Assembly: GCA_021927905.1 (NCBI GenBank) | Contig: BLLK01000069.1 | Coordinates: forward strand, 2,418,001 to 2,482,000 | From: Chaetoceros tenuissimus | Lineage: Eukaryota > Bacillariophyta > Thalassiosirophyceae > Chaetocerotales > Chaetocerotaceae | DNA length: 64,000 nt | Reading direction: 5' to 3' | Shown here: one piece after another, positions 1-64,000 of the stretch | How the letters are laid out: every line of letters begins with the position of its first letter | Numbering within the stretch: the first letter of the stretch is position 1 | Translations under genes and position numbers: made by a program | Notes under the pieces: generated by a model | The model's database searches: none | The model's input: the letters and a program-made list of their open reading frames with translations, nothing else | What the model was told of the DNA's origin: nothing

Positions 1-822
1 GAGGGTTGCCTCTTCTTTTTCATAGGCAGCAGTGTAGGCATCGTAGCTGTCATACAAAGTCTCTTTCAAGATTTTGCAAACAAAGTTGTAGCAGTCTTTT
101 GCACTGTCGAGTCTACTATACGAGTCTGTATCAGCTCTGAGGTCTGTAATGTTGGTAAGGTTAACTAGCACTTGACCAATATTACAACCGGAGAAGAGTC
201 CATACATGAGTTGTTTGCTCTCTAAGTCATTCTCATTTTCTCTCATCTTGAGAGCTTTTAAGACTATAAAGTTGGGATTCCCGATCAACTCTTCGCTGTT
301 GTCGGGTTTGTTTATATAAATCCAAATTTCAACAAGAGTGGTTGTAAATTGGACGCTGAATTCAGCCAGGTCCAATAATACAAGTTCCAGCTCTTTTTGG
401 GCTGCGGACTTCATGACTTTCGTCATTGCCTGTTGGTATTTCTCAATCGCTTCTTTCTCCTGTTCAGCAATAGAGGTTTGGAAAGCCTCATCAGCTCTAT
501 TACTAACTTTAATGGAGGGTTTGATTTGAAGCGGTTTGGGGATGAAGTCATCCTTAAACTTGTCAAGCACAGTCCGTTTCTTGTTGATCGTTTTGAAATG
601 ATTGGTGAAAGTGTTAGCCAAGTCATTCTTTTTCTCTTCTGAGACTAGTTCGAGCGTTTCAAGGGCTTTACGAATGATCTGTCGAGCTCTATTGATAGGA
701 GCTTGAAGCACTTTCTTGTTCTTTAAGATGGATGGCAGCGCCGAAGGCGCTGCATCATCTTGAAAAGAGAGTCTAGAGTGTTTACTCGCAGGAAGAAGAG
801 CCGTTGTCGCAGGTTCTGACAT
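1..822 (-). CDS. Unknown protein, C-terminus beyond window edge
   Basis: An uninterrupted frame starts at ATG 822 and runs 274 codons to the window edge, so the C-terminus is missing. The N-terminus (MSEPATTALLPASKHSR) is followed by a long, mainly helical, Lys/Glu/Leu-rich region with no signal peptide or membrane segment. Residues about 120-150 (AEQEKEAIEKYQQAM) look like coiled coil. Codons 24-30 contain a perfect GC-rich inverted repeat. I do not recognise the family. A member of a diatom-specific multicopy family or a protein of a mobile element are both possible, but nothing here proves either. No intron is needed and no stop is present, so the gene looks intact as far as it can be seen. 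The next gene upstream is more than 1 kb away. Confidence 0.65.
   Translation of the reverse strand, partial: MSEPATTALLPASKHSRLSFQDDAAPSALPSILKNKKVLQAPINRARQIIRKALETLELVSEEKKNDLANTFTNHFKTINKKRTVLDKFKDDFIPKPLQIKPSIKVSNRADEAFQTSIAEQEKEAIEKYQQAMTKVMKSAAQKELELVLLDLAEFSVQFTTTLVEIWIYINKPDNSEELIGNPNFIVLKALKMRENENDLESKQLMYGLFSGCNIGQVLVNLTNITDLRADTDSYSRLDSAKDCYNFVCKILKETLYDSYDAYTAAYEKEEATL
735..753. repeat. GC-rich perfect hairpin inside a coding region
   Basis: GCAGCGCC and GGCGCTGC are perfect 8-bp arms around a 3-nt GAA spacer. The local GC content is far above the surroundings. It lies in the frame of the partial minus-strand gene and encodes part of an Ala/Ser/Pro stretch. Confidence 0.8.
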
Positions 823-2020
823 CTTTATGTTGATAATCTGATGTATAGTGTAGAGTAGATGTAAAGTAGAACTTTTTCGAAACTAGTTTTAATAGTTAGA
901 GGTAGATCCAAAACAATGTGTGGAGATGAGAGCCACTTGTTTCGGCATGGTAAGCCTTCATCAGTTGGCGTAACCTTCTATTTTTCATTTTGTGAGCGAT
1001 AATGAGTCATCGCTGATATTAGCTAAATTAGCCTAATCTCCCGGGCATGACACAGTATGAAAATGTACTGCAAAATGTTGTACGGTGTGCTCACAATTCC
1101 AAATTAAATGATTTTTTTCAAATCGAGACATTATCTGTTCGCTTTAGCGGACAGATAATGTCGAAGATTTGAAAAAAATCCCTGTAGCGAAGAAATTCCC
1201 TCTCTGTAAAGGGTATTGCTGTCTTTTTTCATTCATCATGGTGAATCAAAACCATTTATACTTACAAAAGGATGACACCTTTGATGCAATAATCTTTGGA
1301 TATGACCAACGGCAATGTAGTTCGTCGGGAAGATTAGTAGTGTATCATAGGACCAATAGGATAGCTAGGTAGGTTTAGTAGGATGGATACTTTTGTGGAT
1401 AATTCTACAGTTTCTTTTTGGATTTGTGGCCGGTGGCCGGTGGCTGGCAGGTCGTCAAAACATAGATGCATTTAAAAGAAATGACGAGATGAAAAAAAGT
1501 AAATTTGTAAGTATTTGTGATAGATTTCACAGCCATCAATCGCCTCCTAAGCCAGCAGACATCGCTCGTCATCTACCTGCAATCTTTACTAGTATCAATC
1601 AAATGCCAATTCTAATATTATCGCTCTTCTTTGCTTTCCGAAAACCACCAGTCATTTCGAAGCATTCTTTCTAAGCAACAACCAGAATTTATTTCTTCTC
1701 AAGAACTTATTCGAAGAATTCACTCATAGAGCGGGTCGTGGTCATCATTATATTCATGATGAGCAGGAGCGTGGTACATATAACAGACGACGATGAAGCC
1801 AGGATCATACCAAACCAAAAGCGACGATAATGATAGTAGCAGATAGTACTATTAGCAATGATCGTACGATGGTTTTCAGCCAGCTACTAGTATACGAGGA
1901 TACACATCAAGTCACTTCTGAAAAATCTTTCAGTAGTCTAACAGCTAAGACTGCCGCTCCTATATTCTGAAAATGAGATTTTTATTAAACATTGTTTACG
2001 ACTAAAGATGCCGAGAGCTT
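823..2020. other. Gene-poor intergenic region
   Basis: About 1.2 kb between the 5' end of the partial gene and the 3' end of urease. Only short frames without recognisable content were found. It holds the long palindrome at 1110-1180. The part just upstream of 822 presumably contains that gene's promoter, and the part just after urease its 3' UTR. Confidence 0.6.
1110..1180. repeat. Long near-perfect palindrome (foldback)
   Basis: The left arm begins GATTTTTTTCAAATC and continues with GACATTATCTGTTCGC. After a TTTA loop (1143-1146) the right arm repeats it in reverse complement, with one G/A mismatch near the loop and a 1-2 nt offset in the middle. The arms are about 33 nt each, giving a stable foldback. 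It could be a small MITE-like relic, a structured RNA or a processing signal. No target-site duplication was obvious. Confidence 0.8.
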
Positions 2021-5000
2021 TTAGAACATGAAATATTTTTGTGCTAATGGTAGCTCACTAAGTGGTTTGCATGTCAATAATTCGCCATCAGCAGTCACTT
2101 GGTAGGTTTCAGGGTCTACCTTGATATCAGGCGTCGCACAATTCAGTTTCATATCAGTCTTCTTCAGATCTCTACATTTCTTGACAGGATAAGTAGTCTT
2201 CATCAAGCCATAAGACTGGACAGTCTCGGAATCAACAGAGAGCTTAGAAACAAATGCTAAAGAACATTTTGCTGCTGAGTGTGCAGATCGAGCAATATAC
2301 TGTGGACGCATCATTACAGGCTGTGGAGTAGGAATACTTGCATTAGGATCTCCCATTTGAGCCCATGCGATTTGTCCAGCTTTAATAACCAAGTTTGGCT
2401 TAGCACCAAAGAAGGCTGGATCCCAGAGACAAAGATCTGCCATTTTACCAACCTCAACAGATCCGATAATTTCAGAAAAGCCATGCGCGATCGCAGGATT
2501 GATTGTATATTTAGCTATGAACAGTTTACAGTAAAGAAGTTAGCACTTGTCTTCCAAAAAATTAGTGAAATAAGTAAACAAAGAAGACTTACCCACGTAA
2601 CGTTTAGCTCTAAAGTTATCAACCGTGGACAAGTTGCCTGTGATACCAGTTGTTTGTTCGTAGCTCTTTAGAAAGATTAAAATAAACTGAGATTGGATAT
2701 CAAGACTAAAAGAAAGAAGTAATAGTCGCCCACTTGAATACTAACCTTATCTTCCTCAATCTGTCCACGTTGTACTTTCATCTTATGAGCAGTCTGCCAA
2801 GTTCTTGTGATGACCTCTCCAACTCTACCCATAGCTTGACTGTCAGATGAGATAATGCTTATTGCACCCATATCATGGAGAATATCCTCGGCAGCAATAG
2901 TCTCTCCACGAATACGAGACTCGGCAAATGCAACATCTTCCTTCAAATTCTTGTCAAGATGGTGACATACCATCAACTAAAGAAAATAATGAATGAGAAA
3001 AGTATCAACAAGACAAAGTTCCCATAAGTACAAAAAACTTACCATATCAAGATGCTCATCAATAGTATTCTTTGTAAATGGTCTGGTTGGGTTTGTTGAT
3101 GATGGGAGCACATTCATTTCGCCACACACTCGGATGATATCAGGAGCATGTCCACCTCCAGCACCTTCGGAGTGGTATGTGTGGATTGTACGTCCCTTGA
3201 AAGCTGCTAGAGATCCTTCGCACATGGTACTCTCATTCAAAGTATCTGTATGAATGTTCACTTGGATATCATGGTCTTCAGCGACACTGAGACAAGTATC
3301 AATTGTACTTGGCGTTGTTCCCCAATCTTCATGCAACTTCAAACCGCATACTCCAGCCTTGATTTGATCAAGCAGTCCATCAGGCTGTGATGCATTCCCC
3401 TTACCTGTAAATCCAAAATTCAAAGGAAATGAATCTGTACTCTGAAGCATCATTTTGATGTGTTCAGGAGACGGGGTACATGTTGTTGCACAAGTTCCAG
3501 TAGCTGGCCCAGTTCCACCTGTTTCCATTATTGGTATTTGCTTTTAAGATGGGCTTTAATTAATGAATAAAAGCTAAGGATTATTTGACTTACCTCCTAG
3601 CAAAGTTGTTAGACCTGATGCAATAGCTTCATCAGCAAGCTGAGAGCAGATAAAATGGACATGTGCATCAATTCCTCCTGCAGTAAGAATCAGTCCTTCT
3701 CCAGCAATTACTTCAGTCTTCAAAATAGTCTATGTTAGACATTCAATGTTGAACCACAAAAAATATTCTGCAAAAGAGAACTTACCGTTACTCCCACATA
3801 GAGCGATGGGTCGACATAATCCATCGTATCAGGATTACCAGCCTTTCCAATCCCAACAATCATCCCACCTTTAATTCCAACATCTGCCTTATAAATTCCA
3901 GAATAATCTAAAATCACTGCATTAGTGATGATTGTATCTACGGCCTCTGAGGCTACCAAACCTGATGCTTGTCCACATCCATCTCTCAACACTTTTCCTC
4001 CTCCAAACTTAACTTCGTCACCATAACATACTCCATCAGGACCAGCACAGTAGTCTTCTTCAATTTCTACCACAAGAGAAGTATCCCCAAGACGTACTCT
4101 GTCTCCTTTTGTTGGTCCAAAAGTCTGCGCATAAGTTTTCTTATCCATGGTAGTTGGTGGTGCACTTGAGATTTCCTTCTGTTCTTCATGACAGAATCCA
4201 AGTGCTGCTATTTTCTCCAGAAAACCTTCTGGTGGGTTGCCTACTTCAACGGCCGCACCCTTCACGCTTTTAGAAGCTTCGCTTGGGTCGCAGAATCCTT
4301 GCTTCATAGCTCCAAGAATTCCATCACCACTAGACGTTGACATAATATCATTATCTTGACAAAGATTATTTCCACCACTGATCACCTTTTTGCCCCCGAT
4401 TGGCACGAGATGAACAGATTTCGTTTCAGAAGGCTCGAAACGAACTGCTGTTCCCGAGCAGATATTGAGTCTTCGTCCATAAGCTGCTTTTCTGTCAAAT
4501 TTCAAGTATGGGTTTGTCTCCACAAAATGATAATGAGATCCAACCTGAACTGGGCGATCACCAGTATTTGTAACTGTGAGAACAATAACATCTTTACCTG
4601 GATTAAGGGTAATCTGCTCATTTCTTGCAGTGAACACATACCCTGGAGTTACAACAGTTGTTTTTCTTTCTTTTTCTTCTTCTGGACTTGGGTAGAATAC
4701 TTTATTCATTGGAACAGGAAGAAAACTTCCATAGAGTGCTGATTTCATGTCTCCAAAGTCGAGTGACACTTTCGAAATTCAAGATACTATCATCAGTATG
4801 ACGAAATCTTCAATATTGTATACATTCAAATACAGATACAAATACCTACCTGGAGAGTGAACAGTAACAAGCTTTGTTCCATCTGGGAAAGTACACTCAA
4901 CTTGCACTTCATGTAGGAGAGCTGGAACCTCAGGCATGACATTCCAGATTCCAAGGAGACGCCGAGATGAGTCCATTAGATCAGCAACAGACTGATCGCC

Positions 5001-5223
5001 GTCACGAGCTCTTTCCATTACCACATGTGCGATAAGTGCCACAGCCTCTGGGTACGAAAGTCTCTTACCACTACGTCCATCGCATTAAGAGGTCAAAGTG
5101 AGAAAAATAAAATGATCTGTGTAGAAACTTGGTGCTAACTACTTACCGCGCCAAGCGCTTCTGAGCAAGCTGTCCAGCTTGAGAGAGCACAAGGTGATCG
5201 ACCTCTCTTGGTAAAAGTTTCAT
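2021..5223 (-). CDS. URE: Urease, fused gamma-beta-alpha type
   Basis: Hydrolyses urea to ammonia and carbamate using a di-nickel centre. Eight exons close in frame: 5147-5223, 4850-5070, 3786-4768, 3594-3717, 3043-3518, 2746-2976, 2593-2665 and 2021-2514, giving about 892 residues, close to plant ureases. The gamma part starts [15 protein letters not shown], the beta part includes [13 protein letters not shown], and the alpha part carries the nickel and catalytic residues: HVH (GGIDAHVHF), the carbamylated Lys in [27 protein letters not shown], flap Cys in MVCHHLDK and Asp in ISSDSQAMG. All key residues are present, so the enzyme should be active. No targeting peptide is visible, suggesting the cytosol. 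The exon 4 acceptor has an in-frame alternative 12 nt upstream (3729). UreG lies directly upstream on the same strand. Confidence 0.97.
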
Positions 5224-5653
5224 GGTTAAAGACTATTGATTGATTTATGTATTGATTATGATTCGCAGAAAGATATGGCAGTACAAAAGTTCGTATCTGT
5301 GCTCGTCTAGAATATTTCTCAAAGCTACTTACGTACTAACTTCTTTCGTGAAGCCCGGCATTGACACATATATATAGTACGATATCTACGTACGAGTTCC
5401 ATCGTTTTAAAAAGAAAATAATGAAGTTCGATTTCATCGTGTAGTAAGCAGGACTGACTCCTTATATTAGTGCAATAGTAGCATTAGTGTGCCAGCACAC
5501 ATGTAAATGTGAAATTATTATGAAAGTTTAAAATATGCACCGTCATTTTTCTGCAATATGCATTCAAAAATTGACCTAAAAAATCATAGAAACTGACTTT
5601 TGACCGTATATCTCCGAAAATCGTTATAAAAATGGCTTTCCATTTGATATTGT
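5224..5653. promoter_or_regulatory. Urease upstream region
   Basis: 430 bp between the UreG stop and the urease ATG. It contains a TATA-like run CATATATATAGTA near 5366-5378 and two TACGTA palindromes at 5330-5335 and 5387-5392, 107 and 164 bp upstream of the urease start. It must hold both the UreG 3' UTR and the urease promoter. The role of the motifs is inference. Confidence 0.4.
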
Positions 5654-7523
5654 TTACGGGATGGATTTCCCAGTAGCTTTGGACCATGCCCGAAGAATAT
5701 GGTCAATTACATCGTCTACTCCCAAACCAAGATTCTCTCTTGCCTGACAAAAAACTGTTGGACCATCGCCTCTCATTCGCTTTGAATCTCTAGCCATTAC
5801 TTCAAGCGATGCACCAACAGCTTCTGCAAGATCAGTTTTATTAATCACAAGAACATCTGATTGGGTAACAGAAGGTCCTCCTTTTCTTGGAACCTTATCT
5901 CCTCCTGCAACATCAATGACATAGAGAGTGAAATCTGCCAATTCAGGGGAGAAATTTGCTGCAAGATTGTCACCACCAGACTCCAACAAAATGATATCCA
6001 AATCATCGATAGACGCAGTCAATCTCTCACAAGCAGTAAGATTTGCAGAAATATCCTCTCTTTCAAAAGAGACATGAGCGACTTAGCACATGAACATCAA
6101 TTTGGAGTATTTTCTCAAAGAAAGTTTGCTTACCTGATTGCTGCATGAGGACAACCACCTGTTTCGACTGCAGTGATTCTGTGAGTTGGCAAAGCTTCAT
6201 TTCTGGTAAGAAATTCACAATCCTCACGAGTAAAAATATCATTTGTAACAGCTGCAACAGACATTCTTTCGCGGAGCTTTCTGCAAAGCGCAAGTAGGAG
6301 TGCAGTTTTTCCCGATCCGACTGGTCCACCTAGTCCGACTGTAAATCTTCTCTCTTCATAATCCCTATTTCCTACATTAGCCGTTGGTCCTTTGCATTAA
6401 GATAAGCAAGATGTGGTGAGATAAATAATGATTCGAATGCGCGCATTGTAGTTGAAATGAAAAAAATGTTTCTTACTTTCATCGAACTTCCCCGGATGTT
6501 CAAGGTGTTCGTGACTATATAAAGTAAAATATTGTATTAGTTTCATGAACCAGTTTAGTTTACACTTTCAACAATTTTGGATATGCTGTTCACTACAGTC
6601 AATCCTAAGCGATATCCCGTAATTACTTACGAATGTCCATGGTCATGCGTATGTGAATGAGACTCTTCTACTTTCTTCGATGCATCGGTAGCAGATACGG
6701 TAGCTTCAGTTCCCCAGTTCATTCCGAAAGGAGCAGCAGTTGCATCAGCATTAGCTGCGAGAGCTTTCTTCTTCCATTCTGGAACCTCAACATCAGCTAC
6801 ATCATCAGCAGATGTAACCTTTGGCCCGCAAGTATCACAATCCTCTCCATGTACATGGCTAAAAGAAAATATTGAATAACAATTTGCACTCCAGAAAAAA
6901 GAAAAAGAAATAGAATACACTCTTACCTGTGCTCATGGGAATGATCATGGGTACAATCTTCTCCATGGACATGACTATAGAACAGAAAGAATTGTGAATA
7001 CGGTGCGAAGAAAAAGAAATATTATCTCTCATCTCGAATTCTGGATGGCACTACTCAGAGAGTATGGTCGCTTAAGTATTCCTCAAACATGCAAAGCGGC
7101 AGGTATAGGATCACCTCTATTGCATATTAGCAAGCTCCAGCATTTTTACATACCGCGGCTCAAACCAATTTGCAGAAGTGACAAAAAATAATATAATCAC
7201 TGTAGGTCCGACAGATTTCTACTGCGAACATAATTCACCTACCTGTGTTCATGACTGTGATCGTGGGTGCATTCCTTTTCATCATGCTTGTGGCCATGAC
7301 TGTCGTGGGTACATTCCTTTTCGCCATGTTCGTGACCGTGCTCGTGTCCTACAAGAGAATAAATGTGTGAGATACATATTATATGGAACTTCTTCGGAAA
7401 GTTCTCCGAGTGAAGGTGGAAAATGTAGTGCCTGCACAAAAACCAGGAAACAATCCAATCCAATCCAAGCTAAGAGATTACTAATAGTAGAGATAACTTA
7501 TACTCACCGTGATCGTGACCCAT
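5654..7523 (-). CDS. ureG: Urease accessory GTPase UreG with expanded His-rich N-terminus
   Basis: SIMIBI-class GTPase that delivers nickel to urease. Seven exons close exactly in frame: 7508-7523, 7243-7348, 6927-6974, 6631-6858, 6477-6514, 6134-6371 and 5654-6059, for 359 residues. The first exon is only 16 nt (MGHDH plus one base). Residues about 1-145 are His-rich, with [10 protein letters not shown], repeated EKECTHD and HVHGEDC units. The GTPase domain follows: P-loop GPVGSGKTA, nickel motif CPH in [19 protein letters not shown], and NKTDL for guanine recognition. Plant UreG also has a His-rich head, but this one is longer and spread over micro-exons. The 48-nt third exon looks like a duplication of the end of exon 2 plus the start of exon 4. 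It lies upstream of urease on the same strand, which supports a joint role. Confidence 0.95.
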
Positions 7524-8214
7524 TGTAATAAATTTTATAGAAACTATGAGAGGATTTATGACGGTGTAGTTTACTTCTTTACTTCATCGATCATCTCATC
7601 TTTGAACGAAGGGCTCGCTGGCTCGCTGTTGCCATGATATCTTTTCTAATTAAAGTACGGACAGACTCTACAAACACTTCCTTTTCTTCTCATCTTTACC
7701 TATTTTTTGATAGGCTGTAAATATTTAGGCTTTTTTGGGAGGGGAATGGGGACAAAAAGTATCCCTATTTAAATTTTAAAAATTCAATCATAATACTAAT
7801 ACAAGTCAGGTTGAAATCGGTTTGTTTGTTTTTTCTCATCGAAACTAAAAGTAAATGATAGTACATAGTAGGTTCACCCTATTTTGTAAGAAGTAAAGAG
7901 GTACAGCACTGTGTTATAGAATGCCTGTACAATAGAAGAATGGTCCTAGGTAGAGTGTCTACTTTACTGCAGACAGTCTGACCTTCTATCCGTCAATCAT
8001 GTCAAGTAGGTAGTTACTAATTGTGAGAATGAACGAATCATCTTCACCCATTCAGAGTCAACAGTTAGTAGTGCGACGCGAACAATAGAACGGAGCGAAT
8101 CATTTCACCCCGTTGGGGTCATCTGTTAGTAGTGTGACAAGAACGAACGCACGAACGGAAAAATAAACGGGGTAAGGAATCGGTTCCCTGACAAACCGAT
8201 AACGAGTAATATTA
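7524..8214. other. Intergenic region upstream of UreG
   Basis: About 690 bp between the UreG start and the 3' end of the GT8 gene. It presumably includes the UreG promoter. Apart from the diverged tandem repeat at 8033-8158 I see nothing specific in it. Confidence 0.5.
8033..8158. repeat. Diverged tandem repeat, about 61-bp unit, two copies
   Basis: Two adjacent copies share CGAATCAT, TTCACCC, GTTAGTAGTG and GAACG in the same order (copy 1 about 8033-8092, copy 2 about 8095-8158). They differ by many substitutions and small gaps, so this is an old duplication. It lies just 3' of the GT8 gene. Confidence 0.65.
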
Positions 8215-9548
8215 TTATTTCTTTGTTATTTCGTAGGCCTTCTTCAGATATGTATACCATTTATAACCTTCCCGACATGCACAGTCCAGGTCATCATTGT
8301 TTGGAGTGCAACGCTTGCTATCTTTGTCTGCAGGGGGGCTGTATTTCTCTGGACATTGCCAGCCTTTCCTTTCCGTAAAATGTAAAACTCTATTGTCTTC
8401 TGCTCGTTTATTCCAAAAGCTAGGGTTTTGAAACTCCACATGTGTCTGTGCATTATATTTCCAAGGTAAATGTTGTACTTGACCAAAGTCTTTCTTCATA
8501 GATTCAAATTCACTTTGATCATTGTTTATTTCTGCTTCAAGTAGTTTTGAATTGAAAGCAGTATCATGTCTATCTGCATATACCTCATTTATAAATATCT
8601 GATCGCTCTCAAATCTTCGCATGAAACTTTCGTCTTTTGTTTTTGCAAAAACTCTTTCCAACTCAGCTGCACTTGTTTTCCAGAGTGTAGCACCAGTGTT
8701 GAAATGCTGAATTATATATATACCTTTTGGGTTGAGATGGATCATGGTGCAAATTATAGACTGAAAAATTTATTACGTACCTTCCATTTACGATGATAGA
8801 AATCCAATCCACCAGCTATAATATATTCTGGTTTATCAAACAACGAACATGTCATTAGGTCGTCAATGCTACCAACAGTCAAGGTATCTGCGTCCACAAA
8901 AAATACACAGTCGTATTCCTCAAGTCCAATGATGCTGATTTTAGGATAAACATTCTTGTAACGACCAAACCGAGGCATATATTTAGCTTCCACATTGATA
9001 TCTGGCGAAACACCCATTGTCCAACCTACTGCTTCTAGATTTTTGACATGTTCTTCAGGAAGAGGAAAACCTTTCTTCACAAGAAGCAATTTATGAACAT
9101 CGTCACTCTTCAAATTATCGAGAAGTGATGCACCAAGAGCTAATGTACCTTTGACATAGTCTCCGCCTTCAAATACAACTCTCGAACCTTTACCTTCAGG
9201 TGCACCTCCCGTAATCATGGAAACAATTGCAGACTTTGCTGGTTTCATCTTTTCACATGGAACATCTATATGAAACATTGGGTCTAGCTTTGATCTTGCC
9301 CTTTTCACAGTATCACACCAGCTTTCTTTAGATTTTTGTATACTTGTTTGGTCATTAGAACTTATCTTACCAGAACTTTTCACTATAGAATCTTTAGTAT
9401 GAGAGCCATCATCTAGACTAGCAAGATCACGAAAAGAGAACAAAAGGAAAACCGGAATTATCATTGATAGTACCAGCAAAGTTTTGGACCGTATTGTCCG
9501 CGTTGCATTGGATCTCCTTTTCAATGCTATCTTCTCCCTGCTAATCAT
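8215..9548 (-). CDS. Golgi-type glycosyltransferase family 8 (glycogenin-like)
   Basis: Transfers sugar from a nucleotide sugar. Two exons (8781-9548 and 8215-8706) are joined by a 74-bp intron in phase 0, giving 419 residues. A 20-nt GT-AG stretch inside that intron would also keep frame but is too short to be credible. A short basic N-terminus and a single hydrophobic segment (residues about 23-40, VLSMIIPVFLLFSF) make it a type II membrane protein, so the catalytic domain should face the Golgi or ER lumen. The DxD metal motif is in FFVDADTL and the family's FNTG segment is present (HFNTGATLWK). The C-terminus is Cys-containing and charged. The acceptor sugar cannot be read from sequence. 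It is transcribed divergently from the serine acetyltransferase gene. Confidence 0.85.
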
Positions 9549-9932
9549 TGTATCAAAATATAATTGAACGACATAAATATAGACCCAAGTGTATAAAAGG
9601 TTGCTTCTAAGTTGTTTGTTGTATGAAAGTTTTCACATTGAATTATTTTATTCTGACTTGCTTTCAGTTCGCAGTATTGCAGGGTCGTCGTCTATCAACC
9701 TCAACGGTCGCATGCCCAGTACCATGAGTACGTACAATGTATTTCTTTTCATTTTTAGCGCGCCCGGATGAGAAGGGTGATCAACCTCACAAAAGCTTCA
9801 GCATCGCTCATCGCTCATCTTTCTCCTCTCACACGCACAGGTGATTGTATTTTGTAGTTGACTGGACTCATGGACTGAAAAAGGAGGTGAAGTGAACAGC
9901 ATTACACAACATCTACTCTTGCGTTCAATCAG
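9549..9932. promoter_or_regulatory. Divergent promoter, GT8 and serine acetyltransferase
   Basis: 384 bp between two divergent start codons, so it should serve both genes. It includes a TACGTA palindrome at 9729-9734. No clear TATA box was found. Confidence 0.45.
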
Positions 9933-11087
9933 ATGAAGATCGATCCAATGAAACTCGTGAAGTTCATCTTCCTTATACCAACTGTTTCTAATAACATCGT
10001 TCAATCTTCCGCGTTTTGCACTTCCAAGGCACATATACCTCGAACACAACTCTACTCATTGGAATCTTCATGGGAACATGAAAAGTCAGTCTTGAGCGAA
10101 CCGTATCTAAGTGAGCTTCTTATGAATGATCAAGCTCTACAATCAGAATTATTGAATCAATTGCAAAAGCTTGATAACGAACAAGAAGCGCTTCGTCGGA
10201 AAAACAAGAAGCAATCTCATATCCCAAACAATGATACACTCTGGACACAAATTAGAATGGAAGCACAGCATACTCTAACAAAAGAACCAGAATCTGGACC
10301 ACAATTATATACTCATATCTTGTCACAACAATCATTACTACATGCCGTGACATCAATAGTATCACACGAAATTTCAACACAACTTATTCCTGCAACTCAA
10401 TTGCAGAACTTGTTTCTAGAAATGTTGACGGCAGAGGATTTTAAAGCCATTTCTCTTGATATCATGGCATCAGCGTTAAGATCTCCTAGCATCATAGATG
10501 GTACTGCTTTGACAGCAATACTGTTTAATCAGGGTTTGCATGCACTCGTATGTCATAGGCTTTCACATAGATTATGGTTACAGAATCGCACTGGACTTGC
10601 TTATTATTTTCAATCTACAGTCTCTAGGATATACAGTGCTGATATTCATCCTGCTGCAAAGATCGGTGCAGGCATTTTTCTAAATGCTGGTAGTGCAGGA
10701 GTAGTGATCGGAGAGACCGCTGTGATTGACGACGATGTTATAATTTTACAAGGAGTAACTTTAGGTGGTACCGGTAAAGAGAGAGGTGATCGACATCCAA
10801 AAGTTCATAGGAAAGCTATTTTGCAACAATCATGCAGTGTGCTTGGAAATATAGTTGTGGGTGAAGGTGCGATCATAGCAGCAAAGAGTATTTGTACAAA
10901 ACCTGTGCCTCCATATACAAAAGTTAGGGGAGTACCAGCAAGATTTGAATGCGAAGTTAGTAGTAGTGATGATTCTGAAGTGTTCAAAGAAAAAGGAAAT
11001 GAAGAATGGAGAAAAACCTCAGAAACCATGGCCACGGGAGAAGAAATCAAGGAGCTGTTGAACAAACACTTTATACTTGCTCGATAG
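9933..11087 (+). CDS. cysE: Plastid serine O-acetyltransferase homologue, altered active site
   Basis: Family role: acetylates serine, the first step to cysteine. Single exon, 384 residues. Met1 or Met6 (MKLVKFIFLI) opens a signal peptide ending QSSAF, the diatom plastid presequence pattern, so plastid import is inferred. Residues about 70-200 match the family's helical N-terminal domain, including the LFNQGLHALVCHRLSHRLW region. Residues about 220-335 form the hexapeptide-repeat domain with DIHPAAKIGAG, VVIGETAVI, GVTLGGTGKERGDRHPK and VPPYTKVRGVPAR. The usual LDHATG motif with the catalytic His reads LNAGSAG here, and the family's LHGVTLGG reads LQGVTLGG. The frame is otherwise intact. The charged tail (KEKGNEEWRK) is longer than usual and does not end in the Ile typical of plant enzymes that bind the sulfhydrylase. 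Confidence 0.88.
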   Translation: MKIDPMKLVKFIFLIPTVSNNIVQSSAFCTSKAHIPRTQLYSLESSWEHEKSVLSEPYLSELLMNDQALQSELLNQLQKLDNEQEALRRKNKKQSHIPNNDTLWTQIRMEAQHTLTKEPESGPQLYTHILSQQSLLHAVTSIVSHEISTQLIPATQLQNLFLEMLTAEDFKAISLDIMASALRSPSIIDGTALTAILFNQGLHALVCHRLSHRLWLQNRTGLAYYFQSTVSRIYSADIHPAAKIGAGIFLNAGSAGVVIGETAVIDDDVIILQGVTLGGTGKERGDRHPKVHRKAILQQSCSVLGNIVVGEGAIIAAKSICTKPVPPYTKVRGVPARFECEVSSSDDSEVFKEKGNEEWRKTSETMATGEEIKELLNKHFILAR

Positions 11088-11150
11088 CATTTGATCATAT
11101 CTTCAAAATGATATTGGATTTCTAATATTAAATTTTCTATCTATTCCTCC

Positions 11151-11969
11151 TCATTCATTTTGATCTTCACCGTCATCTGCATCGTTTTCATATTTCATAC
11201 CAAGCATGTAAAGTGTGCAATGACACATAACCATTACAACCGAAAAAATCACAAATGTTTTACAACTGTAAATGTTGAATCCAGCCCAAAACACACCAAC
11301 CCCCACAGAGGTCTGGAAGAAATATAATGACTGCATGCGAGTGACAGTTGTCAAGTCGTCCTCGTGCATTTGATTGATCCCTTCATGGCATTGAACGAAA
11401 CTTCGTACCTGACGCTGAAAATCTTTGAACATGGCATTCCCTTGATCATAATGCCAAATAGAAGAAATTAAGCAAATCAATTTCAAAAGAGACACGTCTG
11501 GCAAGAATTTGTGCAATGTATATGTGAGAACGCAAAAGATTCCTCTCTGCAGTATGGTGTCACTCCCATTCATTGGTGTTGCAGGAGGCATTAATTCTTT
11601 ACCTGAAATAATAATGAGTGCAACTACCACATGACATAATTTGCTAGAGTATGAGTACATTTTCTGTACTACCCACTCAAGTAAAAACACAGAGTTTCCT
11701 CCAATAATAATACCCAGAATAAACACCAACCAAAGCAAAAGAAATGCAGGAGAAAAAGCATTCTGATTTCCAGATAGAAGTGCACTTGTATCCTTAAAGT
11801 GGACAACTAGGACGTGATTATCCCATCTATGAATTAGTTTCTGCAGAGTAAATGGATCCTTGTTTGGTTCTCTTCCTCGGTACACGAAACGAGGAGAAGT
11901 GTTTCTTCTGCCTGTAGAATTGTTATTTCGATCGGTATTTCTATTTCTATTTCTTGTTCTATTCACCAT
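11151..11969 (-). CDS. Unknown multi-pass membrane protein
   Basis: Single exon, 272 residues, ATG at 11969. The first 30 residues are a low-complexity Asn/Arg/Thr run (RTRNRNRNTDRNNN). Hydrophobic segments lie at residues about 73-100 (FLLLWLVFILGIIIGG), 110-125, 143-170 and 215-260, giving roughly five or six membrane spans. The C-terminus is acidic (DADDGEDQNE). I recognise no domain. The topology resembles small diatom membrane proteins without assigned function, such as the one at 41155-41625, but the two show no evident sequence similarity. Its 3' end is 63 bp from the serine acetyltransferase stop, in convergent orientation. Confidence 0.75.
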   Translation of the reverse strand: MVNRTRNRNRNTDRNNNSTGRRNTSPRFVYRGREPNKDPFTLQKLIHRWDNHVLVVHFKDTSALLSGNQNAFSPAFLLLWLVFILGIIIGGNSVFLLEWVVQKMYSYSSKLCHVVVALIIISGKELMPPATPMNGSDTILQRGIFCVLTYTLHKFLPDVSLLKLICLISSIWHYDQGNAMFKDFQRQVRSFVQCHEGINQMHEDDLTTVTRMQSLYFFQTSVGVGVFWAGFNIYSCKTFVIFSVVMVMCHCTLYMLGMKYENDADDGEDQNE

Positions 11970-12447
11970 ATTTGGACTGAGGTAGGTATGTTTTTACAAG
12001 TATTGAACTGGTCGACTTTTTCACCGTTGCTACGATAGATTTTTTCGGAGCGAAGAATGTATAAGTAAGGTGAGTCTAAGTCAGGAGTGATTTATCGACA
12101 GCATCAAAAGTATTGTTTGATGTGTAATGATTGAATGTTGTGACTCAAAAAGTTTTGTTTGTATCTTGTATCTTCTTGGTTTTTGACAGAAAACTGTGAA
12201 TGAAGACAATGACGTAGTTCCTTGACGTCATAAACGCATTGACATTTCAATACGGGACTCAGTTTTTTAGCTACGGTTGGGAAACGTTAGAGGTTTTGAG
12301 AGAGTGTGTGTGTTTTGTGTTCGCCTGTTCGCCGTTGTTTTGAAAATCCACCTCACACACATACTTATGATATTGTAGAAGAATCCATACTAATAGGAAC
12401 AATATAGATTGCTATAGGACTAGACTTGAACTTGGATAGCATCAAGA
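11970..12447. promoter_or_regulatory. Divergent promoter with CRE-like TGACGTCA site
   Basis: 478 bp between divergent starts. It contains a perfect palindromic TGACGTCA at 12223-12230 and a half-site TGACGT at 12210-12215. TGACGT elements act in CO2/cAMP-responsive diatom promoters through bZIP factors, as described for a Phaeodactylum carbonic anhydrase gene. Function here is inferred from the motif only. Confidence 0.5.
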
Positions 12448-14438
12448 ATGCAGCGCGGTTTAGTTGAAAGTTCAAACCATTCGGACCAGGATGGACCTAG
12501 TACGGAGATGATAAAGATTGAGGAAGCAGCTTCTCATGAAAGCTATGACGAAAAGATTCGCGCCCTCATTTACACAACATGCTACAACGTTCTTGACGGG
12601 TGAGTGCTTAGTAATGGAATTTTCAATTGTCGATACAAATGTTTCTTGGTCAGTTTATTGATGTAAAGTTTACTGACTCCCATTGCTCCTACGTATTACC
12701 CTACTACTTCCATCACTTATGAAACACAATGACGTACAAATGTATATTTTCACTAAACAATGTAGAGTTACAATTACAATTCGAAAACTCGAAAGAGAAA
12801 TATTGGCAGCAGGAGGATCAGTCTGTATCGTTACAACAACTAGTGGTAATAGCGAGAATACTCATCTTGTAGAACCTCATGAAAACAGAAAAGTTATCTT
12901 TATGGATAACTCCATACCAATTCCTTTTCAATCAGATCCAAACGATCCTAGTGTATCGTACCATATTGGAATTTCTCTTTCAAAAAAGGTCCAGCAAGAA
13001 ATGGATGAGTTCAACCCAAATATTGTTCACATCACTGCTCCTGATTTCACTGCGCTTCATGTACATAACTATGCAAGAAAAAGACAGATTCCATTGATGG
13101 GAACATATCATAGCAACATTGCTGATTACGTTCTATTTGTTCCAGGATTGAGTTTTGTGAAACCAATTATTGTCATGTTTTTCCGTCATATTTATAATTT
13201 TCTCTTTAGACTATATGTCCCAACGCCATTCATAAAGCAAATGCTTATTGATGAACAGAAAATGGATCAGTGAGTAGAATTATATGTTCATTTCGCATGA
13301 AATTATCATTATTTTTTAATCATTCACTCCCTATAGAGTCACAAATCTTGGTGTATGGGGTAGAGGAGTTGATCTTGAACGTTTTAAACCTGAAAATAGA
13401 AGTGAATCATTTCGTCAGAAGTTGGGTGTTGACCCCGAGTGTCCCATTGTTTTGTATGTTGGTAGACTCGTACCTGAGAAAAGACCAGATATCATCGCAA
13501 CAGTAGTGAAACGATTAACAGCACAAAATGTGAAGTTTGCATGTGTCATTGTTGGAGCTGGTCCAGCTGAGCATCTTATTGAAAATTTACCAAACACGCA
13601 TCATTTGGGTTGGTTGAACGGGGATCAATTGACAGAAGCATATGCATCATCTGATATCTTCTTGTTTCCATCATCAGTTGAGACATTTGGTAATGTCACA
13701 CTAGAAGCAGCTGCATCTGGATTGCCTTTAGTGGTTGAAGAGAAATGTTCAGGGCATTTGGTAGATCACGAGCAGAATGGATATGCATGCCAAGCAGGAA
13801 ACGTTGAGGCTTTTTTCCAAGGCACATTAGAACTATGCAATAATGCAGAAAAGCGAACTTTATTTTCAAAGAATTCCATTGCAAAGAGCAAAACTTTGGA
13901 ACAAAGCGTAGTAGTTAGACAAATGCTAGATAATTACAAAGAGGTTCAAAAGGAGTTTTATGATGAATTTGGTGGAAACCACTACAATAGAGATGCAGCA
14001 TTTGATCAAAAAGGATCGTTTGTAATTGGTATGGATCCAAGACCAACGGGGTGGTTTTTGCTAGAATTCGTACTTCTTTCAGCCTTAAGACTTGCAAACT
14101 TACTAATTGGAATGGCTTCTCGTTGTCATTGTTGTAACAAGGAGTCATATGAAGCCGTCGAAATAGATGAAGAAGCTCAGATTTCAAGTCCAACCCAAAG
14201 CATTAATGAAGACGATGAAAAAGATGGACCTGGCTTAATATGCAAAATCTTCGTTGCTATAGGAGATTCTCCTCTCACTGCACAGCTAGTGATGCTCTTT
14301 ATCGGTATATTCCTTTTCTTTTGTCGAATAATCAGCAGAATCCGAAGATGCTTTGCCAAGAGACTGTGCTCAAAGAACTTCCAATCAATTGAACATAGGA
14401 TGAACGCAGCTTTTGCAACTTCGAAAATCAAGCATTAA
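12448..14438 (+). CDS. Glycosyltransferase family 4 protein with C-terminal membrane segments
   Basis: Three exons (12448-12599, 12766-13269, 13337-14438) close in frame to 585 residues. The GT-B fold is recognisable. The N-terminal half includes the GVTITIRKLEREILAAGG region and MGTYHSNIADYV. The C-terminal half has VLYVGRLVPEKRPD and the ExxxxxxxE nucleotide-sugar motif in SSVETFGNVTLEAAASGLP. The MGTYHS block resembles plant SQD2-type and related GT4 enzymes, but a long C-terminal extension with two hydrophobic segments (residues about 410-430 and 530-550) and a Cys-rich loop (CHCCNK) is unlike them. Likely an endomembrane enzyme making a glycolipid or glycoprotein. The donor and acceptor cannot be told. 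Exon 1 encodes a short acidic leader without signal peptide. Confidence 0.85.
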
Positions 14439-14536
14439 AGTAAAATAAATGGTACAAACGTCATGAGCATATTTCTACTATAGTTTAGTCACCAGCTACA
14501 ATTACAATGAAAACTTCTCTTCAGCAATCTAAATTT

Positions 14537-17341
14537 TTATGGACCGAAATGACGCAAACGGAAGTCGTCAGAAGTATCTGAGAATTGAGAATTCATGTCT
14601 TCAAAGTCTATATTGAAGAACTGAATATTCTGCTGTCGTTTCTTATTGGGCCCCCGCTGAACAGGCACACTATCTACAGTACCAGTGGGCAGGGAATCAT
14701 GATCATCATGGATACTTGGACGTTTACGAATCCTTTCATCTGCTCTTCGACTGTTAGATGCTGGACTTCCACCGTCATCAGAAAATGAATCACCAAAAGA
14801 ATCCAACTCATGGGTCGAATCATCAATCTTTTCCGAGAAAACATCATTTTCGCCATGTTTCACTGGTGTCTCTTCTTCGTCCCCAGAGAAAGAGTCATTG
14901 AACGTATCTTCTACATACTCTTGTCTCTTTGTCCTCTTCGCATTTCTCTTCTTCTCCTTCCGTTGTTCGGCCTCTTTTCGCTTATCTTCGTCTAATTTTG
15001 TCAGGGCTCCCTGCAAAATTGTTTCGAGTTTTTGGGAAAGAGATGCTCTTGTCGAAGATTCATTGTCTTTTACATGTTCATGATTAACATCAATTTTACC
15101 AAGGCATTTCCGTTTAATGACATCATCGTTGCAATTCAAAGTCAAAGATGCTAAAGCAGATGCAATTGTTGGAATAAAAGTCACTTCCCTCTCAGTCTTT
15201 TTGAGTTCTGAAGCAGTCAATAATAACTCAGGGTTTGAAGACTGCAGACTCCGAAGACACTTTATCAATCCATTGTGCAGTGCGGCGTTAATAGATGAAT
15301 CATTCATCGGAAGCCTTCCCTAAATATATTAGAAGTAATTTAGATATAAAAATATAAGGATTAGTAAAGACGATATGAAAGTATCAAGAATCATAGAACA
15401 CAAGTAAGCGTACCTTCGAAAGCGTAGGAAGTGGAAGATCTGTACTTTTTGCACTCAAGTGTACAATAACAAGAATATTTCCAAGTCTGAGACCGGCAGG
15501 CTTCAAACTTCTCAAGGACGACCTACCTCGCCGCTTCTTTCTCTTCGAACTAAGTCTTTGTAAAGCATTTTCAACATCAGAATCTTCGCTATCTGTTCCA
15601 TTACTTATTGAGTCATCATCACTTATCATTGCATGATTGCGATTTGGTTTAGATATAAACAGTTCTACATGTGCGCTATCTCTCAAGTAAAATGTCGGCG
15701 CCAAAATTCCCTCATGGATAAAGGAGTCTTTACAATCACCGTCAATTAATGTGTCCATAACAGCACTAATTTCAAGACCAAACGAATTCCACATCGTCTT
15801 TTGCTGTAAACCTAGAGTTATACCACATGCTACTGACTCAGCACCGTCTAAAAGAGGTACATGATTTACCATTCGTACCAACATGACGTTTGCTTTTGAT
15901 CTATCATGCATGTTTTGCGCAGTATCTCGTGAAGGATCTAAACTTTGATGTTCATTTTCGGCACACAAATCATCGTCGTCATCGCACTCATGAATAATCA
16001 TATCCACTTCAATCATCGGTTGATCTAAAGACGACTGCTTGCCTCTAAATATGCTCTGACAAGAGTGTGCGACATTTTCCAGCTTGATCGCTTTCCCAAG
16101 ATACTTGCTCACTGCATCACGAGTTCTTCGCCTCCGACTATCCACCTTATCTTCTTCCGAGTCCTGAGGTTGGAGAGTACCATTAGAATCTTCACCAACA
16201 TTTGACTGAAAGATATCATCAATACCTATCGTAAAATTTGTATTCTCAGCATCATCTATTTCGTTAATAGTCTGGTTTTCATCTTTCTTCTTTTCTGCCA
16301 CAGAAGAATAACTCATTTGTGAACAACCAAAATCATCATCTATATTATCATGAAATTCGCCTTCATCTACCGTTCCCGAGAACAATACTCTTCCATTGTT
16401 TTCTAAAGTTTTGCTTGAATTCAAATGATTATTCACTTGTAATCCCTCTTTCTTCTTCGGGAAGCAATGACGTTGTTCATCTGGCGGTCTAATGTAAAGC
16501 GGTACTTTTGATAGAGACGGCGCCATAACTTCTAGGCTACACTTGAGCTGTAAACTTAATTGAAATCGTGCAAAGTATTCTGCTAGTCGCGGCCATTTTC
16601 TTTTTACTTCTCGTCCACCCTAAATATGTAAATAAAGTGTGTTATTTGAGAAGTTCGAGAATCACTGTTTTGTATTTCAATTAAATCACTCACTGGTAGC
16701 AACAATTTAATTACTGTACCGCTCATATTCTTGTCCTTTTTTACAATTTCTCCTTTTTCACAACAAATCACCTTGTCCTGCTCTATATCAATACCAAATG
16801 TTCCCCATTTCATAACAGGCGATCCTCTAGTACTGGATGTAATTTTAGTAACTGATCCTGGCACCAAACGTTGTGCATGAAGTATACATAGAGGCAAGCC
16901 TATGCCATATCTACCCACTGTTTCACTTTGAACTTCTTCACCATTACCTTTACTTGAAGAAAATGCTGACACACATTTGTCTATATCCTTCATACCACAT
17001 CCATTGTCATGAACTTCAATTCGGAAAAGACTTGTCTCGTCATTTGTACCAGTACTTTGTGTACTAGCACCACTGCCATTGATAGCCGTGATGAGTACTC
17101 TTACTCTCTTTGGTTGTAAATCTTGATCATTTTCACCACTGTCACTTTTTGTAGCATGACTGCATGCATCAACAGCATTGTCTACTAATTCCTTTAGAAT
17201 CTGTGCAAAAGCGTCTCCACATCCGTGTTCGTCTTCCTGCTGTCGTTTACCTTTCTCCTTCCCCCCTCCACTGCTTGGGGTCATGCTCTCGTTTCCAAAG
17301 CCTCCTATGGAAGGATTGGATCTAAAAACTCTGAATGCCAT
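14537..17341 (-). CDS. TOP6B: DNA topoisomerase VI subunit B-like GHKL ATPase
   Basis: Subunit B of type IIB topoisomerase uses ATP to gate DNA passage with the Spo11/Top6A subunit. Three phase-0 exons (16694-17341, 15414-16619, 14537-15319) give 878 residues. The Bergerat ATPase fold is clear: LKELVDNAVDAC (N box), HDNGCGM (G1) and GRYGIGL (G2). Exon 2 has the family block RMVNHVPLLDGAESVACG...FGLEIS, and exon 2-3 the transducer-end helices (LSKGRLPMNDSSINAALHNGL). It is longer than plant or archaeal subunits (about 530-690) because of acidic inserts around residues 260-360 and a Ser/Asp-rich tail (residues about 720-878) with basic stretches. The tail suggests nuclear localisation. A meiotic TOPOVIBL-type role or a role in endoreduplication are both possible. 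Confidence 0.82.
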
Positions 17342-17587
17342 TACTTCTATTGATCAAGGCTATTGCAATCAATAAGCAGTGAGACTTTTTCATCATCATT
17401 CAAAGTGATGTTGGGTGTAGGTTCCTTCTGCAAGGATGTCTTTGTTCAGTGGTGTCTATTGTAGATATTTAGCCCGATGACAGAAGAAGGATTGGAAGTC
17501 ATTGGGTCTAATTTAATTCTTGTACCTTTTATTTGTTGAAGTGTACTTTCAATTCAGTTAGGACAAACCGTTTTTATCCTCCATGTC

Positions 17588-19534
17588 TTACTCAAGCTCT
17601 TGTTCATTGAAAACATACATGAAACCATTGCTGAATTGTGGTAAATTCATGCTAAACACGGGCATTGCATGAGGTTGTCTAAATGGATTCACGCTCAAAC
17701 TTTCACGTGCTTTTGATCCTCCCAATGAGGCACAATTTAAACCTGAATGCTCGTTGTAGTCAGTGAAAACTCCCACACACCCTTGACTTGCATCTAAAAA
17801 CTCAATGACATTTCTCCATGATTCGTACGCATAAAGTCCAGCATTTAAAGCTATAATCATATCTGGCGGCCCACTTCCGCAATCAAAATTGGGATCAAGG
17901 GAATCATTGTAAGTGCCTCCCTGTAATATTATAGTTAGATTTGGTGTGAGCTCGATCTTCATTCCTTTCTTGCCATTCTCGAAATGTTGCAAGCATGCCT
18001 CTGGGATCATATCCTCTCTTACTATAAAGACCATTTCGACAGTCAAAGTTTGCGGTAAGAGGTATCCAATTTCTTTGAATAGATCTATGAAATTCATTTC
18101 CTTCTCAATACCTACTACATGTATACGGAGACTGCGATTGAGCATATTTGCCACCGTTATTGGAACAGAACCGTACTTCAATGCGTAATATATGGACAGT
18201 GGAAATGTCATTAGCAAAGCTACAGGAGATTCAAGGGGAATCCCACGTAACTTGTAATAATCATCCCAGCTACAAAGATTGACGAGCTTACAGTCTGTTG
18301 AATAACCTAGACCAGCACTAGCTACGTCTTCTGGTGTAATAGGACGTTCCGGTGGGATCATGTCACTTTCAAGTGCAAATCCTTTGTGATAATCAAGACG
18401 ATCTAAAGCAACACTTTTTGCCCCTTCACTTTGTCCTCCACTCCATCCACTTACTTCTGTAGTCCACCAATTTGGTAGTGAATCATCTGCTAAAACACCG
18501 ATTTTCATCAAATACTCTTTGTATGGCTCTTCAGATAATTGATTCTCTCTAGTGATTAAATCCTTATGCCATTCAAATGGAAACTTTCCTAGTTCCTTTC
18601 TTCTTTTCGTATATATCTTCCATGTTGGACAAATGCATTGATGGGACCATCCTACTTGTTTACAAACTTTTGGGCTTTTACAGAAATACATTCCTTTGCA
18701 GTCTTGACATAAGTTATAAGAAGGGCAACGGCATTGAAGACACAATGGTACTCTGGTAACAAAAGTTTTTTCTACTGCAGGGTTTTCATCGATATTTGTT
18801 TCTACCTGCTCCTTTTCCTCTGCAATATTTTCATTTTCGACACTTTTAATTCCACTGCTTGTATCACTCTCATAACCCGATTCTCCTATGCTTTCCAACG
18901 TACTGGAATGTCTGGAAACATTCTTGGGTAACTTTTTATCTTGCTTCATTACTTTCGCCAAAATAGATAAAGCAGCAGCATCTTCATAATTTGTTTTTGC
19001 AGCTTCCTTCAACCATTGTGGCAAAGTAGGATTGAGAAGAGATTCATCGTACTCATCTCTGTTCTCTTGCAAAATAGACAACCTTAAATCAGGAGATTTA
19101 CATCCATGTTCAATTTCAGTATAGAATAAATCTGAATTCTTGAGCTGATATCCGTCTTCCAAAGGAAAATATCCAAGACGCCCAACGTATATATCTCCAT
19201 GAAACCTCTGAGCATGCAGTCCACAAGCCATACTCAAACAGGTTGCACGAATATTCGGTTCAAGAACATCTAAAGCTGATCCCGTGGTGGACGATGCATG
19301 GTAACAGTAGACACCAGCTAGATTCTCAGCATCGTCAAGTTGATACGTAACTGCTTCACAAGGTGCCATTCGCTTCAATGGTACTGCTTCTATGGAAAAA
19401 CGATCTGGATCTATTGTTGTCTTGAGAAAGGGTGCGATCATGTCACCAACTAAAATTTCTTTGTCAGTTTCTAGAGTCACATCTTGCAGCGGCTCCCGTA
19501 TATTTTGTGGAATCTTTACAAATGTTAGTTTCAT
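17588..19534 (-). CDS. MYND-type zinc finger protein with MSS51-like C-terminal domain
   Basis: Single exon, 648 residues from ATG 19534. The open frame continues upstream to about 19660 without an ATG, so a further short exon cannot be excluded. At residues about 265-310 a Cys/His cluster (CLQCRCPSYNLCQDCKGMYFC...CKQVGWSHQCIC) has the MYND zinc-finger spacing. The C-terminal 300 residues (SPVALLMTFPLSIYYAL, GIEKEMNFIDLFKEIGYLLP, PDMIIALNAGLYAYESW) match the domain C-terminal to the finger in yeast Mss51 and animal ZMYND15/17. Those relatives act in mitochondrial gene expression or transcription, but a function here cannot be assigned. An acidic, Ser-rich linker lies just before the finger. 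Confidence 0.75.
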   Translation of the reverse strand: MKLTFVKIPQNIREPLQDVTLETDKEILVGDMIAPFLKTTIDPDRFSIEAVPLKRMAPCEAVTYQLDDAENLAGVYCYHASSTTGSALDVLEPNIRATCLSMACGLHAQRFHGDIYVGRLGYFPLEDGYQLKNSDLFYTEIEHGCKSPDLRLSILQENRDEYDESLLNPTLPQWLKEAAKTNYEDAAALSILAKVMKQDKKLPKNVSRHSSTLESIGESGYESDTSSGIKSVENENIAEEKEQVETNIDENPAVEKTFVTRVPLCLQCRCPSYNLCQDCKGMYFCKSPKVCKQVGWSHQCICPTWKIYTKRRKELGKFPFEWHKDLITRENQLSEEPYKEYLMKIGVLADDSLPNWWTTEVSGWSGGQSEGAKSVALDRLDYHKGFALESDMIPPERPITPEDVASAGLGYSTDCKLVNLCSWDDYYKLRGIPLESPVALLMTFPLSIYYALKYGSVPITVANMLNRSLRIHVVGIEKEMNFIDLFKEIGYLLPQTLTVEMVFIVREDMIPEACLQHFENGKKGMKIELTPNLTIILQGGTYNDSLDPNFDCGSGPPDMIIALNAGLYAYESWRNVIEFLDASQGCVGVFTDYNEHSGLNCASLGGSKARESLSVNPFRQPHAMPVFSMNLPQFSNGFMYVFNEQELE

Positions 19535-19836
19535 TCTAGCTAGTGTAATCTGTTCGCTCTTACTCGTATTTGGATTGCGAATAAAATGATACAGCGGAAA
19601 ATGAACCTTTGTTTTAGATGGTGGATGATGGATGGCTACGAACGGTGACACCTCAGGCCATTATTTTCGTTCAAGATGAGAAGCCAAAAAATACTACTTT
19701 GTTTAGTAAGTACATCAGAGATGGTGATTTGAATTTTCATTCGGCTTCCTTTATTTTATTTCTTTTCCAACTGCGCACAACATTTTAATAACAACTTTTT
19801 TATCATTCAAAAGTACCTAAAATGAGCAAATGAGTT

Positions 19837-21345
19837 TTACTCTTGTACTGATTTTTCATGCCAGATATCAAACGAAAAGATTGTTTCGTCGTATTTTGTA
19901 ATGGCTGAGAAATTGACTGGTTGTTTCCCCAATGGTCTCATCATGTCGATCTTCATTCCAAGGGGTAGGTGCAGTTGATAGTTCACTAGATCAATCACAT
20001 GATCAATACTATGAAAAGTGTAAATTTTGTGCGTTTGAAACTTGTACTCGCAAGCAGTCTTGGGATTTCCCAAAATTCGTACTCTTTCTTTCGAAGACTT
20101 GAGATCATTACTCATGAATGTATTTTCGGGGAGAGTCGGAGCAGACATATCAGGCTCTTCTCCTACATTATCAATGCTGACGGTATGACATCCGGCTAAA
20201 ATTGGGGCCAATATAGCTTGCCTTTCCTCACCAAGCTCAAGCCGGATACCAGGTGCAAACTTATCAAATACTCCTTGTAGGAAATCCAGTATTCTGGGTG
20301 GAAATATGATGTTGAATGGCTTCCTGAATATACCTCCAAGTAACACTGTCTCCATAGGAATATACCTTTTGAATTGTCCTTGAATTACAATCTGCCTTTG
20401 AATATTTTGAGTAAAGAGCTCGTTTTGAGTATCAAAGTACTCATCTTGTTTCGCAGGATTCTCACATATTCCTTCAGCAAAGCGTATAAGTGCTCGTCCT
20501 CGGAATACTTCAGTTTCAATTTCAAAAGGTGACCCAATAGGTAAGGAATTGTGTGGGAGTAAGCCAGGGCAAGAGGTTCCTCTAACTGGGCGTACAAAGA
20601 GTGGCTTATACTTGCATTGAGAGATTCGTGATTCATCTATGTTTTCGTCATTATCTACGAAGTCATGTGGTGGAGCTTGCTCAGTCTGCTCTAGCTCGAC
20701 GTTTTGTGTACGCCCAAGTGTATTTGTATTCCAGGAATAAACCGAAAACAAAAACATGATACCAATGAAGAAACAGTCATGGTATTGCAATGTTTGGATA
20801 GATTGATGATTGCTAAGTGTATGACACATTGTCAATAGAAGCATTATCATATTCTTATACTCAGATCTATAAATTTTCACGTTCTCCATCTCTTGACTTC
20901 GCATTGAAACTTTTGTTTCGTCATGCATGTCTGGAAGTAGTACTAGATCAACTAAATCTGTGCTTTGATGAAGGTCATTGCTTGAAGAATTGATTAACGA
21001 TGTATCATTAGAACAAATTTCATCGATATCATGCTCTAATAGTTCAAATGAATTTTCACGTGGGCAGAATCCGAACTTAACAGGTTTGCATGCCTTCCTT
21101 ACAAATGAAAATGGAAGAAATGAAAAGCATGTCTCTGCCGTGGATTCTATGTCTTCCTCATCGTAATGAATTAGATTCGTAGGACTCATAATCATTGATA
21201 CCAATAAAGAAATGCAACCATATCTTGAACATATATTGAAAATCTTTATAGATGCAAGGTGCTTTACGAGTAAGCATTGTGGAATGTGGAATATTTCCAT
21301 CATCCTTAAAAGAAAAAGCGAAGCCCAAGCCATCGTCATGGCCAT
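19837..21345 (-). CDS. DUF1769-like protein with N-terminal hydrophobic segments
   Basis: Single exon, 502 residues, ATG at 21345. The C-terminal half (residues about 245-495) reads like the DUF1769/UPF0590 family: RPVRGTSCPGLLPHNSLPIGSPFEIETEVF, RALIRFAEG, QGQFKRYIPMETVLLGGIF and a conserved end GKQPVNFSAITKYDETIFSFD. That family is found in fungi and algae and has no known activity. The N-terminus has hydrophobic stretches at residues about 1-60, and another at about 185-200 (DCFFIGIMFLFSVYSW), so membrane attachment is likely. An acidic Ser/Asn-rich region separates the two. The family assignment is from memory of the motif pattern. Confidence 0.65.
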   Translation of the reverse strand: MAMTMAWASLFLLRMMEIFHIPQCLLVKHLASIKIFNICSRYGCISLLVSMIMSPTNLIHYDEEDIESTAETCFSFLPFSFVRKACKPVKFGFCPRENSFELLEHDIDEICSNDTSLINSSSNDLHQSTDLVDLVLLPDMHDETKVSMRSQEMENVKIYRSEYKNMIMLLLTMCHTLSNHQSIQTLQYHDCFFIGIMFLFSVYSWNTNTLGRTQNVELEQTEQAPPHDFVDNDENIDESRISQCKYKPLFVRPVRGTSCPGLLPHNSLPIGSPFEIETEVFRGRALIRFAEGICENPAKQDEYFDTQNELFTQNIQRQIVIQGQFKRYIPMETVLLGGIFRKPFNIIFPPRILDFLQGVFDKFAPGIRLELGEERQAILAPILAGCHTVSIDNVGEEPDMSAPTLPENTFMSNDLKSSKERVRILGNPKTACEYKFQTHKIYTFHSIDHVIDLVNYQLHLPLGMKIDMMRPLGKQPVNFSAITKYDETIFSFDIWHEKSVQE

Positions 21346-21638
21346 TTTCCGTTAAGCTTCCGTTATTGTGGTCGCCTTATGATTGATGTGATGAGTTCAT
21401 GGTTCATGAGAGATCTTTCGTGATGCTTTTTTTGCACAATGAGAACCATTTACAAGTTGCATTCATATAAGTCGATTGATTTCAAAGAAACTTTCCATTA
21501 TTTAATCTTTATAGCACATTTGTTTGGTGCACAGGATCATCAAGCTCAATCATAAGTGGGTTCGAGATCAGATTCAGTAGATTCCCATACGTACTTGCAA
21601 TCTGCAATATTTTCTAATTAATTCCTGTCAACAGAAGA
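21346..21638. promoter_or_regulatory. Divergent promoter
   Basis: 293 bp between the DUF1769-like gene and the CCDC6-like gene, in divergent orientation. It includes a TACGTA palindrome at 21588-21593, about 50 bp before the plus-strand ATG. Confidence 0.35.
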
Positions 21639-22645
21639 ATGATGGTCCGAGATGATTCTAACAAACAATCTTTTCAAAATACCACTGGTACTTCTGTTCC
21701 AGGGGCTTCTGATTCCCATGAAAATTCAGTATTTGGACCAAATTCAAATGGTGCAAATATGAGTCGAGGGTCATCATCTCCTTCCAAGACACATCGTGGC
21801 AATGAAGCTGTCCATTTACAACCACAAGGATTCATATCTTCAAACGGAATTTCACAGCATCACAATCACAGGGCTGTGCCTGTCCAAAGAGCTCCACAGG
21901 CAGTTAGTAGAGTACCACCCTCTCCGCCAATAGTACCAAACCTTAATCTGAATGCAGTACATGCAGCAGCGATGTCATCGCCTCATCATCAGCACCTACC
22001 TATTCCTCCAGGATCTCCAATTTTCTCCAACGACTTTGAACTAAATGATCCAAACTGTTGTCCTTCTAGTCCATATGTCAAAGCATCAAAGTCAGCTGTG
22101 GAAACTGCGTTAGTCAATGAACGAGAACGTATCAAGATATTGGAAGAGGAAGAAGCAAATTATACAACAATTGAGGAATTCAAAGCTGCTTTAAAGAAGG
22201 AGAGACAATATAGTAAGAATATTGTGAGTGAGCTTGCCGCTTTAAAATCAATAGCTGTGACGAGTACCCTAGAAGCTGAGATTCATGAAGAGGGTAGAAT
22301 AAATTGCCTAATGAGAAGACTTGATATTTTGCAAAAGGAAAAGGGAAGAATCATCGTGGAACTTGAAAGAGAGGAAGAAATGGTAAGTTGACTTTTGATT
22401 TTTTTACATGACAAAGTCAATTATTCATCCATGTAAAAGTTCTCACACTCTTTTAGCTCACAAATACTCTACAGAAGAAATTGAATCAAGTTCGAAGAGA
22501 AAAGGCTGAGCTTGAAAGACAAATCGAAAAGGAACATATGGCAAAGGCGAAGTTAAAGTCCATGCATTCCATAAAGGAAGACGCTAGTTTAAAGGACGAA
22601 GGGAAGGGTGGTGAAGACAATACAAAAGATGTCATTATGAATTGA
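21639..22645 (+). CDS. CCDC6-like coiled-coil protein
   Basis: Two exons (21639-22382, 22457-22645) join in phase 0 to 310 residues. The first 150 residues are low-complexity, rich in Ser, Pro, His and Asn (PPSPPIVPNLNLN). From about residue 160 to 285 the protein is a continuous coiled coil containing RLDILQKEKGRIIVELEREEE and LTNTLQKKLNQVRREKAELE, a pattern close to human CCDC6 and its plant relatives (DUF2046). The intron splits the coil precisely between EEEM and LTNT. The partner and role are unknown; CCDC6 relatives are cytoskeleton-associated or nuclear. The 3' end converges on the acetyl-CoA transporter gene about 130 bp away. Confidence 0.72.
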
Positions 22646-22775
22646 TACGTTTTCATCAAATGAAAGTAGCATAAGCACACGAGACAAATCGCATATGGAA
22701 ACAGATGAGAAGAATAAGACACACTCTATTCCATTCCTAAAATCTAGAATCCTATAGCTTTTCTATTTTAATTAT

Positions 22776-24784
22776 CTATTTTGCTTTCTTACCAACTTTC
22801 TTGCCTCGTTTCTTATTATTCTCAATATCTTGGTCTTCGTCAAGATGAGTCCTCCACGCATCGTCTGGAAGGATTGCTAGTTGGTTAACTTTTTGTCCCA
22901 TAAAGTACACCCAAAAAATACCCAGAACAGAGAATATTAATTGTAACGGGAAATACGCTTCTCTTCCACCGGTACAAGTTTCAACTCCATCAGATGACGT
23001 ACATGTCGGTGACACTGATAATTGGCCAACTAAATACATAACTAAGGATGCAGGCCATGTCGATCCTAGATTTGCTGCAGTATTTAGGAGGGTCATATAA
23101 GATCCACCTATTGACGGATCAACTGTACCAGCAGAGTTTTAGATTTTTTTGGATAAGTGAGTCAGAGTCATACACAATATAGTTGCAAGACTTTAAAACA
23201 TGTTGGCTTACCTCTATGTGCAAAGAATACCATTTGTGCATTAAATTGCATACTGTCCACAATTGAAAAGAGTGCAGTGCTACCAACTACTGCAGCCCAA
23301 AAGAGAACATTTGAAGTTAGATCTGTGTTTGCATGCAAAGTTTTGACAGCAAGAAGCATCAGTACGTCGAATATTGGAACCAATGTCACTCTTAACTTGT
23401 AGGCTGTCATAAATTGTGTCAATGGTTTCCCCTTGAAGATCTTAGCTGCAACAATAGGCACAGTTATTCCAAGTGGTAAAATAATGGTTGGCGCTAGAAG
23501 TGCAGTTGTTTGTTTTGATAGTCCAAATTCGACTGCTTTAAGAAACTTCACTTTGTCAGATAAGGCTGTAGGGAATCGATTTGTTAACAAAACAAGAAAT
23601 AACCATCTCACTGCTGGTAGTTTACAAACTTCCCAGAGGCGATGATATGTTTCTTTCAAACCAATTTCAGACGCATCGAGCTCTGCGTCGTCATCGTCTT
23701 CAATAGCCATAGTTGATTGCTTTCGTTTGAATATATCCATAGCGCCAATCTTTCCCTTGTCACTATTTTGTAGTGCAGACATGGCATTGAAACCGCTACT
23801 GCCTGTTTCTTTCTTGAACATAGCAACGAATGATGTTAAAGTAATCATCACTATCCCCATGAAACGAATAAAACCACCTAAAGAAACTAATCCTTCGGTC
23901 GGTTTGGATTTTAACCCCAATAAAGGTCTCCATAGTTTTTCACTACTATCAGGATCATTCAATGCAAGAAAGCCAACAAATGATAGAAAGTATCCAAGAT
24001 TTTGTCCAATACTATTACAAACAGGTCCTTTTCCACGATTCTTTTTCGAAAGCATTGTCAAAGCCCATCCATCCACAGCAATATCTTGAGTAGCCATGAG
24101 AAAGTAAAGTGCAAAGAAGAACATAGTGACACCCTTCACATCGAACGCTTCACTTTGATCTAAATTTGAAAGTCCAAGTTGCGTTTCAACATAGTTCGAT
24201 CCAAAGACCATAATAAATCCAGCTAGAAACTGCACAGGTACAAGCCATGATTTCCTTCTTCCAAACTTGGACGAAAACACAGCATCGACAATCGGCGCCC
24301 AGAGTAATTTCAATGAAAATGGCCAACTACAAAGGGCAAAAATTGCTTGCGCATTATATGCCATTTTTGCAGTATCCGTGTGAGACTGCGCAGCAGCTGT
24401 TGTTGCCACATTCTTTACGGCTTCAACCGTGCCACTTGTAACAGCATTAGATGCCAAATCTGCCAACATTTTCACTTTTTGCTGAATTAGAAAGGGTATT
24501 GATGCAGACAAACCCATAGGTATCCCTTGTAGAGTATAAAGAGCAATCAATAAGGCATAGTTATATGTATCGTCAACTGCAGATGAATCTATATCGTCAA
24601 ACGAATCATGCGATGATGTTTTCTTTCGTAATGGATTGAATTGTGACTCTCCACCTCGGGCAAGATGAAAAAGCTCATTTTTTGTTTGACTTTCTATGCA
24701 ACTTCCAGCTGAAACATTTGAGGCGGAAACTTCCAGCATTCTTCTTCTCTCCTCTGTTGTCTTGAAGTGCCTTCTGTGTTTCAT
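22776..24784 (-). CDS. SLC33A1: Acetyl-CoA transporter (SLC33A1/AT-1 family)
   Basis: Imports acetyl-CoA into the ER/Golgi lumen in animals. Two exons (23212-24784, 22776-23122) join in phase 1 to 639 residues. The chosen ATG is 24784 (MKHRRHFKTTEERR); the frame continues upstream without ATG. Family signatures are the first helix LYTLQGIPMGLSASIPFL, TQDIAVDGWALTML in the central region, and DPSIGGSYMTLLNTAANLG after the intron. About 11-12 hydrophobic segments are present. The N-terminus (about 85 residues) and a cytosolic loop with acidic DDDDAELDASE are hydrophilic, and the C-terminus is Lys-rich (KKRGKKVGKKAK). It is divergent from the GH28-like gene, 363 bp away. Confidence 0.92.
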
Positions 24785-25147
24785 ATGTAAATCAAATATA
24801 CTTGGAGACAATATGAGAAAAAGATTCAAAGTGATTTTGCTTGGGAATGTCGTTGCGTGGAACCTGCGGCTGTGCGAAGGCTTTTTTGGTACGGGACCTC
24901 AAAACCTATTAGAAAAATTTTAAATTTTGACGTTAGCTATTTGACATGGAGGTACATCAACAGTGATGTTTGATGTTGTCTTTCAAGTAGGCCAAGTGCT
25001 AAGTGCTAAAAGAGCAATCATGAAACATCAAAACAAACATATGAAAATATATTACTAATACACAGACAGCTGAACGCCCACACAAAGCTTGAAGCAATAG
25101 CAAAAGTCCAAACACAGCTACAATTAAGGGAAGAAGCTTGGAGAATA
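24785..25147. promoter_or_regulatory. Divergent promoter, acetyl-CoA transporter and GH28-like gene
   Basis: 363 bp between divergent starts. A short direct repeat AAGTGCTAAGTGCTA lies near 24997-25011. No other element was recognised. Confidence 0.35.
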
Positions 25148-27001
25148 ATGAATTACAAGCTACTTTTTATCACTATCATATGTTATCTAAACAGTCAAAA
25201 GGTATCTTCTAGCAATGAAAGAGAAGGCTACGATGATACAACAGTTTTTGACTTTGAAGATGATTTAGATGGTATCCCATACAACTTTTCAGCTGAAGTG
25301 CTTTCACATAACACTGCTACTTTTACTAATTTCCTCAAGTATAATGCATCCTATTCGTCGCTGTTCTTTTCAGATAAAACGTTTCATTTTTATCCAGGAA
25401 TTTACGGTGCTAATATTACAGATCTGGAGATTACCATCAATGGAACTATTCGATTCCATAGACCACCTGAAACTTTGACCAACCATTACAATAGGCCTGA
25501 GCCTGGTATCTTTATCGAAGATAGTGATGGTATTTTTATTAATTCTCCTGTCGACAAAGATGAAGATGGTTCGATTGATCACGACTATGGATTTAAAAAA
25601 AGAGGAGTAATTGATGGTCATGGGGCAGATTACTGGGGTGTTCCGTTTATTGGGTATGTGGAGTTGATCGAGTTTCGCCCTGATCTTTTCGCTATGAATC
25701 GGACATCAAATGTCAACATTGAGTACATTATTTTCAGAGATGCAGGGCTTTACACGCTGCACTTAGTAGACGTGAATAATTTGGAAATTAGTTACTCCTC
25801 AGTGATGGCTAGACGCACGAATTACGATGGACATTCCTATCTTGACCTATCTGCTTTTAACACTGATGGCATCGATGTATCAGGGAATGACATATACATT
25901 CACGATGTAGATGTAAGTTTTCTTTTGTTTATGACTTATGACGGTTTCATCACTTTAAGTACATCCATTGAATAATGATTGTTTCAGATTTGGAACCAGG
26001 ACGATTGTATTGCTGTCAAGGATTCCTTCATCGGAGAATCTACAAACATGCTTTTCGAGAGAATCACTGCTAGTGGGTTAGGATTGACAATTGGATCGAT
26101 CGGAGCCACAACAGTCAGAAACATTACATTCAGAGATAGCTTAATGTACAAAACTTACAAAGGTATCTACATGAAATTTCGCCATGATGTGATGAGAGAT
26201 GGCAATGGCCTTGTTGAGAATATTTTATTTGAGAATATCACCATCTACAAACCTGAACAATATGGTATATGGATAGGTCCTGCTCAACAAGCTATTAGTG
26301 CAAATCCTTGTCACGCAAGTCCTTGCTCTCTTTGTTGGCCAGTGGTTCCTTTTACAGTTTGTGATGGTATTGCAGAGAGTCAATACAAAAACATCACTCT
26401 AAAAGATATTTACATTTACGACCCTGAAGGAACTCCAGGTGTCATTCTAGCTGACGCAAACATGCCAATTGAAAACATTACCTTTGACAATGTTGTTGTG
26501 AAATTCAACGAAGTTCCAGAAGGTCTAGCTAATGCCGATGCTTCTACTTTGTTTTACGGTTTCAATGAACCAATTCAGGATCAATTCATGCACCCTGCTC
26601 TTACTTGGTTGTACCTGTTTAGTTTTGCATGTTTAGTAGCTGGAATACTTGGAGGTACTGGTTATGGATTTATAAAGTTAGTTTCATCTCGCAGAGCAAA
26701 CAGTAGTGGTGATGAAGACAAATCAGAACCTCTCTTGGACAAGACAAGGGCAGTAGATTCGAATAATACTCCAGCTCAAGGATCGGCAACTTTCAGTAAA
26801 ATTTCTCTGATTTTAGCAGCAACATGTGTTATCATAGCTGCTGTTGTGCAGAGAATTTTCAAGGTTTCGGAACAGACCTATGATCAAAGTGGCTATTTTG
26901 TTTGTGAAGGAGTTGTCAATGGTGTCGCGACAGGAAAAACCTACCCTGTGCCTTCTTGTTTTACAGATGAAACCACTTCAAACTTCACTGCAACGAGCTA
27001 A
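25148..27001 (+). CDS. GH28 (polygalacturonase)-like membrane-anchored protein
   Basis: Two exons (25148-25912, 25988-27001) join in phase 0 to 592 residues. An N-terminal signal peptide (NYKLLFITIICYL) is followed by a parallel beta-helix of about 470 residues. Family motifs NTDGID and QDDCIAV, which carry the catalytic Asp residues, are present and flank the intron. The third motif, usually GHG, reads GLGLTIGSIG, so the conserved His is replaced by Leu. The RIK motif region reads YMKFRH. Many Asn-linked glycosylation sites occur. The C-terminus has a hydrophobic segment (LYLFSFACLVAGILGG) and a second one (ISLILAATCVIIAAVVQ), so the enzyme domain should be anchored outside the cell or in the endomembrane lumen. 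Substrate may be a cell-wall or self polysaccharide. Confidence 0.85.
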
Positions 27002-27301
27002 GCACTATATGAAGATTTCATCAAACTTGTTTTTACTAATTGGTCAATTTTATGTTACATAATCAATGAATTCAGAATTCAAATGTTTTTACAATGACGT
27101 CTCCATCTCCAATGACAAAAAATACAATACTGATAGGCCTTTTAGTGACGTAGTTTTTTACATCGCATTGTGTGTTCACGTGTTCGCACTTCACGCATTC
27201 ATTAATTTTTCATAATACCCAAGGTATTATTATCTTCGTTCATTGCACCGACCTACATTCTCGTATGATAGCTTGATCCCTTTACTACATCCATAGAAAC
27301 A
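27002..27301 (+). promoter_or_regulatory. Upstream region with two TGACGT sites
   Basis: 300 bp between the GH28-like stop and the plastid DUF2358 gene. TGACGT occurs at 27095-27100 and 27146-27151, about 205 and 155 bp upstream of the ATG. These resemble CRE half-sites of diatom CO2/cAMP-responsive promoters. Function is inferred. Confidence 0.4.
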
Positions 27302-28045
27302 ATGTCAAAGATATTACTTGCTTTAGCTGGATGTGTACAACTGTTCCAAATCTCGTATGGGTTTTCTTCTGTGTCTGTAAATGAATCATTCACTCAGCAT
27401 TCCATTCCTCATTTGAAACCAACATTTTCGAAGCGTAGACCAACCGCAATATACATGGATTCCAAGAATGTTGAAGGGAGTTCAAAGGACGAAGATTTGA
27501 CATCTAATCCAATTGCTAAGGCATCTTGGTATACGGTTGAAACATTTGGAAAATTGTTTGCACCAAAGTCAGTTGGAGATAAAGAAGCCGAAGTCATTGA
27601 CAACATAGACATAACAAAACCTCCAAAATCAAAAAAGGAAACTCTAGAGAGAATCAAGCTTGATAATGATAGACAATATTTCTTAAGTGGAGAGGTCGAT
27701 GCAGAAATATATGATGAAGATTGTGTCTTCAGCGATCCTTTTGTGGCTTTCAATGGAAGAGATCGTTTCATAGAGAATCTTCAAAATTTAGGATCATTCA
27801 TCACAAAATATGATGCAAAGCCCCTCAGTTATGAAATAGAAGACGATGGAAATGTGGTTCAAACAAAAGTCATGGTCAAACTTGAGCTCAATCTTCCTTG
27901 GAAACCAATTCTGGCTTGGCCTTGGGGAGTTCGATATGAGATTGATCCAGAGACAAATCTTGTTACAGATCATAAAGAGTCATGGGATATTGGTGCATTA
28001 GACGGTGTTAAGCAAATCTTTCGCAAGCCTACTTTGAAAATATAA
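27302..28045 (+). CDS. Plastid-targeted DUF2358 (NTF2-fold) protein
   Basis: Single exon, 247 residues. A signal peptide (ILLALAGCVQLF) ends ISYGFSS, with Phe just after the likely cleavage site, followed by a Ser/Arg-rich transit region (FSKRRPTAIYM). This is a diatom plastid presequence. The core (residues about 120-245) has the DUF2358 pattern: DRQYFLSGEVDAEIYDEDC, VFSDPFVAFNGRDRFIENL and a C-terminal strand block ending TDHKESWDIGALD. The family is common in plants and algae with a SnoaL/NTF2-like fold and no assigned reaction. The gene converges on the small gene at 28235-28693. Confidence 0.82.
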   Translation: MSKILLALAGCVQLFQISYGFSSVSVNESFTQHSIPHLKPTFSKRRPTAIYMDSKNVEGSSKDEDLTSNPIAKASWYTVETFGKLFAPKSVGDKEAEVIDNIDITKPPKSKKETLERIKLDNDRQYFLSGEVDAEIYDEDCVFSDPFVAFNGRDRFIENLQNLGSFITKYDAKPLSYEIEDDGNVVQTKVMVKLELNLPWKPILAWPWGVRYEIDPETNLVTDHKESWDIGALDGVKQIFRKPTLKI

Positions 28046-28234
28046 AAAAATGAAGCATTGAAATAAGACTGCCAAATACAACGAACGTTCTAACTTCTAC
28101 TCAATTCAAGCTGAATATGTGTTTATATTAGCATTCTGATATTTTCTTATTTGTATTTTTCTCAGATGATATAGAATTGTTTTGATAATGCGAACTTCAC
28201 CCTATTTTCTGCCAACGTATTGCAATTATTTGAA

Positions 28235-28693
28235 TTAATCATCATCTTTTTGAAGGTAATCACTAACATTGTAATCTTCGATAGGTGGTGTATCCAAAGG
28301 AATAGATCTCCACATAGGAGGGTAAGCTTCATCACTTGTGTCAATCTCCAAAGCTTCTTTTCTTAAATATCCTAGCTTTTCATCTGTATTTCTAGGCATC
28401 ATCCTAATTGCGTGTTCCTTTAGTCTGATTTTACATGCAATATCATGGTGGATTTCATTGTGCTGCTTGAATCTACCGATGACATAATTCCTTCCAATCT
28501 CATAGTTTTTTGCAGCCTCTTCTTCTGATAATTTTGGACGAGGTCTAGGTCTTGAGTCAATTGCCCTCATCAAAATGTTGGTAAGACGGTCGCCTTTACC
28601 GTCATCAGGCGCCTGAGACAAGCTACGCTTGCTATTAAATGTTATTCTATTTCTGAGAGCCGAACTACGAGCGATGCCTACAGACCGATTCAT
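28235..28693 (-). CDS. Small conserved-looking, putative mitochondrial protein
   Basis: Single exon, 152 residues from ATG 28693. The frame opens further upstream but has no ATG. The first 30 residues are Arg/Ser-rich without acids (NRSVGIARSSALRNRIT), as in mitochondrial presequences. The mature part is charged, with EEEAAKNYEIGRNYVIGRF, IACKIRLKEHAIRMMP and a Pro-rich end (YPPMWRSIPLDTPPIED). The composition is compatible with a mitochondrial ribosome or respiratory-complex accessory subunit, but I do not recognise the family. It is divergent from the EF-Ts gene, 352 bp away. Confidence 0.65.
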   Translation of the reverse strand: MNRSVGIARSSALRNRITFNSKRSLSQAPDDGKGDRLTNILMRAIDSRPRPRPKLSEEEAAKNYEIGRNYVIGRFKQHNEIHHDIACKIRLKEHAIRMMPRNTDEKLGYLRKEALEIDTSDEAYPPMWRSIPLDTPPIEDYNVSDYLQKDDD

Positions 28694-29045
28694 GTTTCTA
28701 AATTTTGATTCTAAATGCAACCAGTCAGCCCCTAATAGAGATAGAAGTTACGGTAAGGTTTGTATCCTGGGTTTCGTAATACGTACACAGTATTGTGTAT
28801 TGGTAGTAGTTGTTGTAGTGCAGCTACGAGCTCGAAGTATGAAGCTGGGAAAGAGCTTTTTCGACCACAAAATCTTTCGCGCCATTTTGAATTTTCACAG
28901 AAGAACAAAACACACAGCATTCAACAGCATTGTGGATTTTTCATGAACATAAGTAATTCATATTGTTTTGTACAATATTCATATCTTAAATTCTTTGCTA
29001 TTTTGCAAATAAATAATAAAATACTATTATAAGCTTTAAGAGATC
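28694..29045. promoter_or_regulatory. Divergent promoter of two organelle-protein genes
   Basis: 352 bp between the starts of the small mitochondrial-type gene and the EF-Ts gene. A TACGTA palindrome lies at 28782-28787. Both products look organelle-targeted, so shared control is plausible. Confidence 0.4.
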
Positions 29046-30050
29046 ATGTTTCAAAGGACAGCAGTGAGAAAATTCCTAGGTTTAGCTCCTTCAAGAACCA
29101 CTCAATTCATCCAAAACATCTCCCGACAGAATGCACAAGCTTGGAGTACTTCTCTAAGTAACAACAGTCTTTCAGTACGCAATTTTTCTTCCCTGCCAAA
29201 GCTTATTCAACAACTTCGTAAGGCTACTGGGGCGCCTATGATGGAATGTAAGAAGGCTCTTGCAGCTACTGAAAATGACTACGATGCAGCAACTGAATGG
29301 TTAAGAAAGAATGGAAGTGCAAAGGCTGCTTCAAAACTTGCAGGAAGAGATGCTAGTGAAGGCATGGTTGGTATTGCCATTGGAGGAAATAATGCAAGTA
29401 TTGTAAGAGTTGCAAGTGAGACTGATTTTGCTTCTCGTTCAAAAGACTTTACTAATTTGGTGGAGATTATCGCTTCTGCATCTCTTGAGCAAAAAGATGG
29501 AGATGACTTGATGACAGTTGAGGTTTCTGGAAAAACTGTAAAGGACTCATTGGATGACGCCATCCTTGCCATTCGTGAAAATCTTCAAATCGCACTAACA
29601 GAGAAAATTGTGGCTTCTTCAGATGATTCAGTTATCTCTGGGTATGTTCATGGAAAGGTTTTCAATGAATCCAATTCTGGTACTGCTGCTGCAATTGTTG
29701 AGCTTTGTCCAACTTCAGCAGATTCTGGGCTTTCCAGAGAAGAGATTGATGAAATTGGAAAGAAGCTTGCTATGCATATTGTTGCAGCAAAACCAAGCTA
29801 TATGGCACCAGAAGACGTACCTGCAGATGAAATAGAGAAAGAAAAGAGTATATTGTTGGAGCAAATGGCAGATTCTGGTAAACCGGCTGATATTCTTGAG
29901 AAGATTGTAGGCGGAAGAATGAGAAAATATTACGAAGGAGTTTGTTTGACTGAACAAGGTCATATGTTGGAGGAAGGAAATCCGAAGGTTGCAAAGGATT
30001 TGGCTTCGAAGGGATTGAACTTAGTTGCATACAAGAGTAGTTCCATCTAA
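29046..30050 (+). CDS. tsf: Organellar translation elongation factor Ts
   Basis: Nucleotide exchange factor for EF-Tu. Single exon, 334 residues. Residues 1-50 are rich in Arg, Ser and Gln and free of acids, ending VRNFSS, a mitochondrial-type presequence with no signal peptide. The family starts at residue 52 with PKLIQQLRKATGAPMMECKKAL, the UBA-like N-domain, followed by DYDAATEWLRKNG. The core motif region SEGMVGIAIGG...VRVASETDFASR matches the conserved TDFVAR patch that contacts EF-Tu. The C-terminal subdomain ends with MLEEGNPKVAKDLASKGLNL. Length is normal for a mitochondrial EF-Ts. The stop is 145 bp from the convergent stop of the next gene. Confidence 0.95.
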   Translation: MFQRTAVRKFLGLAPSRTTQFIQNISRQNAQAWSTSLSNNSLSVRNFSSLPKLIQQLRKATGAPMMECKKALAATENDYDAATEWLRKNGSAKAASKLAGRDASEGMVGIAIGGNNASIVRVASETDFASRSKDFTNLVEIIASASLEQKDGDDLMTVEVSGKTVKDSLDDAILAIRENLQIALTEKIVASSDDSVISGYVHGKVFNESNSGTAAAIVELCPTSADSGLSREEIDEIGKKLAMHIVAAKPSYMAPEDVPADEIEKEKSILLEQMADSGKPADILEKIVGGRMRKYYEGVCLTEQGHMLEEGNPKVAKDLASKGLNLVAYKSSSI

Positions 30051-30195
30051 TAAGCATAGAATTCAACATTGTAAAGCATAAACCAATTTTCTTCATATAT
30101 ATGTTCGCTTTTTTTGTTTTGAAAAAGTGATGATTCTCTTTACTGTCACAACAAGTTGTTATTTTTCTTTTTTTATCTATTCATATTTGGAGTGT

Positions 30196-30849
30196 TTACT
30201 GTTGTGCAGCTCTTGCAGCAGCAATTGCGGAAACCTTTGCCCACTTGTCACGCTTTCTCTGCTTCTTACCCTTAGCCTTTACTCTAGGAGGCTCGAGACT
30301 CTTGAGCATCATTTCAGCTACCTTCTCCAATTTCTCAATTCCCTCCTTAACATCAGCGTGGTATGACTTGAAGGACTCAAGCTCATCTCCAGAAAGTTGT
30401 GCCTCAGCCTCTTCGTCGGAAAGAAGGCGGATCTCACTCCATCTAGCTCCCTTTGCTGCATGATCGAGAGTCTTCTCGGTTGGAGCCTCTGGCATACCGT
30501 TAAGTGCGGTAGAAGAGGTGGTAATTGGGGATCTGGTAACTCCTGTTGGTGAGTGAAAGAATCAAATTGTTAGCGAAATGTATTCAAGATGGCGTTTCTC
30601 TCATGGTGGTTTGAAAACGTAGAAGACCCAATCACTATTTTCGAAAGGATAATCTGAAACTCCCAACATTTTGAAATAAATATTTCTCAGTTTTTTGTCT
30701 CTCTGTTGTGTTGTGTCATCAACCTTCATCACATATGGTAATACATGTTTGGCAAGTCATCATCTCCAGACAAGGCTCCTAGGTCTTTTATTTTACGCAC
30801 CGAAAGCGGAAGCAGAAGCTACAAGTGAAAGAAGTGCAACAACACGCAT
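30196..30849 (-). CDS. Small plastid-targeted protein of unknown function
   Basis: Two exons (30801-30849, 30196-30542) join in phase 1 to 131 residues. Exon 1 encodes exactly the signal peptide MRVVALLSLVASASAF plus one base. The intron lies directly after the ASAF motif and is 258 bp, longer than most here. The mature part is acidic and helical (LLSDEEAEAQLSGDELESF) with a very basic end (RVKAKGKKQRKRDKWAKV), as in small ribosome-associated proteins, but I do not recognise the family. It is divergently paired with the plastid bL17 gene, whose first exon has the same layout. Confidence 0.8.
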
Positions 30850-31250
30850 ATTGATATTAATTGAATAGATAGTAGTAGTACCTAGTAGCACTATTTCCTG
30901 ATGAGATGTTTCTTAGTAAAGCTCTCTGCACTCCTCAGTTCTTTTACTGGTCAGCGGTGGTGGTTAGGAAGAGAGCTAAGTTACCGGTTCTGTGTCAGAT
31001 TGTGTGATGGAAAATTTGGCGCGAAAGCAAGTTCGTGCGTTTGCAGAGAACCCTTTTCAGCCACTCGCTCTCTTCACTCAGAACCCCCTCTCACCTACCC
31101 TTTCAACACACAGTCAGCAACACTCGTTACTTGACCTCTGAACTTCGTAACCTTCCTGCAGTCCATCAACTCGAAGAAACTAGCACTCAGCTTAGTACAT
31201 TCAGACTAGTAACTCTGCAATCACTCAAACTTTTTACAATAATAAATAAT
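30850..31250. promoter_or_regulatory. Shared promoter of two plastid-protein genes
   Basis: 401 bp between the ATG codons of the small plastid protein and bL17. The two genes have matching presequence exons and probably related products, so one bidirectional promoter is likely. No TATA box was clear, and the region is locally C-rich near 31050-31110. Confidence 0.5.
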
Positions 31251-32176
31251 ATGCGTGTATTTGCACTTCTATCCCTCCTAATTGCTGGAGCTGCTGCTTT
31301 CGGTAAGATGGGTGTTGCCCTAGAAAGAACATGAGGTGATGTGTCAAATTTTCAGTCAGAAACATCAAAAAGATAGTGGAACAAACCAACAAAACTACAC
31401 CAAAAAACATCTCTACATTAAATACTTGGTTCACACGATTTCAGATAGATGCTAAGAAAAAGGACAGTGCTTTTTTAAGGACTTCTGAAAGGTGTAGCAA
31501 CCACTTTACCTTTCGCTGGAGAATAAGTAACTGAGGTCTCTACACTGGTCACAGTCCGAAGCGAGTTTAGAAGAGTGAAATGAATTTGGAAAAGGAAGAA
31601 ATCCGTGTCCAAACATTAAACTTCAATATTCATCTTTTCAGTAAAGAGGGTTATGGGAAAACATTGACTGACAAAAATGATACATCATCTCACAAGTTCA
31701 GACATCTTTCTTTTTTGTATCTGCCATCAATTTACTCACAATAGTTTCTCTTTTTTTAATTAGGAACCAGTGCTTTTACTGGGTCTTCAATCACTGCTGC
31801 ATCCAATGGATCCACTGTATGCATGATGCGTCACAGAAAAAAGGTTGCAAAGCTCGGCAAGCCAGCTGATCAGCGTAAGGCACTTCTTCGTGCTCTTACA
31901 ACTGAGGTTATTCGCCACGGACGTATCAAGACCACCCTTACCCGTGCTAAGGCTGTACGCAAGCACGTTGACCACATGATCACTCTTGGAAAGAGAGGAG
32001 ATCTTCACGCTAGACGTCAGGCAATGGGATGGGTTTACGACAAGGATCTTGTACACTCCCTTTTCGAGGCTGCTCCAGAGCGTTATGGCGATAGAGAGGG
32101 AGGTTACACCCGTGTTTTGAGAACCATGCCAAGACAGGGTGATAACGCAAAGATGGCTGTTATCGAGCTTGTTTAA
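31251..32176 (+). CDS. rpl17: Plastid ribosomal protein bL17, nuclear-encoded
   Basis: Large-subunit plastid ribosomal protein. Two exons (31251-31302, 31764-32176) join in phase 1 to 154 residues. Exon 1 is the signal peptide [17 protein letters not shown], and exon 2 starts with a transit region ([16 protein letters not shown]) followed by the bL17 domain: [40 protein letters not shown] and the C-terminal [22 protein letters not shown]. Domain length is as in bacteria. The 461-bp intron is unusually long for this window and could carry regulatory elements. The mature protein probably starts near TVCMMRH. Confidence 0.96.
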
Positions 32177-32898
32177 GTTATTAACTGAAATGTAATCAAA
32201 TTAAAAAATCCAAACCAATAACCAAAGTCTGAATTTTTATTTACAAAATCCAAATAAAAGATGTAATAGTTGATGGGCACTTGTACAACTACACAAAACA
32301 TTCTTATGAGAGTTTTTTATAACTGATGTAATGATAGGTCTGTTTTTATTCACAATTAATTTCGGTACGATGTAAACATCTATGATGATTCTTCTCTTTG
32401 AGTTTCGGATTTCTCTTGACTCCTTGTCGCTGCACTGTGCCAGCGAATTGCAGAGATATTTCTCCTCTATCTGATAGGCTCTCTAGTTTTCTTGCTAAGA
32501 ACTATACTGAGTTATATGATGTATCTGCTTGTTTATTATTACACTCAAACAACTAAAGTATGGTACCCCGTAATAAAAATGAAATGAATTTCATATTTTA
32601 AAATAGGTAAGGTATCACATTCGGGTTGGGATCTTGGAGACCTCATGGAAAGCCAACCATTCAGTCGTGAATTTGGACCAACAATGAGAGGTGAGAGGTT
32701 TGCTTTCGTTTTTTCTTTCCTAATGCAATTCCTACTTGTAAAGTCATCAGCTATTTAGACGTCTTCAACTCTTTTCAAAAAGCTTCCATCAAACTCCGTG
32801 TCAAGATTTGATCTCTTCTAGTGTGGTAGATAAAGTTGATCTTGAAAAGATACTGCAAAGAGGAATAACAACTAGTGAAAAAATAGCGGAAATTCATC
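32177..32898. other. Intergenic region before TSR1, with an exon-like island
   Basis: 722 bp between bL17 and TSR1. Most is AT-rich without content. At 32607-32690 a stretch flanked by AG and GTGAGAGG reads open in one frame (KVSHSGWDLGDLMESQPFSREF). It may be a 5' leader exon of TSR1, an upstream ORF, or chance. Confidence 0.4.
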
Positions 32899-35736
32899 AT
32901 GCCACATTCACATAGAGCGTCTTCGCTCAAGCAGAGCAACAAATCCCACAAGTCTGGAAAGGCTTCAAAGCGATCTATCAATCGCCAGCAGGGTGGAAAG
33001 ATTCAAAATCGAGTTGGGGTCAAAAAGAGAGGTTTGACAGGTGCTGCGAGTAAGGCGAAAGCCGATAGAATGCACATGGCAAAACAACGTCGTGAAGCCT
33101 CCAAAGATAAGTTGTGGCAACAGAGACGTGTACAAGGTAGACTCAATGTCAGAAATGCAGACAGTGCAATTGTACCACGTGTTGTAGGAATTGTGTCATT
33201 ATCTGATAGAGAATTTGAGCTTGAGAAGATTGTAAAGGACTTCTTGGTTGATTCCGCTGATAAGAAGATTGGTGCAGATGAGAATTCATCGGCTGTAACA
33301 GCAATGTTTTCCAAATACAAGAAAGAAGGAAATGTAACTTTCTTGTCAAACACTACTGCATTTCGTTCTCTTTACAAGATTGAAGGTACCAATGATTTGA
33401 ATGATGAGGATGCATCTGTTCAAGCTGCATTAGATTTGGCTAGAGTATGTGATGTTATTGTATTCCTTCTTGATGGAAATGATACGAACAACAATAGCAA
33501 TGCTGTGCCTATCACAGGTATGAGTATTGGAGATGGGTCTTCAACACGAACCTCTACCACACATGTGCAACAAGATTTCGATCATCTAATTAGTTCTAGA
33601 GGAGATCGTGTTCTATCTGCAATCAAAGCTCAGGGTCTCCCGACCCCAATAACTGTGTTGGTGAACTTTGAAGGAGGCGAAGATGAAGAAACAATGAGTC
33701 TTAATTCTTGCCAATCCTTGAAAAGTATCAGAAGATCTGCTCTCAAGAAGAAAATGGAACTGAAGAAATATTTGTCGAGATTTGCGACAACAGAATTTGG
33801 AGAGAACGCTGGTAAAGTGATGGAGATAGATATTCCAGAAGAGTCTGATGAAGATGAAATGAAGGATGACACTGCTAAAAATATGCTCATTGTAGGTAAA
33901 AGTAGAAAAATGCTCCCAGATGCCTTGATTGGAAAAGGAGAAGATCCATACCCAACAAGGGCGGCATTTATAAGAACCATTTGCACTATGAGTGCCTCTC
34001 CACCCAAATGGGTTTCAGAAATGCCTCGCCCATTTGTTCTTAGTAATAACAATGCACTTGGGGAGGGTTTTTCATATGATAAGACTTCGCAGGAGCTACG
34101 CATCACTGGATTTATTCGAGGGAAAATGCCTTTTGATGTCAATAGTCTTGTACACGTACCCTGTGTTGGAACATTTGGAGTTAAGCAAATACTGAAAAGC
34201 AACTCACCTACTCTTCAGAGAAGAAAAGGCAAAATAAACGCTGATGATGGTGTATCAGATATTCTTGCAACATGTGATGTAAACGAACGTGAACCTATTG
34301 AAATGTTCGCGAATCCAGATGCATTGGAAGGAGAACAGAACTTGATTGGTTTTGACGATGAAAATTATGGATACGATGATGATGGCGTAGTAGAGGAAAA
34401 GCAAGATGATAACTTTGCTCGTCCGGCTGGATGGAATGACTACCAAAGTGCTTGGTTGGATGCAATCAAGGGTGATGACGATGATTTTTCGGATGACGGA
34501 ATTGATCATGGTGAACTTGCAGCAGAATTGAATAAAAAGAAGGACAAAGCCGAAATAACCGGTATGGAGATGGACGCTGAAGATGACAAACGTATCTCAG
34601 CCGAAGAGAGGCAAGCTTTGCTCAATCAACGTAAGAAAGATCATGACGAGGAACTGGAATTTCCTGACGAAGTTCAAGTTGATGAGGATGAAAAGGCTAG
34701 CGAAAGATTCGCTCGCTATAGAAGTCTCAAATCTTTCCGTAAAAGTTATTGGGATCCAAAGGAAAATCTACCTGAAACATACGCATCCGTTTTCCACTTT
34801 GGAAGTTTTAGAGCTACCCAATCAGATATTATGGCTGACATGAGAGATATCATGCAAGCTGCTGAGGCTAAATTCAACGAAGCAATTGAGAAAAGTAAAG
34901 GATCAAAAGATGGCGATGCTGACATAGGAAATATGAGTGATGATTCTGAGGAAGACCTTCTTGAGGGTTGTGTAGAGTCAGGAACCTATGTAACACTTGT
35001 GTTGGAAGGAGTTTCAGCTGAAGCTGTATCAAGAATTTCTTCTACTGCGCTTTTGGTTGCTGTTGGACTTCTTCCTCATGAAAACAAGGTGTCTGTTTTA
35101 CACATGGGACTCACTGAGACTACCCAGTGCGACGAGCTAGGACCAAATGACATGCCAGTCAAGAGCAAAGACAATATCATCTTCCGCTGTGGATGGAGAA
35201 CATGGCAAGGACGACCAGTCTTTTCGCAAAATAATCTCAATAGTGACAAACACAAGTTTGAGCGTTTCATGCCAACTGGAGGATCTTTTTTTGCATCCTC
35301 GGTGTTTGGGCCAGTAACTTACACTCCATGTCCAGTACTTGCATTTAGAAGAACTAATACTGGTAACACCAGATTTATTGCTCTTGGATCTATGATTGGT
35401 GCTGATGTTGATCGTATAGTAGTCAAGAGAATCGTTTTGACGGGTTATCCAACTCGTGTTCATAAACGTCATGCAACAGTGAAGTACATGTTTTACAATC
35501 CAGATGATGTAAAATGGTTCAAGCCAGCTGAAATCGTCACTAAGCATGGACTTCAAGGAAATATTATTGATAGCGTTGGAGATCATGGAACAATGAAATG
35601 CTTATTCAATGCTCCAATTAAACAACACGATACTGTATGTCTCAATTTATACAAGCGTATTTATCCAAAATATTCGCCAGTTGAATATACTGATGAGAAT
35701 GGAGAGGTCGTCAAGAAGAATATTGTTGTTCTATAG
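32899..35736 (+). CDS. TSR1: Ribosome biogenesis factor TSR1
   Basis: Assembly factor of the 40S subunit, nucleolar to cytoplasmic. Single exon, 945 residues. The start fits the family: PHSHRASSLKQSNKSHKSGK corresponds to the HRAGSLKQ N-terminus of TSR1. It is followed by a very basic region and the GTPase-like domain without a P-loop (VPRVVGIVSLSDREFE), which distinguishes it from Bms1. The AARP2CN-like region lies around residues 270-420, acidic linkers at about 490-610, and the BMS1/TSR1 C-terminal domain from about 610 (EDLLEGCVESGTYVTLVL, FGPVTYTPCPVLAFRR, VLTGYPTRVHKRHATVKYMFYN). Length is somewhat above yeast TSR1 because of acidic insertions. Confidence 0.95.
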   Translation: MPHSHRASSLKQSNKSHKSGKASKRSINRQQGGKIQNRVGVKKRGLTGAASKAKADRMHMAKQRREASKDKLWQQRRVQGRLNVRNADSAIVPRVVGIVSLSDREFELEKIVKDFLVDSADKKIGADENSSAVTAMFSKYKKEGNVTFLSNTTAFRSLYKIEGTNDLNDEDASVQAALDLARVCDVIVFLLDGNDTNNNSNAVPITGMSIGDGSSTRTSTTHVQQDFDHLISSRGDRVLSAIKAQGLPTPITVLVNFEGGEDEETMSLNSCQSLKSIRRSALKKKMELKKYLSRFATTEFGENAGKVMEIDIPEESDEDEMKDDTAKNMLIVGKSRKMLPDALIGKGEDPYPTRAAFIRTICTMSASPPKWVSEMPRPFVLSNNNALGEGFSYDKTSQELRITGFIRGKMPFDVNSLVHVPCVGTFGVKQILKSNSPTLQRRKGKINADDGVSDILATCDVNEREPIEMFANPDALEGEQNLIGFDDENYGYDDDGVVEEKQDDNFARPAGWNDYQSAWLDAIKGDDDDFSDDGIDHGELAAELNKKKDKAEITGMEMDAEDDKRISAEERQALLNQRKKDHDEELEFPDEVQVDEDEKASERFARYRSLKSFRKSYWDPKENLPETYASVFHFGSFRATQSDIMADMRDIMQAAEAKFNEAIEKSKGSKDGDADIGNMSDDSEEDLLEGCVESGTYVTLVLEGVSAEAVSRISSTALLVAVGLLPHENKVSVLHMGLTETTQCDELGPNDMPVKSKDNIIFRCGWRTWQGRPVFSQNNLNSDKHKFERFMPTGGSFFASSVFGPVTYTPCPVLAFRRTNTGNTRFIALGSMIGADVDRIVVKRIVLTGYPTRVHKRHATVKYMFYNPDDVKWFKPAEIVTKHGLQGNIIDSVGDHGTMKCLFNAPIKQHDTVCLNLYKRIYPKYSPVEYTDENGEVVKKNIVVL

Positions 35737-36341
35737 ATTGAAAATATAGATAAAAGTAATTGAGAACTTGTTCTAGAAAGCATTGAAATTATTTTCATAT
35801 CAGATATTGGGATAAGAGCTAAAAATGCCCGATGTTTTAGTCCCATATTGAACCAAGCGAGGCGAGATTGAACGATCTTCTTTGAAATGAAAAGAGATGA
35901 AGAAGGGAAAGAGGGTTGATATGTTGAAGTACGCAAGAGATTTTGATGGAAGAAGGGAAAGATCTCTACCTGGACTACGAGGTGGTAAACTCTAATCTTT
36001 CTTTGTAGTTACTTTCTTTCTGAAGTATGATCAGGTATTGCTAGAGGACTCATCGATACATTAAGTGCAATAATTGAACAACAATATATCTATAGACGCT
36101 CACTAGACCTGAAACTTTGAAAGGAATTCACCATTTGGTTCCATTCAGACCATTACTTCACCTGTTGCAGAAGTCAAGTTTACTTACGTAAGGCCAGATT
36201 GCACCTCCTTTCTGAAATTATATATTTTCAAGATAGGAGATAAGTAGCGATTGCGTTGCCTTTACACATTTAAGTAAATACTGCACTTGATTGGAATCTT
36301 CACTTTTAAAGATTTTTCCATATTTTTTATCTCCAACAACA
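35737..36341. other. Intergenic region
   Basis: 605 bp between TSR1 and the small Ser-rich gene. A TACGTA site lies at 36185-36190, about 155 bp before the next ATG. Nothing else was recognised. Confidence 0.4.
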
Positions 36342-36848
36342 ATGCCTAACATCGTGCCAATGTCTTCCAACCTCGACGAGGACCCAATGTCGTCCGAGCT
36401 CAGAAAGCAATTTAGATCAGTTCAAGCGATGCATCAAAATCATATCTTGAGTCAGCAGAAATTAAAGGACGGAAGTGTAGACAACGAGACGGATGAAGAA
36501 AGCTTTTCCGATCATCCAGATTTACACTTGTCGTCATCTTCAAGTTCATCCCCAAATTTAGGTTGCATGCAGAATCAATCTCTAATTGACATGGCATTTT
36601 CAACATCTATTTCGGCTCAAAGTGAGATTAATTCTTTGTTGAATGGTATTGCAGATCTGGAAAACATTATTGCTGCTAACAGTAATAGCACCACTGTTAC
36701 CCCCAACACTTCAGCTGATACGAATATCATTGGAAAGAAAACAGCCAAGCCTAGTCAATGCAATGATAGCGGCTTATCACTATCCCATTTAGCAACAGCT
36801 CCAGTAGATTCAAACGGGGAATCGCGAAGTGTTGCATATTGTGAATGA
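36342..36848 (+). CDS. Small Ser-rich protein of unknown function
   Basis: Single exon, 168 residues from ATG 36342. The open frame continues about 50 bp upstream without ATG. The protein is rich in Ser, Asn and acidic residues and has no signal peptide or membrane segment. Residues about 15-40 (SSELRKQFRSVQAMHQNHIL) and about 85-110 (AQSEINSLLNGIADLENIIA) look like two short amphipathic helices separated by a poly-Ser acidic stretch. The C-terminal half is Thr/Ser-rich and disordered. Unknown family, possibly a small regulatory protein. Confidence 0.6.
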   Translation: MPNIVPMSSNLDEDPMSSELRKQFRSVQAMHQNHILSQQKLKDGSVDNETDEESFSDHPDLHLSSSSSSSPNLGCMQNQSLIDMAFSTSISAQSEINSLLNGIADLENIIAANSNSTTVTPNTSADTNIIGKKTAKPSQCNDSGLSLSHLATAPVDSNGESRSVAYCE

Positions 36849-37222
36849 TGCTTCATACATACTGTACTTTACATTACTTACACACCAAAGCGTTTCGAAT
36901 CGATTTCGAATAGAAGTCGATCGTTACGTACCTCTTTCTTATGTATCTATATAAAATAATACTGCTACTTCTGTGTTTATCATATTACTCTATAATGTCT
37001 TTTAAACGTCTGTAAATATAGCAAATGTGTAGCAGTAATTATTCATCTTCTTTGAAACTAAAGTAGTTTGCTTTGGGCACTGGCACGTTAGATTACATGA
37101 AAACGTTGTATCAACTCGTAGAAGGTAGAAAGAAAGCACACAGAAAAAGCTGCTGGTAATAAGTAATTTAAATTATCGTATTTGTAGCATACTGCCAAGA
37201 GCAAAATAGCAAAAAAAAGATT
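36849..37222. other. Convergent intergenic region
   Basis: 374 bp between two convergent stops; 3' UTRs of both genes. Nothing else was recognised. Confidence 0.4.
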
Positions 37223-39005
37223 TTAGACAAGTCCAGGTGGACGTGGATGAGGTGAAGCTCCATTTGCGACTCCAGGTTGAGTCGGCTGAGATTGACTTTG
37301 ATGAACATTGTGTTGGGTGCTTTGTGGTTGTGCCATCTCGTCCCCACTGGTCAAAAGAGACAAAGCATCATTGTGTATTTGGAATGAAAATGGCGAATGC
37401 TGTGGAATATGAACAAGAGAAATAGTATGAGCAAACTGTGTTTGAACACCCCCTGTCTGCATTGTACCAGTCACCAAGATATGAGCCCCACGCCCATCAA
37501 ACGAGTCTTGAGATACAACACCCCTCATTTCAAAGATACTATTTGACAGAGACTGAAGTTGTAGCATAATATCTCGTCTCGAAGCGACCACTGAATGTGC
37601 CCCTCCAACGCTGATTGATTTTTGTGCATGTGGAGTATAGTATTTACAAAGTTCCCCATATTGCCCCATTGTAATATTTCTATAATACAAGTCCACAAAA
37701 GCTTTTGCGGCTGGAATAGCCAATGACATTTTGGTCGGCATTGGCATTGATGGATGTTGATGATATGGCCTGTCATTTTCAGGAACGACTATATATCTTC
37801 CATCTGGAGGAAGCCCAAGGTGAAGTGGGTGGTGAATATTATTCAGCGAAACTCCATTCGTACTTGGATTCCCTTCGTTTTCATTCAGATTAAGTGATGA
37901 CATTGATGCATTAAAACCCGGTGGAGGCGGCGATCTGGGAGGTGGCTGCTCTTCTTGAATTGTGCTTTCCATCTTTTTCTCCTCTTCAACGTGCTGTTTG
38001 GTCTGTTCCACTTGCTGAGTACTTGGCGACGGATGTGTATCCAATTCTTGTCGTTTATGAGAAGATGTATCTCCTCCATTGACTGAATCCATGCTAAGTT
38101 GACGCTTCATCTTCTTTTTCTTCTTCTTTTTCTTTGTTTTCTCAGATGTACTAGTCAACTCTTCAACCAACATGTCATCTGCAGATTTAGTGCTTGTGGA
38201 CAAAGGATCGCCTTTACTTTCCCCCAGCACAGGTTGATTGCTACTAGTCACCTTTTCACTGACTGTAGACGGTGGCGGCTTATCCTCCTTAGTTTTCACA
38301 TCACCACCATCATCGGTATTTTCTTTGGTGCTTCCTCCAGAGCAAACAGAGTTGTTGGCACTCGTCTGATCTGTAGTGGAAGAAGCATTCTTTTTCCCTT
38401 GCTTCTTTCTACGATCCTTCTTTCTTTCCTTGAAAAGATCCATGATTCTACGCCGCTCATCTGCCGGGAAAGACGGCTATGTTGTATGAAATTGAATAAA
38501 AATGAGGAAAAGATTAAAAAATGACTGTTAGCAGTTGCGATGAAAAATAGTAAAAATGACCCATTGGCATTTTCAAATGGCATATATTGGTCAAATTCAA
38601 AATAAATAGAGGAAATTTTTCATTTCATATCAAAATATGAATTCATAATGTGTCAAAATGCCATTAACTCTGGGTTACCCGAAACGCGAACTCCAATTTC
38701 ATGAAATGAACAAACATTGACATGCAGTCCCTCAACACCAAAGTTTGCTCAAAAATTCAAATGAAATTGGCCTATATCAGATCAAATCTTTGAATAATGA
38801 AACGTACCACACGAGATGCATCGTTTGGAAGCCTCCAAACAATTTTCCCCTTCTTCTTCCTTGGAGGAAGAGTCTGGTCACTGATTTCTATGGTATCAAT
38901 GGGGTCATCTACTCCTTTGCGATAGACGTCTACAAGCCAAGAGAGGGTCCCATCGCTTGCGTTAGAGTTGATTCTTGGTTCGGAGAGTGTATGGCGGTCT
39001 TCCAT
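37223..39005 (-). CDS. NTF2-like-domain protein with long disordered N-terminus
   Basis: Two exons (38808-39005, 37223-38476) join in phase 0 to 483 residues. The N-terminal block (TLSWLVDVYRKGVDDPIDTIE, IVWRLPNDASRVPSFPADERRRIMDLF) appears ordered and ends in a strongly basic run (KERKKDRRKKQGKKN). Residues about 100-290 are disordered, with KKKKKKKMKR and Pro-rich parts. Residues about 310-450 resemble an NTF2-like fold: AAKAFVDLYYRNITMGQYGELCKYYTPHAQKS, then SIFEMRGVVSQDSFDGRGAHILVTGTMQ and HTISLVHIPQHSPFSFQIHND. The layout is like G3BP-type RNA-associated proteins, but no RRM is visible. The C-terminus is Gln/Pro-rich. Exact function unknown. Confidence 0.78.
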
Positions 39006-39315
39006 GATTGATCCTGGTAAGTTTGTATCTTTATTGTACTAGCAAAGAGTAGAGGTGAGAATAGCAATTACGTCGAAATTGTGGTAATAAAAAGAATGAG
39101 GTGAGAGTGTGTTCTCAGAAGCAGCGAGAAGATGGGGGCTAAAAAACAATGTCATCGAATTGACCCCTCTTCCGAGCTCCTCTCATTTTTACTTCCATTG
39201 ACATACTTACGCAACTAACGCATCTGAGGTTTTACGGCTCATGTCTCATGTCTCATGTTGTTGAATACTTACAAATTGAATAGACCTACAAAATTTTGAT
39301 TGATATATTTAGATA
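39006..39315. promoter_or_regulatory. Divergent promoter, NTF2-like gene and eIF2B gamma
   Basis: 310 bp between divergent starts. It includes a three-copy CTCATGT heptamer at 39238-39258, about 60 bp upstream of the eIF2B gamma ATG. Confidence 0.4.
39238..39258. repeat. Heptamer microsatellite (CTCATGT)3
   Basis: Three perfect copies of CTCATGT in the divergent promoter upstream of the eIF2B gamma gene. Confidence 0.85.
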
Positions 39316-41090
39316 ATGAGTGAAGTAGAATTTACAGGAGTAATTCTAGCATCGACATGCGGGGCTAGATTATTCCCCATTACAAATAATACAAAGTCCA
39401 AGGCAACAGATGCACTTGATGTTGACGTAGAAACTTCAGATGCAGCAAGTGATGAATTCATGCCAAAACACTTATTGCCATTGGCGGGAAGACCTCTGAT
39501 TCATCACTTGTTGCAACATTGTCGAGGTATTGGTATGGAGAAAATTATCGTGGTGATTTCGGCTGATGATGATAAAACCAAATCGTCTTTGATGCAACTT
39601 GGCTGTAAAATTTCCAATGAGATTGATGAATCCACTTTCGAGCTTGATTTTGGTTTAACTAGAATTTATTTGATGAGACTTCCAGCTGGAGAAACTGGTG
39701 GAAGTGCCGAAGCCATGAGATGTGTGATTGGAAAGAATCTCATTTCGCCAAAGAGTCATGTAATGGTACTTCCGGGAGATCTTGTTCTGTATGGTCAGCT
39801 TGTTTCATCAGATAACAAGGCTGATGAAGCGAGTGGTACTAGCAATTCAAAATTAGCAGTGGATGCACTTGGATCGCTTGCGGATGTTCATCGTAGAGAA
39901 TATAGACATGGACTTGAAAAGGGTGTGCCACTTGCAATGTCTCTGATATTATCCGATGTTGGTGAGGAAGATGAAAATGGAGTTCCATTGAAGGAGAGTG
40001 CAAAGGTAAGATCGATATATATAATTGAATAGAACTTTGTATTTCATATGCTTAAACAATATCAACGTCAACGTGTTTGCCATAGGCGAAAAAGGGTGGT
40101 ATTTCGAGAGAAGAACAAGAAATTGAATTCATTGGTATTGCAACCATCAAAAATGACCATAGTCCACCTACGAATCGTATCATTTTGAAAGAACCAAAGC
40201 TCAATGTGGAGGAAGATGTACACAATACAGGTTCTACTCCGAAACTCTATATTCCAAAAGCACGAATGCATTCTCCAATGAATCAAATGTTGATCAAAAC
40301 AACATGGAGTGACCTTCATGTCTTTTGCTTCAGTCCATGGGCACTAAAATTATTGTTGGTGAATAAGAAAATGAAAGATTTGGGGAAAGAATTTGTTCCA
40401 TTTCTTGTTTCGCGTCAATTCCGTGGAGTTAAATCTAGTTTCGGTCTAGGAAGTAAAAAGGGGTCAGTAACTGATGAAGACACGGATGCTGTAGAAGCAT
40501 TGATAGAAACTATGAATGAACTGAAGCTTGATGAAGCTTGTAGGCGTTTGAGTATGACTGATCATGGTATTGATAGAGAATTTGATGACGATGATAAAGA
40601 AGATTATCCGTTCCTTGTGTCTGCACAAATACTATCAAGGAAGCATTCAAAGCTATCCCTAAGGTCATCGACATTGACATCTTATGCGTATGCTTGTAGG
40701 GAAGTCATTACAAATGCTATCGCTGCATCAAAGGCTGTCGATGAGTCCAAAATTAAGAAAGGAAAGCGAGACTTTTGTAGCCTTTATCTTCCTGAAAATA
40801 CCCAAATTGATGCAAAAAATAACAGTATCATCCTTCCGGAATCTACACTTGGCGAGAAGGTTGTCGTGAAATCCAGTACTATAGGGAAAGGTGTATCTAT
40901 TGGGGGCCGTTGTCGACTCAACAATGTTATTATTCACGATAACGTCCAGATTGGGGAGAATTGTGTACTTCAAAATACAACAATCTCGGAAGGTTGCATT
41001 ATTGGTGATAACTGCAACCTTAACAACTGTCAATTGAGAACCAAAACGAGCATTCCAACTGGAACAAAATCGAAAGGTGAAAGTTTTTAA
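39316..41090 (+). CDS. EIF2B3: Translation initiation factor eIF2B, gamma subunit
   Basis: Part of the guanine exchange factor for eIF2. Two exons (39316-40005, 40086-41090) join in phase 0 to 564 residues. The N-terminal nucleotidyltransferase-like domain has VILASTCGARLFPIT, PKHLLPLAGRPLIHHLLQ and VMVLPGDLVLYGQL. The C-terminal left-handed beta-helix has repeats such as SSTIGKGVSIGGRCRLNNVI and SEGCIIGDNCNLNNCQL. Between them is a charged, less conserved region (ETMNELKLDEACRRL, DREFDDDDKEDYP). The epsilon subunit would carry a W2 domain at the C-terminus, which is absent, so gamma is preferred. No targeting signal, hence cytosolic. Confidence 0.85.
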
Positions 41091-41154
41091 TTCATTAGAT
41101 TACCTAAAGTCACTATAGCTTTACATTTACTCAAGTAGCATTGGTATCTTTAGG

Positions 41155-41625
41155 TTACTTCTCTTCTTCAGCTAAAGCCAAATCAATCCAATATTTTTCA
41201 TCGTAAAATTTCCTTTGTCCTAATGCATTAGCGCAATTCAAGATGAGGGCGTAGTAAATAGGAGCAACTATAAGTAATTTACAAAAGGAGAGAACTATAA
41301 AAAATCCGTTCTTCCAAAGCACGTCCTTTTCGCCACTTGAACTTGTTCTGTACATGAACTCCCCCAGCAAAGATACTGCCAAATACACAAATGTAATCCA
41401 AAGGGGTGCCCGTAGAGTCTTTGTAAAGCTTGTGTTAATTAGGCCTGTTCTGAAAGGAAATGTATCACTGGCAATTAAAAAGAGACAACCCATGGTGGAG
41501 AGAATGATCATTGACTGACATCCAGGAAACACCTGTGCTTCAGAGTATTCTCTTAGTAAGTGAAGAACCACATCGATACAAAGAAGCACGAAAATCAAGC
41601 TCACTATGACACTGTAAACAAGCAT
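41155..41625 (-). CDS. Small four-pass membrane protein, unknown
   Basis: Single exon, 156 residues, ATG at 41625. Hydrophobic segments at residues about 3-25 (VYSVIVSLIFVLLCIDVVLHLL), 38-55, 75-92 (ITFVYLAVSLLGEF) and 108-130 (FIVLSFCKLLIVAPIYYALI) make it almost entirely membrane. The C-terminus is charged (DLALAEEEK). No motif is recognised. It is convergent with eIF2B gamma; the two stops are 64 bp apart. Confidence 0.7.
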   Translation of the reverse strand: MLVYSVIVSLIFVLLCIDVVLHLLREYSEAQVFPGCQSMIILSTMGCLFLIASDTFPFRTGLINTSFTKTLRAPLWITFVYLAVSLLGEFMYRTSSSGEKDVLWKNGFFIVLSFCKLLIVAPIYYALILNCANALGQRKFYDEKYWIDLALAEEEK

Positions 41626-41837
41626 TGGGGATGGAACTCTATTTTATGGTGGGAAGACGAAACTTCTTTATTTTTCAAATTTGAAATTTCATATTTCAAT
41701 AGTCTTGCTTATTAAATTCGAAATTTAAAGAAATTTTAAATATTGACACAACAAGTATCAGAATCTTATAACCAATACTCACCAGTAGTCTTATATAGTG
41801 ATGAATGAAAATCATTAGTTGTTGGTGTTGTTGTTAT

Positions 41838-43052
41838 CTAGACGAATGTGGTGATTATCCTTTCCATAATGCTTAGCTTTGCATTTTCTTCATCAATTTC
41901 GTTTGCCTTTATTTTGCCCCAGGCTTCTTCAAAATAATCTTTATCTAATAATTGTAGGCTATCCCTCGATCTTTTTCTAGTTGTTATCCACTTCTTTGCT
42001 ATATCTCCTACTGCGCTTGGTGCTTCGTGGTTTGGACAATGCCCAACATTTTCAATCTCAATGTAGCGATGAACAGTATTCTTCCCGTTTCTATGTGAAG
42101 ATGATAGGCTCTGTAGCATTCTCTTTGCGAAACTTGGAGTGCACCAAGGATCGTCTCGTCCAAAAAGCAATAATACATCACAATCAAGCCTACCCAAGTT
42201 CTCATAGAATCCATTCGAATCACCTGGGAATGAAGCAGGTGGTGAGAATAATATGCTTGCAAAAGCAGCATGTCCACCTTGTCCTTCAGTACAGGCTCTA
42301 ATCTTTTTCATGAGATCGTCATCAAAAGCAGCTCTATTACTATATGCAGCTTCCAAATACTTTTCGATTGTATCTAGATCTCGGATCCAATCAAACAATA
42401 CTCGTCCCAATTTACGTGGAATGAAAGGAGGAGGAAGATGTCCACTCCAGCCCTTCAAGTTCAGTCCCCATACGGGAGTTGCATTCAACAAAACAATAGA
42501 GTCAATTAAGTCAGGTCTCTTTGCTGCAAGAACTACAGAAAGATGACCACCTACGCTGTTCCCAATCAAATGGACCTTTTCATTTGGATGATTGGGAACA
42601 ATCACCTCCTCAATAAAGGAAATGATTTGATCGGCCCAAGTGTCAATTGAATAAATCAAGCCTTTCTCGTTCTCGGAGTTTCCATCGTCACAGTCTGATG
42701 GCCAAGAATTTCCTTGGCCGAGATAGTCTATGCCGTAGACTTTCCTACATATCTCAATGCCATCTTTTTCTTCAATAGGAAGCAAATTTGGAAATAGACG
42801 ATGTTGATGGAAGCTTCCTACTCCGAAACCATTGAGGACAAGAATTGGGCTTTCATTCACTGTCACACTATTTGTTGATGTATCTGTCAAATTTGCAGAA
42901 CTGGTAGATTGTACTCTTGTTACTTCTTCGTATGCAATGGGATGGTTGCGAAAGTCAAATGTTTTCGGAGTAATTGCAAAAGCTTTCGCTCCATGTACCT
43001 TCAAACATGCAAATAATGTTGCAAATAAAGACAAACTCAGAACGTTTCTCAT
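41838..43052 (-). CDS. Plastid alpha/beta hydrolase, pheophytinase-like
   Basis: Single exon, 404 residues from ATG 43052. The upstream open frame lacks an ATG. The N-terminus (NVLSLSLFATLFACLKVHG) ends in AKAFAITPK, an ASAFAP-type plastid presequence. The hydrolase fold has all triad parts: nucleophile elbow GNSVGGHLS, Asp in FGRDDPWCTP and His in VGHCPNHEAPSAV. The block LLNATPVWGL with a long lid region (RKLGRVLFDWIRDLDTIEKY...FASILFSPPA) matches plant pheophytinase, which removes phytol from pheophytin. A pigment-turnover role in the plastid is the best guess, though related hydrolases of unknown substrate have the same motifs. It is divergent from the glutamate-receptor-like locus. Confidence 0.85.
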   Translation of the reverse strand: MRNVLSLSLFATLFACLKVHGAKAFAITPKTFDFRNHPIAYEEVTRVQSTSSANLTDTSTNSVTVNESPILVLNGFGVGSFHQHRLFPNLLPIEEKDGIEICRKVYGIDYLGQGNSWPSDCDDGNSENEKGLIYSIDTWADQIISFIEEVIVPNHPNEKVHLIGNSVGGHLSVVLAAKRPDLIDSIVLLNATPVWGLNLKGWSGHLPPPFIPRKLGRVLFDWIRDLDTIEKYLEAAYSNRAAFDDDLMKKIRACTEGQGGHAAFASILFSPPASFPGDSNGFYENLGRLDCDVLLLFGRDDPWCTPSFAKRMLQSLSSSHRNGKNTVHRYIEIENVGHCPNHEAPSAVGDIAKKWITTRKRSRDSLQLLDKDYFEEAWGKIKANEIDEENAKLSIMERIITTFV

Positions 43053-43433
43053 TCGGGAAGATAGGTTTCCGTTCCAATTTGAAGTGACAATCTCGTACTT
43101 GTATTTCAATCAAGTATGGATCTCAAATTGAAAAAGAGAAAGAATGGAGAAGATGAAAGATGAAGATGATGTTTTCGAGCAAACTTCAACACAAAATGAC
43201 GTACGTATGTATATTATCTGACAATGCGGGTAAAGCACCGTTATTTTTTGTGGGGCTCCATAAAATCTCAGACTGACTATTATGGCCAACATTTCAACGA
43301 CAATTACTTAGTCAGTCGTTATTTGGGGCCTTAGTCGTTTAGGACAACTTTTTTAAATTATTTGGGAAATGTTCAACAGTTCAAATATCACTCTCCCCTA
43401 CGTACTATTCATTTCAAGACATTGAGAAGAACC
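43053..43433. promoter_or_regulatory. Divergent promoter, hydrolase and receptor-like locus
   Basis: 381 bp between divergent starts. It contains ATGACGTACGTATG near 43195-43208 (overlapping TGACGT and TACGTA cores) and another TACGTA at 43399-43404. Confidence 0.4.
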
Positions 43434-45231
43434 ATGAAAACAACTGTCAACATACATAGACTCCTTGGCTTGATGCTAAGTGTCGCGTTACTTTCTTACA
43501 GTTGTGTTGCGGTCAATGCGGAAGATGATGGTCAGTACTACAGGCAAAATGAAGCTCTCATTGTAGATAAATATGATAACACTACTACCAGGAGAAACAA
43601 TTTTTGTGATTTGCAAGCTGCATTTCATGCTGGAAAAGTAGACCTACGTAGTGCTTTTAAAGGAAGAAATCTGACTGTTGCCATTGGCCTCGATCGTGAT
43701 TTCGTCAACTTTGAAAACAAAGAAAATATTGGTAAGGGTTGGAAAGGTGACATTTTGGTGCCTAAAAAAGATCCAGGCTTAAAGATTGAAATTTTTAACG
43801 AAATTACAAGAAGAGCTGGATTTCAATGGGAAAATACATTCGTATGGCAATAGCCTCCAGAAAATGGTGATTCTGAAGAAGGCGTCTCAATATTATCTAC
43901 CTTGGAAGAAGGCTGGTCTGATGTGTTGCATAGACACATTAACACCTATGATGTGTCTGTTGAATGGTGGGCCAATTCTCGTGATCGGATTAACAAGGGC
44001 GCATCATTCCCTAAAGGTTGGATGGATGGGTCTGCCATAATTTTACAAAAACAAGACAACAATCGATTCCGTGCCACTCATGAGTTTCAACTTTTCAGCT
44101 GGCATAGACCTTTTACTAAAGGAGTATGGGCTTCAATTGCTGCCACAATTTTTGTAACGGCATTTGTTACCATGTTTGTAACAGGAAAGACTTTAAAGGA
44201 ACTTGCAGAGTCGGCACCATTTAGAGGCAGTTCTTTGAGTGTGATGTTGACCTACATTCATCAGGCTTTCCTAGTATTCACTGGGAATGTGGAAATTTCC
44301 CCGAATACACATGGAGGTCAATGGATTTCATTCTCAATTTCATTCGTATCCATGCTGATTCTATCTACTTACACTGCAAACTTTGCTAGTTCTCTTGTCA
44401 TTGAGAAAGCTTCCTTACAGTTCAGACCGTCAGAGATATTGTGGACATGGACGGAAGTATTTGTGTTTTCGAAAAATCTGTAGTTCATGACGCGATGAAT
44501 AGAGTTTTTCAGGACGAAGCTCAACTTGTGCTACATGAAACAGAAAAGGGAGTTTTGAGAGGTCTAAAAGATGATGAATGCAAATATGCTTTAATTTTAC
44601 TTTCAACATGGGAGACTTTGAAAGGTGTCAAAGAATACAATGAGGGATGTGAGATACGTCGTATTGGACGTCCCTTCCGTCAATACCAAAATGGCTTTGC
44701 TGTCAAGATTGATACTGGAACGCTTTGTACATCTTTGGTTGGTGAGATGTTGGATTTACACCTAAGAGATATGATGGAAGAGGACACGCATGGAAAGAGT
44801 ATAACGAAGACAAACATGATATTGGTGACCAGTGTTTGGAAAATTCGTTTGATATATGATGAATCCACAGACACTTTGAATCTTGTAAATGTGGGTGGAA
44901 TCTTCATTCTTCACATTGTCCTCATGGTCATTGGATTGTTCGTACCTTATATCTCTTTGAAGCAGATCTAAAACAATGGAAGAAACATGGAAAACACAAG
45001 TTTGCGAAAATGCATGATATCGATCATACTTTGAATGCCAGTTGGTCTGCTGATAAAAGCAACAACACTCTTGATCTTCCACATCTAGACGAAGTAAAAA
45101 AAAGTATTGCAAAACTCGAATCAGATGTGCAGCAAATCTCGACATCTCTTTTGAAGTTGACCACTGTATTGGAACAGAGCACTCACCTAGCTAGGAGTGG
45201 AAATTTGATAAAGGCCTCAAATACAGTTTGA
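43434..45231 (+). pseudogene. Ionotropic-glutamate-receptor-like channel gene, disrupted
   Basis: Homology over about 590 codons is spread over three frames. The start (MKTTVNIHRLLGLML) is a signal peptide. The ligand-binding S1 lobe includes LKIEIFNEITRRAGF, a membrane block KGVWASIAATIFVTAFVTMFV, a pore-like region, then the family signature STYTANFASSL. The S2 lobe contains DIVDMDGSICVFEKSV and RRIGRPFRQYQNGFAVK, followed by the last membrane segment ILHIVLMVIGLFVPYI and a cytosolic tail with coiled coil (KSIAKLESDVQQISTSLLKL). There is an in-frame TAG at 43851-43853, a frame change near 44420-44440, and another near 44950-44965 where the tail continues in the next frame. No GT-AG intron removes any of them convincingly. 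Long neighbouring genes are intact, so a decaying gene is more likely than poor sequence. Confidence 0.7.
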
Positions 45232-45575
45232 GGATGAATTTCCTCTTGATAACATCGGAAATAGGAAGGTTTATCGAAGAAATATATCGTTGGTATCTGG
45301 AGACATGTAAATCATGCATGTTTTGGTAGTTGGAGAGTGTTAAGGGGGTGAATTAGGAATTGAAAGCAGGAAGAGTGGGTTGAAAGAATTAGGAATTGAA
45401 AGCAGGAAGAGTGGAGATATATTTTAATAGAATTTTATAAACACAACTTTATATTACTACGTGTAGAACTTGACTCATTGCAAGAAAATCTTCATTGTAC
45501 AATTTCAGAAAGAAGTTTACTTCTTGTTTTATTACCTCGATATATAAGTCTAGCCTTAAAAATAGACTCTCAGTT
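45232..45575. other. Convergent intergenic region with direct repeat
   Basis: 344 bp between the receptor-like locus and the large membrane protein gene. It holds a perfect 29-bp direct repeat (45350-45414) and otherwise AT-rich sequence. Confidence 0.5.
45350..45414. repeat. Perfect 29-bp direct repeat, period 36
   Basis: GAATTAGGAATTGAAAGCAG and the nine following bases occur at 45350-45378 and again at 45386-45414, identical, separated by 7 bp. The identity implies a recent duplication. Confidence 0.9.
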
Positions 45576-47442
45576 TTAAACTATCTCTCTTCTAGAGCGA
45601 CTCTTGGAGCGACTCTTTGTAGATCTTCTACTGGAAGATGATGGAGTAACAGTCCTATTTGACATCCTACTCTTGGATCTGCTACTGCTTGTTCGAGATT
45701 TCGATCTGCGGGATGATGAGCCACTTCTACGACTCTTCGAGCTTCTTGAGCGACGACTTCTATTGTCATCAAGCATGGATTTCTCAAGGTCGTTGTCTAG
45801 ACCCTTCAGTTTCCTGTATAAGCTCTTCTTCTTTCTTTTAGAGCTTCGTTTTCCCTTCTTCCTCTTCTTCTTCAATCTAAAAGTATCACGAAGGAAGAAT
45901 CCAAGATAACTTTCTCCTCTACGTCTCTTCTTTCTTGCACGAGAAATGAATAGGGAAAATGCTAAAGTTGCAGCCATGAAACCTACAAGCAAAAATGACA
46001 TTTGACCAACAGTTCCGAGAGATTCCCATGCCACTGCAGTTGAATGTCTAGGACGGGAACGTTTCTGGAAACATTTATCCAAATGGAAGTTATGAGGTTC
46101 ACTACATCCTCCTGCCCATGTTGGAGCAGGCGAAGTGGTTGGAGCCAACGAAGCTCCGTTGTACTCTACCCAAGAACCTCCAAGATCTGGCTTGAAAACA
46201 CTGTACAAATCATAACGATTAAGGAAGAGTCCAAGACAACCTCCATTTGGACAAAAGTTCTGAGATCCAACCGCAACTCCAGTTGGGTACAAACTGCGCC
46301 AGTAGTTGACATAATTGTTACATTTGGCCAAATAAGCTGCTGCATAGTCATCAGATCTGAACTTTACACTGTATCCAATTGTCATCTGAGGACAAAATCC
46401 TCCAGAGTTAGAATTGCTAGGCCCACATCCATAAGATGCACGATCTCCTGCAGCATGCATTGCACAGTTAGTGTAAAGTCCGTAATTATTCTTTGGAGAA
46501 TTGTAATTCCAAGAAATTCCTATTTCCTTGCACAAGTTATCATATAAATATCCAAGGGCAGAGTTGGCATCAGCCTCAAACTGCAATTTTACATGACCAT
46601 TGTCATCGACAAAAACGAAAGCTGGTTTGATGTAAAGTGTACCAAATTTCATGTGCTTCACTACCTTGATCAAATCTGACAAAGCCAGTCCACCCTTCGA
46701 AATTGAAATCATTAGATTATGACAAAAATAGAGACTTTCAAAATGGGTTGTGGATGATCTACTTACCATGTTTGGATTTGTTGTTCCAGTGTAAAATAAT
46801 GGGATATGTGCGGTATCTTTATCTACAATCGATCCAACTGCATTGTCCAATTCTTCTCCAATCAACCAACCATGATTAGTTCCGAATTCTTTCACATAAG
46901 TGTAATTTCTGTCGATAAAAGTTTCAAAGTCAAACTGAGTCTGGAAAGTAGAAGAAGACTGCATTTTAGAATCAGACTTTCTTGACAAAGGAATTCCAAG
47001 GAAAGTCTCTCCCTCTTGGTAACAGTTAGGTGGTAGGTCCCATCCATCAGTCATATCATGCATTGCGGAAGTTGCCTTCCACGCATATGGATTGTGTTCC
47101 CATTCTCCATTGTCTCCAGACTGTTGATAGTCAACATCTAGATTTCCACTATTTGCGTAGAAACTAGACACATCGCCCTGAGTCAATGTGGAATAATATG
47201 ATTCGTCATCCGTTAAGGATCTTGATGGTGCAAAAGCTTTTGTAATATTTGCGCGATCAAAGAAGAAATACAAGTTACCATATCCGACATAAGTCTTTCT
47301 TCCGTTTCTTCCTGGTGGAAATGATGCATAACGGGATGAACCAATAACAACACCGTTTGGGTACATGGATTGCCACACAGCAACTTCGAGGTTTGATTCG
47401 TACATATACTGCTGTGAGTGGTAGGAACTCTTGAACTTGACT

Positions 47443-47474
<32 letters not shown>

Positions 47475-48523
47475 ATGATCATCCATACATGGTCCTCCTC
47501 CTACATCAGACATTGCTTGGAACAAGTCATCCAAAAAGTTATCATAATCAGAGTATGAATCATTGTCATTGTAAGTTTCTACAATGGAAACAACCAGGGT
47601 AACGTCCCCTGATGGGGTTTCATCATTGTCATCATTATCTTGAGAATGATGTCCCCCACCTCCTTTCAAGTATTCAGGGTAGATAGCAAAAGGGGAGAAA
47701 CTAATTTCAGACATTGCCTGGTATACTTGGTCAATAGAAGTTCCTCTGTAAAGAAAGAAAAAGACCAGGTTAGATATTTTGTATTGAAAAAAATCATGTT
47801 TGTTCAGCTGGACAACACTTACCCATTGTTTGGGTCCATACTTCCTACACGAAGCAACTCAGTATGACTTGAGTCAATGTATGGCATCTTTCCAGAGTAA
47901 TCAAAAGTTTTGTATCCTCCTCCTACAAGCCATCCATCTTCGTCCATACTCATGACATAATTGTAGTCACGGTCAATAATGTTTTCCATGTAGAACTGAT
48001 CACAGAGCTGGTATGAGTATGGGTTACCATTTGCAGTATTGACAGAAAAGGAAATTCCAATGAAGGAAAGCCCATTCATGGAACAGTCGCCATCTCCTGA
48101 ATTATGATCTCCAGATCCTCCTCCTGCCTCGCAGTTTGCTCCATATAAACCGCACATGTCATCGGCGTAATAATTTTTATAATTTGAACAGCACCCGGTG
48201 TATTGTCCCAATTCACGCTCTCCGTCAAACTCAATGTCTCCAACTTGGCCTCCATTCAAATCTATGTTTAGATCAACATCTCCGCTTCTGAGATCTTCTT
48301 CGATTTGCATCATGGTTTGACGTCTTTGATCTTCGTCAAAGATCTGACGCTCACGGACTGACTCTGTTGCATCAGCCCATCTGGTATTACGGTATTTTGG
48401 TCCCTCAATAGGTCTTCCATTGTCTTGATATGGACCGCCACGAGCCTTTACTACTCGTGATCGGTCTGCCAATCTCGCATCACTGCCTAGAAGAGCAGTT
48501 GCTAGTAGTGCAAAACTTTTCAT
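45576..48523 (-). CDS. Large type I membrane protein with duplicated Tyr/Asn-rich domain and basic Ser/Arg tail
   Basis: Three exons (47823-48523, 46767-47745, 45576-46694) close in frame to 932 residues. A signal peptide (MKSFALLATALLGSDA) is followed by a charged region and Cys/Asn/Tyr/Gly-rich domains. A segment of about 100 residues appears twice: VKFKSSYHSQQYMYES...WQSMYPNGVVIGSSRY and VKFRSDDYAAAYLAKC...WRSLYPTGVAVGSQNF, each followed by a Tyr/Phe-rich DLY(S/F)FF-like strand. One membrane segment (MSFLLVGFMAATLAFSLFI) near residue 795 is followed by about 120 cytosolic residues, extremely rich in Lys, Arg and Ser (KKKRKKGKRSSKRKKK, then RSxS runs). The family is unknown to me. Type I topology with a phosphorylatable basic tail recalls diatom cell-wall and silica-vesicle membrane proteins, but this is inference. 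The second intron (46695-46766) is 72 bp, has no stop and is a multiple of three. Confidence 0.8.
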
Positions 48524-49413
48524 TTTATATAATTTGGTTTGTACCTTTGTTGCTACTTATATATTATGTGGAACAATATAAAGAGACTCGTTTCGCCTCT
48601 ATTCCCAAAAACCTCTGTCCACTACTCTGAGGTATTGACGAGAAGATAGTTTCACTACTTGCTTCTATTCAACAATTGTAATAGAAGTCTTGTTCAACAG
48701 TTTGAACTGGCGATAGTTCCAATGCATGCATCCCGGAAATCCCAAATCCCAGAGGGGCTGGCTTGTGCCGTTTATTTTGGTGGGACTAAATTTTTGTCCA
48801 TCGCTAAAATCTAAATTCCAATGGATTGGAACATAAAACCTAGGGATATGAAGATATCATAAAAATACTAAATTAGCAAAGTACAGAAAATCTAGTTCTG
48901 TTTCATAGCGCTGTCCAAAAAAGAATTGTTTTCCTCACCAAATTTTCATTTATGGAAAACTTTGGTCTTTCTTTTGAAGAATGAACAGTGAAAATCAGGG
49001 AAAAAATAGGAATGTTACTTTCTTTCACTCAGATCTAAGAAATAGAAACTATATATGCCCAAACTTTGAACAATGACGAAGGAAACTATTCAAAGGCAAT
49101 TTTGTTAGTTGATAACTTCGTAACAACTTTCATAGTAAGCAAATTATTTTGTAAATTCCAGAAAAGTTCGAATCTATTTAGTGAAGAATAGGCAATTATA
49201 TAAGGGAGTTAAAGTTCTCTATTATTTATAAAAATGCAAATGAAAATAAACTATGAAAATTTCTTTGAACTAAAAAATAATATGAAGACTAAAGTAATTT
49301 TAATTGCTTATTGAGAAAAGTGCGATTGTATTTTCCATAGCTAGAAACGAGCTTGAATTCTTTCCACAAATTACGTATAAAACTACATAATCGTACAATA
49401 GTGCCTTTCATAT
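48524..49413. other. Intergenic region
   Basis: 890 bp between the membrane protein start and the 3' end of the helicase-associated-domain gene. It is AT-rich and includes the promoter of the minus-strand gene at 48523. I see no other content. Confidence 0.4.
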
Positions 49414-50827
49414 CTAGATATCAATCTCATTTCCGAACTTCTCGAGTTTTCCAAAAGAAGACTCATCCGTGACTGAAGGTGAAGGTGAATTGGAAGTCGC
49501 CCAAGGTGAATTGGAAGTCACCCAAGGAAAATCAATCGCATTCAACTTTTCAACCTTTTCTACGCTCAGTCCCTTCCCTGTATTCATTGCTCTTCTCTGA
49601 TTCTCACACCATCCAAAGAGACCCTTCATCTGACCATCGAATGGAACATTACAGGACCCTCCATTCTCCTCGCTAAACTTTTTCAACTGACTGTAGCGTT
49701 CATCCCAGGTAAATCTCTTGCGAAGTGACCAGTCGAAACTCAATGCATCAAGAGCCTTGACTCGACTATTGGTCAAAGATGACGACTTGCCAGCTTTGAA
49801 CTTTTTATAGGATGAACGCTGTTGGCATACCCAAACTCCTAGGCCTCCATTTTCATTCTGAGGTACTTTGGTGTGTCCGTTCTTGGCTTTGTATTGCTTG
49901 AGTTCCGAGTACCTATCGTTCCATGTCTTCTTAACTTCACTAGCAGCAATAGTAGTAGAAGAAGAAGATTGAGAAATTGAGATAGAGGGTAAGATAGGGA
50001 TGTCCATTGAAGCAGATTCGCTAGGTGTAGTGACAGTACTACTGCTACCATTTCTGGTCAGAACGTCCTCATCTGCTACTGGTGAAGAATCGACCACCAT
50101 TACTTTGTCACTCTTGCTTTGCAAAGTATCGGGACTAGTGCTATGGCTTTGATTTGCAGCAGAGATAGCTTTGAAAGAATCGCTTGATGCAGTAGTAGGA
50201 ATAGCTGTCATTGTCTCAATCGTTTGCTGAATAGATGCAACATTTGTCACGTTAACCTCGAGCATTTTTCGATCTTGTTCTTGTAGACGCAGTACAGCAG
50301 ATAGCTTGGAGTCACAACTATATTCATTGTGAAAAGAACAAGGTCAATCGATTCAAAACAATCAAAATGCTAGCACTACAAGCAAACAATGCTTTCAAGT
50401 TTTGAACTTACGAGTAAATCTGTGCACTCAGCTGACGCATAGACATTACAGTCGAAGTAAGGAGTTGTTGGATTACATCAAGCTTTTGCTCCATCTGAAG
50501 TGAATTCGAATGGCTTTGAGCTACTGTTGTAGGCGTAGGTGAATCGAATTTGATGTCTAGGTCGTTTCGATCGTTTCCATTCGATTGTAGGATAGAGTTT
50601 ACAAAGTCATTGGTGGAGTCTGGTTCATTGTGAAAGGATGACATTGTGAAGTTGTATTGCGAATTGGTATTGTTTTGTAGATGAAGATTCAGATGGGAAG
50701 TATTGTCGTATATGGTATGGTAGGGTTTGAATAATTCGATTTGAATTTTGTGAGGCCGAGAAAGAAAGCTGTCCCTCTGTAATTTTTCAAATTGAAAATC
50801 TTCCAACATTTTTGAAATTTCCGTCAT
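49414..50827 (-). CDS. Helicase-associated (HA) domain protein without helicase
   Basis: Two exons (50412-50827, 49414-50317) join to 439 residues from ATG 50827. A later in-frame ATG at 50644 (MSSFHNEPDS) gives 378 residues and may be the true start, since the first 60 residues look like translated leader. Two HA domains lie near the C-terminus: TWNDRYSELKQYKAKNGHTK...VWVCQQRSSYKKF and TWDERYSQLKKFSEENGG...GWCENQRRAMNTG. Each has the conserved Trp and Leu pattern of small alpha-helical domains thought to bind nucleic acid. Diatoms have many such proteins without a helicase core. The N-terminal half is Ser/Thr-rich and disordered. The extreme C-terminus has an SNSPW repeat from 21-bp DNA repeats. 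Confidence 0.8.
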
Positions 50828-51764
50828 TTTTTATTCCAGATTTTCTTATTTTGAAAATGTTACCATTTTCATTTGTCGAAACCACAAAAGTAATGCAAAG
50901 AAAGTTTATATCATTACTAGTTTTGATTCCGAGGCAATAAATGTTTTTTAGAATAATGAAATATCTCCATGAAGGAAGCAAGATACGTAGAGAGATAGTT
51001 ATGACATGGAACAATTATACGAAGCAAGGTATTCACTGGCAACTTCAAGTGATAGCTTTTTGAATGCCTTACTAGGTGGTCATAAAACACGCATATCTCG
51101 ATCATTACGAGTTTATTGTTCAATGAGATGATATATATTGTCAAGAACGACGCTATCAATACTCCGCGATCAAAGCTAAATATATTTTATTCGACTTTAT
51201 TGTGATATATGCGCAGTTTAGCCTCACGTGCATGACAATTGCGAAAGTTAGAACGGAGGCCTCTGAATTTTTGCGTTCATTTTGCCCAAAATCGGTAAAG
51301 CTTATCTTATGTATGTTAATTTTTATTGACGATAGTAGAGTTTCTCGTGGGTATTTATAACGTTTAAATTTAAGGAACTCAGATCGATTCGTCATTGTTT
51401 ATCCCTGACGAACTGGGTTGTAACGGATGAGAAGGCAAATCTCTATGCACGATTCGATTCCATCATGAAAAAGTCGTGAAAAAAATAAAGCCATTTTGTA
51501 GCTAGATAGCATTTTAAATTTTGTGTGTGAGATAATGATTATCGTTTTCATGGATTCATCGTCCAATTAAGTAATAAAACCCCCTTCGGGTCGATGGTGG
51601 TGAAATGGAGGAGTCTATCAATGGTTGTCAATAAAGGCACCCGGAACAATATCCCACTTCACGTTTTGTCTGTAAGTGTGTACGTACGACTAAGTACGTA
51701 TGTAAAACAGATACAAAGGTAAAAGACGTGGTGTGAATAGGAAGCCTACTAGCTAGCTAGCTAG
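50828..51764. promoter_or_regulatory. Long divergent intergenic region
   Basis: 937 bp between the HA-domain gene and the cyclase fusion gene. It includes CACGTG at about 51226-51231, two TACGTA palindromes at 51681-51686 and 51695-51700, and an (AGCT)4 run directly before the plus-strand ATG. The two palindromes lie 65-84 bp upstream of the first ATG. No gene was recognised. Confidence 0.4.
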
Positions 51765-54700
51765 ATGGTTTCTTTTGTTGTCTACTTGTGCTTCCTTCAT
51801 CCATCTTTAACATTCATAGTACACTTTACGCACACCAATGGTAGAAATAGAGACGATACAATCTCAAAACTTACTGTAAGAATGAGCGGAGATGATCAAG
51901 ATAACCAGATCCCTAAAACACTAAAGGCGACGAATTGGTCAAGAATTCATGAAATTGCCAAGAATAATGAGTTCCTTCGGAAACCAGCCCAAGGAAGACC
52001 AAACCTGGATGAGGATGATAACCCTACTGCACAAATTCCTCAGAATGAAGCTAGGAAAGGAATATTACGGCAGACATCTACAAATAATCTGCGGGATGCA
52101 GGAAGAAATGTGAAAGGCGAAGTACGGAGAAAATCAACAACTTTTACAGGGGTCATACCGCGGCGCAATTCAGGTCTGTACTCTTTGGAGGAGGACTCAC
52201 AAGAGAAATCTAAAACTATGGACAACAAATCAGGGCTGAAACCATTTTGGGGCATAAGAATACCGTCTACCATGAATTACTCGGCATTTGAAGCTGAAAG
52301 CGTGGCTAATAGCCAGGGGAGTGCAAGTCGTCGAAGTGGTGGTGGGGACATTACTTCTCTTGGGCAAATCATTCCCTGTTGTCGTCCTTCCGAATGGTTG
52401 CTACACATGATGAATAGGATCGTTATCAACAAATATTGGCGAATCTTTGTGACCATTTTGGATGCCATCCTTTTGTTTGGGTCGAGTATCCGTGACCTTT
52501 TCTGTCCGAAAAAAATCGATTTAGCGTTTGATATAATCTTTCTACTGACTATTGCGGTTTTGCTAGTGGATGTCATAATTCAAAGTCACTTGGTACCAAA
52601 CTATTTCATCTTTAAGATTAAAAAACGAAGAAGAAACGCTGAAGAAAAGAAGTCAGTGATAGGGAAATCAGGTCGACAGATTACTATGAATGGTCAATCT
52701 GGTCATGGTAGCACTACTGGTCGTATGAGAGGAGTGGCATCTGATTTCGTAGATGCGGAAGAAGGCAGCATCTCTATAAAGGGAAGTCGGGAGTTTTCAT
52801 TTGATGGGATTAAGTTTGGGGGGTTCCTCTTCTGGCTGGATATTATTAGTGCATTTACACTATTGTTTGATGTCTCGCTCATCAATCCCTTGCTTAGAAA
52901 CACTCGCACCTATGCTATTTCCCTCGATAGTAGTGGCATACCGGTAAGTAGCTATTGGTACTATTCTTTTTTAAAGTCGATTCCGGAATTAATCTTTAGA
53001 GTTTTTCTTAGAAACATGGGAATCATTTGTTCGAAATGAATAATTTCTTCGATTTCCGTTGCTTCAATACTTATGAAAGATGGTATTTTCTCATTGTAGT
53101 CTTAAGAACTCCGCGCATTGCTAGAGTAATGCAATCATCGGGGATAATATCTTTGGTACTTTGGAATTTGCAGAGTATACAAAATTTTCTCACGGCACGA
53201 AAAATCAAAAAGATGAACAGGGATAGTGCGGAGTCAACCATTGGTGATAATAAGCAATCAAAAAAAGGAAAGAATGAAACAGAAGGTCAGCAACAGGGAC
53301 TGTTGTCATCAACTAACAGTGAAAAAAGCAACTTAAGAGGCTCGAATCACATTACATCAAAAAGAAAATTGGACAAAATGAGTCAATTTATTCAAAATCG
53401 CAGCTCTATCGTCGAAAGAAATGTGCCTCAAAACGCAAAAAATGCACAATCCGCAAGAGGAATCAGTAAGGATGCTTTCGATATCATCACAACCAAATCT
53501 ACAATGTCGAGATCGAGAAGGCGTAAAAAGAGAAGAAGGGAATCAACTCAAGTTGGAAAAGAAATGCATGAGCTTACAGTGAGACTAGTAGTGGTTGGAT
53601 GCATGATTGCTATTGCATTGAGTTCCCTTTTATCAAATCATGACAGGGGGCTCTACGTGCCATCTTATCTACTAGTAGCTCACAATATGTTGACTTCTCT
53701 GTCTTCGCTTAATAATAGCAATATCAGTCTTCAGGATACTGTTGATAAACTTGAACTCGGAAACTCTAAAGTTCTGTCATACACGTTTGGAAATCAAGCT
53801 TACTTTATTGATCAGAATAATAGTCTTCGCGACCGCGAAATGATCAATGTCATCATTCGATGTGACGACGGTTTTTCTGATAATGAAAATGTGGAATGTC
53901 AGAACACCGAAGCAACTGTCGACATCAGGTTTTTTATCTGTGAAGGAGCAAAATACAACTTGCTCCTTGTATTTTTCATAATGATTACATGGTACATTGC
54001 TGTTTCAAGTTTTGCAGGGCCAATCACTCATCTAATTGTCATTCCAATCGAAAGAATGATCAAGATTCTCCGCATGCTGGTATCCGATCCTCTTGGATAC
54101 CAAAGTTCTGAGAAGTACAAAGAGTTTGTTGATGAAAGTGAGGAACTTGGAACAAACTCAAAATGGAACAAAGAAATATTGGAGGGAATGGAAACGTAAG
54201 TGAAAACATGACGATTTGTTCACGTATGTATCATCGCCTAATCTCTTCTTGTCGGTAGGTCTTTTCTCATGTCTACTATCCTTCGGATTGGTTCTTTAAT
54301 GAAAGTAGGATTTGGAGAAGCTGGTGCGAAAATTATCCGCCAAAGTTTGAATAAATCAAATGAAAGCGAAGATGCGAACACTAATGTTTCGTGTATATTC
54401 CTGTTTTGTGATATTCGACATTTCACTGATGCAACTGAATGTTTACGTGAAGAGGTTTTTGTTTTCACGAACAAAATTGCTGAGGTTGTACATTCGCTTT
54501 GTCATAGCTATGGTGGTGAGTACTAGAAAGTATTCGAGAAGACGGACTAGAGTTATATTCTGACAAACTCATATTTTCAATATTATAGGGAGTGCGAACA
54601 AAAATATTGGGGATGCGTTTCTAGTATCATGGCTTTTAAATGAAAACACTATGGAAAAAAAGAAAGGGAAGAGAATGAGGAAATTGTCCATGAATAGTAC

Positions 54701-55847
54701 TGTACCTGGACTTCAAGCAACAAACCACCAGGCAGACAAGGCTCTTCTAGCTGTAGTGAAGATCATCATTGCATTGAATTATGAATCATTTTTTGTGGAT
54801 GAGCTTAGTGCTGAAACCAGTAAAAGGTTGCAAGAAAAGTTTCCTCGTAGCTCAGGCCCTCTTGTTCAAATGGGATTTGGTTTGCATGCAGGAAGAGCAG
54901 TTCAGGGAGCAATTGGATCACATCGAAAGCTAGATGCTACATATATATCAAATGCTGTAGAACAGGCAGAGTACCTCGAGTCTAGCACGAAGCGGTATGG
55001 AGTCAAATTGCTCATGTCTGGAGAATTCTACCGCCTCCTAACACCTGGTAATAGACGTAGATGTCGACAAATTGACCAAGTCTTCTTTCGTGATGATGAT
55101 GGAGATGAATACGAAGAACCTCCAGACCCATTTAACTTTGAGAGGATGGAGCTTTACACATATGACATTGATGTTAATTTTGTGGTTCATCCTCCAAATT
55201 CGGGATATTCAAAAAGAGAAACGCCTGGAAATTCTACAACTTGGCAGGAAGCCAGTGAAAGATCCAAGAATTCGGTCGAAAGAACATCTATGAAAACAGA
55301 TCTTCAGGCAATGACAATAGCTATGGGTCTATCTGCTTCTATGAGACCTATTAAAAGTTCTCATGTAGTTGGACAAAGTGGAGCTGATAACTCTGCTGCA
55401 AAGGATCGTGATACCAAAGGTCGTAGGTGGAGCACGAGTATTTGGAACAATATCAATTCTTCAAAATACAGAAGCTCGATGGAACGCGTGGTCAGTAGTC
55501 AAGTATCACATGAATCTTACTCTGGAAATGAGAATGACTACGATGATTCGATTGAACATTTGGAGGGAATCTTGCTTCTTCCAACAGAAAAATGCAAGTA
55601 CTCTCCGTCGATTTGGCTCTCTGAAGATATGAGGATAGTTCGTGGAAGATTTGCTGATGGCCAATTCTTCCAGCAATTCAACATTGGGCTTCAGCATTAC
55701 TTCAATGGAGAGTGGGATGAAGCTAGAAATTGTTTGGAGTCTGTAGATGAGAAAATAATTGATGGTCCTGCTAGATATTTCCTTGAAAAGATGCAGAAAT
55801 CTAATTTTGTACCACCACGAGGATTCACTGGGTGGAGTGAAGCATAG
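51765..55847 (+). CDS. Class III nucleotide cyclase fused to voltage-sensor-like membrane domain
   Basis: Four exons (51765-52943, 53012-54195, 54259-54515, 54589-55847) close in frame to 1292 residues. The true ATG may be 51882. After a Ser/basic leader there are four hydrophobic segments: residues about 225-246 (FVTILDAILLFGSSI), 252-275, 350-370 and 415-445. The last reads VLRTPRIARVMQ, with Arg every third position as in S4 voltage sensors. A pore helix was not seen. A basic linker, a single span (TVRLVVVGCMIAIALSSLL), about 110 extracellular residues and another span (LLLVFFIMITWYIAV) follow. The cyclase domain starts near residue 835: FLFCDIRHFT and NKNIGDAFLVSW carry the two metal Asp residues and the adenine Lys. 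The stretch LDATYISNAVEQAEYLES lacks the Asn and Arg expected there. The C-terminal 250 residues end in a helical SRG-like region. Confidence 0.85.
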
Positions 55848-55886
55848 CAAACTAATAATTTGATGTGAGAATAATTGTATTAGTTT
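55848..55886. other. Very short convergent spacer
   Basis: Only 39 bp separate two convergent stop codons, so the 3' UTRs of both mRNAs must overlap and form antisense pairs. Confidence 0.8.
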
Positions 55887-58622
55887 TTAAGCTTTCTCAA
55901 AAAACTCCTTCACGTTTGCTGAGTGTTCTGGAATTTTGTTGTAACTTTCAAATAGATTATAATTCACCCGTTTTAATGTTCTCAGGACATGGTTCTGAAC
56001 TAGGCCATTTTCACATGCTGCCTGGAATATTTCTTTCGATAAGCGCAATGCTACATCATGAGATGTGGGAGCAATAAGTTCACAGCATAGAAGCATTTGC
56101 ACAAAGACATAAGGAGTTAAGATCACGTCTTCGGCAAGAAGTCTGTTGTTGTAAATATCTATGGCAATCTCAAGTGCATCAGGCTTATCCTCCTCAACCA
56201 CGGTCCCTGCGCATGCTTTTATGACTGCTATATAAAAAAAAAGTTTCTCTCGATTCTCATTCTCAGAGCTCATTTCCTGTGGAAGTCGTTCCTGTATCCT
56301 TTCTAAGAATTTATAGCAATTATGTGCTGCCTTTGGTTCACCCAAAGATGCAGCCTTTGCATAATTCTCTAAAGTAGATTGCTTGGCTCTAGCCATTAGA
56401 GATGACGAAACAGAACTATTGCCATTTATTATACGACTCATTTCCATCCTGCTTAGAATTTCTTCCGCTATTGTTCCAGACTTTCTTGACTTGGTTTCTC
56501 CCCATATTCGAATTAGACGATAACAGCAAAATTCATTTTTTGCAGAAGGAATTTCCTGTAGAAGTTTGTCTAGAATTCCCGTAGCATACCTTGCATCGGA
56601 AGTTGTTACAATATTTTTGCTGTCGACGGCAATAGCTAGAAGGCAGAAGATTGCATTATAATAGCAATTCTTGGAGGGATACATTGGAGACCATTGAATC
56701 AAATTGTCAGAAAGAGATGCTTCTCTTGTCAACTCCATTTTTCCAAGGAGATTTTTTGCTTTCCTAAACCTGTCCATGTCAAATGTAGCTGTGAAAGCCT
56801 TATGGAGATCATCAAGAATGATGCAATCTACTTTGGACAAATTTATCAGAGATTTGTCATTATCAAAAAGTTTTTCATATTCATCTTTTCCTAACAATCT
56901 TGTCATCGTATCATCGACTCGGTCGATGTATTCGTCGATTACGTTAGGACCAACCGCGATCAAGTTGAGCAGCATTGCCCTATAAGGATAACTTAGAGGA
57001 AGATCAATACAATCACTCTTCTTTTCTTTACCCTCCTGAGGATGGGTATTTTTAGAGTCAGGACTCAATGATTGATTGGCATTTGGTCTCCATCCAGAGT
57101 TCACCTCCTTTTCCATTATCTTTAGGATCTCATCTGCAGAATCTAATGCCTGTACTTTAACATCAGTGTTGCTGCCAATACCGCGGAAACCAGATATTGC
57201 AAGGCCGTATGTTTTAGTTGTGGGAACGCAGATTGTTTTATCCGTATTGCTGTGGACATCTGTGGTCTCCTCCTTTGTTTCCTTGAATTCCTTCATCTGA
57301 TCAATCATGTCTTTAATCAAGTGAACATTCTTCTTAACCTCATTGAGATCGGACGACTGGTTATAAAACTCAATCATACGATGGTAAATGAGTGTGCTTG
57401 GTATTACGTTTGGATTGCCTGAATTATGGCTTTCTTTCAAAAGCTTGAATGCATCCTCAATAACTGTTGTCATTGCCTCTACGTCGGAGTGCCTCCAGTT
57501 TTGGCAGTTAGTGAAGATACCGTCATAAAGAAGTGTGTTTGCAGTAAAATCTTGAGATAGATGTGCATTTAATTCGTGCAATGAGCTACTCCAATTCTTA
57601 TCATCGTCGAAAGGTTCAAAATCAGTATCGGATTTCCTATTGAAAATCCAACTCAGAAATCCTTGCGACTCATTTCCCGTGGAGTGGGCTCTCTTTTCAT
57701 TCTTTGTTGTAGACATTTCACTGGAATTCGATTCTAAGCAAAACTTGATGAGTTCGTGTCTTTGTCTTCTAATATTTTCTAGTAAAGTGATCAATTTCAA
57801 TGCGTTAGCAGGTGGCAAAGGAAGCTCTTTTTTATGCTTTGTCCACGTATCTGCATTTTTAAACCATCCCCAGCCTGCAATTATAAATCTAAGCTTGGCA
57901 CAAATATTTTTGTATAAGTTTTCTGTCTTGATTAAATTCCTTGTGACTACAACAGGGTTCATGTTCATGATGGATTTGTCATCTGCATCTACTTTCATAC
58001 CAAGATCTTTTTCAAGTTCTTTCAATAAGCCTTGAACTTCTCCTTCTAATTCGAGCCACCTCTGCACTCGCTCATTTATATATTTTATACTCTCAGCATT
58101 TTTCGAATTATATTTTCGATGATGACTAGTAGAGTGATCTAAGCTATCTTCTGTTAGTGAAGAATCAAAGTTGTCATTTTCAAGAGGAAAAATATCTGAG
58201 GAGGTAGCGCTCGCCCTATCAGAAGATTCAATAATTGACCTCTTCCCTTTCCTTTTCCCTCTGCGTGAATTTCGTCTTTTATTTCTTCTACTTTCGCCGT
58301 CTAACCCCTTGCCATTCCCTTTTTGATCTCGGTGTCTATTGTTTCTTTTCTTCAAGTATGCAGATGGTATCCCGGTGAAATTATCATCTTTCCTGGACAT
58401 TTGACGCGTATCTATCACAAAGAACCTTTTGCTATCCATATTCTTCTGAAATTTATTTTGATCAACAGTAGATATGGGTGATATCAGTGATGAACGCGAC
58501 AGAAGAATGGATGACATTTGTCGAAATTGCGCATGATGGAATGATCCAAATAAAGAAGATTGTGATCTTATAAGAGCATTCCGTAACTTTCTCCCATCTG
58601 TGCGCAAAGTTTTTCTCAGCAT
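55887..58622 (-). CDS. Large putative mitochondrial helical-repeat (PPR-like) protein
   Basis: Single exon, 911 residues, ATG at 58622. The N-terminus (LRKTLRTDGRKLRNALIRSQSS) is basic and amphipathic without acids, fitting a mitochondrial presequence. Residues about 85-130 are an extremely basic stretch (RRNKRRNSRRGKRKGKR). The rest is made of paired helices with spacing like degenerate pentatricopeptide repeats, such as STLIYHRMIEFYNQSSDLNEVKKN, YRAMLLNLIAVGPNVIDEY, NCYYNAIFCLLAIAVDSKN and TPYVFVQMLLCCELI. Similar diatom proteins are often annotated PPR-like and act in organelle RNA processing. I see no catalytic domain. The repeat assignment is by eye. Confidence 0.65.
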   Translation of the reverse strand: MLRKTLRTDGRKLRNALIRSQSSLFGSFHHAQFRQMSSILLSRSSLISPISTVDQNKFQKNMDSKRFFVIDTRQMSRKDDNFTGIPSAYLKKRNNRHRDQKGNGKGLDGESRRNKRRNSRRGKRKGKRSIIESSDRASATSSDIFPLENDNFDSSLTEDSLDHSTSHHRKYNSKNAESIKYINERVQRWLELEGEVQGLLKELEKDLGMKVDADDKSIMNMNPVVVTRNLIKTENLYKNICAKLRFIIAGWGWFKNADTWTKHKKELPLPPANALKLITLLENIRRQRHELIKFCLESNSSEMSTTKNEKRAHSTGNESQGFLSWIFNRKSDTDFEPFDDDKNWSSSLHELNAHLSQDFTANTLLYDGIFTNCQNWRHSDVEAMTTVIEDAFKLLKESHNSGNPNVIPSTLIYHRMIEFYNQSSDLNEVKKNVHLIKDMIDQMKEFKETKEETTDVHSNTDKTICVPTTKTYGLAISGFRGIGSNTDVKVQALDSADEILKIMEKEVNSGWRPNANQSLSPDSKNTHPQEGKEKKSDCIDLPLSYPYRAMLLNLIAVGPNVIDEYIDRVDDTMTRLLGKDEYEKLFDNDKSLINLSKVDCIILDDLHKAFTATFDMDRFRKAKNLLGKMELTREASLSDNLIQWSPMYPSKNCYYNAIFCLLAIAVDSKNIVTTSDARYATGILDKLLQEIPSAKNEFCCYRLIRIWGETKSRKSGTIAEEILSRMEMSRIINGNSSVSSSLMARAKQSTLENYAKAASLGEPKAAHNCYKFLERIQERLPQEMSSENENREKLFFYIAVIKACAGTVVEEDKPDALEIAIDIYNNRLLAEDVILTPYVFVQMLLCCELIAPTSHDVALRLSKEIFQAACENGLVQNHVLRTLKRVNYNLFESYNKIPEHSANVKEFFEKA

Positions 58623-59126
58623 ATTACCCTAGTGAAGCATATATACATGAAAGCTTTGTAAAAGATGTCTTGTAATGATGCAATAAATAGTATAGATCAT
58701 TCAAAAGAAAAATAAATGAAAGGTCTGTGATAGTCATCGTATCCACAAACCCCTTTCGCTTGGGAGAAAAGGATTCTGTCATCTGACTAAAATAGACTGT
58801 GAGGACATTTATTTTTTGAAATCCAAATGAAACGGCTTTTGCCTTGGACGCAACACGCAACACGCAACAGACAATCAATTAATGTAATCAACGTAATTGA
58901 CTCAAGTTCGTTGGTCACACAACACATTTGCAACAAAAGCAGGTGTGACGATCTTGTAGAAAAGGAAAATAACGGATAACTTCTATATCTGGCCAGAAGC
59001 AAGACTTGAGAAATCTACGAGAACGAGATCAAAACGATCATATTCAAGTCTTGCAATCAGGGCCTTTGATTTGCATAAAGGTTTCAACTACATTTTAAAC
59101 TCAACAAATAAAGCAAAAGAAGAGCA
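58623..59126. promoter_or_regulatory. Divergent intergenic region
   Basis: 504 bp between the PPR-like gene and the Ser/Arg-rich gene, in divergent orientation. A short ACACGCAACACGCAAC direct repeat lies near 58850-58866. Nothing else was recognised. Confidence 0.35.
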
Positions 59127-60911
59127 ATGAGTCAATCAGTGTGCTCTCGACGAAGCACACGAAGTCAATATTCAACTAGATCTGGTAGAAGTCGCACAAG
59201 GTCTAAGAATACACGAAGTCGTAGTAGAAGCAAGTCCCTGGCAAGAGACTTTGTTGAACTGGATTCAGTTGTTGCAGCATTGATTCATCAAGATCCTGAA
59301 AGACATGCGAATGATGCAGCATCCGTAGCTGCTTCAACTGTATCTTTTTCATCGAGACACAATAGAATGTCTTCGGCTGGAAGTGTAGTATCTGGTAGAA
59401 GCACCGTGAGTATTCAAAGTCAGCGTGAAATAAGAGATGCTGAAATTACGAGGACTGTGTTGCGCCAGGCCAAAACAAAAAATAGAAGTAAAACTACACG
59501 ACAAAGCCAGCATCAAAACTCTGCCTCGTTGAATAATCGGGATGATGATTGTGCATCTGTTATGTCAAACTTTACTACCCATGATATACTTGGAGACTTG
59601 ATTGATAAAGAACAAAAGGATTGGGATGATTTTCAAAGAGATTGGAATGATTGTCAATCGGTTCGTAGTAAGAGATCTACGAGAAGTAGTAGGAGTAGAT
59701 CTAAGAGTGTTGGTCGAGGCAGTACTAGCTCGTCAAGAAGAAGCAGAAGTCAAAGTCGTAGTAGACGAACAGATGGAGGTAGACTTGATGATTCTTCCTT
59801 TAATGGACCTTTGAAAACTAGATCCAAGTCAGTTTCACGAAAAATGCCAACGTCCATCATTGTTGATTTTGATGCTGACTTTGATTCCATGAGTGTAAGG
59901 TCGAAACAATCTTCAATAGCCACAAGTACTCGAAAGGATCTCAGCTATGCTTCCAGAGGGAAAAGTTGCGAGTCGAGTAGAACTACATCCAAATCAAAAC
60001 TTATGAAGCCAGTACTGCTGAGTCCTGACCTCAAAAACAGTGCTCAAAATGAAAAAGAAACAGAGAAGCTGTACAATGCATTCATGAGGAACTTATCAAA
60101 AGAAGAGAGAGCTGCGCACGACAATACAATTCTCTCAAACGCATCCAATCTTCGCGCTGCTCTTAGTACCAACGTTATGAGTCACAAAGTGGCTGACAAA
60201 CAACATGACTTTGAGAATTTTAATTTCGATTCTTTTGCTACAGATGCATTTGATTCATCGTCTGTGAAAACTACAAAGAAATCTAATGCAAAAAGAGACA
60301 TGGATAGGAAAACAGATTCTGACTCCTTTCCCACTGATTTCTTTAGTTTGCCTTCGATGAAAACATCAACAGCAAAGAATACTAGGAAATCAAGACCGTG
60401 TAAAACTCAAAAGCAGCAAGAGACTTTTCATAGTGATAATAGTTCTCTTCAATTTTCAGCATTTGGTCCTGATGAAATCAATTTTGAAGCGGACTTTAGC
60501 TCTCAGACTTTTGATCATATATCAAATGATTGGGCAACTTCTCAAGATAGGGATTCATTTCAAACACCGTCAAAAGGCTTCCATCCTCGTTACACTTTTG
60601 GCGATGATTATGAACAACAGAAACCCACTTCTAAGCAGCTCAAAAAGAAACTTCTCGATTCGCCTCCGTCCAAGGCTGTGGATATTCTTGCCCCAGCGCG
60701 AAGAAAGAAAATTATTCCCAAGACAAGTATGAAATCATTTGTACCCATGATAGCGACTCCTTTGAAGTCAAATAGACATTCTTCAAATACAAAGTCGAAA
60801 TCTGGATGGTCAGAATCATCCCCAACTGGAGTTACGGATTTCGAGACAAGTACAAATACAAAATGGTTAGATGGATCAAATTGGGACTGGGAGGAACCGA
60901 AGTGGGTCTAG
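59127..60911 (+). CDS. Ser/Arg-rich low-complexity protein
   Basis: Single exon, 594 residues. The first 35 residues and the region about 175-225 are made of RS/SR-type repeats (RSRTRSKNTRSRSRSKS, SSRRSRSQSRSRR). Ser/Thr/Lys-rich stretches with acidic patches fill the rest. No RNA-recognition motif, signal peptide or membrane segment is present. Short aromatic/acidic motifs recur: NFNFDSFATDAFD, DSFPTDFFSLPS and NFEADFSS, plus a C-terminal SNWDWEEPKW. Such FxxDxF-like motifs could dock to partners. Nuclear splicing-related, cytoskeletal or endocytic roles are all conceivable, and I do not assign one. Confidence 0.7.
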   Translation: MSQSVCSRRSTRSQYSTRSGRSRTRSKNTRSRSRSKSLARDFVELDSVVAALIHQDPERHANDAASVAASTVSFSSRHNRMSSAGSVVSGRSTVSIQSQREIRDAEITRTVLRQAKTKNRSKTTRQSQHQNSASLNNRDDDCASVMSNFTTHDILGDLIDKEQKDWDDFQRDWNDCQSVRSKRSTRSSRSRSKSVGRGSTSSSRRSRSQSRSRRTDGGRLDDSSFNGPLKTRSKSVSRKMPTSIIVDFDADFDSMSVRSKQSSIATSTRKDLSYASRGKSCESSRTTSKSKLMKPVLLSPDLKNSAQNEKETEKLYNAFMRNLSKEERAAHDNTILSNASNLRAALSTNVMSHKVADKQHDFENFNFDSFATDAFDSSSVKTTKKSNAKRDMDRKTDSDSFPTDFFSLPSMKTSTAKNTRKSRPCKTQKQQETFHSDNSSLQFSAFGPDEINFEADFSSQTFDHISNDWATSQDRDSFQTPSKGFHPRYTFGDDYEQQKPTSKQLKKKLLDSPPSKAVDILAPARRKKIIPKTSMKSFVPMIATPLKSNRHSSNTKSKSGWSESSPTGVTDFETSTNTKWLDGSNWDWEEPKWV

Positions 60912-61424
60912 CTAGGGACGTAGGACCGAGGAATGAGTTTGAGAAAGAAATAAAAATTTTCTCCGCAGCAACATGCCCCCTTCAAAACATTTTTCGTAAA
61001 TTTGTACTGTAGTTCGTGTTAAATCATACATAGGAGTATATTTTTATACATTTACCACAGGTATGTATTTATTTACTGAGTAGGTATTGCAATGACATCA
61101 TCAAAAACGACGAAGAGGACGGAGGAGAGAACGAAGAATGAAGAGAAAAGGACAATAGCTCTGTAGCCACATATGTATTTATCATAGCCACTTTGGCTTT
61201 ACGAGTACATGATGTACGTACCTACGTACAACTTACGCTTCTTTTTCTGTTTCATTCTTGAAATTTACGACTCCTTGGACTTCTCATTTCACATTATGAG
61301 CATCTACAAAGGTCATTGGTATCGTTCGTGCATAAATTAGATGCTGGGTGATAATACCAAACATCTTTCATCATAAAAAGTATTTTCTAAAATTCAGCTC
61401 CGTAATACATCAACTATCATTGTA
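60912..61424. promoter_or_regulatory. Intergenic region with 18-bp palindrome
   Basis: 513 bp between two plus-strand genes. TGTACGTA-CC-TACGTACA at 61213-61230 is a perfect inverted repeat with two TACGTA cores, about 200 bp upstream of the next ATG. It may be a dimeric bZIP-type site; function is inferred. Confidence 0.45.
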
Positions 61425-62123
61425 ATGATCGCTATCATGTTAATCGCCACAAGTCTCTTTACTACATCTGCGAAAGCCTTTGGTACTTCGTTTATGCACT
61501 CTGAAAGACACACGAAATCTCTACATTACAGAAATGATGTGAATCCTATGCTACAAAATCAAAAACTGACTCTTGAGAATCTTCTGGAAGAAGCAATCGG
61601 CGATGTGAGTAACATCGTGAGATATGGACGTGATGAAGTAACACCTCCAATTAATACTTTTAATCTTGGAACTAAAACAATTGAAGAAGAAAATATAAAA
61701 GTGACTATGGATAGTCTCGTCCTCGAGGGTTTGGAGACCATTCATCTTATAGTACCGCCCACAGTTGATGCTGAAAATAAGCAGATGAGTCTAGTTCTCT
61801 CTTTCGATGAGCTAGCACTTTCTTGCAAACGTCATACTAAGGAAATGTCGAAGACAATCATTCATAGTGATGAACCTATGGAAATGAGTTTGACTAATGT
61901 ATGTTTAAAGATTCAAATGTCATATGCAGAATTCGAGATTGGTTTTGTGTTTAAATTTGATGAGGTTGCAGTGGATGCACAAGAAACGAAACATACAAAT
62001 ATTCATGAATCTTCACTGATCCCTCTGGTTCAAGCATTGGCTATGCGTTCAGTTTCCATTCCCATCTCTGCTTTGATTAGAGAAAGTATGAATGATGCAT
62101 TGAAAAGAACTAAGCTTCTTTAG
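61425..62123 (+). CDS. Secreted or plastid-targeted protein, unknown
   Basis: Single exon, 232 residues. The N-terminus (AIMLIATSLFTTSAKAFG) is a signal peptide with Phe two residues after Ala-Lys-Ala, matching the plastid presequence pattern. A short Ser/His/Arg-rich region follows (TSFMHSERHTKSLHYRN). The mature part alternates beta-type strands (VTMDSLVLEGLETIHLIV, MSLVLSFDELALSC, SLTNVCLKIQMSYAEFEIGFVFKFDEVAV) and ends in an amphipathic helix (IRESMNDALKRTKLL). The pattern resembles a lipid-binding beta-rich fold, but I do not recognise the family. Confidence 0.7.
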   Translation: MIAIMLIATSLFTTSAKAFGTSFMHSERHTKSLHYRNDVNPMLQNQKLTLENLLEEAIGDVSNIVRYGRDEVTPPINTFNLGTKTIEEENIKVTMDSLVLEGLETIHLIVPPTVDAENKQMSLVLSFDELALSCKRHTKEMSKTIIHSDEPMEMSLTNVCLKIQMSYAEFEIGFVFKFDEVAVDAQETKHTNIHESSLIPLVQALAMRSVSIPISALIRESMNDALKRTKLL

Positions 62124-62281
62124 AAGAAATGAATGATTTTCAATTTAACTCTAAAAATATGGACAGGTAAACGATCCTTTGTAATTGTGTACTTAATTCT
62201 TTGTACAAATTAGATCTCCGTCGCACGGCAGGTTCCTTGACAGTAAGTGCACGTCTCTATCACTGCATCCTACATGGTGCC

Positions 62282-63999
62282 ATGATGAAGAGAGCTGATT
62301 TGTCGTTACTTCTACTACTTTCTACTAATGGAGAGGTCTTTGGATCCCAAAACATCACAGATGCCACAAACAGGTTTTTGATTGATGAAACAACCACGTC
62401 AACTCCAAGAAATGCGATTTTCTCTTTAAAATGTTTCAGATACTTACTTTGATCGCTTTAGACAGTCTAAGCTGACTGCTTTTATACCATTGGTATACTA
62501 CCATAGTCAGTCGGTAAAGGTCGTCTCAACAACAAGGGTAGACGACCCATACATTTATTCTTCTCATCTTTGTGTCGGATGGGCTGAGAGTAACCCTTCC
62601 GACCCTATGTAATTGTACGATGATGGACCCAATGGTGATGATGCAGCTGGTGACGTCATTTTTTCTAGATCTATTGTCCATCTATGTAACTCCGAAGTAA
62701 ATTACAATGATATTTCCGGATTTGCATATGGAGTGAACTTGTATGGTCAAGAGCTTGTCGCTTTGGATCTTTTTAAAAAGGGAACATTCCCATTCAAAGA
62801 GACTGATACTCCCTTGACACCAGCGCCTTCGTTTGATACATCACATACTTTTCCTTTGTGGATGTACATGGGAAATACTTCCCCAATCTTCAAGACGTCG
62901 ATAAAGAAACAGCGTTTACACCTAATCATGCTGCTTTTCCAAAAGGGAAGTTGATTGCCATAGAAGTTTTGTTGCAAATATTTGTTGACATATTTGATAT
63001 GATCACTTTCAGTCCACTGGAGGGTAAAGTAAACATACAAATAGCAGAATTGGTAAGAACTTTTAGACACGTGCTTATTCAATATTATATATTTTTCTGG
63101 TATCTTGCTTCTTCCACAGGGATAGAAGAGGAGGACCACAATCTGAACATGAAATTGGAAATATTGATACTTGTGCTTAGAGCATTCACAGGAGTTCCAA
63201 CTCGTCGTATGGTTGCTGGGATTACAATTTCCAACCCTGTGGACTCTGGTGAATTTAAATATTGGAATCATGAAGTACGTACTCCACATCTTTCGTATTT
63301 GGTTTCATACAACAGTATCTTTTGTATCTTCTAACTCTTTCAAATCATAGCACGACCAGCAAGCTGCACCACCGACTATTCAACTCTTCAATGACCAGTA
63401 TGGGATTGGGTCAAGATAAGATAAGAATAATACACTACTATAGTGGCTTCAAATTGAATACACTCCTATTTTTTGCTGATTTACGACTAGGGTGCACCGC
63501 ATGCGATTACAAGACTTGCAGGTCCAGACCTATATAGTCATGGTGGTTTACATCTCGAGGGTAATGCCCATTGCAATAGTTGTAAGCAAAATGAACTTGC
63601 TCAATGCTGTAGCTTTAGGTATGAAAATGGACTAATCGCAAAACAAGTAATTGTCGAGCATCCTAACTTTGCACAGTGTTTCCAATCATGTAATATATTT
63701 CAGGTTTCATCGATTACAAAGATGTTCCTCGGAATAAACGCTCATATTACTGCATGGGCTTTGACACTGATGGTTGTGGAAGTGAAGGAAAGCAATGCAT
63801 GATTCCAGTCAATGATGATGATCCAAACGCCGTGACCTCAACATTTGTACAGAGATTCACGCTGAATCAATTGGTAAAAGCAAAGAGGGAAACGCTTTCC
63901 TACCTAAAAGTTCGATGTGCTTCGTCTTCCTCAACGTGATGCTGAAATTGTCTTCTATACATTGTTTTGGCGGCAAGAAGAGATTGCTATCGAGCCCTG
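62282..63999 (+). pseudogene. Secreted-protein locus, disrupted or with many unresolved introns
   Basis: ATG at 62282 opens MMKRADLSLLLLLS, a signal peptide, followed by about 45 residues (NITDATNRFLIDE). A run of hairpins then interrupts. Coding-like segments reappear in different frames: FAYGVNLYGQELVALDLFKKG (from about 62613), DVDKETAFTPNHAAFPKGK, RAFTGVPTRRMVAGITISNP, GAPHAITRLAGPDLYSHGG and SYYCMGFDTDGCGSEGKQC, and a last one up to the window edge (LRLPQRDAEIVFYTLFW). Some joins have plausible GT-AG introns (for example about 63274-63350), others need frame changes. The gene may therefore be decaying, and it may continue past the window. The Cys pairs suggest an extracellular protein. 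I do not recognise the family. Confidence 0.4.
62472..62603 (+). other. Run of three hairpins (structured DNA or RNA)
   Basis: Hairpin 1: CTGACT (62472-62477) with AGTCAG (62505-62510), enclosing ATACCA/TGGTAT. Hairpin 2: perfect GGTCGTCT (62519-62526) with AGACGACC (62540-62547). Hairpin 3: GTCGGATGGG (62574-62583) with CCCTTCCGAC (62594-62603), one mismatch. GC content is higher than in the flanks. It could be a small structured RNA or a relic of an inserted element. Confidence 0.55.
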
Positions 64000-64000
64000 G

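Follow-up and report, generated by a model that had tools for sequence, protein, structure and literature searches.

A pore-less voltage-sensor-type cyclase gene of the diatom Chaetoceros tenuissimus appears to retain only the metal-binding half of its active site

The gene located at positions 51765–55847 on the forward strand of the window (the 64,000-nucleotide stretch of Chaetoceros tenuissimus DNA analysed here), hereafter the 51765 gene, appears from its sequence to encode a diverged member of a family of proteins in which a voltage sensor is joined to a class III cyclase without a pore. In its cyclase domain the residues predicted to bind metal are kept and those of the transition state are lost, and on these grounds the protein is tentatively read, with somewhat less than even confidence, as one half of an adenylyl cyclase heterodimer, the half that binds metal. 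The architecture itself has already been published (2025, Phytophthora); what sets this gene apart is its reduced sensor, its half active site and the pairing proposed from it. A preliminary description of the locus had reported four hydrophobic segments resembling a voltage sensor, a two-span module with an extracellular loop, a cyclase and no visible pore, and this observation is confirmed as a whole. Its interpretation stands with respect to the pore-less fusion of a voltage-sensor-type domain to a cyclase, whereas the direct control by membrane voltage that it proposed is weakened by the shortened S4 ladder and the altered S2 FxxE motif described below.

The gene model consists of four exons (Table 1) with a product of 1292 aa. 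The locus and exon number given in the preliminary description are borne out by frame-keeping GT-AG introns of 68, 63 and 73 bp with the consensus-like donors GTAAGT, GTAAGT and GTGAGT. Other frame-keeping pairs exist for introns 1 and 3, for which the pairs with GTAAGT and GTGAGT donors, respectively, were picked; with the intron 1 junction thus chosen, the product gains the hydrophobic beginning of S4, and this part can be aligned with the paralog C54b. The start codon is uncertain, being either M1 or M40. The GC content of the window is 36–41% per 2-kb block.

Table 1. Features of the 51765 gene in window coordinates, and the locus of its paralog C54b
Feature	Position	Strand	Residues (aa)	Remarks
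Exon 1	51765..52943	+	1-393	region preceding S1, then S1-S3; possible other start at M40 (51882)
S1-like helix	52431..52493	+	223-243	profile match
S2-like helix	52521..52583	+	253-273	L266 and D269 at the canonical FxxE place
S3-like helix	52818..52883	+	352-373	conserved D359
Exon 2	53012..54195	+	394-787	S4, basic insert, TM5, loop, TM6, linker helix
S4-like helix	53081..53161	+	417-443	R425/R428/R431, then Q434
TM5	53573..53632	+	581-600	hydropathy, alignment
Loop	53633..53950	+	601-706	106 residues; three NxS/T sites, three Cys
TM6	53954..54016	+	708-728	
Exon 3	54259..54515	+		pre-cyclase stretch and first part of cyclase
Class III cyclase domain	54383..55175	+	830-1069	interrupted by intron 54516-54588; Pfam, alignment
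Metal Asp D839	54410..54412	+	839	alignment A8
Exon 4	54589..55847	+		remainder of cyclase and C-terminal region, including stop
Purine Lys K878 and metal Asp D882	54600..54614	+	878, 882	alignment A8
Purine Asp D989	54933..54935	+	989	alignment A8
Lost transition-state pair	54960..54974	+	998, 1002	E998 for Asn, Y1002 for Arg; alignment A8
C-terminal element	55671..55847	+	1235-1292	Poribacteria proteins end similarly (by eye)
C54b	C54:3124195-3127575			paralog of the 51765 gene

Searches of the genome (68 contigs totalling 41,027,912 bases) with the 51765 protein and with its paralog C32 identified at least six family genes, namely the 51765 gene, C54b, C44, C32, C18 and C14, the paralog gene models being built in this analysis. 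In C44, the voltage sensor, the TM5-loop-TM6 module and the cyclase are encoded in one 757-codon open frame, which indicates that the fusion is real; C32 carries GAF and PDEase_I domains in front. The gene model of C14 is incomplete, and C14 was therefore left out of A1, the six-member profile and the S4 ladder count and used in alignment A8 and the tree. Relatives were also found outside the eukaryotes: in a scan of genome contigs, 44 matching stretches resolved into four loci (L026, L027, L028 and L029), of which L026, L027 and L029 are uninterrupted open reading frames on Candidatus Poribacteria MAG contigs of 121,564, 177,303 and 35,692 bases. These match the family query over residues 29–685 or 35–688, spanning S1-S4, TM5-loop-TM6 and cyclase, and the same three Poribacteria are the only carriers among the 84 genomes of the phylum set. 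No Pfam Guanylate_cyc match was returned for L027 at E ≤ 1, yet its cyclase aligns with all six catalytic residues. The L026 and L027 genes lie between genes for a solute-binding protein and for two permeases plus an ATPase (Pfam), and L029 has the same importer gene order as judged by open reading frames, so that the Poribacteria relatives appear to sit in ABC-importer operons. The family thus reaches Poribacteria, beyond the published range of "Stramenopiles and Alveolates". L028 was set aside as a bacterial relative, since its gene, on a contig labelled Verrucomicrobiaceae, looks intron-broken and the contig is probably eukaryotic; its use was confined to A5, A6 and the tree. Among the 97 stretches that matched a pattern in a scan of viral contigs, none proved to be a relative. 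A division of the 51765 locus into two separate genes was rejected, as C44 and the three Poribacteria frames run from voltage sensor to cyclase without interruption.

The S1-S4 domain of the family appears to be voltage-sensor-like, as judged from a profile test of the 51765 gene, matches to the first half of Ion_trans, and structural matches of a relative. In the Pfam search of the 51765 product, as proposed in the preliminary description, the Guanylate_cyc profile (PF00211) was the only one to score above its cut-off (28.5 bits vs 21.9) and Ion_trans did not match. Ion_trans was matched at E < 1e-3 by four of the seven members scanned with Pfam (C44, C32, L026 and L027), with L026 alone exceeding the curated cut-off (25.6 vs 25); these matches fall within positions 2–129 of the 241-position profile and end at 112, 116, 123 and 129, before the pore half. 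The structural comparison that had also been proposed was run on a model of the S1-S4 region of L027 (mean pLDDT 71.2), which resembles the voltage sensors of channels: 49 of the 50 Foldseek matches listed (of 152 at E ≤ 10) carry the title of a voltage-gated channel or of an isolated voltage-sensing domain. Among the matches listed, probabilities reached 0.99 and the best E value was 0.16, with no match at E ≤ 0.001, whereas in a contrast against viral models the same region gave 81 matches at E ≤ 10, with probabilities of at most 0.44 among the 50 listed. In a profile search of the PDB, Shaker, Kv1.2 or Ci-VSP accounted for 11 of the 13 sequences listed, and every E value was 1 or higher. 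The absence of a visible pore noted in the preliminary description also holds: no pore helix was found in the stretch that leads from the voltage sensor of the 51765 gene to its cyclase, and a hidden pore was rejected given that this gene has no Ion_trans match and its relatives match just the first half of that profile.

The four hydrophobic segments of the preliminary description, the fourth bearing RTPRIAR (aa 425-431), are present in the 51765 product, and their homology is indicated by a profile and by an alignment to C54b. The Arg triplet in itself is weak evidence and was dropped as such, because 33% of 2000 shuffles of the protein hold an RxxRxxR motif. A voltage-sensor profile was built from six canonical members (L026, L027, L029, C44, C32 and C18), leaving the 51765 gene out; against it the 51765 protein scored 28.6 bits, with the best stretch of 26.2 bits at aa 217-375, corresponding to S1-S3. 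Shuffled versions of the protein reached at best 8.7 bits (947 of 1000 reported) and block shuffles 9.1 bits (297 of 300). The match stops short of S4. For that helix the one alignment obtained is to the close paralog C54b, through a BLAST match across S3-S4 with 23% identity and E 2e-4 (database size fixed at 20,000 letters). C54b itself scores 35.2 bits with a match extending through S4, and C14, scored apart as two joined pieces, scores 19.5 bits. The uninterrupted S4 ladder of the 51765 gene, with 3 Arg, is the shortest of the seven measured, the others having 4 (C54b and L026), 5 (L027), 7 (C18) and 8 (C32 and C44) basic residues; L029 and L028 stood outside this count, and the S4 helix of L026 and L027 has more Arg after a four-residue step. 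The S2 FxxE motif and the S3 Asp form the charge-transfer motif of Shaker. By eye, FxxE is present in all seven canonical relatives and is LxxD in the 51765 gene and C54b; the 51765 gene thus keeps the S2 acid (D269) and the S3 Asp (D359), with Leu in place of the FxxE Phe. The S1-S4-like module therefore appears to be a reduced voltage-sensor-type domain. This protein may nonetheless sense voltage, since the Hv1 proton channel does so with only three Arg in S4.

The cyclase domain carries both metal-binding Asp residues, D839 and D882, as had been described. With the roles of the catalytic residues taken as described in the available parts of PMC6592433 and PMC4174876, six positions were read from alignment A8: the first metal Asp, the purine Lys, the second metal Asp, the purine Asp, and the transition-state Asn and Arg. 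They are occupied by D K D D E Y in the 51765 gene, by D K D D E F in C54b and by D K D D N F in C44, in which Arg alone is lost. C32, L026 and L027 are complete (D K D D N R), C18 has lost the second metal Asp (D K N D N R) and C14 both of them (G K A D N R); L029 and L028 stood outside this alignment, in which C14 is included. In the photoactivated adenylyl cyclase 5mbg the corresponding place reads VNVAAR, and a match to [VI]Nx[AST][AS]R occurs in all eight other cyclase loci examined, these being the best 8 of 27 PF00211 matches in the genome, a number that includes C44 and C54b. The preliminary description left the output as cAMP or cGMP; the Lys/Asp purine pair is of the ATP type, so cAMP is expected and cGMP is less likely, and the product is expected from its sequence to be a cAMP-type cyclase. 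As both Asn and Arg are lost, a homodimer of the 51765 protein should be poorly active.

The losses among the paralogs are reciprocal. In an unrooted tree of ten rows, the 51765 gene, C54b and C44 form one clade (support 99/98), in which the metal Asp residues are kept and Asn/Arg are damaged, and C18 and C14 form another (100/99), in which Asn/Arg are kept and the metal Asp residues are damaged; in A8, each of the six genes has at least one half free of losses. Within the first clade the loss of Asn is graded, since C44 keeps it. Three of the seven inner forks are without resolution, and the clade of C18 and C14 is less sure than its support implies because C14 is a long branch. This pattern resembles that of the mammalian tmAC C1/C2 domains and of Toxoplasma GC2/GC1, apparently spread here over separate genes. 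Under the heterodimer reading, the 51765 protein would be the metal-donating (C1-like) subunit and would pair with a paralog such as C18, which would supply the transition-state residues together with a long S4 ladder; a conformational signal from the S1-S4-like bundle would pass through TM5-TM6 and the linker helix to the class III cyclase in the cytosol, which is of the type expected to make cAMP. For the 51765 protein we infer dimerisation and cAMP output, together with any voltage control and any role of the loop. A wider proposal, possible but doubtful, is that a single voltage-sensing adenylyl cyclase has been divided in diatoms between two lineages that are obligate partners and encoded by separate genes, the 51765 gene, C54b and C44 providing the metal half and C18 and C14 the transition-state half, with long and reduced sensors mixed in one complex. 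If so, different pairings of paralogs would yield cyclases of different voltage sensitivity. Against heterodimers, C32 has a complete site and could act alone, the others then being regulatory. Neither the reciprocal loss nor the bacterial members were found described in the open-access literature searched, within the parts available, and both may still be published.

Two further explanations bear on the same residues. The 51765 protein may be a dead or regulatory pseudo-cyclase which binds and tunes C44 and C32 and has no working half-site, as the loss of both Asn and Arg would suggest; the long stem shared by the 51765 gene and C54b (1.39 changes per column) points the same way, as relaxed constraint would also produce it. 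This is unlikely, given that the metal Asp and purine residues are all kept in both genes, a pattern that random decay would not favour. Quite improbable is the proposal of the preliminary description, a voltage-gated homodimeric cyclase for which three Arg suffice and whose activity without Asn and Arg is low but useful: RTPRIAR and the S2 and S3 acids are kept and the family resembles voltage sensors, but the ladder has 3 Arg against 7–8 in the canonical diatom paralogs, the S2 Phe is gone and so is the Asn/Arg pair.

The two-span module of the preliminary description is present with its 106-residue loop, which presumably faces outward, since four helices precede TM5 and the cyclase is placed in the cytosol; the extracellular side is thus a deduction. 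No known domain was detected in the loop by Pfam, loop length and sequence vary among family members, and the one model that covers a loop (L027, from S1 to beyond TM6) is unusable, with a mean pLDDT of 32.4. That the loop is the sensor of a ligand receptor, with the S1-S4 bundle mainly a membrane anchor, is likewise a poor prospect, as the size of the loop, its three NxS/T sites, its variability and the solute-binding protein gene adjoining the bacterial relatives speak for it, but the loop has neither a recognised domain nor a usable model and the canonical paralogs keep a long S4 ladder.

The Poribacteria proteins share with the 51765 gene the S1-S4, TM5-loop-TM6 and cyclase arrangement and, by eye, a similar C-terminal end, and differ from it in their S2 FxxE, longer S4 ladder, uninterrupted reading frames and ABC-importer operons and, in L026 and L027, in their complete set of six catalytic residues. 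Ci-VSP has a different enzyme and, to our knowledge, is without a TM5-TM6 module. It is otherwise similar in joining a voltage sensor to an enzyme without a pore, according to the available text of PMC10651576, and was matched weakly in the profile search; a figure in that article is said to cover all VSD proteins reported to 2023, and the sole cyclase in the available text of the article is the one with a pore. The preliminary description drew a parallel with ciliate and apicomplexan cyclases. The channel-adenylyl cyclases of Paramecium, Tetrahymena and Plasmodium (Weber et al. 2004, as cited in PMC10651576 and PMC12223298) do share the fusion of a voltage-sensor-type domain to a class III cyclase, but carry a K+ channel pore as described in those sources, whereas the 51765 gene has two spans and the 106-residue loop with no pore match there; the Poribacteria proteins and PPTG_13136 and PPTG_13761 of Phytophthora parasitica fit better. 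The latter two are described in the available text of PMC12223298 (2025) as voltage-sensor/cyclase proteins without pore-helix homology that still need more functional characterisation. The likeness of their architecture to that of the 51765 gene is one of description rather than of direct alignment, and the 51765 gene differs in its reduced S4 and in having no Ion_trans match.

How membrane potential is passed to cAMP in protists is an open question, for which the reciprocal active-site losses among the paralogs of one diatom offer a concrete pairing scheme. In mammalian tmACs and Toxoplasma TgATPaseP-GC, one domain gives the metal Asp residues and the other Asn/Arg, as described in the parts of PMC6592433 and PMC4174876 available, the former reporting the GC1/GC2 residue split inside one protein; both halves lie in one polypeptide there and would lie in separate genes in the diatom. 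Adenylate cyclase occurs in four diatoms according to the available text of PMC3727952. The diatom Seminavis robusta has a bifunctional GC/PDE (PMC4726125) for which two spans are predicted and an extracellular domain has been proposed; it differs from the 51765 gene in its two spans and PDE domain, and voltage-sensor helices are not mentioned in the available part of that source.

In three Candidatus Poribacteria MAGs, the gene for the voltage-sensor/cyclase relative lies within an ABC importer operon, flanked by a solute-binding protein gene and permease genes (identified by Pfam in L026 and L027, and by ORF order in L029). This placement suggests that membrane potential or uptake may be linked to cAMP. 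A further family member, on the L028 contig, looks broken by introns and the contig carries a Verrucomicrobiaceae label; this contig is probably eukaryotic DNA that ended up in a bacterial MAG through binning.

Among the paralogs in the diatom's own genome, our gene model of C32 places GAF and PDEase_I domains N-terminal to the voltage-sensor/cyclase in a single fusion, and this one predicted protein would combine cyclic nucleotide synthesis and breakdown. In C54b (L021), the insert after S4 contains an IQ-like stretch with sub-threshold matches to PF24609 (14.2 bits) and PF00612 (10.8 bits), possibly a calmodulin site. Alignment of the C14 (L024) cyclase domain, from an incomplete gene model, shows that both metal-binding Asp residues are gone while the Asn and Arg are retained; the S4 region of the same incomplete model is degraded in appearance.

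Elsewhere in the window, the 913-aa open frame convergent with the 3' end of the main gene has no Pfam family at E <= 0.001. An Rfam match to 5' ureB sRNA is antisense to the urease gene, and most likely reflects conserved urease coding sequence rather than an RNA gene.

Locations of the operons, paralog and window features discussed in the text
Feature	Location	Strand	Remark
ABC importer operon	L026:2317-9391		
ABC importer operon	L027:2391-9500		
ABC importer operon	L029:2384-9517		
Voltage-sensor/cyclase paralog C32	L023 (own genome)	reverse	
Rfam 5' ureB sRNA match	window 3633-3971	+	52.7 bits
Urease gene	window 3738-4778	-	
913-aa open frame	window 55890-58628	-
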